Shown: in pieces, positions 1 through 34,457 of the stretch
Layout: every line of letters begins with the position of its first letter
Position numbering within the stretch: position 1 is the stretch's first letter
Assembly: GCA_012840965.1 (NCBI GenBank)
Contig: DUVQ01000082.1
Location: 1 to 34,457, forward strand
Length of the DNA stretch: 34,457 nucleotides
Direction of reading: 5' to 3'
Source: Oligoflexales bacterium
GTDB taxonomy: Bacteria > Myxococcota_A > UBA9042 > DTJE01
Notes under the pieces: model-generated
Told to the model about the DNA's origin: nothing
Seen by the model: only the letters and a program-made list of their open reading frames with translations
The model's database searches: none
Translations under genes and position numbers: made by a program

Positions 1-156
1 GCGCAGCGACCGCGAAGCGGCTTGCCCTTGACTATGAACAACAAATCCACTACCCCCAACACCCTTTGACAGCACATGGAGGGAACCGCAATCGCACATT
101 CGAAAAAACAGCCGGACCCCCGCCACCAAAGCCACCTCCGCGAGATCCCTGCACCC

Positions 157-210
157 GTCCCTGTCCCCGTCCCTGTCCCCGTCCCTGTCCCTGCCCCTGT
201 CCCTGCCCCC
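157..210. repeat. GTCCCT-type hexamer tandem repeat, nine units
   Basis: Nine contiguous six-base units of the form G(T/C)CCC(T/C). The first six units (157-192) alternate GTCCCT and GTCCCC and are identical, base for base, to the tract at 23330-23365. Because the unit is a multiple of three, several frames stay open and give spurious Pro/Cys/Arg or Gly/Gln peptides. The tract lies just upstream of the tRNA promoter. In bases 1-156 I see no gene; bases 10-20 form a small CCGC-GAA-GCGG hairpin. Confidence 0.9.
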
Positions 211-228
211 GCCTCACAACAATAATTG

Positions 229-257
229 TTGACATCGGCATGCTGGCTGGATATACT
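229..257 (+). promoter_or_regulatory. Sigma-70 promoter of the tRNA-Val/tRNA-Asp unit
   Basis: A perfect -35 box TTGACA (229-234) is followed after 17 bases by a -10 box TATACT (252-257), five of six bases matching TATAAT. Transcription should start near 264, about 13 bases before the mature tRNA-Val. The bases after the -10 box are GC-rich, as in stringently controlled stable-RNA promoters; that last point is inference. Confidence 0.85.
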
Positions 258-276
258 GCCGGTCACTTTTGGTCCT

Positions 277-349
277 GGGCGAATAGCTCAGTTGGTAGAG
301 CACCGGTTTTACACGCCGGGAGTCACAGGTTCGAGTCCTGTTTCGCCCA
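277..349 (+). tRNA. tRNA-Val (anticodon TAC)
   Basis: The full cloverleaf can be drawn. The acceptor stem is 277-283 with 342-348 (GGGCGAA with TTCGCCC), the D arm is GCTC/GAGC, the anticodon stem is 303-307 with 315-319, and the T arm has ACAGG/CCTGT around TTCGAGT. The seven-base anticodon loop 308-314 places TAC at 310-312, which reads valine codons. The 3' CCA is not encoded and must be added after transcription. The downstream tRNA-Asp is 22 bases away and probably shares the transcript. Confidence 0.97.
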
Positions 350-371
350 CTGGTGCCCTTTTTTACAATCT

Positions 372-448
372 GGGGTGGTAGTTAAGTTGGTTATAACGCT
401 GGCCTGTCAAGCCAGAGGCCGCGGGTTCAAGTCCCGTTCACCCCGCCA
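372..448 (+). tRNA. tRNA-Asp (anticodon GTC)
   Basis: The acceptor stem GGGGTGG (372-378) pairs with TCACCCC (438-444), followed by discriminator G and an encoded CCA (446-448). The anticodon stem is CTGGC/GCCAG (399-403 with 411-415) and the loop gives GTC at 406-408, reading aspartate codons. The T arm GCGGG/CCCGT encloses the usual TTCAAGT. It is second in the transcript behind tRNA-Val. Unlike its neighbour it encodes CCA. Confidence 0.97.
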
Positions 449-529
449 AAATTCAGTTTTCGTCCTATGATTCCCGCCCGCGGTCAGGTCTCGGTCTATG
501 TCGCGAAACTAGGTCCAAACGTCGTTATC

Positions 530-557
530 TTGGTGGATTTGGCTATCCTGGGATAAC
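530..557 (+). promoter_or_regulatory. Weak candidate promoter before the NamZ-like gene
   Basis: TTGGTG (530-535), a 16-base spacer and GATAAC (552-557) make a weak sigma-70-like match (three and four of six bases). It sits about 28 bases before the preferred ATG at 586. No terminator is visible after tRNA-Asp, so read-through from the tRNA promoter is equally possible. Confidence 0.25.
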
Positions 558-585
558 CTTGATCGTCTTCCTTGGGTCGCCTAAG

Positions 586-1770
586 ATGGTAAAAACTGGT
601 GCTGAACGCCTTTTAACAGATGAAAACCTTTTATCTCTAATCAAAAATCGTAAGTGGGCGCTGATTTGCCACCAAGCCTCGGTGGATTCAAACGCCAATC
701 ATCTGTTTGATTTAGTATGTGCTGACGATAGCCTACGCCCACAGCGGCTCTTGGTGCCTGAGCACGGCCTGTTTGGGGAGCAGCTGTACATGGAGGCGGT
801 CGAGGACGTTTTTCACGAACGGCTACAGGTGCCAGTCAGCAGCCTTTATGGCAACACTTTCGAGTCACTGACCCCAAAGGCGCACCATTTGGATGGCCTA
901 GACCTTTTAGTCTTTGATCTTCAAGACGTCGGGGCTCGTTACTACACCTACCTTGCCACTATGACAATGGCAATGGAGGCTTGTTCTAAGGCTAAAATCC
1001 AGTTTGTGGTGCTGGACAGGCCCAATCCTATTGGCGGGGCCTTAATTGAGGGAAATATCCCTTTACCAACGTTAAAATCGTTCGTTTCTTATCTGCCAGT
1101 CCCCAACAGACATGGCATGACCGCCGGAGAGATTGCCAAGTTTGTGCGCGACCAGCAGAAAATGGACCTTGAACTTACCGTTATCCCATGTAAAGGCTGG
1201 GATAGACGCAAATTGTGGCCAGAAACTGGCCTGCCCTTTGTCCCGCCCTCGCCAAATATCCCGACTTGGGAAACCGCCCTGGTATATCCTGGGATGTGTC
1301 TTTTAGAAGGCACAAACATCAGCGAGGGACGCGGAACTACAATGCCCTTCTTTTTGTTTGGGGCGCCTTGGATCACAAATCCAACCAGACTGGTTGAGGA
1401 ACTAAATTCACAAAACCTTGCTGGGGTTCGTTTTCGAGAGACCGCTTTTACACCCAGCCACGATAAGGGGGCAAATTCTAGCTGCAAGGGTGCCCAACTG
1501 ATAGTCACAGATAGCGAACAATTCCGGCCTCTTGTGACCGGCTTAGTGATTATCGCCACCATCTTTGCCAATTATCCCGATGATTTTGCCCTTCGAACCG
1601 ACACCTATGAATTCGTTGACGATGTCCCAGCCTTGGACTTGTTACTTGGTGATTCATCTTTAAGAGAGGCTTTGCTAAATGGCGTTCCTGGGGTAGAAAT
1701 AGCTCGAAGGATGCGTGATGGCAGGCGCGACTTTATTGCCATCCGCGAAAGATACCTGCTATATCGTTAA
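586..1770 (+). CDS. DUF1343 / NamZ-type exo-beta-N-acetylmuramidase-like protein
   Basis: The 394-residue product carries the whole set of DUF1343 family blocks: LLVPEHGLFGE, FDLQDVGARYYTY, VLDRPNPIGG, RHGMTAGEIA, and the long block with PPSPNIPTWE followed by EGTNISEGRGTT. Characterised members (NamZ of Bacillus) release N-acetylmuramic acid from the non-reducing ends of peptidoglycan fragments. No signal peptide is seen, so the product would be cytoplasmic or exported by another route, and a role in recycling muropeptides is inferred. A TTG start at 559 is in frame, but the ATG at 586 gives an N-terminus (MVKTGAERLL) closer to the family. First gene of a three-gene set with nadD and a DUF2520 protein; the stop is 12 bases before the nadD ATG. 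Confidence 0.9.
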   Translation: MVKTGAERLLTDENLLSLIKNRKWALICHQASVDSNANHLFDLVCADDSLRPQRLLVPEHGLFGEQLYMEAVEDVFHERLQVPVSSLYGNTFESLTPKAHHLDGLDLLVFDLQDVGARYYTYLATMTMAMEACSKAKIQFVVLDRPNPIGGALIEGNIPLPTLKSFVSYLPVPNRHGMTAGEIAKFVRDQQKMDLELTVIPCKGWDRRKLWPETGLPFVPPSPNIPTWETALVYPGMCLLEGTNISEGRGTTMPFFLFGAPWITNPTRLVEELNSQNLAGVRFRETAFTPSHDKGANSSCKGAQLIVTDSEQFRPLVTGLVIIATIFANYPDDFALRTDTYEFVDDVPALDLLLGDSSLREALLNGVPGVEIARRMRDGRRDFIAIRERYLLYR

Positions 1771-1782
1771 GTGGTTGGCAAA

Positions 1783-2379
1783 ATGAATAGCAGCCTCAAA
1801 AATCAACACACAAAACCCCAACAATCTATTGATGTTGCTATCTTTGGCGGCAGTTTTGATCCTCCCCACTGCGCCCATGTTATGGTGGTCTCCTATCTGT
1901 TGACATGCACCGACTGTGACAAGGTCGCAGTCATACCAGTTTTTGAGCACCCGTTTCATAAACAAACAACCGTTCCCTTTGAGGCCAAAGTCGAAATGTG
2001 CAAAATGGCGTTCCAACCCTTTGGCGACCTCGTTGAAGTGCTTGATATCGAACAGCATTTACCCACACCTTCATATACAGTTCAAACTTTGACGTACCTA
2101 AAACAGCAACATCCACACTGGAATCTGCACCTAGTTGTGGGCTCCGACATCATTGCCCAGATTCATTTGTGGAAAGATTTCGAAAGGATACAGTCCTTGG
2201 CCAACCTAATAGTTCTTTCCAGAACTGTTGAGCACCCTACTGCAGTTGGCCCAGTGTTTCCAGATGTTTCTAGTTCGCAAATCAGAGAATCACTTGCAAA
2301 AGGCTCTGACGCTAATTTCCACCTGCTGCCCAAATCAGTGCTTCAATTCATCCTAAAAGAAGGCTTTTACCGTGACTAA
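1783..2379 (+). CDS. nadD: Nicotinate-nucleotide adenylyltransferase NadD
   Basis: About 198 residues, typical for NadD, which transfers AMP from ATP to nicotinate mononucleotide in NAD synthesis. The nucleotidyltransferase signature is GGSFDPPHCAHV near the N-terminus; the usual HxGH is here HxAH. The second signature is SSSQIRESL near residue 170, corresponding to the (S/T)xxxIR motif. The middle part LHLVVGSDIIAQIHLWKDFE matches the GxD...xxWxxxE block of the family. A GTG at 1771 directly after the previous stop is an alternative start; the ATG at 1783 is preferred since only about 15 residues precede the first strand. Its last 8 bases overlap the next gene, suggesting translational coupling. 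Confidence 0.9.
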   Translation: MNSSLKNQHTKPQQSIDVAIFGGSFDPPHCAHVMVVSYLLTCTDCDKVAVIPVFEHPFHKQTTVPFEAKVEMCKMAFQPFGDLVEVLDIEQHLPTPSYTVQTLTYLKQQHPHWNLHLVVGSDIIAQIHLWKDFERIQSLANLIVLSRTVEHPTAVGPVFPDVSSSQIRESLAKGSDANFHLLPKSVLQFILKEGFYRD

Positions 2380-3205
2380 TAAGGCTGTCTTTATTGTTGG
2401 TGCAGGTAAGGCAGGTGTTGGCTTGGCGCTTGCGCTTACTGACGTGCCCGCCACCCTGATTACTTTATCCACAAACAAAAGCAAAATCGGCCCTTTGGTT
2501 TGTCATCCTTTGGAGCGCCTCAAAGACCGAACGAGCGTCGCAAGAGTTGTAATTTTGGCCGTCCCAGACAAGGCTTTGGGTGAAACCTTAACCAGACTGA
2601 TAAATGAGGGCTATATCAACTCGTCCGACGTCGTTGGGCACCTTTCCGGGGCCATGCCATCATCTATCTTTGCCACACACAATTTGGCTGGCTATTTTTC
2701 AGCTCACCCCTTGCATGCCTTTGCCCCTGTATCACAGGCGCTGCCAATGCCTGCCGGCACAGCGGTGATGATTGAAGGTACTGCTTCCAAGGATGCTGTG
2801 GCCATTTTTTTGGCCGCAAAGGCCAAAACCGCCATAATTGACCCCGCCAACAAGCCTTTGTGTCACGCGGCGGCCGTGGCAGCCAGTAATCTACCGGCTG
2901 CGCTTTTGCTGACTTCAGCGAAGGCTTTATCAGACGCTGGAGTGCCCCAGGCTGAACTGGTCGCGGTAAAGCTAGCAAACAGCCTTTTGGCAAACTGGGA
3001 AAGAAGCCCAAACATAAATTCCCTGACGGGTCCTATGGCAAGAGGCGACCTGGCCACAATCAAATCAAACCTTGCGGCGCTTGAAGGCAACCCAAGCCTT
3101 CAAACAGCTTACAAAGTGCTTACCAAGCTGCTAGCAGCCGAACTTGAGCAAGAAGGCATACTGGACGCTAAAACGGCGGGCCTACTTGAAGATATTTTGA
3201 GTTAA
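2372..3205 (+). CDS. Rossmann-like and DUF2520 domain protein (ProC-like oxidoreductase fold)
   Basis: A 277-residue protein starting with GTG inside the end of nadD. The N-terminus FIVGAGKAGVGLALAL is a GxGxxG dinucleotide-binding loop, followed by strands like a pyrroline-5-carboxylate reductase (VVILAVPDKAL). The second half has the DUF2520 features: a His-Ala-Ala-Ala helix start (CHAAAVAASNLPAALL) and LTGPMARGD near residue 218. The family is widespread and often encoded near pantothenate or NAD(P) genes, but its substrate is not established. Here it follows nadD and may be an NADP-dependent enzyme; that is inference from position. The final 49 bases before the convergent minus-strand gene hold no obvious terminator. 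Confidence 0.85.
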   Translation: MTNKAVFIVGAGKAGVGLALALTDVPATLITLSTNKSKIGPLVCHPLERLKDRTSVARVVILAVPDKALGETLTRLINEGYINSSDVVGHLSGAMPSSIFATHNLAGYFSAHPLHAFAPVSQALPMPAGTAVMIEGTASKDAVAIFLAAKAKTAIIDPANKPLCHAAAVAASNLPAALLLTSAKALSDAGVPQAELVAVKLANSLLANWERSPNINSLTGPMARGDLATIKSNLAALEGNPSLQTAYKVLTKLLAAELEQEGILDAKTAGLLEDILS

Positions 3206-3254
3206 ACCACTTGAACTAAATGACCAGATGCGCGGGCGCTAGGCCTTGGGCGGG

Positions 3255-3509
3255 CTACTTAAATGATGGCTCTTTAGCAGACTGAAGCATTGGCTCCATA
3301 AAGGATTTCTTAAGCTTAGCCAGTCGATCGAACTTTACCTTAACACGAGCATCTGTGTACAAGGTAGAAGGTTTCTTAATTTCACCGTCGATCAAAGTAT
3401 CCGAGAAGTCGTAGAACTTAGACTTAACATCACGAGATTGCGCCATGGCTGGAGCAGCAAACATGACAACTGCAACCAAAGCAAGCATCAAACCAAATAC
3501 GCGCTTCAT
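3255..3509 (-). CDS. Small secreted protein at the end of the Glt-like operon (GltF position)
   Basis: An 84-residue product with a clear signal peptide (MKRVFGLMLALVAVVMFAAPAMA, cleavage after residue 23) and a 61-residue mature part rich in Lys, Asp and Phe (for example KFYDFSDTLIDGEIKKPS). No cysteine and no membrane helix are present in the mature part, so it should be a soluble periplasmic protein. The start is supported by GTGAGGTG a few bases upstream. It lies 59 bases after the GltE-like lipoprotein gene, the place held by gltF in the M. xanthus gltD-gltE-gltF set. I cannot show homology to GltF from sequence alone. Confidence 0.75.
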   Translation of the reverse strand: MKRVFGLMLALVAVVMFAAPAMAQSRDVKSKFYDFSDTLIDGEIKKPSTLYTDARVKVKFDRLAKLKKSFMEPMLQSAKEPSFK

Positions 3510-3568
3510 GTATCACCTCACCGGCCAAAGCCGCGGTAATTATGCCACAACCTGCGGCACCGTTTCAA

Positions 3569-4978
3569 CTACTCAGCTGCAGGCTCTGCCGCAGGCTCAG
3601 CAGCTGGCTCCGACACAGGCTCAGCAGCTGGCTCCGACACAGGCTCTTGGGCCGCTGGAGCTGGGGCAGGAGCCGCACCATCTTCAGCTGGAGCCGCACC
3701 CTCAGGCGCTTCCTCGTCCATTGGCGTCAGGAACAGGTCACCCTGCTCATGCATCTGCTTCAGCATCGGAAGCTTGGCTACGATTGGATCGTTGGCTGGA
3801 GGATGGGCCTTGGCTATGTACATTTCGTAGTATTCAATGGCCTTTTCAAGATTGTTCAGCTTGGATTCATAGAGCTGGCCAATCCTTGCATACATCTCAC
3901 TTCTATCTGGGTTCAATGTCAGAACCTTCTGCCAGCGTTCAATCGCTTTTTCAAACTGAAGCATTCCAAAAAGTGCAGAACCCGACCCAATCAAGGCTTC
4001 CTCACAGTCAGGTACCAGCTTCAAGGCAACATCGTACTGCTCTAAAGCCGCCTGATAGTGCAGGAAGTTCAAATAGATGGCTGCAACGTTCATCCGCGCT
4101 TCAAAGTTGTCAGCATCAGACTCAACCGCCTTCTCAAATGAAGCAACGGCCTCTGGCATCTTGCCCATCTTCACATAGGTGATTCCAAGATTAGACCAAG
4201 CCTCAGTCGAGTTCGGGTCCTCGCGCAACACCTTTTCTTCGAAAACCCACCTGGCAATGTTCAGCTGTCCAGCCATCAGGTTAATCAACCCACGAGTATT
4301 CAAGGCGACCACGTTATGTGGCTCAAGCATAAGGACTTTTTGTACAAAGTCTTCTGCAAGCTTGCTGTTGCCTCTGTACAGCCAATAAAGGGCCATCGAG
4401 TTGTTCGCAGTGGTGTTATCTGGGTTGTCGGCGATAATCTTGTCAAACAGCGCCTTAGCCTTTTGTTCGTACTCAACGGCCTTGTTAGTATCACCAGCAT
4501 CTCTCTCGCGCTTGGCCAAAGCCAAGTAAACCTTGCCCACATAGCCTTCAGCGTCGAGATTACCTGGGTTCGCATCGGCCGCGTTCTGATAAACCTCAAC
4601 AGCTTGTAGCGGCCTACCAGTACGCTCGTAACACATCCCAAGGTTGAAATATGCCTCCAGGAAGCCCTTATCAAGCTGGATAGCCTTTTCGAAAGACTTG
4701 ATGCCAGTAGCGTAGTCAGGAGGAGTTTGGGATATTGCTACAACCCCAGTCCTGAAAGCGTCCTGAGCCCCCTTATCGACCCCTTCGACATATTCGGGCT
4801 CGGCCGGCGCTACCACCTCTCGCATAGTCAAATCAGGACCTTTTTTAGCCGCAGGAGCAGCCTTAGCCTCTTCACCCTGAACGACCTGGTCAGCTTTACG
4901 CTCTGCTGCAGGACCGGCGCAAGCCACCGCGAACGCCACCACAAACAACAGGCCAAATTTTGCGAATCTCATAGTCAT
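3569..4978 (-). CDS. TPR lipoprotein resembling GltE/AglT
   Basis: 469 residues. A lipoprotein signal peptide ends at AFAVAC (Cys20). About nine tetratricopeptide repeats span roughly residues 70-410 (for example GIKSFEKAIQLDKGFLEAYFNLGMCYERTGRP). The C-terminal tail of about 45 residues is Pro/Ala/Glu-rich, built from PVSEPAAE-type repeats. Length, lipid anchor and repeat layout match GltE (AglT), an outer-membrane TPR lipoprotein of the myxobacterial gliding machinery. The ATG overlaps the previous stop as ATGA (4975-4978), and a strong AAAGGAGG lies seven bases upstream inside the previous gene, so the two are translationally coupled. Alternative: a generic TPR lipoprotein; the gene order argues against that. 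Confidence 0.8.
   Translation of the reverse strand: MTMRFAKFGLLFVVAFAVACAGPAAERKADQVVQGEEAKAAPAAKKGPDLTMREVVAPAEPEYVEGVDKGAQDAFRTGVVAISQTPPDYATGIKSFEKAIQLDKGFLEAYFNLGMCYERTGRPLQAVEVYQNAADANPGNLDAEGYVGKVYLALAKRERDAGDTNKAVEYEQKAKALFDKIIADNPDNTTANNSMALYWLYRGNSKLAEDFVQKVLMLEPHNVVALNTRGLINLMAGQLNIARWVFEEKVLREDPNSTEAWSNLGITYVKMGKMPEAVASFEKAVESDADNFEARMNVAAIYLNFLHYQAALEQYDVALKLVPDCEEALIGSGSALFGMLQFEKAIERWQKVLTLNPDRSEMYARIGQLYESKLNNLEKAIEYYEMYIAKAHPPANDPIVAKLPMLKQMHEQGDLFLTPMDEEAPEGAAPAEDGAAPAPAPAAQEPVSEPAAEPVSEPAAEPAAEPAAE
3592..3646. repeat. 24-base tandem repeat in the tail of the GltE-like gene
   Basis: Bases 3592-3615 and 3616-3639 are identical 24-mers, followed by a 7-base start of a third copy. 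They encode the Pro-Ala-Glu/Ser tail of the TPR lipoprotein in frame, so copy-number changes would lengthen or shorten the tail by eight residues without a frameshift. Confidence 0.9.
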
Positions 4979-7900
4979 CGCTGGGCCTCCTTTATCATTT
5001 TGACTTCAACTTCACCACGGCGAAGTGTCCGGATAAAACTGGTGGACGCCAAGGTATCTTTCATCCTATCAGGTGAAACCAATGGGTCGCCAGAAACTGG
5101 GAATGTGTCCTGGTTGACCTTAACGGCGTACTGACCACACAGCGAGGACCACTTGTTGTAAACCTTTTCCTGGTGGGCAAGGTTCAAAGCCTTTTCAAAG
5201 GCACGAAGGGATTTTTCTTCAACTGGGCGAGCGATTTCTTCCAAAATGGCCATGTACATCGACTCGGTTTCCCAATCCAGCCCCTCGGGAATTGGAACGT
5301 TCAAGAGCTCTTCTTTGAATTCGTAATACAGCAATCCAATCTTGAACAACGCACCAGCGGACCAACCACCGGATTTATAGTCCAAAACTTGATTGAACTG
5401 AGTTTCCGCCTTCTGCTGTGCCTCGGCCTTGGCTTCCAAACCACGCTTCAAGGTGTATGGGTTCAAAGTCGAAGGAATCCGAAGAGCCGCAAAGTCATCG
5501 TAATAGTAGTCAGCCAGCTCGAAAGCCGCCTGCGCTGCATATCCTCTAGCAGATCTGATCAGGTCCCCTTCTCCGCTAAGCCGGTTGAACGTCTCAACAG
5601 CCAGCTGGAACAAGGTGCTTGCAGCCTTGCGGTTTTTGACCTTGTCAATCTGTTTAAGACAGTCACCAGCTCTAGCCGCTGCTTGAACAGACAGGTCTGG
5701 GCGCCCAAAATTGCGCTTCAAGAAGGCCTGGTAGTGATCGTGAGCACGCTTCAGCGATGCAGGATCCCCTTGATTTTCATATACAATTCCAATCCTCAGG
5801 AAAATCTTTGGAACATCGGGATGGCCCTGGAAATGATTTACAAACTTCTGGTAAACATCAATAGCCGCCTTTGGATCTGACAAGGCCTCTCTAATCAAGC
5901 CTGCGTTTTGAAGAGCATCAGCCATCTGTTGCTGGAGGTCTTTCCAAGCAGCCTTTTTCTCTGGCTCGGTTGGCTCCTTGATGGTTCTAAACTGCTCCAT
6001 GCTTTCAAAGGTCTCCGCGGCCTTTTTAAATTCAGTCTGGCTTTCATAAATCAAACCGATCGTGTAGATGGCCTCTGGAGCAACCTCAGATTTTGGGAAC
6101 TCCTTGACCACACGCAGGTACGTCTTGACTGCCTTGTCGACTTCTTTTTGGCTCTCATACAAGGAAGCCACGTTAAAGAGCGCCTTCGAAGCGGTCTCTT
6201 CTTGGCTTCTGAACTCTTCATAAACACGCATGGACTCGCTGATAGCGTTATCATAACGACGCTCAACTGACAGCAGCCTAGAGTTTTCAACCATGGCGAT
6301 GGCTACGATTTTTTTCAGGTCCTTCTCGGAACGCACAGTGAAGTTGCGGGCAGCAATCAGCTTTCTTGCCCACTCTTCAACCATCGGCCACTGTTGGAGT
6401 CGCTGATAACAGTCAAGCAAAGTAAAGACCGCGTATGCAGCAAACTTGGAAGACGCATCGTACTCGAACAAGGTCTCAAGCCGCTGGACTGCATCCTGGA
6501 ACTTACCGTGACGGTAAAAGACGTCAGCCGCAATAAACATGATTTCAGGAATCTTTTCACCGCGTTCAGGATTTTTCTTGCGGACTTCTGGGTCCTTGAT
6601 GAGCTCGGTTAACAGTTCAACGTACTTGTCAGAAGCCTTGATGTAAGTTTCTTCCAGTGGATGAAGGTCCGTCTCTGGAATCGGCTTGTCAGCCTGCTTC
6701 GGGTCAACCTTGACCACTTCCATTCTGCCGCTCTTGGCGACTTGCTGCAGGCCCTCCTTGACCATCAGCTCTTGGGTTGAATAAATCACACCAAGCGCCG
6801 CGTCCTCAACATATTCACCCTTTGTGTCACGCTGAATAACAGCTTGATATTGCTCGGATGCATGTTCGTAGTCCTTCAAGACGTCGTACAAAATTTCAGC
6901 ATAGTAGAAGTTGACGACATAGGCATCCTTACTGTCCGCGAACCTGGACAAATAGGTTGCGTAGCGGTCAGCCGTCTTTTGGTAGGTATCGCGACTGTTG
7001 GTCTTTTGAGCATCCCTGTGATAGTAGTTCGCGATGAAGCGCAGATTCTTTTCAGTCAGAGCGTCAGCTTCTGCAAGGATGTCCTCGTTAGCCTTGTTAA
7101 CGGTGCGCCAAGTGCCGTTTGGCTTAAAGTACTCAAGGATCTCGGCGACCATGTTATCAAGCCCGCGAATGTCATTTGTTGAGGTGTAGATTCCAATAAT
7201 GATTTCAAAGTATTCAACAATCTTGGGCGTGGTCTTTTCACGCTCGATGAAGTGGCGGAAAATGGCCTCGGCTTCCACAAACTTTGACTGTCCCACGTAC
7301 AAGTCACCAAGCATTCTAAGCTTTGCATAGGTTTCTTCATCAGGCAGGATCTTTTTGAAGTAATCACGAGCCCTTACCCAGCCGTTATCAACCTCGGCAT
7401 AGGTGACCACCAAGTCGTTCAAAGCCTGATTCTTGAACTCGATGATACCCTTGCCACCGCTTTTTTCAGCAGACACCTGGGCAACGACCTTGTGGAAGGT
7501 ATCGATGGACTGTTCGAATTCAGACAGGTTGAAGTAAACCCAAGCAAGCTTGTACAGCGCGTAGTTGTACATCGAAGACTTGGGGAACTTCTGGATGATG
7601 ATCTCGTAGTTCTGCTTGGCAAACCACATGGAGTTCGTTTCAAAGTAGTACTCGGCCAAAGCAAGGTGAGCCTCAGCAATAAACCTGCTCTTGGGATAAT
7701 CCTTGACCAAGCGGTTTAGATACTCGGAACCTTCCTTTTGCAGCAGCCGATTCTGCTTGGTCTTGCCCTCTTTCATCGCGCCTTTGCCGAGGTAGTAGTA
7801 AACCTCGTCAACACGTGGATAGGAGGGGAATGACCGCAAAATTTCCCTGTAATATTCCAGGGATTTGGAATAATCCTCAATCGGCTCGGGCGGCGGCTCG

Positions 7901-8283
7901 CTTAGAGTGCCGGCATAAACCTGCTCCATCGCCTTGTCCCACACATCGCGAGCTTGGAGGTATTGATAAAGCCCCTCCTCCCAGTAGTTTTCCGCCAGCA
8001 TGTGCATTACTTTGGGGGCACGGTCAGGGTCCTTACGATACTCAGGATTTTGAAGAAGTCCCTCAAGTTTCCTGATGTTTTCCTGGCGAACGCCGGAAAT
8101 TTCACGCATCTTTTCGGCGACTTTTTCGTTCATTATCCGTTCAGCCTGTTCAAGACTGAACTGACCACCCTTTACACCACCTTCTGGTGCTTGGGCATCG
8201 GCCTTAGTACCATTTTCCTGGGCAAACGCTAAACCAGGTAGCGACACTGCCAGGAAAAAAAGAGTTGCAATCGATTTTCTCAT
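4975..8283 (-). CDS. Large periplasmic TPR protein resembling GltD/AgmU
   Basis: The 1102-residue product has a signal peptide (cleavage after LPGLAFA, near residue 22) and then almost continuous helical repeats, with TPR-like units such as KSLEYYREILRSFPSYPRVD and KNYEIIIQKFPKSSMYNYA-like segments. It has no membrane helix after the signal peptide. Its size, export signal and repeat content match GltD (AgmU), the long periplasmic TPR protein of the M. xanthus Glt complex thought to bridge inner- and outer-membrane parts. The start at 8283 is chosen because GAGGGG lies just upstream; the reading frame runs 17 codons further without such support. It overlaps the GltE-like gene by four bases and follows the GltC-like gene by 54 bases. 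Confidence 0.8.
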   Translation of the reverse strand: MRKSIATLFFLAVSLPGLAFAQENGTKADAQAPEGGVKGGQFSLEQAERIMNEKVAEKMREISGVRQENIRKLEGLLQNPEYRKDPDRAPKVMHMLAENYWEEGLYQYLQARDVWDKAMEQVYAGTLSEPPPEPIEDYSKSLEYYREILRSFPSYPRVDEVYYYLGKGAMKEGKTKQNRLLQKEGSEYLNRLVKDYPKSRFIAEAHLALAEYYFETNSMWFAKQNYEIIIQKFPKSSMYNYALYKLAWVYFNLSEFEQSIDTFHKVVAQVSAEKSGGKGIIEFKNQALNDLVVTYAEVDNGWVRARDYFKKILPDEETYAKLRMLGDLYVGQSKFVEAEAIFRHFIEREKTTPKIVEYFEIIIGIYTSTNDIRGLDNMVAEILEYFKPNGTWRTVNKANEDILAEADALTEKNLRFIANYYHRDAQKTNSRDTYQKTADRYATYLSRFADSKDAYVVNFYYAEILYDVLKDYEHASEQYQAVIQRDTKGEYVEDAALGVIYSTQELMVKEGLQQVAKSGRMEVVKVDPKQADKPIPETDLHPLEETYIKASDKYVELLTELIKDPEVRKKNPERGEKIPEIMFIAADVFYRHGKFQDAVQRLETLFEYDASSKFAAYAVFTLLDCYQRLQQWPMVEEWARKLIAARNFTVRSEKDLKKIVAIAMVENSRLLSVERRYDNAISESMRVYEEFRSQEETASKALFNVASLYESQKEVDKAVKTYLRVVKEFPKSEVAPEAIYTIGLIYESQTEFKKAAETFESMEQFRTIKEPTEPEKKAAWKDLQQQMADALQNAGLIREALSDPKAAIDVYQKFVNHFQGHPDVPKIFLRIGIVYENQGDPASLKRAHDHYQAFLKRNFGRPDLSVQAAARAGDCLKQIDKVKNRKAASTLFQLAVETFNRLSGEGDLIRSARGYAAQAAFELADYYYDDFAALRIPSTLNPYTLKRGLEAKAEAQQKAETQFNQVLDYKSGGWSAGALFKIGLLYYEFKEELLNVPIPEGLDWETESMYMAILEEIARPVEEKSLRAFEKALNLAHQEKVYNKWSSLCGQYAVKVNQDTFPVSGDPLVSPDRMKDTLASTSFIRTLRRGEVEVKMIKEAQR

Positions 8284-8337
8284 GCGCCCCTCATAAAAAT
8301 TGATAGTCGGCTGGCGGTTTCCAGCAATAAACACATC

Positions 8338-10257
8338 TTAAAAGAACGAATCATCAGTGCACTGGGAAGTCAACATGCTCCTGTAATAGGAGATCTCGTC
8401 GCGCCAGTACTCACCTTCAAAGGGCCAAACTTCGGTGTCATCACCGACAACGGCCACCTTACCACTGGTAACAACCTCAGCCTCTTCCTCAGATGCCTCG
8501 CCAACCATACGTTTGGTCTCTTCAGTCATCTGGTTGATGGCCATCATGTTGATGTCGACTTCAATCTCGGTTTGTTGAACCAGTGCTTCGTTAATGTCTG
8601 CATCGAGGGTGGTCAGGATCTGCTGAACCTTGATTCCACCTCGAACGATGCTTTCTTTCTTCAGCATCGCCAAACGAGCGAGCATTTCCTGTCCAAAACT
8701 GCCAAGGCGCCCTTGATTGGCTCTGAATTCACGGTCTTCCTTCTCGATCTGCCTAATGGTTCGATAAAGATTATAGAACTCAATGTTAGAAAGAACGGGA
8801 TAAACCAGCTTATCATCCAGCTTCATCGCACTAGGCTCGCCATTAACGGCCGCCACAAAGTTGTTGTAAAAGTCTTCCGGAGACTTTTGCGCGTTGATGA
8901 AGGCTCGAAGTGGTACCTGAGTACTGACAACGTCCCTTTCAAACATTTCAAGCGCCCTCTTGGCACGATCTGGATAGCACAAGTCACCGTAGGCGCGGGC
9001 CTCAAGAATCCACAGCTCTGGGAAGAAGGTTTCGGCAAAGTAAGGTGAGTGCAGGGTATGGAATGAACCCAAAGCCCTGGAATAGTCACCCTTCATCATG
9101 TAAGTCCAGGCCATTTCATAGAAAACAACGCCAGCCTTGGATGAACTTTGAGGGACCTTCTTGTAATAGAAGATGGCCGCGTCATAGTTACCAGCCTCAT
9201 AAGCTATACGAGCCAAAGCCATGTAGCCAAGATCGCGGATGACAGAGTCGCCCTTTTGCTGCTCAACGGCCACGATAGCACGCTGCAGTGACTCGACTGC
9301 AGACTTGTACATTTTGTAGCGAACCTGAATAAGCGCAGTCAGGTACCTAGCCTTTGGTCCGTCGGGCGCCGAATCCGGCACTGCGTCAAGGTGCTTTGTT
9401 GCCCTTTGGAAGTTATTGAAATCAAAGAAGTATTCTCCAAGAACATAGTTGTACTGATCCTGGAATTCGCTGCTAAACCCAACGGTCGAAAAATCAGGCA
9501 AACGCTCAAGATCCGGTGGATTGTAGATGATTTCAGCGCGAAGCTTTCGAAGGGCCAGGAAAGCCTCCTGGAAGAACGGCTTATCAGGTCCTTCAAGCAC
9601 CACGTCAACCAACATCTTGGCCGCACTTTGGTATAAGCCAGCGTTGGTAAGTGCAGCGGCAATGCCATAATTGGCGTTGTATGCTTCGACTGAGCCTGGC
9701 GGGTAGTTTCCATCACGAACGAAGTTCTGGAAAACTGTCAAAGATTCCACCCATTTCCCCTGCTCCGCAAGGGCAAGACCATCACGCAAAACCCCACGAG
9801 CGTAGGCGCTGCGTCTGGCTTCCTCGGCCTTTCTGGCCTCTTCAGCGCGACGACGCTCTTCTTCGGCCTTGGCCGCCGCTTCAGCAGCCAATTCCTCGGG
9901 GGTCTTCATCTTCTGCACTTCAACAACAGGCGCTGGGGCCGCAGTCGCACCACTGCTGCTCGTAGTGGCGGTGCTAGCAGTTGCGGCGGGGGCACCGTAA
10001 AGTTGCTGGGTACGCATCATGTGCTGAATAACACCATCGGGCACACCAACCTTCTTGAGCTCAAGGATGTCACCTATCTGAAGGCTAAAAACGGTGCGAT
10101 CCTTGTCAATCGCCTTCACGATGTCGGCCTCGGGAATCCCAAGACCAACCAGTGTGACGATCTCCTCAACCGTGATAGCGTGAGCCTGCGTGGTGATAGC
10201 CGTAGTCAGCCCGAAGGCGACTGCAAATATTAGCGCTGGCTTAAATATCTGGTTCAT
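8338..10257 (-). CDS. Periplasmic TPR protein resembling GltC
   Basis: 639 residues. The signal peptide ends at QAHA (about residue 27). Residues 28-90 form a small helical module ending in KKVGVPDGVIQHMM, a motif seen in several exported proteins. A Thr/Ser/Ala/Pro linker follows, then a charged Ala-Glu-Arg helix (about 120-155), then TPR-like repeats covering about 155-460 and an extra helical C-terminal region ending in CTDDSFF. GltC of M. xanthus is a periplasmic TPR protein of similar length encoded next to the barrels GltA/GltB. Here too the gene sits directly after a barrel gene, 73 bases away with a hairpin between them. GGTGG precedes the ATG. Assignment rests on architecture and order. 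Confidence 0.75.
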   Translation of the reverse strand: MNQIFKPALIFAVAFGLTTAITTQAHAITVEEIVTLVGLGIPEADIVKAIDKDRTVFSLQIGDILELKKVGVPDGVIQHMMRTQQLYGAPAATASTATTSSSGATAAPAPVVEVQKMKTPEELAAEAAAKAEEERRRAEEARKAEEARRSAYARGVLRDGLALAEQGKWVESLTVFQNFVRDGNYPPGSVEAYNANYGIAAALTNAGLYQSAAKMLVDVVLEGPDKPFFQEAFLALRKLRAEIIYNPPDLERLPDFSTVGFSSEFQDQYNYVLGEYFFDFNNFQRATKHLDAVPDSAPDGPKARYLTALIQVRYKMYKSAVESLQRAIVAVEQQKGDSVIRDLGYMALARIAYEAGNYDAAIFYYKKVPQSSSKAGVVFYEMAWTYMMKGDYSRALGSFHTLHSPYFAETFFPELWILEARAYGDLCYPDRAKRALEMFERDVVSTQVPLRAFINAQKSPEDFYNNFVAAVNGEPSAMKLDDKLVYPVLSNIEFYNLYRTIRQIEKEDREFRANQGRLGSFGQEMLARLAMLKKESIVRGGIKVQQILTTLDADINEALVQQTEIEVDINMMAINQMTEETKRMVGEASEEEAEVVTSGKVAVVGDDTEVWPFEGEYWRDEISYYRSMLTSQCTDDSFF

Positions 10258-10292
10258 TATTCCACCATCCCGTCTAGGAACTCAAACCGTCA

Positions 10293-10309
10293 TCCCGAGA
10301 AACTCGGGA
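10293..10309. promoter_or_regulatory. Intercistronic hairpin between barrel and GltC-like genes
   Basis: A perfect 7-base inverted repeat (TCCCGAG/CTCGGGA) with a three-base loop lies in the 73-base gap. There is no T-run after it on the minus strand, so it is not a classic terminator; it may protect the 3' end of an upstream processed mRNA or be a short dispersed palindrome. Confidence 0.55.
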
Positions 10310-10330
10310 CGCAGGTAATGCGCCAGAAAA

Positions 10331-11101
10331 CTACTTAGGCGCTGGCGTGAAATACCCCAATCCCAGGGTGATTTCCGCAAGGGAGCGAACACCGTTGCTC
10401 CACTCTGACTGCCCTCTGTCTGGCAGCGCTGGGAAAATGTAATGACGATAGTCAAGGCGTAACGCCAGATAATCAGTCAAAAACAGGTGGAACCCAAGGC
10501 CCAGATTAGCCATCAGGTTAAAGGGAACCGCGTCTCCATAGGACTTCCTGGTTACCCATTTACCATCCTGCTCTTTTTGTGACCCAAGGATACCCAGGCC
10601 CACCAGCAGACCAATATCAAAGCTGGTCAGCTTGGTGGTGAACAAGGACACCTTTCCGTGGACAGGAGCCCAATAAACATTTAAGCCTGCGTACCACTGT
10701 ACCCTTTCAGGCAATTGGACCCCTTGAATAGCACCACCCGAGAACTCCAGCAGATCCTTGCGGAGGCTGCTCGAAGAGGATGGCACATAGGCGCCAGCCA
10801 CTTCCAGGGCGACACTTTCCAGGAAAAAGTAATCGTACCTTAGGCCTACTGGAAAGTAGTTGAAAAAGGAGTCGTTGGGAATCATCCCCAACAAGATTCC
10901 TATCTCGTGACGATTGGCCTTTTCGTACACGCGCTTCTGAATGACCTTCAGGTCCCTCTCTTTACCCCAGACTTTGTCGAATTTCTGGTCCAGGACCGTT
11001 TGTTCATTCTCCTGTCCCATTGCCATTGGAACCGCGGCAAACAAGACAACGAAGCTGACCATGGCCCGTAGCGCCCACCTACCATTCATGACTACCCTCA
11101 T
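10331..11101 (-). CDS. Outer-membrane beta-barrel protein, GltA/GltB-like
   Basis: The 256-residue product has a signal peptide (MRVVMNGRWALRAMVSFVVL..., cleavage after AMG near residue 29) and then alternating amphipathic strands with aromatic residues: GILLGMIPND, FPVGLRYDYFFLESVALEVAGAY, VQWYAGLNVYWAP, LMANLGLGFHLFLTDYLALRLDYRHYIF, and a last strand LAEITLGLGYF. This fits the outer-membrane barrel family described for myxobacteria, which includes the gliding proteins GltA and GltB. The ATG at 11101 is preferred for its AGAGG eight bases upstream; an ATG at 11089 is possible. It follows the VWA lipoprotein gene by 92 bases in the same direction. In M. xanthus the barrels help hold the adhesin CglB at the surface. 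Confidence 0.8.
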   Translation of the reverse strand: MRVVMNGRWALRAMVSFVVLFAAVPMAMGQENEQTVLDQKFDKVWGKERDLKVIQKRVYEKANRHEIGILLGMIPNDSFFNYFPVGLRYDYFFLESVALEVAGAYVPSSSSSLRKDLLEFSGGAIQGVQLPERVQWYAGLNVYWAPVHGKVSLFTTKLTSFDIGLLVGLGILGSQKEQDGKWVTRKSYGDAVPFNLMANLGLGFHLFLTDYLALRLDYRHYIFPALPDRGQSEWSNGVRSLAEITLGLGYFTPAPK

Positions 11102-11193
11102 TGCTTCAACCTCTTCAAACGGCATTTACGCCGATAAAGCCACATTTCAAAAGCCGGGACAAACCGTCTGGCTTTCCCGATACCGACAAACCA

Positions 11194-13545
11194 TTAAGGA
11201 CAGGTAGTGCCGTCGACGCATTCTCCGCTGCAGCACACCTTCTGATCACCGCACTCAGTACCATCATCCTGCCCCTCGCAGGGGTTAGCTGCTGGGCACT
11301 CGGTGGTGTTGTCAAGACATGTTTCATTACAGCAGACGCCATTGTCGCCACAGGGTTCGTTGTCTGCAGCCCCTTCACACGAGTCGCAGCTGCTTCGGCG
11401 GACACACTTCTCCTGACAGCAGACACCGCCTTCACATTCGGTGTTGTCTGGCTGACCTACGCAAGCCGCATTGGGGTCTTCTTCGCAGGTGTCCCCACGG
11501 ACACACAGTTCATTACAGCAAACACCGTCATAACATGGGGTGTTATCAGGCTGACCTACACAGGCTTCATTGGGGTCATCTGCGCAGCTGCTTCGGCGAA
11601 CACACATCTCATCACAGCAGACACCGCCTTCACATGGGGTGTCGTCTGGCTTGCCCTCGCAAGGATCCCCTGAACCACCGGTACAGTTGGATGCACCAGC
11701 CTTGCATTCACCTTCACAACATACACCACCAGTACAAGCCGTAGCGTCCGCCTTGTTGGTCACGTTGCAAAGTTCATCCCGAGTCTGGCACTCGTTCACT
11801 TCAACGCAGCTGCCCCAACAGCAAACGCCTGCATCGTCACAAGCGCTGTCGTCGGCCTTCCAGCTAGAGGCACATACCCCATCTGCAACCCTACAGGCTT
11901 TTTGTGAACAATCTGGGTCTGCCAGTGGATACCAATCACACGAATCACCACTGATACAGGGGACCCAAATAGAACCGCGAGTGTCGTAGTTGGGAACTGG
12001 GGTGGTCCCGACGTGGCCAATCCTCAAAGGCAGAGGATAGCTTTGCAGGACCCTAGTTTCGTTAAGTTCGACAGTGCCGGCAAGGGCTAGATTGGCGCCC
12101 AGAGGCAGCTGGCCTCTGTTTTCCAAATCGGCGTAATCAACCGCAACAGTCCATGTTCCACCCATCGACCCACGCCATCTCTCAACCGCATTGTTAATGG
12201 CAGTACGAAGCCCATCTGGGTTTGTGTTGTTGTTGGAGATGTCTCTTCCGTTTACAAACAAGTAGTGTCCACCAGTCAGACACGCGATTTCCTGCTGTCT
12301 GACGTCTCGTTCGGGATGGGCCACTGACTGCAGCTGTATAAAGCTGACGTGTACCGGCAACTCTTCCATGGGCAGGTAATTGCCGCTGGGGTCTTTGATA
12401 TCAGCCAGCACAGTATTTAAGAAGTCGTCGTAGCTCACAGTCGAGCATGATGGCTGTTCCACTTTTGAATATGTTTTAGTAGCACTTCTATAGAGCCGAT
12501 AGCTGGGTTTATAATCGGGAGAGTCTGGATGACAGGTATCCGGGCTGTCAGTAATGACCAAGATGTGTCTGACATCAGCTCTGCCCTTTTCCTTCATGAA
12601 ATTGTAGACGTCTTGGACAGCCGACCACAGGGGAGTTCGTCCTGCGGGGTTGATCTGGAGGTCAGTATAAGCATTGGAATTTACAAAGATATCACGGTCA
12701 GTACCGTAACAATCCTGACGTCGTTCATCTTCGGTGCCATCAGGCATGAGGTCACAAACTATCTTAGCCGTTAAACCGAGTTGCTCGGAGAACTGGAATA
12801 CTCCGGCCAAAACGTTTTTATTCAACTGACCAAACAGCGCTTTGACAGCCAAGGAACTCTGGCTTTCAGGGTCGGTACCAAGTGGGCTGAAATTTGATGG
12901 CCATGGGCCCAGCGATCCAGGCTTAACTTCGGCCAATCCTTCAGCATCAATAAAGCCCTTGATGGAGCCAGACTGGTCAAACATAACGGCAACCGCCATT
13001 GCATCCTTGTCTGATACAGGACGACGAAAGCCACCACCAAAGTACCCTGCAAACTCAACCTGATTTGCCTGGGCATTGGATGGACCAGTTTTGTTGCCTT
13101 GGCATTTCGGATCAGCGCTGGTCAGGTCCGCGTCTGGATATGGCTCAACACAGTCGATGTTAACTTTGAAATCGGCACTGGTAAGGTCCAAAACTTCGCG
13201 GACAGAGCTTTCGCCGGCGCTCTTCTTCACCAAGTCACCAGGCTTCATGGAAGAATCAAAGTCTTTATCCTGCGAGGTGGTGCCACTCTTTTCGGTTCCA
13301 ACAAGGTTTACCGAAAACATTAGCGCGTTAGCTTTCCTGCTGTCCGTTGGGCCACACTGACGAGTGTATTTGCCCTCGGCATCACGATGCGCTGGAAAGA
13401 CAGAGACGAATTCCATCTGCTTAAACTGGAACGTACTAAGTACAGCTACCCAGCGGTAATTGCACGCTCCAAAGACAAGAAGCGCCAACAGACCTGTAAA
13501 AATTATCAATTGTCTTGGACGCTTTCCAAGGGGAGATCGCATCAT
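11194..13545 (-). CDS. VWA-domain surface lipoprotein with Cys-rich repeats (CglB-like adhesin candidate)
   Basis: 783 residues. The signal peptide ends in LLVFGAC (Cys28), a slightly unusual lipobox with Phe at -3. Residues about 180-470 form a von Willebrand A domain with an intact metal-ion adhesion site: DQSGS at 190-194, Thr304 in GRTPLW, and Asp333 in LVITDSPDT. A linker domain follows, then from about residue 550 a Cys-rich region, with 33-residue six-Cys repeats (pattern CxGxPDxTxC...GVCCxExC) from residue 628. CglB, the gliding adhesin of M. xanthus, is also a lipidated VWA protein; the long repeat stalk is an addition. The ATG is chosen because GAAGGAG lies upstream at correct spacing. 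It heads the Glt-like gene run and has its own candidate promoter. Confidence 0.85.
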   Translation of the reverse strand: MMRSPLGKRPRQLIIFTGLLALLVFGACNYRWVAVLSTFQFKQMEFVSVFPAHRDAEGKYTRQCGPTDSRKANALMFSVNLVGTEKSGTTSQDKDFDSSMKPGDLVKKSAGESSVREVLDLTSADFKVNIDCVEPYPDADLTSADPKCQGNKTGPSNAQANQVEFAGYFGGGFRRPVSDKDAMAVAVMFDQSGSIKGFIDAEGLAEVKPGSLGPWPSNFSPLGTDPESQSSLAVKALFGQLNKNVLAGVFQFSEQLGLTAKIVCDLMPDGTEDERRQDCYGTDRDIFVNSNAYTDLQINPAGRTPLWSAVQDVYNFMKEKGRADVRHILVITDSPDTCHPDSPDYKPSYRLYRSATKTYSKVEQPSCSTVSYDDFLNTVLADIKDPSGNYLPMEELPVHVSFIQLQSVAHPERDVRQQEIACLTGGHYLFVNGRDISNNNTNPDGLRTAINNAVERWRGSMGGTWTVAVDYADLENRGQLPLGANLALAGTVELNETRVLQSYPLPLRIGHVGTTPVPNYDTRGSIWVPCISGDSCDWYPLADPDCSQKACRVADGVCASSWKADDSACDDAGVCCWGSCVEVNECQTRDELCNVTNKADATACTGGVCCEGECKAGASNCTGGSGDPCEGKPDDTPCEGGVCCDEMCVRRSSCADDPNEACVGQPDNTPCYDGVCCNELCVRGDTCEEDPNAACVGQPDNTECEGGVCCQEKCVRRSSCDSCEGAADNEPCGDNGVCCNETCLDNTTECPAANPCEGQDDGTECGDQKVCCSGECVDGTTCP
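11386..11664. repeat. 99-base repeats encoding six-Cys modules
   Basis: Two full units and one partial unit of 99 bases (33 codons) lie in tandem within the VWA lipoprotein gene. They encode near-copies of C-x-G-x-P-D-x-T-x-C-x-x-G-V-C-C-x-E-x-C-V-R-x-x-(S/T)-C. More diverged units lie on both sides, including the last 63 codons of the gene. The similarity at DNA level suggests fairly recent duplication. Confidence 0.85.
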
Positions 13546-13607
13546 GGGACCCACTCCTTCATAAAACCTGCCTGGGCGGTGCAAGCACCTAGCCCGTCGG
13601 GCGGTAG

Positions 13608-13635
13608 TTTATACAGGCTTTGAGGCAAATAGCAA
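13608..13635 (-). promoter_or_regulatory. Candidate promoter of the VWA/Glt-like operon
   Basis: Read on the minus strand, TTGCTA (13630-13635) and TATAAA (13608-13613) are separated by 16 bases, a fair sigma-70 match. The predicted leader of about 60 bases contains two small inverted repeats (GCCCG/CGGGC and GGTGC/GCACC) before the GAAGGAG ribosome site. This 157-base gap (13546-13702) is the only sizable break in the co-directional run from 22834 to 3255. Confidence 0.45.
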
Positions 13636-13702
13636 CCTAAATAAAAAAGGTTTTTTAAGTTTAAGAAGATTAAAAGCCTATTCAAATTGCTTTATTTTGT
13701 GG

Positions 13703-15814
13703 TCAATAAGAAGTTGAAACTACCTCAACCTTATCGGCATCTATCTCAAAAAGCAGCCCATTTCCAGTATCGACGCCATAAATTGTGGTACCAAATACAG
13801 CTAGGTCACCTGATGAAAGGCCGGTTAAAGATTGACCCTTCGATACAAAACCGGAAACGACTTGGAATTTTAGTTGGGTGTCTCTGGCGGTTGGAACTGT
13901 CTCTGGCAGGAAATCTCGCCCAGCGCGGCAACCAGGAACAATCCTGAACTTGAAAATCGGATTTTCAAACAAAGCTGCATTCCAGACATCAATGTCGAAT
14001 TGTGGGTCCGCCTCGCGAATTGGACATGATGAAACTCGGCCACCAAGTTCTTTCGGGTATGGTTCGTATGCCCTGGAGTTAAACAAGGGGTTTACGTTGG
14101 CTGCATCAACGCAAGCGTCGCCTTCGGAAACCCTGGGATGCAGAAAGCCACTTTTAGAACCAACGACAGACCAACCTAGGGCTACTCGCACCTCAAACAG
14201 GACGGGGCCTTCAAAGCAGCCTGGCTCTGGTAGGGGCACTGATAAGTAAGCTGGTTCAAGTGTCAGGCGTGTCTTTTCAACTTTGGCAATGCGATATTCC
14301 AGGAATTCACCTTTGACCAAGCCACAATCAACCGGAAGATTAGGGGTAAGAACCACTATGTCGCCGATGCCAATCGAAGATGAATCGGAGTCTAAAACCC
14401 CTAACGCACAAAAATCGGCGTCTTCGTCAACCAATTGAACAACACCTGCATCTGGGTTATCAAACTCTAGGGTTCCAACGCGCCTAGTCCCGGGGATTAC
14501 TCCTTCATTGGTCACAACCCATGTTTCATTAAGCATTTCCTTGGGTTCTGAGACAAACTCAATGCCGTAATAGCTCTTTTTTTCGTCGCTTAAGACTTTA
14601 ATCTCCGCTAAACCAAAGGACGGAAGGTCAGATCTATTAAGGTAGGCAGATGAAAACCATTCGCCGTTGTATCTGGTGCTGATACTTGAAGCGGCGCTGG
14701 TCCCCTGCTCTTCGGCGGGTTCCAAAACGTGGGTGACAAGAAATTCTTCAGTGGGTTCAACCACAATTCTGACAAATGTGCCGTTTTCCATGGTGGCTAT
14801 TGCCCTTAAGCTTTCTTCGATGGTGACGAAAACAACTGCAACAGCCGGAGAACTTAACAGGATGTCTTTAAATCCAAGCTCTTCGAGATATTTGTTTCCA
14901 ACCCCATCCTCGCCAGTAGCATTTACATCAAGGCGCTCAAGGTCGCCATCGAAAACGGCAATTGCTCCGGGCTCACCAAGTGGCAGGTAAACGATACTTC
15001 CATCAGGGGAAATCGCGGGGCGTCCCCTAAGTCTGGAGACTGTGCGTTCGCCTTCAAAATCATAGGCTTTTCCTGTCAATCTGCCAGCATCACCAATTGC
15101 GACTGAGTCGACCGTGGTGCCAGCCAGATCTACCTTGGATAAAATGTCCCCGAAGATAGCATCTGAATCGGTGCCAATTGAGGTCACATAGGCGCTAAGG
15201 CCATCCTTGGAGGTTTCCATTTTTAGGGCGATTCCAGGGATATCCCAAGTGTCGACGCCTTCTAGGTCTACATCACCGAGATCGGCCACTGGTAACGCCC
15301 AAATCTTTGAATGCGCACCGCATGTTCCAAGAACGAGGACGACAGGGGCGTCTGCCACTTTACCAAGTGCAAGGTCCTTGACATCACAAGTCAAAGGCTG
15401 CCTTATGAAATCCCAAGATTTGCCAAGATTGGAAAGCGGCAAAACCGCAAGTGATGGTCCCTTTGAGACGTCATCTACGGTAAGAAGCGAATAAACATTT
15501 TGCAGGTCCGCCCTGATGGCGATAGGGGCCCCTCCAACTGGAACCGTGTTAAACCCAGGCACGAAGGAGTCCGAGTCATAGTGCAGCTTGGTAGTTATGT
15601 CCAAAATGGACAGCCCCCTGCTACCTGCATCCAAGATCCAAGCGGTTTTAATGCCAGACTTGCTTACGCAGTCCTCTTGATTCAACTGGTTTCCTGAATC
15701 ATCTGCGCAAGTTACGACCATTCCTACTGGCAACTTGATTAGCCTAGTTTCATAGTCAATCTTGTCCGAGCAGGCCGATATAAAAAGCAGTAAAAGCAAA
15801 GCTACTACACGCAT
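13703..15814 (-). CDS. Large lipoprotein, probable beta-propeller
   Basis: 703 residues with a good lipobox (LLLLLFISAC, Cys15). The first 350 residues contain repeated strand-turn segments of the kind seen in WD/YVTN propellers (TAWILDAGSRGLSILDITTK, RPAISPDGSIVYLPLGEPGAIAVFDGDL). The second half holds another beta-rich region with several cysteines. I do not recognise a specific family. It starts one base after the stop of the preceding propeller lipoprotein gene, so the two are almost certainly co-translated and may act together at the outer membrane. A role in the neighbouring surface complex is possible but rests only on proximity. Confidence 0.7.
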   Translation of the reverse strand: MRVVALLLLLFISACSDKIDYETRLIKLPVGMVVTCADDSGNQLNQEDCVSKSGIKTAWILDAGSRGLSILDITTKLHYDSDSFVPGFNTVPVGGAPIAIRADLQNVYSLLTVDDVSKGPSLAVLPLSNLGKSWDFIRQPLTCDVKDLALGKVADAPVVLVLGTCGAHSKIWALPVADLGDVDLEGVDTWDIPGIALKMETSKDGLSAYVTSIGTDSDAIFGDILSKVDLAGTTVDSVAIGDAGRLTGKAYDFEGERTVSRLRGRPAISPDGSIVYLPLGEPGAIAVFDGDLERLDVNATGEDGVGNKYLEELGFKDILLSSPAVAVVFVTIEESLRAIATMENGTFVRIVVEPTEEFLVTHVLEPAEEQGTSAASSISTRYNGEWFSSAYLNRSDLPSFGLAEIKVLSDEKKSYYGIEFVSEPKEMLNETWVVTNEGVIPGTRRVGTLEFDNPDAGVVQLVDEDADFCALGVLDSDSSSIGIGDIVVLTPNLPVDCGLVKGEFLEYRIAKVEKTRLTLEPAYLSVPLPEPGCFEGPVLFEVRVALGWSVVGSKSGFLHPRVSEGDACVDAANVNPLFNSRAYEPYPKELGGRVSSCPIREADPQFDIDVWNAALFENPIFKFRIVPGCRAGRDFLPETVPTARDTQLKFQVVSGFVSKGQSLTGLSSGDLAVFGTTIYGVDTGNGLLFEIDADKVEVVSTSY

Positions 15815-15815
15815 T

Positions 15816-17084
15816 TTACTTTAACCTCTCGATTTCCTGGTGCCAATTCTCACTGGTGGGGTCCAAATCGACAACACTTACGGTACCCTCTTCAAAATTG
15901 GCAACCCAGGCCATATCACCAGCAATTGCAAGCCCATATGGACCACCACCGATTGGAATCCTGTCGACAAGGAGCATGGAAACAGGGTCAACGGCATACA
16001 AAGCATCTGAAGTAAACTCGGTAACGTACACAAGTTCCCTACCTGGCTCTGGGGCGTAAGTGGCGACATAACCAACCTTGCCATAAAGCGGCACCAAGGC
16101 TCTTGGTACTGGACGACCATCTTGGCCAAAATACAGTATTGCCAATGATGACGGCGAGTTAAACGCACAGTATAGCGCCGTACCATCCAAAGAAAGGGTC
16201 ATTCCACGGAAATAATCGCCTGTTGAACTTACCTGATCCCAGCGAACAGGCTCGTCAACCACCACATCGACCGTGCCGTCTGAATTAAAGGTGACGTTGA
16301 CGATGTGTATTACCGCCTGTATGCGATTGCTGACAATCAGTACGCGGTTTCGCGGGGTAACTTGACGTTCGATAATCGAATGGATACCTGGAGCAAGGGT
16401 TGCTCCTTTGCGAAAGACCGGGGTTCCATCGGAGTCTAATGTGAAGATTAGAAGGGCGCCATCAAGCAAGCTGCCAAGGTAAAGGGGATTTATCTGAGCG
16501 CTGTCGTCATCTTGGCCAGGCAAGGGGGCCCCAATGGCGATGGCATAAGGGTCGCCAGCATCTGGGGTGTCTTCTTGCAAATCCTCGGGCACGCTATCCT
16601 TCATCAAAGAGGTGACCTCTAGGCGACGGCTATCGTCGCAGATTGCCAAGCCCTTGTTTTCGGATTCAGAACAAGCAAAGGCAATGCCTTCATCGGTTCG
16701 AACAAGGTCCAGATGAATCAATTCATCATCGTCTCGGATCGCGATGTAGGCCTTTGTGGAAACCCCGTCCGCGTCGGTCAGCAAGGCCATTTCCCCGGCA
16801 AAGCTTCCAACTTCAACGGCACCGGCAGACACCACCTTCTTGGTCGAAACTTCGATTGGGACGATGGTGCCACCGGAATTACTGCCGTCAAAATTGGTTG
16901 AGACCACATACACCCAGTCACCGGACGAGTCAGCCACGACGGTGCTGGGATATGTGAACTTTGCAGGGTCAGGCCTGGGGGCCCTTGTGATGTTGTCACA
17001 TCCTGAAGATGAAACCAGCGTCGCAATCCCCAGGACACAAACCAAAACCAATCCCTGGACGCCAAGGAAAGTGCGGTTCAACAT
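15816..17084 (-). CDS. YVTN-type beta-propeller lipoprotein
   Basis: 422 residues. A hydrophobic leader ends in LVSSSGC (Cys29), a lipobox with Ser in place of the usual Leu at -3. The rest consists of propeller-like repeats: YPSTVVADSSGDWVYVVS, GMTLSLDGTALYCAFNSPSSLAILYF, LVYVTEFTSDALYAVDPVSMLLVDRIPIGG and PYGLAIAGDMAWVANFEEGTVSVVDLD, the last being a textbook YVTN unit. GTG at 17087 and ATG at 17084 are adjacent possible starts, both behind AAGGGGG. The gene begins about 22 bases after the ppdK stop on the same strand without a visible terminator, so it may be read from the glyQ-glyS-ppdK transcript. Ligand and partner unknown. Confidence 0.75.
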   Translation of the reverse strand: MLNRTFLGVQGLVLVCVLGIATLVSSSGCDNITRAPRPDPAKFTYPSTVVADSSGDWVYVVSTNFDGSNSGGTIVPIEVSTKKVVSAGAVEVGSFAGEMALLTDADGVSTKAYIAIRDDDELIHLDLVRTDEGIAFACSESENKGLAICDDSRRLEVTSLMKDSVPEDLQEDTPDAGDPYAIAIGAPLPGQDDDSAQINPLYLGSLLDGALLIFTLDSDGTPVFRKGATLAPGIHSIIERQVTPRNRVLIVSNRIQAVIHIVNVTFNSDGTVDVVVDEPVRWDQVSSTGDYFRGMTLSLDGTALYCAFNSPSSLAILYFGQDGRPVPRALVPLYGKVGYVATYAPEPGRELVYVTEFTSDALYAVDPVSMLLVDRIPIGGGPYGLAIAGDMAWVANFEEGTVSVVDLDPTSENWHQEIERLK

Positions 17085-17108
17085 CACTAGCAGGCCCCCT
17101 TTTGCCTT

Positions 17109-19853
17109 TTATAACAGACCGAGTGCCGCCTGAGCTGCCGCAATGCGGGCTACAGGAACTCGGTACGGTGAGCAGGAAACATAAGCCAGTCCCAGCTTGT
17201 GGAACTTGGCGATGGAGTGTGGTTCACCACCATGCTCACCGCAGACACCAAGTTTAATGTCAGGACGGGTGGATTTTCCACGCTCAACGGCCAAACGCAC
17301 CAACTCGGCGATGCCTTCATCCAAAGAAATGAAGGGGTCAGTCTTTAGGATGCCAACGTTGTTGTCCAGGTAGATTGGCATGAACTTGCCATAGTCGTCA
17401 CGGCTCATACCAAATCCCATCTGGGTCAGGTCATTCGTGCCAAACGAGAAGAATTCCGCCACTTCGGCGATTTCGTTGGCAGTCACCGCGGCTCTAGGCA
17501 CTTCGATCATGGTTCCAACCAAGTAATCGATTTTTAAGCCCTTTTCTTCAAAGACCTTGTTGGCTACCGAGCGGACAATCTTTTCCTGATTGCGAAGCTC
17601 GTTTGCATGACCAACTAGTGGGACCATAACCTCTGGGAAGACATCCATTCCTTCCTTTTTCAGGTCGCAGGCGGCTTCAAATATGGCTCTTGCCTGCATT
17701 TCCGTGATTTCAGGATATGTCACACCAAGGCGGCAACCACGATGGCCCAGCATTGGGTTGAATTCGTGCAGTTCCTCGATTCGACGGTTGATATCTTCAA
17801 CAGGAATGCCACTTTGCTTTGAAAACTCAGCAACTCTTTCTGCGTCCTGAGGCAGGAACTCGTGCAAGGGCGGGTCCAGCAAACGCACGGTCACTGGACG
17901 ACCTTCCATGGCCTTGAAAATGCCATAAAAATCTTCGCGTTGTCTTGGAAGCAGTTCTTTCAACGCGGCTCGGCGAGCCTCTTCGGTGGTGGCCAGAATC
18001 ATCTTTCGCATCGAGGTGATCCGGTCGCCTTCAAAGAACATGTGCTCGGTACGAGTCAGACCAATCCCTTGGGCGCCAAAGGCAACTGCAAGGGCGGCTT
18101 CACTTGGGGCATCAGCGTTGGTGCGGATATCCAGGCGACGATACTTGTCAGCCAGTTCCATCAGCTTGGCAAAGCGACGGTAGGTCGGTGCATTTTCAGG
18201 CTTCAAGGTCTTGTCCTTCAGAACCTGCAAAACTTCCGATGGAGCAGTTTCCAGCTTGCCTGCGAATACTTCGCCAGTGCTTCCATCAATGGAAATCCAG
18301 TCGCCTTCCTTTAACACAGTCTTGCCAACTGAGAGGGTTCTGGCCTGATAGTCGATGTGGATCGCTTCGCAACCCGCGACGCAGACCTTACCACGCTGTC
18401 TGGCAACCAAAGCGGCGTGAGAGGTCATTCCGCCACGCTGGGTCAGGATACCTTCGGCCAATTCCATGCCGGTGATGTCTTCTGGCGAGGTCTCAATTCG
18501 AACCAAGATGGTCTTGGCTGGAACCTTCTTGCCGTGGGAATCAACTTCGGCCCACTCTTCACGTTTGTCGCCCATTTCATCGCTAAAGAAGACAACGCGA
18601 CCACTTGCAGCGCCTGGTCCAGCGTTTAGACCTTTTGCGATTTTACGGCCCTCTTTACGAGCGGCTTCCTGGGCAGCTGGGTCAAAGATGGGTCGCAACA
18701 GGTATGTGACACCGTTGGCCTCGACCTGGCTTAGCACCTTTTGCTCGGTGGTCAGGCCCTCTTCCAGCATCTCGACACCGATGCGGATTGAAGCCATAGG
18801 GGTGGATTTGCCGTCACGAGTCTGCAGGAAGTACAGTTTTTCCTTTTCAATTGTAAATTCAAGGTCCTGCATCCAACCATAATGTTTTTCAAGGATTACC
18901 TTGGCATCCAGCAGGGTCTTGTAAGCGTGGGGCATAATGTCGTTCAGCTCTTGGACTCTACGAGGGGTACGAATACCAGCAACGACGTCTTCGCCCTGAG
19001 CGTTCATCAGGAATTCACCTGTAAACACGTTTTCACCAGTTCCACCGTCACGGGTGAAGCAAACGCCTGTTCCGCAGTCATCACCAAGGTTTCCATAAAC
19101 CATGGTCTGAACGTTAACGGCGGTGCCCCAATCGTCTGGAATGCGGTAAAGCTTGCGATACTCGATTGCCCGATTGTTCATCCAGGAATCAAAGACAGCA
19201 TTGATAGCAAGGGTCAGCTGATCGCGAGCTTCGGTTGGGAAAGGCTTGCCAGTCGCCTTCTGGATGGCTTCCTTGGAGCGGCTAACAATTTCATCCAGCT
19301 CAGCCTCATTAAGATCGGTGTCTTCCTTCTTACCAGTGCGCTTTTTCACATCCTCAAGGATGTGGTCAAAGGGGTCATGCATACCCTTGGGCGCCTTCAT
19401 TCCCAAAACAACGTCGCCAAACATCTTCAGGAAGCGACGATAAGAGTCCAACGCAAAGCGGCGATTGTTGGTCATCTTTGCCAAGCCTTCCATCACCTCG
19501 TCATTCAGGCCCAGGTTCAAGATGGTGTCCATCATGCCTGGCATTGAGGCGCGAGAACCAGATCTGACTGAAACCAACAATGGATTGTCAGCACAGCCAA
19601 ATTTCTTTCCGGTTGTCTTTTCAAGCCACGCCACAGTTTCGTTGACCTGATCCGCCAGACCTGGAGCCCACTTGTTGCCGTTTCTGAAGTAGTGAACGCA
19701 AGAAGCGGTGGAAATTGTAAATCCAGGGGGGACTTCCAGACCAATCTTGCACATTTCCGCTAGGTTAGCGCCTTTGCCACCAAGGATTTCCCGCATGTTG
19801 CGGTCACCTTCGTTAAAGTCCTTTGAAAACCGATAGACGTACTTTTCACTCAT
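17109..19853 (-). CDS. ppdK: Pyruvate, phosphate dikinase
   Basis: 914 residues, the usual length. The enzyme interconverts pyruvate, ATP and phosphate with phosphoenolpyruvate, AMP and pyrophosphate in the cytoplasm. The N-terminal ATP-grasp region has GGKGANLAEM (about 25-34) and SVRSGSRASMPGMMDTILNLG (about 95-115). The swivelling phosphohistidine domain has GGMTSHAALVARQRG with the catalytic His at about 479. The C-terminal PEP/pyruvate barrel has GVCGEHGGEP, carrying the active-site Cys, near residue 860. GAGGTG lies just before the ATG. It follows glyS by six bases, an order (glyQ, glyS, ppdK) also known from other deltaproteobacteria such as Geobacter. Confidence 0.98.
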   Translation of the reverse strand: MSEKYVYRFSKDFNEGDRNMREILGGKGANLAEMCKIGLEVPPGFTISTASCVHYFRNGNKWAPGLADQVNETVAWLEKTTGKKFGCADNPLLVSVRSGSRASMPGMMDTILNLGLNDEVMEGLAKMTNNRRFALDSYRRFLKMFGDVVLGMKAPKGMHDPFDHILEDVKKRTGKKEDTDLNEAELDEIVSRSKEAIQKATGKPFPTEARDQLTLAINAVFDSWMNNRAIEYRKLYRIPDDWGTAVNVQTMVYGNLGDDCGTGVCFTRDGGTGENVFTGEFLMNAQGEDVVAGIRTPRRVQELNDIMPHAYKTLLDAKVILEKHYGWMQDLEFTIEKEKLYFLQTRDGKSTPMASIRIGVEMLEEGLTTEQKVLSQVEANGVTYLLRPIFDPAAQEAARKEGRKIAKGLNAGPGAASGRVVFFSDEMGDKREEWAEVDSHGKKVPAKTILVRIETSPEDITGMELAEGILTQRGGMTSHAALVARQRGKVCVAGCEAIHIDYQARTLSVGKTVLKEGDWISIDGSTGEVFAGKLETAPSEVLQVLKDKTLKPENAPTYRRFAKLMELADKYRRLDIRTNADAPSEAALAVAFGAQGIGLTRTEHMFFEGDRITSMRKMILATTEEARRAALKELLPRQREDFYGIFKAMEGRPVTVRLLDPPLHEFLPQDAERVAEFSKQSGIPVEDINRRIEELHEFNPMLGHRGCRLGVTYPEITEMQARAIFEAACDLKKEGMDVFPEVMVPLVGHANELRNQEKIVRSVANKVFEEKGLKIDYLVGTMIEVPRAAVTANEIAEVAEFFSFGTNDLTQMGFGMSRDDYGKFMPIYLDNNVGILKTDPFISLDEGIAELVRLAVERGKSTRPDIKLGVCGEHGGEPHSIAKFHKLGLAYVSCSPYRVPVARIAAAQAALGLL

Positions 19854-19859
19854 GTTTTT

Positions 19860-21989
19860 TCACCTCGTCGAGATTTTCGTAAAATCCGCATACCAATTGA
19901 AGAGCACAAAAACGTGATGCAGCAAGGCAAGCCTCATCAAACGCTTTTGCTCATCAGCCTCTATTAAAACGGGAACTCCGTCCCGCCCGGAACCAAAGAA
20001 ACGCGCAAGTGGGTCCCTGAACGAATACAGGGCCGTCAACAAAGCCTCGTAATCACCAGACTCAACTGCAGCATTAAAGGCGGCTAGTGCCTGTTTCCTG
20101 GTGGCATCCAGTTCCTTTTCAACTTCGGTAACAAACTTCTGGTCTAAATCAGCCTCAAGCAATCCCTGTTCAAGGGCCGTTTGGCGCCAACCGGCCACCT
20201 TTTCGTCGGCCTGCTTTAAAATGTTGGCTACCCGCTTGAACACGTTGTCCAGAAAATCGGTAAAGCCTTCAGTCTTCTGGGCAAAGTCCCTAAGGGCCAA
20301 TGCCATTGTGATAACATCCGCTGGCCTGCCCTGCCCCTGGATATCCAGCAAGGCGTTGGCAAAGTCAGCTGGAACCCCATGCTCCTGGGACAAAATACCA
20401 TGAAATCTGTCCCTGAAAAAGCCTTCCAGCTCGGACTGAAGCTTGGCGTCGACTTCAGCTATATCAAAAAGCTGCTTAAGGGTGATCCTCTTGTAGCCTT
20501 GGTTGGCCAAAAGTTTGAGCACGCCAATGGCTTGGCGTCGAAGGCCGAGTGGGTCTTTTGAGCCAGTTGGAATCGCGCCGACCCTGAAACAGGCCACAAT
20601 AGAATCGATTCGATCCGCTAGGGCAAGCAGCGCCCCTGGGTGGGAAGTCGGCAGCGAGTCCTGGGCAAATCGCGGCAGGTAATGCTCGGCTATGGCCAGG
20701 GCCACAGCTTCTGACTCGCCCGCGGCCCTTGCGAAGTACATGCCCATTTGGCCTTGGAGTTCAGGGAATTCCCCAACCAAGTGAGACATCAGGTCAGCCT
20801 TACACAGCTGGGCGGCCCTGATGGCGTCCGCCTTGATGGTTTCGTCAAGTCCAGCATGCTCGGCCAAAGATTTGACTAAAGCTGTCACCCTAGCGGTCTT
20901 TTCAGCCATGTCTCCAGCACCTTTTAGGAAAAGGCGCTGAGGCAGGCGCTTGGCCATCTCTTCGATGCCAGTCTTAAGGTCTTGGTCCCAAAAGAATCGT
21001 GCGTCGTACAGCCTAGCAGCTAAAACTCGTTCATATCCCTGGACTACCACATTCATGTCTGTGGCTAGGTTATTTGAAACGACGCCAAATTTTGGAAGCA
21101 GGTGGCCTTCTTGGTCCTCCATGGCGAAATAGCGCTGATGCGAGGCCATGGCAGAGATCAGGACTTCCCTGGGCAGTTTCAAGAAATCTGGGTCGAAGGA
21201 ACCGATCACAAAGTGGGGTTCCTCAACCAAGTTGGCGACTTCTGATTTCAGGGCCTCTTCAGCTATGAAGGTGCAGCCAAGCTTCTTGGCTGCGTCTGCA
21301 AGGGCTTGGTCGATGGCCACACGGCGCTGCTCGGGTCTGACCATCACGTGGTGGGTGGCCAGAATTTGCTCCCACTGGTCGGCGCTTGGGACCGCCACGA
21401 CGTCCGGGGCTAAAAACCGGTGGCCTCTGGTCAGCCTGTCAGATTCAATGCCACAAAAAGTAAACGGGATTACATCATTATTAAATAGAGCAACCAACCA
21501 ATGAACAGGCCTTGCAAATGGGCCAGTTCCTGAGGCCCAACGCATGGCCTTTGGGAAGGTCAGCTTTTCAATGGCTGCAGGCAAAATTTCCTTTAAAACA
21601 TCCACCGTTTGGCGACCAGTGACCTTGGTGATGATTCCGACCACCTCACCTTTTGGGCCGTTTAGTCGCATCAGCTGTGACGGGTCGACGCCCTGCCCTT
21701 TTGCAAATCCGATGGCAGCCTTTGTAAGTTCGCCATTTTCATCGAAGGCTATTTTCACACCTGGACCATAGACGACTTCTTCACGATCCTCTTGGCGCAC
21801 AGGTATGCCAGTCAGATAAACGGCCAAACGCCTTGGGGAATGAAAGAAGCGCCCTTCAACAGGTGGCAAGCCTTGGGCGACTAGGGCCTCTTGGATCAGG
21901 GATTGCAAGTCTGAGGCTCCCCGGTCCAGCATCCTAGCGGGGATCTCTTCAGTTCCTATTTCTACCAATAAATTTCCAGTGGTGCTCAT
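19860..21989 (-). CDS. glyS: Glycine--tRNA ligase beta subunit
   Basis: 709 residues starting LLVEIGTEEIPARML, the standard N-terminus of the beta subunit of the tetrameric bacterial glycyl-tRNA synthetase. Internal blocks include GPKGEVVGIITK, WLVALFNNDVIPF and RYFAMEDQEGHLLPKFGVVSN. The C-terminal helical anticodon-binding region ends with RLALLHHVFVLFNWYADFTKI. The beta subunit binds tRNA-Gly and is needed with the alpha subunit for charging. The ATG at 21989 lies two bases after the glyQ stop; the frame stays open 12 codons upstream but that part overlaps glyQ and has no family similarity. Confidence 0.97.
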   Translation of the reverse strand: MSTTGNLLVEIGTEEIPARMLDRGASDLQSLIQEALVAQGLPPVEGRFFHSPRRLAVYLTGIPVRQEDREEVVYGPGVKIAFDENGELTKAAIGFAKGQGVDPSQLMRLNGPKGEVVGIITKVTGRQTVDVLKEILPAAIEKLTFPKAMRWASGTGPFARPVHWLVALFNNDVIPFTFCGIESDRLTRGHRFLAPDVVAVPSADQWEQILATHHVMVRPEQRRVAIDQALADAAKKLGCTFIAEEALKSEVANLVEEPHFVIGSFDPDFLKLPREVLISAMASHQRYFAMEDQEGHLLPKFGVVSNNLATDMNVVVQGYERVLAARLYDARFFWDQDLKTGIEEMAKRLPQRLFLKGAGDMAEKTARVTALVKSLAEHAGLDETIKADAIRAAQLCKADLMSHLVGEFPELQGQMGMYFARAAGESEAVALAIAEHYLPRFAQDSLPTSHPGALLALADRIDSIVACFRVGAIPTGSKDPLGLRRQAIGVLKLLANQGYKRITLKQLFDIAEVDAKLQSELEGFFRDRFHGILSQEHGVPADFANALLDIQGQGRPADVITMALALRDFAQKTEGFTDFLDNVFKRVANILKQADEKVAGWRQTALEQGLLEADLDQKFVTEVEKELDATRKQALAAFNAAVESGDYEALLTALYSFRDPLARFFGSGRDGVPVLIEADEQKRLMRLALLHHVFVLFNWYADFTKISTR

Positions 21990-21991
21990 TA

Positions 21992-22834
21992 TCAAAGCGT
22001 CCCTTCCAGGTAAACCTTGGCACAACCTCTTGCCAGTGCGCGAACTCTGCCGATGTAAGCCTGACGCTCGGAGACTGAGATTGCCCCACGGGCGTCCAGG
22101 ACGTTGAAGGCGTGAGAGGACTTCATGCAGTAGTCATATGCTGGTCTGGCGAGTCCAAGTTCGAGCAGGCGTTTACATTCACCTTCGTACATCTCGAACA
22201 GCTGAAAGTGCATGGGTACGTCGGCGTGTTCAAAGTTGTATTTGGAGAATTCGACCTCGGTTCTGTGGTGAACTTCACGGTATTTGACGCCGTGTCCCCA
22301 TTCAAGGTCGAAGACGTTATCGATGCCTGATAGGTACATGGTTATTCGTTCGAGGCCGTATGTAAGTTCGGCAGTGATGGGGTTTAATTCATAGCCTCCG
22401 CACTGCTGAAAGTACGTGAATTGGGTGACTTCCATGCCGTCGACCCAGACTTCCCAGCCTAGTCCCCATGCCCCTAGGGTTGGGGATTCCCAGTCGTCTT
22501 CGACGAAGCGAATGTCGTGGGCGGATGGGTCGATACCGAGGGCTACTAGGCTTTGTAAGTATAGGTCCTGGACGTTTTCGGGGGCTGGTTTTAGGACGAC
22601 TTGGAACTGGTAATAGTGTTGTAATCTAAATGGGTTGTCGCCATACCGGCCGTCAGTTGGGCGTCTGGATGGTTCGACGTAGGCGGCTTTCCAGGGGTCG
22701 GGGCCTAGGCAGCGCAAGAAGGTGTGAGGGTTGAAGGTGCCTGCACCTTTTTCGAGGTCGCCTGGTTGCACAATAAGGCATCCTTGGGCGCTCCAATAAT
22801 CTTGCAATCGTAGAATAACTTCCTGGAACGTCAT
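21992..22834 (-). CDS. glyQ: Glycine--tRNA ligase alpha subunit
   Basis: 280 residues, close to the family norm of about 300. It is the class II catalytic subunit that activates glycine with ATP. The sequence is highly typical: [19 protein letters not shown] at the start, [23 protein letters not shown] (about 55-78) and [19 protein letters not shown] (about 128-146). TTGGAG precedes the ATG. First gene of glyQ-glyS-ppdK. I looked for a T-box leader upstream and did not find its conserved sequence. Confidence 0.98.
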
Positions 22835-22911
22835 CTAGTCACTCCAAAAGGCGGCGGTAAACTATCACTAACAGGCCCATCGCGCAACTGGCAGGAGCTG
22901 CGAAAGTTCCC

Positions 22912-22971
22912 GTCCCTGTCCCTGTTCCTGTCCCTGTTCCTGTCCCTGTTCCTGATCCTGTTCCTGATCCT
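22912..22971. repeat. GT(C/T)CCT hexamer tandem repeat, ten units
   Basis: Ten six-base units: mostly GTCCCT alternating with GTTCCT, decaying to GATCCT at the right end. It lies about 78 bases upstream of the glyQ start and about 90 bases from the structured region to its right. It is a diverged relative of the tracts at 157-210 and 23330-23365. Confidence 0.9.
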
Positions 22972-23058
22972 GCAACAGATCCTGCCAATCAGCATGTTCC
23001 GGCTCCTGATAGTTTGTTCGTTGTTGCGTTTTATCTCTTCGTTACAGTTTTAAAACAT

Positions 23059-23316
23059 GTCCGTGGGCATCCTTCCGGACCCAAAATCTCCCGTAGCCAC
23101 CCCGACTGTCTCTTAGTGACATCGTCCGGGCGACATATACGATTGCTAACGTGTACGTTCATCCTTTTGGCCCGGACGGGCCGCTTCGCGGCCTTCATGT
23201 CAGCTAAAAGACGTCGGGTCCCGGCAACTCCCGATAGCGCCCTCCAGGATTGCCCCCGGACCATGTTGCTGGGTGCCCTCTCGACCTCTTTTAGCTCCAA
23301 AATCTGCTTAAAAGCA
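23059..23316. ncRNA. Candidate structured RNA, family unknown
   Basis: This gene-free stretch holds a dense set of inverted repeats: 23059-23063/23076-23080; 23123-23131/23170-23178 (nine perfect pairs) enclosing 23136-23141/23150-23155; 23179-23184/23188-23193, which abuts the previous helix; 23202-23216/23282-23296 (14 of 15 pairs) enclosing 23217-23221/23258-23262 and 23223-23227/23250-23254; and 23305-23309/23312-23316. A few T-G pairs fit the plus strand slightly better, but strand, ends and promoter are unresolved. Hexamer repeats flank it on both sides. It is not tmRNA, RNase P, SRP RNA or a T-box as far as I can see. A HEARO/omega-type RNA without its IscB gene is one guess from the order of hairpins, not a call. 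Confidence 0.4.
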
Positions 23317-23329
23317 CAAACGTCTTCCT

Positions 23330-23365
23330 GTCCCTGTCCCCGTCCCTGTCCCCGTCCCTGTCCCT
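23330..23365. repeat. GTCCC(T/C) hexamer tandem repeat, six units
   Basis: Six units, alternating GTCCCT and GTCCCC, identical over all 36 bases to 157-192. It sits between the candidate structured RNA and the 3' end of the Cys-rich lipoprotein gene that ends at 23402. Confidence 0.9.
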
Positions 23366-23401
23366 GAAACAAATTGAGGATGATCTTGCCTTTGCCTGAA
23401 A

Positions 23402-24949
23402 CTACGGTACGCAGACCTTGATGCCGGTGCCGTAGCTGTCTTTGCATGTCATGCCGTCAGCGCAGTCTGCGTTGCTTAGGCATCTGACATAGCAGTACAA
23501 TGGCGCGTCATTGGAGCCAACCTTGGCGCAGGTGGTTGGGAATGGGCACTTTGCGCCTGGTAGGAAGCAGCCTTCCTTTGTGCAGACTCCGAAGTACTGG
23601 CCGGATGCTTTTTGGCATGTACCGACGTCACAGTCATTGTCGTCGGCGCACTTAGAGCCGATGGTGCGCGGGGGGATCCTGGCACAGGCTGCGCGTCCTG
23701 GGTCCATGATTGCGTCGCCATAGTGACACTTCAATCCGGCTTCCTGCCTGCAAACGCCGCCTTCTGCGCATGGAACCATACATTCTCCCTTGAAAGTGAT
23801 TCCGTCTGGTTGAAGCATCTCTAGGCATAAACTGCCGGCTGGGCATGCCACTTGGGCGCTGCATGTTTGGGAGCAATACCCAAAGGTTTTATCGCTTGCA
23901 TTGATACACAGTCCGCCGGGACAGTCTCGGTCAACCAAGCAGCCAGTCAACTGATCGCCACAGGTGCCAGTAAAGGAAATCTTGCACTTGTTTGATTTGC
24001 ACTCGGTGTCATTCAGGCACTGTTCGCCGATGGCTCTTCCGCTGGAGCCTGACCCGCAAACGTGAACTCTGTCCAAATCGGGGAAGGTTTTCAGCTCGAC
24101 ACAAGACCGTTGAATCGTGACCTCACCTTTTCCAGACTCGGTCACGGTGAACCGGCAGTCCTCGTTGTCCGCTTTACCTTTGGCTTTATCACACTCTTTC
24201 AGGCACACCGGAGAGCCACCAACCCTGACACATTGGCTGCCTTCTGGACATGGCTCATCAGGCCCGCAGCGTAGTTCAGTACAATAACCGGCTTCGAAGT
24301 TGCTCAAACAGCCCATAGATCCAGCACAATCAACGTTGCCAATGCATGGATAGCCGAGGCCCCTTGGTTCCTTGATAGTGCCAAGACAGATGCTTTGTAA
24401 TTCACCATCAGGGTCAGGCAGCAGTTTACATACGACTCCATCCGATGCTCGACAGTCATTGTCGGACTGGCACGCCGAGGCGCATGCTGGATTCACCAAA
24501 GTAATGCCCATACATAAAGCGCCGCTAGGACAGGCCTTGCCCTCTTCGTGACACGATAACAAGGTGCAATAAGAGACTCCGCCCAGTTCCATGCATATAC
24601 CGTTTGGTACAGTGGAACTGGTGCAATCTGAGTTTTTATTACAGGCTTTACCAATCACTCCACCTGGGAAATTATCTGTACTGTGGACGTCCTTGGTATC
24701 GCTGTCTTTGACATCATCTGAAACATCGTCCTGACCATCTGGCCGGTCTGCGTCCTCCGCGTCCTCGTCAGGGGAACCATCTGGGGAGGCAGTGTCGGGA
24801 AAAATCAGACCATCGACTGGAGATACGTCTTTTGCCGTACGGCAGGTGTCACCATCTCTGACGGTCCCCTCTGGACATTTGAGCTCGCCAGCACAGGCGC
24901 CAACAAACACAGCACTAACAAACACCGTCAGCCACAACCTAACAGCCAC
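23402..24949 (-). CDS. Cys-rich surface lipoprotein with Asp-rich linker
   Basis: 515 residues, GTG start behind AGGAGG. The lipobox is AVFVGAC (Cys19). Residues about 38-95 are a low-complexity acidic linker (DEDAEDADRPDGQDDVSDDV-like). The rest is a chain of Cys-rich modules of the form C-x(3)-D-C-x(n)-G-x-C-x(n)-C, for example GKACNKNSDCTSSTVPNGIC and GSKCADDNDCDVGTCQKASG. Such lipoproteins are common in Myxococcota and Bradymonadales and are generally of unknown function; surface display and disulfide-stabilised folds are inferred. It diverges from the GltJ-like gene across a 211-base gap in which I see no strong promoter. Confidence 0.8.
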   Translation of the reverse strand: MAVRLWLTVFVSAVFVGACAGELKCPEGTVRDGDTCRTAKDVSPVDGLIFPDTASPDGSPDEDAEDADRPDGQDDVSDDVKDSDTKDVHSTDNFPGGVIGKACNKNSDCTSSTVPNGICMELGGVSYCTLLSCHEEGKACPSGALCMGITLVNPACASACQSDNDCRASDGVVCKLLPDPDGELQSICLGTIKEPRGLGYPCIGNVDCAGSMGCLSNFEAGYCTELRCGPDEPCPEGSQCVRVGGSPVCLKECDKAKGKADNEDCRFTVTESGKGEVTIQRSCVELKTFPDLDRVHVCGSGSSGRAIGEQCLNDTECKSNKCKISFTGTCGDQLTGCLVDRDCPGGLCINASDKTFGYCSQTCSAQVACPAGSLCLEMLQPDGITFKGECMVPCAEGGVCRQEAGLKCHYGDAIMDPGRAACARIPPRTIGSKCADDNDCDVGTCQKASGQYFGVCTKEGCFLPGAKCPFPTTCAKVGSNDAPLYCYVRCLSNADCADGMTCKDSYGTGIKVCVP

Positions 24950-25160
24950 TTAGGCCTCCTGTCGCTAAATAGATTTTACGCCAACAAGGCACCCGCCGGG
25001 ATAATATGGTAGAAGTACAAGGCCTTGCAGTCAACCCAAAATCGCCGTAGCCCAGCCCCAAAATCCCCACAATCCTTATCTAAAATCACCTTTTAGGAGT
25101 TAATTTCCGGTCATTCAAATCGTCTGCTAATATAGCTCATGGTTATGCCCTTGAGGTCTC

Positions 25161-26189
25161 ATGGCAAGCATGGTTTTCAGCTGCACAAACTGCCAAACCA
25201 AATATCGACTCAAACTTACTGAGAAAATGAGCAAAACCAACCGGTTCACCTGTCGCAAATGCGGTCAAAAGCTGTATCTGGTGATGCCCAATGAGAACGA
25301 TCCAAACGGAGCTGCGTATGCCATTGAAGATATGCCGAATTCTACTTATGCGCCCCCAGAAAACAGTGAAAATCGCACAAGCAGGCTTCAGATTATCGCG
25401 GGAAGTGGGCAGTACCCCCAGACAGAACAATCACAAACTACAGCAGAATTTCCTGCTCCGCCCCAGCAAGATTACCCTGCACCCGGCCATGACAACCTAA
25501 ATATTGTCAGAAAGCCTTGGCATGCGACCAGTCCCAACGTAGGTAGTCTGTGGGCAACTGAAACTTTAGACCAAGAAAATCAGGCTTTTCACAATCCTTT
25601 TATCCCAGGTCATCATCTAGGTGACCCTCAAAATCCCTTTGCAGCCCACGGAGTTGCAGACAGCGCACCCTTGACTGGGCGCCATCCATCTGGTCAGTAC
25701 CAAGCCGTCCAAGAACCAAATCAGCAGCCGGGACAGTTTTCACAAAAGATTTTGGAACAAAAGCGTAAACGCAGGATTTTCATAGTCTCCATTGTTGTAG
25801 TAATCCTTCTTGCTGCCGCTGGTGCCGCGGCCTTTTTCTTGTGGGACACGGGCGAGCCGGCCTCGATCCCTGAGGTTGCTACAACGCAAGCACCTGCAGC
25901 AGTGCATCCTGGAACCTCTCGTCAAAACCAGATGATTATGTACAGCAAGCAAGATCACCAGCGCTTTTTAGCTTGTAAGGCTTCAATGGATCCTCCACCA
26001 CAAGCGACTATTGATGTCAAACTTGAGCTTATTGTAGCGCCGTCTGGATCGATAGAATCTCCGCTCGTGGAACCTCAACGCGGGATAGCCAGCCGGCCCC
26101 TAGTTGAATGCATAAAGGAAATTGTAGCTAAGTGGCAATTTAGCGCTGAAAGTGACCAAAGCAGGCACTCTTTGAATTTAAGTTTGTAA
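25161..26189 (+). CDS. Zinc-ribbon, single-pass membrane protein with AgmX/TonB-like C-terminus (short GltJ-like)
   Basis: 342 residues. An N-terminal MJ0042-type zinc ribbon has Cys8/Cys11 and Cys31/Cys34. A 150-residue Pro/Gln/Asn-rich disordered linker follows, then KRKRR and a membrane helix at about 206-228, predicting a cytoplasmic N-terminus and periplasmic C-terminus. The C-terminal domain (about 283-330) reads IDVKLELIVAPSGSIESPLV...LVECIKEIVAKWQF, the pattern of the AgmX/PglI C-terminal domain, related to TonB C-termini. GltJ (AgmX) of M. xanthus has the same order plus a GYF domain and further TonB-like domains, both missing here. It may be a minimal inner-membrane partner of the TPR/barrel system at 3-13 kb; that link is inference. 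ATG at 25170 is an alternative start. Confidence 0.75.
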   Translation: MASMVFSCTNCQTKYRLKLTEKMSKTNRFTCRKCGQKLYLVMPNENDPNGAAYAIEDMPNSTYAPPENSENRTSRLQIIAGSGQYPQTEQSQTTAEFPAPPQQDYPAPGHDNLNIVRKPWHATSPNVGSLWATETLDQENQAFHNPFIPGHHLGDPQNPFAAHGVADSAPLTGRHPSGQYQAVQEPNQQPGQFSQKILEQKRKRRIFIVSIVVVILLAAAGAAAFFLWDTGEPASIPEVATTQAPAAVHPGTSRQNQMIMYSKQDHQRFLACKASMDPPPQATIDVKLELIVAPSGSIESPLVEPQRGIASRPLVECIKEIVAKWQFSAESDQSRHSLNLSL

Positions 26190-26215
26190 ATTTTATGCCA
26201 AAAAGGAGCTAAACC

Positions 26216-26374
26216 ATGTACGGCGGACTTGATCCTAATCGTCGAAAACGCCCTATTTACCCGTTTGTTATCCGAGCGATCGTGTTAACTGCTTTATTAG
26301 TTGCAATCATCGTGTACCAAAAAGAAATTGGGGTTGGCGCAGCAAATTGTATGGGGGTGTTTGGATTACGATAA
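26216..26374 (+). CDS. Small single-pass membrane protein, 52 residues
   Basis: A short frame with a strong ribosome site (AAAAGGAG seven bases before the ATG), 26 bases after the GltJ-like gene. The product starts MYGGLDPNRRKRPIYPFV, has one membrane helix (about residues 18-34, IRAIVLTALLVAIIVY) and a short tail ending in MGVFGLR. The basic RRKR before the helix predicts N-in orientation. No family recognised. Spacing and ribosome site suggest it is co-expressed with the GltJ-like protein and could be a small partner of it. Confidence 0.65.
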   Translation: MYGGLDPNRRKRPIYPFVIRAIVLTALLVAIIVYQKEIGVGAANCMGVFGLR

Positions 26375-26485
26375 CTGGTGTAAGTGTGCTTTCCTAGGTC
26401 GTATGATCGCTTTCTTTAAGGATGATCTCTTGTAGAAGAGGGGCCTTTTCAGTTAGACTTCTTGCGCCTTTGTTCGAGGGTTACA

Positions 26486-28600
26486 GTGAAAATCAAATCG
26501 ACCTTATTACTTTTTGCCCTGTCAGCGGCTTTGATTATTTCCTCCTGTGGTGGCGGCAGCACTATGCAACGCCCCAAAATCGAAACGGAGCCAGCGGCAT
26601 CTGACGTTACTATTGAGACGTTCTACAGTTTTAACATTAGAAACACTGGAGACGCTCCTCTGACCGTTACCGCGGTTGACATTAGAAACGTGGATGGCTG
26701 TCCTGGCGACGAGGAAGGATTGGAGCCTTTCAAGGTTGACGTCTTGTCCGAGCTTCCTAAGGTTATAAATACTGTTGGAGGCACTGGGGAGCAGGACGAA
26801 AACGGAGTTGCATCAGTGTCCGTGAATGTAACTTTCACTGTGCAGGCAATTTCATGTAACCGTCTGGCAGTGCTCACTATTTCAAGCGATGACCCTGAAC
26901 GTCCTCAGTACACAATGAACATCAGGACCGCGAAGAACGTTCCTTACATCGAGGCAAACCCACCTGTGCTGGACTTGGGTTTTGTCATGGAAGGACAGCA
27001 AACAGATGGCGTGTTGTACATTCAAAACAGTGGGTTGGATGACCTAGTAATTGATCGAATCGATTATCGCGGCACTTTGGGATTTAGGTTCATTTGGGGC
27101 TGTCAATTGGTTGATTCAGAAGGGGATAACACTAACTACACAAACATCGGCGCGGAGGATGACCCTGGATTCATTGACACAGCAACCTGCCAACCTGTTG
27201 TAATCAAAAAGAACTCCAGCTTTGAACTACCGGTAAGGTATGTCGCCTATGACGAGGAACCGGCAGAAGCTGAGCTGAGTTTTTATTCCAACGACCCTAG
27301 ATTTCCCAAGGACCTTGGTCAAACCTTCGATGTCAAACTGGTGGCTAACGCTGGCGGTCCATGCATCAGGATAATCCCACCCAGCATCGACTTTGGAGCC
27401 ACGGTCGTTCCAAACGCCAAGCCGATGGCCGTTTACCTGGAAAGCTGCGGTGACGAGCCTGTGGAAGTCACAGACGTGCGCCTTTCTGAAGACACCGCGA
27501 AGGAATTTAACCTGTCACTAGACCCACTTGGCGCCTTTAACGAAGCAAATCCTCTGGTTTTGGAACCTGGTGAAAAGCGCGATTTCAGGATCACATACGT
27601 GCCAACAACCCCCAGGCTGGACCCTGACGGCAAGCCGGAACCAGACCTTGGAAAGGTTCAGGTGGTGAACAGCTCCCCACGAGGGATGGTTGAGGCCCCA
27701 ATTAGCGGTTTGGCCGTTGAAGCCGAGCAGGTTGTTTGCGAGTTTGATGTGTTGGCAAACTACCAGCCACTGGCGGAAGGCACCCCAATTAACCCAATGA
27801 CAGACCTGATGTTGAAGGACTTGAGCTATGACCCAACCCCTGGTGGCGGCATCAAAACCAGACTTTGGAAGGCCGAACAACCACATGGCTCACAGGAAGT
27901 CTTCTATCCAAATAGCGTTTATAAAGACGTGCGTTTCACCTGTAACGTCATTGGAAGCTATAGATTTATTCTCGAAGTGACCAATGAAAACGGAGACAGG
28001 GCCACCTGTGATCGCGTTGTTGAAGTCAGGCCGCCCGAGGGTTGCATGGTCGAGCTTACTTGGAACACTCCTAATGACCCAGATCAGACAGACCAGTGTA
28101 CCGAGGACAATGATTGCGGCTCCGATATGGACCTGCATGTGGTTCACCCATACGCCACAGGGACCAGAAAGGATGACAACGGTGAGGTCCTGGGTTATTT
28201 CGATGATGAATATGACTGCTACTGGATGAATGCCCATCGGCTTATCTGGCAGCCAAAGTTCGCGGACAACCCTCTTTATCAGCCACACCTGGATCGAGAC
28301 GACACCGATGGGGCTGGCCCAGAGATATTTACCTATACATATCCAGATGATAAGTGTCTGAAAATTGGGGTTCATTACTATGATGACCACGGTTTCGGTG
28401 CGTCATACCCAACTATCAGGGTTTTCATCAGCGATTCTGTTCCAATTTGGGAAAAGACCTTGAAGCAGGCAATGTACACTTGGGATATGTGGCATGTTGG
28501 AACCTTGTGTTGTACAGACCTAGAGACCCCGTTTACAGAGCATAAAAAAGCTAATGGAGATCCAGTTATTTTCAAGAACTACGATTCTTTGAAACCTTAG
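26486..28600 (+). CDS. Large lipoprotein with ASH/choice-of-anchor-like Ig domains
   Basis: 704 residues from a GTG with GAGGG upstream; a TTG at 26462 is in frame but has no ribosome site. The lipobox is ALIISSC (Cys21). Three Ig-like modules of the ASPM-SPD2-Hydin type follow, each with a LDFG/LDLG-like entry and an (I/L)xNxGxxxLxI strand: about residues 35-140, 160-280 (NPPVLDLGFVMEGQQTDGVLYIQN) and 290-410 (PPSIDFGATVVPNAKPMAVYL). After a PKD-like region, the C-terminal 170 residues contain VELTWNTPNDPDQTDQC...GSDMDLHVVHP, resembling DUF2135/YfaP-type domains. Function unknown; probably an outer-membrane anchored binding or scaffold protein. The next gene starts 15 bases later. Confidence 0.8.
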   Translation: MKIKSTLLLFALSAALIISSCGGGSTMQRPKIETEPAASDVTIETFYSFNIRNTGDAPLTVTAVDIRNVDGCPGDEEGLEPFKVDVLSELPKVINTVGGTGEQDENGVASVSVNVTFTVQAISCNRLAVLTISSDDPERPQYTMNIRTAKNVPYIEANPPVLDLGFVMEGQQTDGVLYIQNSGLDDLVIDRIDYRGTLGFRFIWGCQLVDSEGDNTNYTNIGAEDDPGFIDTATCQPVVIKKNSSFELPVRYVAYDEEPAEAELSFYSNDPRFPKDLGQTFDVKLVANAGGPCIRIIPPSIDFGATVVPNAKPMAVYLESCGDEPVEVTDVRLSEDTAKEFNLSLDPLGAFNEANPLVLEPGEKRDFRITYVPTTPRLDPDGKPEPDLGKVQVVNSSPRGMVEAPISGLAVEAEQVVCEFDVLANYQPLAEGTPINPMTDLMLKDLSYDPTPGGGIKTRLWKAEQPHGSQEVFYPNSVYKDVRFTCNVIGSYRFILEVTNENGDRATCDRVVEVRPPEGCMVELTWNTPNDPDQTDQCTEDNDCGSDMDLHVVHPYATGTRKDDNGEVLGYFDDEYDCYWMNAHRLIWQPKFADNPLYQPHLDRDDTDGAGPEIFTYTYPDDKCLKIGVHYYDDHGFGASYPTIRVFISDSVPIWEKTLKQAMYTWDMWHVGTLCCTDLETPFTEHKKANGDPVIFKNYDSLKP

Positions 28601-28615
28601 CTTGGGAGGTATCCC

Positions 28616-29599
28616 TTGAGAGTTTTCCTCCTGTCGTTGACGCCGATCTTGTTTTTTGTTGCCGCATGCTCTGATGGTGTGCCTAGTCGTCCAAAGGACG
28701 CGTTTGTCCCCGTTGACGACATAAAGTTTGTTTTCCCTGACGCTTCAGGCCCAAAGGACACAGGTGCTGACACAAGGGATCTTGGGCAGCAGTCGGATTC
28801 GGATGTTGAGGGTGTGGATGGTGATGTAACCAGACCAGACACACCTGATGAAGGGGTCACCGGTACTGATTTGGTTTTCGACGAGATTGACGAGGAAACA
28901 GACGACGACAAGTGCAAGATTCCACCATCATGCGATGACAGAGAATGTGGAAGGGACGGCTGCGGCAACATTTGCGGTTTTTGCGCTGATGGCGTTGACT
29001 GTAACTACAGCACTGGCCAATGTGGGGCGTGCGTCCCCAAGTGCGCTTCTCTTGGTCGCACTTGTGGGGACGATGGATGTGGCGGAAGCTGTGGGGATTG
29101 TGCCCCCCCTTTAAATTGCGATGAAACTACAGGCAAATGTGTTGGTGCCACTGGACCGTGTCCCACCATTTTGCGACCAGACCTTGCCGAATGCCAGCCA
29201 GCTGACAATCCAGCAAGAATTACTGGTAAGCACATTGAAAGAAACTACGCCGGCGTTAATGTTGAGTACTACGATGGCACCTGCAAAGTGTATGCACCAG
29301 GCGCTGAAAGGGTTTTTGAGTATACCGCTGAAGAAACTGGGGAAATAACGATCACTACATATGGGGAAACCATTGTGGATCCGTTACCAGAGGTCTTGCA
29401 AGTCTTCATTCTTTCAGGCAAACCATGTGACGGAATGAACTGCATAGCCACTGGTCGTGATGTGATTACCTTTCCTGTCACCAAGGGTACTGTTTATTAC
29501 TTCGCGATTGACTCGTTTGAGACCAACATCGATGGACAGTTCTTCAGACTGGATATTTCCAAGTCTTGGTGTGCCGACGTAGTCCCAGATCCAGAATGA
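28616..29599 (+). CDS. Lipoprotein with Asp-rich linker, Cys-rich repeats and a PPC-like C-terminal domain
   Basis: 327 residues, TTG start with GGGAGGT five bases upstream. The lipobox is LFFVAAC (Cys18). An acidic linker spans about 25-100. Two or three repeats of the CGxDGCGGxCGxC type follow (about 103-180: ECGRDGCGNICGFCADG, TCGDDGCGGSCGDC). The C-terminal 120 residues look like a bacterial pre-peptidase C-terminal (PPC) jelly-roll: ERVFEYTAEETGEITITTYGE and FPVTKGTVYYFAID. It forms a pair with the preceding Ig-domain lipoprotein. No enzyme domain is present, so surface binding is the most that can be inferred. Confidence 0.78.
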   Translation: MRVFLLSLTPILFFVAACSDGVPSRPKDAFVPVDDIKFVFPDASGPKDTGADTRDLGQQSDSDVEGVDGDVTRPDTPDEGVTGTDLVFDEIDEETDDDKCKIPPSCDDRECGRDGCGNICGFCADGVDCNYSTGQCGACVPKCASLGRTCGDDGCGGSCGDCAPPLNCDETTGKCVGATGPCPTILRPDLAECQPADNPARITGKHIERNYAGVNVEYYDGTCKVYAPGAERVFEYTAEETGEITITTYGETIVDPLPEVLQVFILSGKPCDGMNCIATGRDVITFPVTKGTVYYFAIDSFETNIDGQFFRLDISKSWCADVVPDPE

Positions 29600-29682
29600 T
29601 CTTCAAAACAATCCTGCATAGACAGATCAATTAAAATTCGCGTTGTTAGGTACGTCAAGTAGTGCAAGATTTAAAGGATACC

Positions 29683-31710
29683 CTACTTCATCGCATCCAA
29701 AAGTCTGGCTGTCAGCTTGTCGGGTGAAAACCCAAAAAGTTCGTTCAGTTCTGAGGCAGGCGCTGATTCACCAAAGTGATCCAGCCCAATTGCGACACCT
29801 CCGTCGCCAAGGATTCGGTGCCACCCAATGGTGGTTTGGGCTTCCACGGATATGCGTCGCACACCTGGAGGCAGGATTGAATCCTTGAACTCCTGGGATT
29901 GAGCAAGGAAAAGCTCAACCGATGGCATTGAAACCAAGCGAACAGAGACCCCGTTGGCGGCAAGCTTGGGGGCAATTTCAGCACAGCTAGAGACCTCAAA
30001 ACCAGTGGCGATAATCACCCTGTCCAGGGCGGTTTTGCCTGAAGCAAACCATTCGCCCACAACTGTCGCGCCTTGCAGGACCTGACCTATGGTTGTGGCA
30101 GAGTGACGTTCAAAAACTGGCACATTTTGGCGGGTTGTCGCAATTACCAGGGGCCCTCGATCCTTTCTGGCAGCGTACGTCCAAGCAGCCGCCACTTCCA
30201 AGGCGTCAGCTGGCCTGAAAACAGTCACACCAGGGATGGACCTGAGCATCAGCAACTGCTCGATTGGCTGATGAGTCGGGCCGTCTTCCCCGACGTGGAA
30301 GCTGTCGTGCGAGAACACAAAAATGGAAGGAAGCCCCATCAAGGCGGCCATTCTGACGCCAGGTTTTAAATAGTCGGAAAACACCAAGAAAGTCGCACAG
30401 TACGGGCGAAAAGCTCCTGAAATGGCCAGCCCGTTTGTGATCGCGGCCATCGCATTTTCGCGCACGCCAAAATGGATGTTGGCGCCTGCAAAATCATGGT
30501 GATTGACGTGGCCAGCCTCGGCCAAAAGGGTGCTGTTTGATGGACCAAGGTCTGCCGAACCGCCAACCAGGTTTGGAACCGCCTTGTAAAGCTCTTGCAT
30601 CACCTTTGATGAGATCGCCCTAGTTGCGCCGCCAGCCTGCGTTTTGGCGACCTCATACAGGCGATCCGCCAAATCATCAGGCTGCTGCCATCCAAAATAG
30701 GCATCCCACTGCTTGGCAAGGTCGGGGTTATTTTGGCGCCACTTGGCAAAATTCTCGTCCCATTCCTTGTGCTGCGCAGCTTTGGCAGCGGTTACTTCGC
30801 CAAAACAGGCACGGACCTCGTCTGGAATGAAGAAAGTAGGCTCAAGAGGCCATCCTTCAGCTTTCTTTAGGCCTTGGACCTCGGCTGTTCCCAGTGGGGC
30901 GCCATGCGTCTTTGCAGACCCCTCCAGGGTCGGCGCCCCGCGCCCAATCGTAGTCCTAGCAATCACCAAGCTTGGCCGATCCTTTTCAGCTACTGCCTGA
31001 TTGATGGCGTCAGTCAAGGCCTCCCAGTCATAGCCATCACAATGCAGCACGTGCCAGCCCATCGCTTCAAATCGCAGACCAACGTCTTCGTTGAAGGCAA
31101 CATCCATGTCCCCTTCGATGCTGATCTCGTTTGAGTCATATATGTAGACCATGTTACCAAGCCCCAGATGTCCAGCAAGCGACCCAGCCTCGTACGAAAT
31201 CCCTTCCATCATGTCGCCGTCGCCGCAATACGCAAACACGCGATAGTCGATTGGTGAAAAGTCCGGGGTATTAAAACGTTCGGCCAGCATCTTTCCGGCC
31301 AACGCCATGCCCACGCCTGTCGCAAAGCCCTGTCCCAGGGGGCCAGTGCTGGTTTCGATGCCTGGCAGCAAAGGATACTCGGGGTGCCCAGTTGCGCGGC
31401 TGCCCAACTGCCTGAACCGCCGGATTTCATCGAGAGTCAGGTCGTATCCGCAAAGATGAAGAGCCGCGTAGATCATCATCGAGGCGTGGCCTTTGGACAT
31501 CACAAATCGGTCTCTGTTTGGCCACTTGGGATCCCCGGAATCAAAGCGCATTGGGCCCAGGATCAAGGCCATCATCAGGTCTGAGCCGCCCAGACATGCG
31601 CCTGGATGGCCAGATTTCGCAGCTTCGATTGCATCAACAGCAAGCATCCTCATCGTGTCGATACAACGGCGACGTAAAGTAGGGTCGATTTTGGAAAACG
31701 ATACAGACAT
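29683..31710 (-). CDS. tkt: Transketolase
   Basis: 675 residues, normal for the family. The thiamine-diphosphate enzyme moves two-carbon units between sugar phosphates in the pentose phosphate pathway. Seen in sequence: LAVDAIEAAKSGHPGACLG at about 23-41, RFVMSKGHASMMIYAAL, GPLGQGFATGVGMALA, the cofactor motif GDGDMMEGISYEA near residue 155, HDSFHVGEDGPTHQPIEQ in the pyrimidine domain and DHFGESAPASEL near the C-terminus. AAGGAGGG precedes the ATG. Last gene of panB-panC-tkt, 19 bases after panC. The 83-base gap to the convergent lipoprotein gene shows no clear terminator. Confidence 0.98.
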   Translation of the reverse strand: MSVSFSKIDPTLRRRCIDTMRMLAVDAIEAAKSGHPGACLGGSDLMMALILGPMRFDSGDPKWPNRDRFVMSKGHASMMIYAALHLCGYDLTLDEIRRFRQLGSRATGHPEYPLLPGIETSTGPLGQGFATGVGMALAGKMLAERFNTPDFSPIDYRVFAYCGDGDMMEGISYEAGSLAGHLGLGNMVYIYDSNEISIEGDMDVAFNEDVGLRFEAMGWHVLHCDGYDWEALTDAINQAVAEKDRPSLVIARTTIGRGAPTLEGSAKTHGAPLGTAEVQGLKKAEGWPLEPTFFIPDEVRACFGEVTAAKAAQHKEWDENFAKWRQNNPDLAKQWDAYFGWQQPDDLADRLYEVAKTQAGGATRAISSKVMQELYKAVPNLVGGSADLGPSNSTLLAEAGHVNHHDFAGANIHFGVRENAMAAITNGLAISGAFRPYCATFLVFSDYLKPGVRMAALMGLPSIFVFSHDSFHVGEDGPTHQPIEQLLMLRSIPGVTVFRPADALEVAAAWTYAARKDRGPLVIATTRQNVPVFERHSATTIGQVLQGATVVGEWFASGKTALDRVIIATGFEVSSCAEIAPKLAANGVSVRLVSMPSVELFLAQSQEFKDSILPPGVRRISVEAQTTIGWHRILGDGGVAIGLDHFGESAPASELNELFGFSPDKLTARLLDAMK

Positions 31711-31729
31711 TCAGGCCCTCCTTTTAGAT

Positions 31730-32566
31730 TCAAGCAGCAATGTTATCTATCAACCTGGTGGCTCCCAATCTGGCTGCGACCAAGATCCTGACGGGTCCTG
31801 TGACCAGTTCCACGTCTTCCAGGTCAATTGGATCTACTATGGATAGGTACTCAACTTCCATCCCTTTTGCACTTATAAGTTTAATCCCGTGCTCAATCAA
31901 GGCCTTTGGATCCGAGGCCCCAGCCTCAATCGACTTGGCCATGCTAACAAGGGTTTCATACAAAACGGGCGCTGCGGCACGCTGTTCTTGCGACAGATAG
32001 CGATTCCTGGAAGAAAGGGCCAGCCCGTCAGGCTCTCGAACAGTCGGGCTGCGTACAATTTTGACGGCGAAATCAAGGTCACTCACCATTTGTTCGATCA
32101 CCCGCACTTGCTGAAAGTCCTTTTCCCCAAAAACCGCAAAATCGGGCTCACAGGCGATAAAGAGCTTTGAAACCACCAAGGCCACGCCACCAAAATGAAC
32201 TGGACGCCCAAGGCCGCAAAGGTGTTGTGGCAGATGAGCCAGTTCAACAGATGTCTGAAACCCTGGCTTGTACATCTGGCTGGCTGTTGGGGCATAGATT
32301 GCGTCGCACTGAAGGTTGGAAAGCTGCTGCAAATCAGCATCAAACGTGCGTGGATAACGGTCAAAATCTTCGTTTGGGCCAAACTGGGTTGGATTGACGA
32401 AAATGCTGACTACCACCTTGTCGGCGACTTTTGAAGCAGTCCTTACCAACGATAAGTGCCCTTCATGTAAGGCGCCCATGGTGGGAACAAGGGCCACGGT
32501 CAACCCTGAAACACGCCATTCACGTACTTGCTTGCGGATTTCATCGGCAGTTGAGGCTACTATCAC
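31730..32566 (-). CDS. panC: Pantothenate synthetase
   Basis: 278 residues from a GTG start. It joins pantoate and beta-alanine using ATP, the last step of pantothenate synthesis. The nucleotidyltransferase motif is VPTMGALHEGHLSLV (about 28-42), followed by VNPTQFGPNEDFDRYPR, FGEKDFQQ and SSRNRYL, all typical of PanC. It starts 12 bases after the panB stop, so the two enzymes of the pathway are made together. Confidence 0.97.
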   Translation of the reverse strand: MIVASTADEIRKQVREWRVSGLTVALVPTMGALHEGHLSLVRTASKVADKVVVSIFVNPTQFGPNEDFDRYPRTFDADLQQLSNLQCDAIYAPTASQMYKPGFQTSVELAHLPQHLCGLGRPVHFGGVALVVSKLFIACEPDFAVFGEKDFQQVRVIEQMVSDLDFAVKIVRSPTVREPDGLALSSRNRYLSQEQRAAAPVLYETLVSMAKSIEAGASDPKALIEHGIKLISAKGMEVEYLSIVDPIDLEDVELVTGPVRILVAARLGATRLIDNIAA

Positions 32567-32578
32567 AGGACCCTCACA

Positions 32579-33382
32579 TCAAGAATGGAAAGAATGCTCA
32601 TCACCAGGAAAGGTTCCAGCCCTTACTTCGGCACCATATGTGGAAATAGCGTCGCTGATTCTAGCAGCCAAGTCATCGTATTTTTTGACAAATTTGGCTT
32701 TGAAGTCAGGGTTCATACCCAACATGTCATAGATTACCAGCACTTGTCCATCACAGGCGGCAGAAGCCCCAATCCCAATGGTTGGAATCGAGAGATCAGC
32801 CGTGATTTTGGCGGCCAATTCCCCAGGTACCCCCTCCAACACTATCGAATAGGCGCCGGCCTCTTGGACTGCCCTAGCATCTGCCATCACGGCCTGGGCA
32901 GCGGCCTCGGCCCGCCCTTGCACCTTAAAACCGCCAAACTGATGGAACGACTGGGGGGTCAAGCCAACGTGCCCCATAACTGGGATGCCAGCCTGGACAA
33001 TCCTGGCAATGGCGCTGGCGGTTCTGACACCACCTTCCAGCTTGACGGACTGGGCCCTCCCCTCAGTCACCAAGCGCCCAGCGTTTCTTAGGGCCTCTTC
33101 ATCATTAATCTGATAGGTTAGAAACGGCAGATCCGCAACAAGGTGAGCCTTTGACAGCCCCCTAGCAACGGCTTTGGTGTGATAAATGACCTCATCTAAA
33201 GTCACAGGCAAGGTAGTTTCCAGCCCCTGAATGACCATTCCCAAGGAATCACCAACCAAAGCAACATCCACGTGTTCGTCCACCAATTTCGCGAAAGTCG
33301 CGTCATAGCAAGTCACACAAACAATTCGCTTTTGACCTTTCATGCTACGAATTTTCGGAGCCGTCAGATTAGAAGATGCCAT
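32579..33382 (-). CDS. panB: 3-methyl-2-oxobutanoate hydroxymethyltransferase
   Basis: 267 residues. PanB makes ketopantoate from alpha-ketoisovalerate and methylene-tetrahydrofolate. Motifs: [30 protein letters not shown] (metal-binding Asp), [26 protein letters not shown] and [13 protein letters not shown], all in the family order. The ATG at 33382 has GGAGGGG nine bases upstream; the frame is open for 36 more codons but that part does not look like PanB. First gene of panB-panC-tkt, about 130 bases after an unrelated lipoprotein gene on the same strand. Confidence 0.97.
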
Positions 33383-33513
33383 AGCAGATCCCCTCCAGAC
33401 ACAAAGCGCCGGAAGGTTAACGCGAAGCCCCATAGCGATCAAGCCCAAAGGGCGAACAACCAACACCCAATCGCAGCAAGACGCCAGCAATTCGATTTGC
33501 AGGCCAATTTTGT

Positions 33514-34035
33514 CTATTCATAGCTGAATGGAATAAAGACTCGTCCTTCTCGAAGAAGAGCTGTATCCGGCAGGTTCTGTCTTTCTGACTCACCAGTTAT
33601 GGCACCAGCACGTATACGTTCGCGCAAAGAACGCAAAGCACCAAGATCATCAAAAGGAACAACATCACTGAGGGCAGCCTGCGAATCCTCATCTGGCAAG
33701 ACCATATCAGTTAAGCACCCCTCATCACTAGGAGGCGTAGGTGCTTGTAAAACAACACGGTCGCCAGACGTAACGGGGCCATCGAAAATACTCGCTGCAG
33801 CTGCCGCAAAGGCAGGTGAAGAGAGCTTAAGCTCCTCGATTCGCCTCAATAGGGCCTCTTCACCCTTAATGACTATGACTTCGTTCGTTTCCGGCTCTGC
33901 TTCAGCCGTAAGAGCAGCGGTTTTGGGACCACCCTCTGGTCCAACGATCTCCTGCTCTAACTCTTGCTCCATGTCACATGCGAGAAAAGCCACCAAAAGG
34001 CTAGGTACAATTCCGAATCTAAAAAGATGTCTCAT
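33514..34035 (-). CDS. Small lipoprotein of unknown function
   Basis: 173 residues. The leader [20 protein letters not shown] gives a lipid-modified Cys20. The mature part starts with an acidic stretch ([15 protein letters not shown]), then a helical region ([21 protein letters not shown]) and a short C-terminal part ending in [11 protein letters not shown] recognise no domain. The start at 34035 is chosen because GGAGGGGGAG is directly upstream and because its ATG overlaps the preceding stop as ATGA, implying coupled translation with the truncated gene at the window edge. Confidence 0.7.
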
Positions 34036-34457
34036 TGCTCCCCCTCCATGGGCTCGACTGGTAGTTCCCAACACATTTGTGGGAATGGCTCCCCTCGACA
34101 ACCTTCAGGGTCTTCCATACATGGGCAATCAAAGAACTGATGCCAAACATAGTTAGTTGATCCCATTGGATAATCCAAGTCACAGACTAACCCGTCCCCT
34201 AAATGCACACAACATTGCTGTCCTGGCTTGGTGCATGGACAACCTTCAATAGGCTCCCCAGTACACACAACGTCAGAATCATCGTCTCCATCATCGGGAG
34301 GCTCGACCTCGTCGACATGGTCATCTGGAGCGATATCCTCGGATGTCTCGACATCATCAACATCAGCAATCTCAACATCTGCAATGTCAACATCTTGAAC
34401 ATCACTCAATCCAGGATTTTGCCCCTCATCAGGCTCCGTCACCTCTTCAAGCACTCC
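34032..34457 (-). CDS. Partial Asp-rich/Cys-rich protein, 5' end outside the window
   Basis: The last 141 codons of a gene whose start lies beyond the right edge. The visible part begins with an acidic linker (DVQDVDIADVEIADVDDVET and following) and ends in a Cys-rich module of about 75 residues with ten cysteines (CTGEPIEGCPCTKPGQQCC, FDCPCMEDPEGC). The linker matches the architecture of the two other Asp-linker lipoproteins here, so an N-terminal lipobox outside the window is expected. The stop overlaps the next start by four bases. Confidence 0.65.
   Translation of the reverse strand, partial: GVLEEVTEPDEGQNPGLSDVQDVDIADVEIADVDDVETSEDIAPDDHVDEVEPPDDGDDDSDVVCTGEPIEGCPCTKPGQQCCVHLGDGLVCDLDYPMGSTNYVWHQFFDCPCMEDPEGCRGEPFPQMCWELPVEPMEGEQ

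Follow-up and report, generated by a model that had tools for sequence, protein, structure and literature searches.

Known Glt-type systems

In Myxococcus xanthus, a single AglRQS motor drives both the Agl-Glt gliding machinery, which consists of GltA-K, AglRQS and CglB, and the Nfs spore-coat complex encoded by nfsA-H (PMC3858216). In the gliding machinery, GltA/B stabilise GltC (PMC4488436), GltJ is an MglA effector (PMC12288465), and Glt recruits and carries the VWA adhesin CglB (PMC13104615). Transport of NfsD is independent of MreB (PMC3858216). A gltC/D/E/G-aglRQS core complex has been described for other Deltaproteobacteria, Gammaproteobacteria and Fibrobacter (Luciano et al. 2011, PMC3169522). 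Glt genes that are clustered or present in several copies, and likewise Nfs, have been reported before (PMC3169522, PMC3858216). A paralog set headed by a VWA gene and ended by GltJ was not found described in the literature searched, which was limited on CglB and GltJ, and prior notice is possible.

The window analysed here, a stretch of 34,457 nucleotides from an Oligoflexales bacterium (contig DUVQ01000082.1), is contig C16 of genome G000 (GCA_012840965.1; 3.09 Mb, 218 contigs, 95.7% complete). It encodes a set of six homologs in a conserved order, which belongs to a clade of its own; a VWA lipoprotein gene is linked to it, as is GltJ in other families. The set resembles the Agl-Glt machinery in its barrel, its GltC/D/E/F-like proteins and its VWA outer-membrane lipoprotein, and a motor, GltG-like and GltJ-like proteins are encoded elsewhere in the genome. 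In contrast to Agl-Glt, it has only one barrel, forms a separate paralog clade that is missing from M. xanthus and scores below the equivalog cut-offs, its VWA protein is not recognisably CglB, and MglA was not detected in the genome. The nfs locus is similar in its contiguous barrel-C-D-E-F genes and encodes the M. xanthus proteins placed closest to the set in the trees, but its order is barrel-barrel-C-D-E-F-G, with two barrels and the GltG-type NfsG, without GltJ and without a VWA gene that could be found in the locus, whereas the window set has one barrel and no GltG. The gltC/D/E/G-aglRQS core complex likewise has clustered genes for TPR transducers, but it is G-type with a linked motor, and a VWA lipoprotein was not reported there (PMC3169522). 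CglB and CglD are also outer-membrane lipoproteins with a VWA domain, and CglB loads on the Glt complex; the window VWA protein differs from them in its long Cys-rich tail and its operon linkage, and its profile found no match to them in the M. xanthus genome.

The six-gene set

All six genes are encoded on the minus strand, reading from 13545 to 3255. The initial annotation had recognised in them the types and order of the outer-membrane and periplasmic half of the Glt machinery, and this is borne out by profile matches of set members to the OMP_myx_plus, GltC, GltE and CglF/GltF models. The set is headed by the gene of the VWA lipoprotein (11194..13545), followed by an outer-membrane beta-barrel protein similar to GltA, GltB, NfsA and NfsB (10331..11125), which matches TIGR04565 OMP_myx_plus with 93.8 bits at a cut-off of 60. 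The next gene (8338..10257) encodes a GltC-like periplasmic TPR protein of the window-type paralog, which matches NF033756 over nearly its full length (179 bits, E 1.4e-52). A large GltD-like periplasmic TPR protein of 1119 aa (4975..8334) was assigned by its TPR repeats, a family profile and the GltD tree; NCBIfam offers no specific model for this ORF, and the family profile scores M. xanthus NfsD at 498 bits. The set is completed by a GltE-like TPR lipoprotein (3569..4978; NF033758, 97 bits) and a small GltF/CglF-like periplasmic protein of 84 aa (3255..3509; NF033764, 40.4 bits, E 2.2e-10).

The GltC, GltE and CglF models cover most of their length in the window proteins. The scores of the GltC-like (179 bits), GltE-like (97 bits) and GltF-like proteins (40 bits) are below the NCBIfam equivalog cut-offs of 450, 225 and 90 bits, respectively, and these proteins are therefore regarded as homologs and not as certified orthologs. 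The spacing of the genes is operon-like, as neighbouring genes either overlap, as the GltE-like and GltD-like ORFs do by 4 bases, or are separated by at most about 75 bases. An ORF on the plus strand (3445-4182) shares bases with the GltE- and GltF-like genes and was regarded as spurious.

The VWA lipoprotein

The protein at the head of the set is a putative surface adhesin, characterised by its lipobox and by a MIDAS alignment covering 24 loci. Its lipobox reads ...VFGAC, and its MIDAS motif is intact, with the residues DQSGS, RTPL and TDSPD. A lipobox and a VWA domain with MIDAS, the features expected of a CglB-type adhesin, are thus both present, and the suggestion that an adhesin candidate heads the set holds. 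Homology behind its proposed similarity to CglB was not detected: a search of the M. xanthus genome with the VWA profile returned solely a BatA-like protein with 17 bits and did not pick out CglB. A Pfam search with the window VWA protein itself gave zero matches; its relatives in families f30 and f43 pass Pfam VWA/VWA_2. The nearest solved folds in a profile search were weak matches to integrin I-domains and to the apicomplexan gliding adhesin TRAP. A single-sequence AlphaFold model was discarded at a pLDDT of 34.

The last 263 residues of the window VWA protein contain 46 Cys, and this Cys-rich tail is shorter or absent in the VWA proteins of other loci. The first MIDAS motif, D-x-S-x-S/T, is retained in all 14 class members aligned. 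In families f19 and f28 and in some other non-class members, the first Asp is lost in the alignment. Because f19, f28 and part of the other families have lost MIDAS residues, binding through a metal is not a trait of all these proteins. A complete f19 genome encodes two further VWA lipoprotein paralogs (G162:C1:2437289-2438674 and 2890520-2891965).

Phylogenetic placement

The correspondence to the M. xanthus gliding set that the initial annotation had drawn is not upheld by the trees, both of which are unrooted. Window-type GltC proteins form a clade with support of 100/100, and M. xanthus GltC falls outside; in the GltD tree, of which M. xanthus GltD is not among the rows, the corresponding clade has a support of 100. 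The next split in the GltC tree joins NfsC-like rows to the window clade with 98/96, the NfsC row being a long branch, and in the GltD tree the window clade groups with NfsD-like rows with 99. In an AU test, pairing of the window clade with gliding GltC was not rejected (p = 0.074).

With the window GltC-like protein as query, the best score in M. xanthus was 88 bits, compared with 202-396 bits in six families. Across the five genomes of M. xanthus AM003, Archangium lansinium, Myxococcus qinghaiensis, Citreicoccus inhibens and Corallococcus carmarthensis, the best score was only 94 bits. The difference between at most 94 bits in these genomes and 202-396 bits in the six families indicates a third system that is missing from those five. 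The window set belongs to a third paralog clade, here termed J-type, whose support in the GltC tree is strong (100/100) and which is distinct from both gliding Glt and Nfs. In the same genome, a second copy of GltC on contig C3 matches the GltC model (NF033756) with 259 bits, compared with 179 bits for the window copy. On the basis of the separate clade in the trees and this lower GltC-model score, assignment of the window set as the gliding Glt ortholog was rejected.

Gene order across Myxococcota

Loci were read as six-frame fragments searched with profiles. The gene order is conserved in relatives and is not a matter of chance: it is kept in 15/15 class loci from 7 families, being complete in 13 and, in the 2 others, consistent as far as the contigs reach. 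The order VWA-barrel(s)-C-D-E-F-GltJ is shown by 13 loci of six other families (f19, f28, f30, f42, f43 and f48). In these 13 loci, the VWA gene was found in 11/11 with upstream cover and GltJ in 11/12 with downstream cover; GltF and GltJ were undetected in locus L203. The terminal GltJ-like proteins of these families have a zinc ribbon, a TM segment and a TonB-like tail, and a GYF domain where checked. Wherever the upstream flank of a window-type locus is covered, the locus has a VWA-family gene at its head. Neither a GltG nor a GltJ gene adjoins the set in the window's class.

Among 80 GltC-type loci, a VWA gene was found in none, GltG is present in 24, and GltJ is represented by one marginal match of 31 bits. 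The absence of the VWA gene from these 80 loci, the presence of GltG in 24 of them and the association of VWA and GltJ with the window clade indicate that a VWA lipoprotein of its own accompanies the J-type Glt machine. In family f6 (L024, L025, L026), both the barrel and the GltF-like gene occur twice in the set. Contiguity, which had been thought to set the cluster apart from M. xanthus, was rejected as a special trait, because nfsA-H is contiguous in M. xanthus (L193; PMC3858216) and barrel-C-D-E-F-G sets are common. A Myxococcaceae-like barrel-barrel-GltC locus was encountered in an entry titled 'Comamonas sp. KCTC 72670' (L101; BNCN01000003.1), which is probably mislabelled or contaminated.

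Glt-type genes outside the set

The genome encodes further Glt-type genes on three other contigs. Contig C3 carries a second set of the order GltC-(D+E)-F-G with GltC (259 bits), GltF, an FHA GltG (227 bits) and a TPR lipoprotein; its GltD and GltE are fused into a protein of 1411 aa (L011:4781-9016), a fusion that also occurs in the relatives L027-L029. On contig C12 (L052:7078-10917), a GltG-like protein of 152 bits is encoded in which, as judged by eye, four predicted N-terminal TM segments replace the FHA domain. Directly downstream lie a TolQ-like gene and two TolR-like genes, a combination that corresponds to AglRQS. Contig C214 (L058:5742-8845) encodes a GltJ-like protein of 121 bits beside two OMP_myx_plus-type barrels, which are closer to M. 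xanthus GltA/GltB than the window barrel is. The GltG-like proteins of C3 and C12 and the GltJ-like protein of C214 all score below the equivalog cut-offs. The motor that was expected elsewhere in the genome is thus represented by the AglRQS-like genes on C12, together with GltG-like and GltJ-like genes.

The statement that the window is devoid of motor genes stands for AglRQS and has to be amended for GltJ, since a GltJ-like protein with a zinc ribbon, a TM segment and a TonB-like C-terminus is encoded at 25161-26189 on the plus strand, 12 kb upstream of the set. It matches NF033768 with 20.5 bits, which is below the cut-off, and the J profile with 33.9 bits. This protein is a possible inner-membrane partner of the set.

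MglA, which had likewise been looked for elsewhere in the genome, was undetected in G000 and in nine classmates (G002, G003, G005, G009, G011, G013, G015, G017 and G019), while in four non-class controls, the genomes of M. xanthus and of families f14, f19 and f30, it was found with 68-100% identity. Matches to small GTPases were not accepted as MglA, since they represented long reading frames or a protein similar to EngB. All ten MglA-negative class genomes keep Glt-type sets.

Proposed function

On balance, the set probably encodes those components of a trans-envelope transducer of the Glt/Nfs type that reside in the outer membrane and the periplasm, and serves to carry a VWA surface adhesin in connection with a motor. 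Together, the barrel and the GltC/D/E/F-like proteins would build a complex in the outer membrane by which the VWA lipoprotein is held on the cell surface. The AglRQS-like proton-driven motor encoded on C12 may push this outer complex, and its force would pass via inner-membrane arms with TonB-like tails, for which the GltJ-like protein of C214 and/or the GltG-like protein of C12 are candidates. The metal site of the VWA protein could then grip a surface, a polymer or a partner cell while the complex moves or is pulled. The adhesion role of the window set is suggested by the VWA domain. As MglA was undetected, control must differ from that in M. xanthus.

A role resembling that of Nfs is conceivable, albeit unlikely: the set might move or anchor a polysaccharide or coat at the cell surface; the VWA protein would bind this polymer, and motility would not be involved. 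The barrel-C-D-E-F order shared with nfs (L193; PMC3858216), the grouping of the window clade with NfsC-like (98/96) and NfsD-like rows (99), the undetected MglA and the MreB-independent transport of NfsD (PMC3858216) all fit such a polymer mover. However, Nfs has GltG and not GltJ, no VWA gene was found in the nfs locus, and its apparent kinship is tempered by the long NfsC branch and by the AU test, in which the GltC pairing was not rejected. Even less probable is a static adhesion or envelope scaffold, in which the outer-membrane complex would show the VWA protein together with two further lipoproteins and would not be coupled to a motor. The class operon indeed has no inner-membrane or motor gene, and two extra lipoprotein genes precede the set in the window's family. 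This reading is opposed by the GltJ gene found behind this set in 11 of the 12 covered loci of other families and by the AglRQS-, GltG- and GltJ-like genes that the class genome retains.

It is very improbable that the set is orthologous to the gliding set of M. xanthus and hence a true focal-adhesion gliding machine. The protein types match and an adhesin candidate is present, but the trees disfavour this view with a separate clade for both GltC and GltD, the C3 copy is the better fit to the GltC model, MglA was undetected in ten class genomes, and the VWA profile gave no match to CglB.

Beyond the proposed motor-coupled carrier of an adhesin, a more far-reaching and rather doubtful scenario assumes two old contiguous Myxococcota machines, a G-type (C-D-E-F-GltG) and a J-type (VWA-barrel-C-D-E-F-GltJ). 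The focal adhesion of M. xanthus would combine the two, because it has GltJ and CglB and its Nfs paralog has neither, and the J-type of the class would be a motor-driven adhesin carrier without MglA. The J-type machine bears on the origin of bacterial focal adhesions, since lineages with MglA and lineages without it both inherit an adhesin candidate, a barrel, a TPR transducer and GltJ together. The J-type set allows one to ask which parts make the Glt machine adhesive and whether control by MglA came later.

Lipoprotein genes upstream of the set

Two lipoprotein genes (13703-17087, minus strand) are located upstream of the VWA gene, a linkage that is limited to the window's own family. The product of the gene at 15816..17087 has weak beta-propeller repeats. 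The adjacent lipoprotein (13703..15814) has no Pfam or NCBIfam match; orthologs are encoded at the same place in L012-L016, and its neighbour suggests that it is propeller-like as well.
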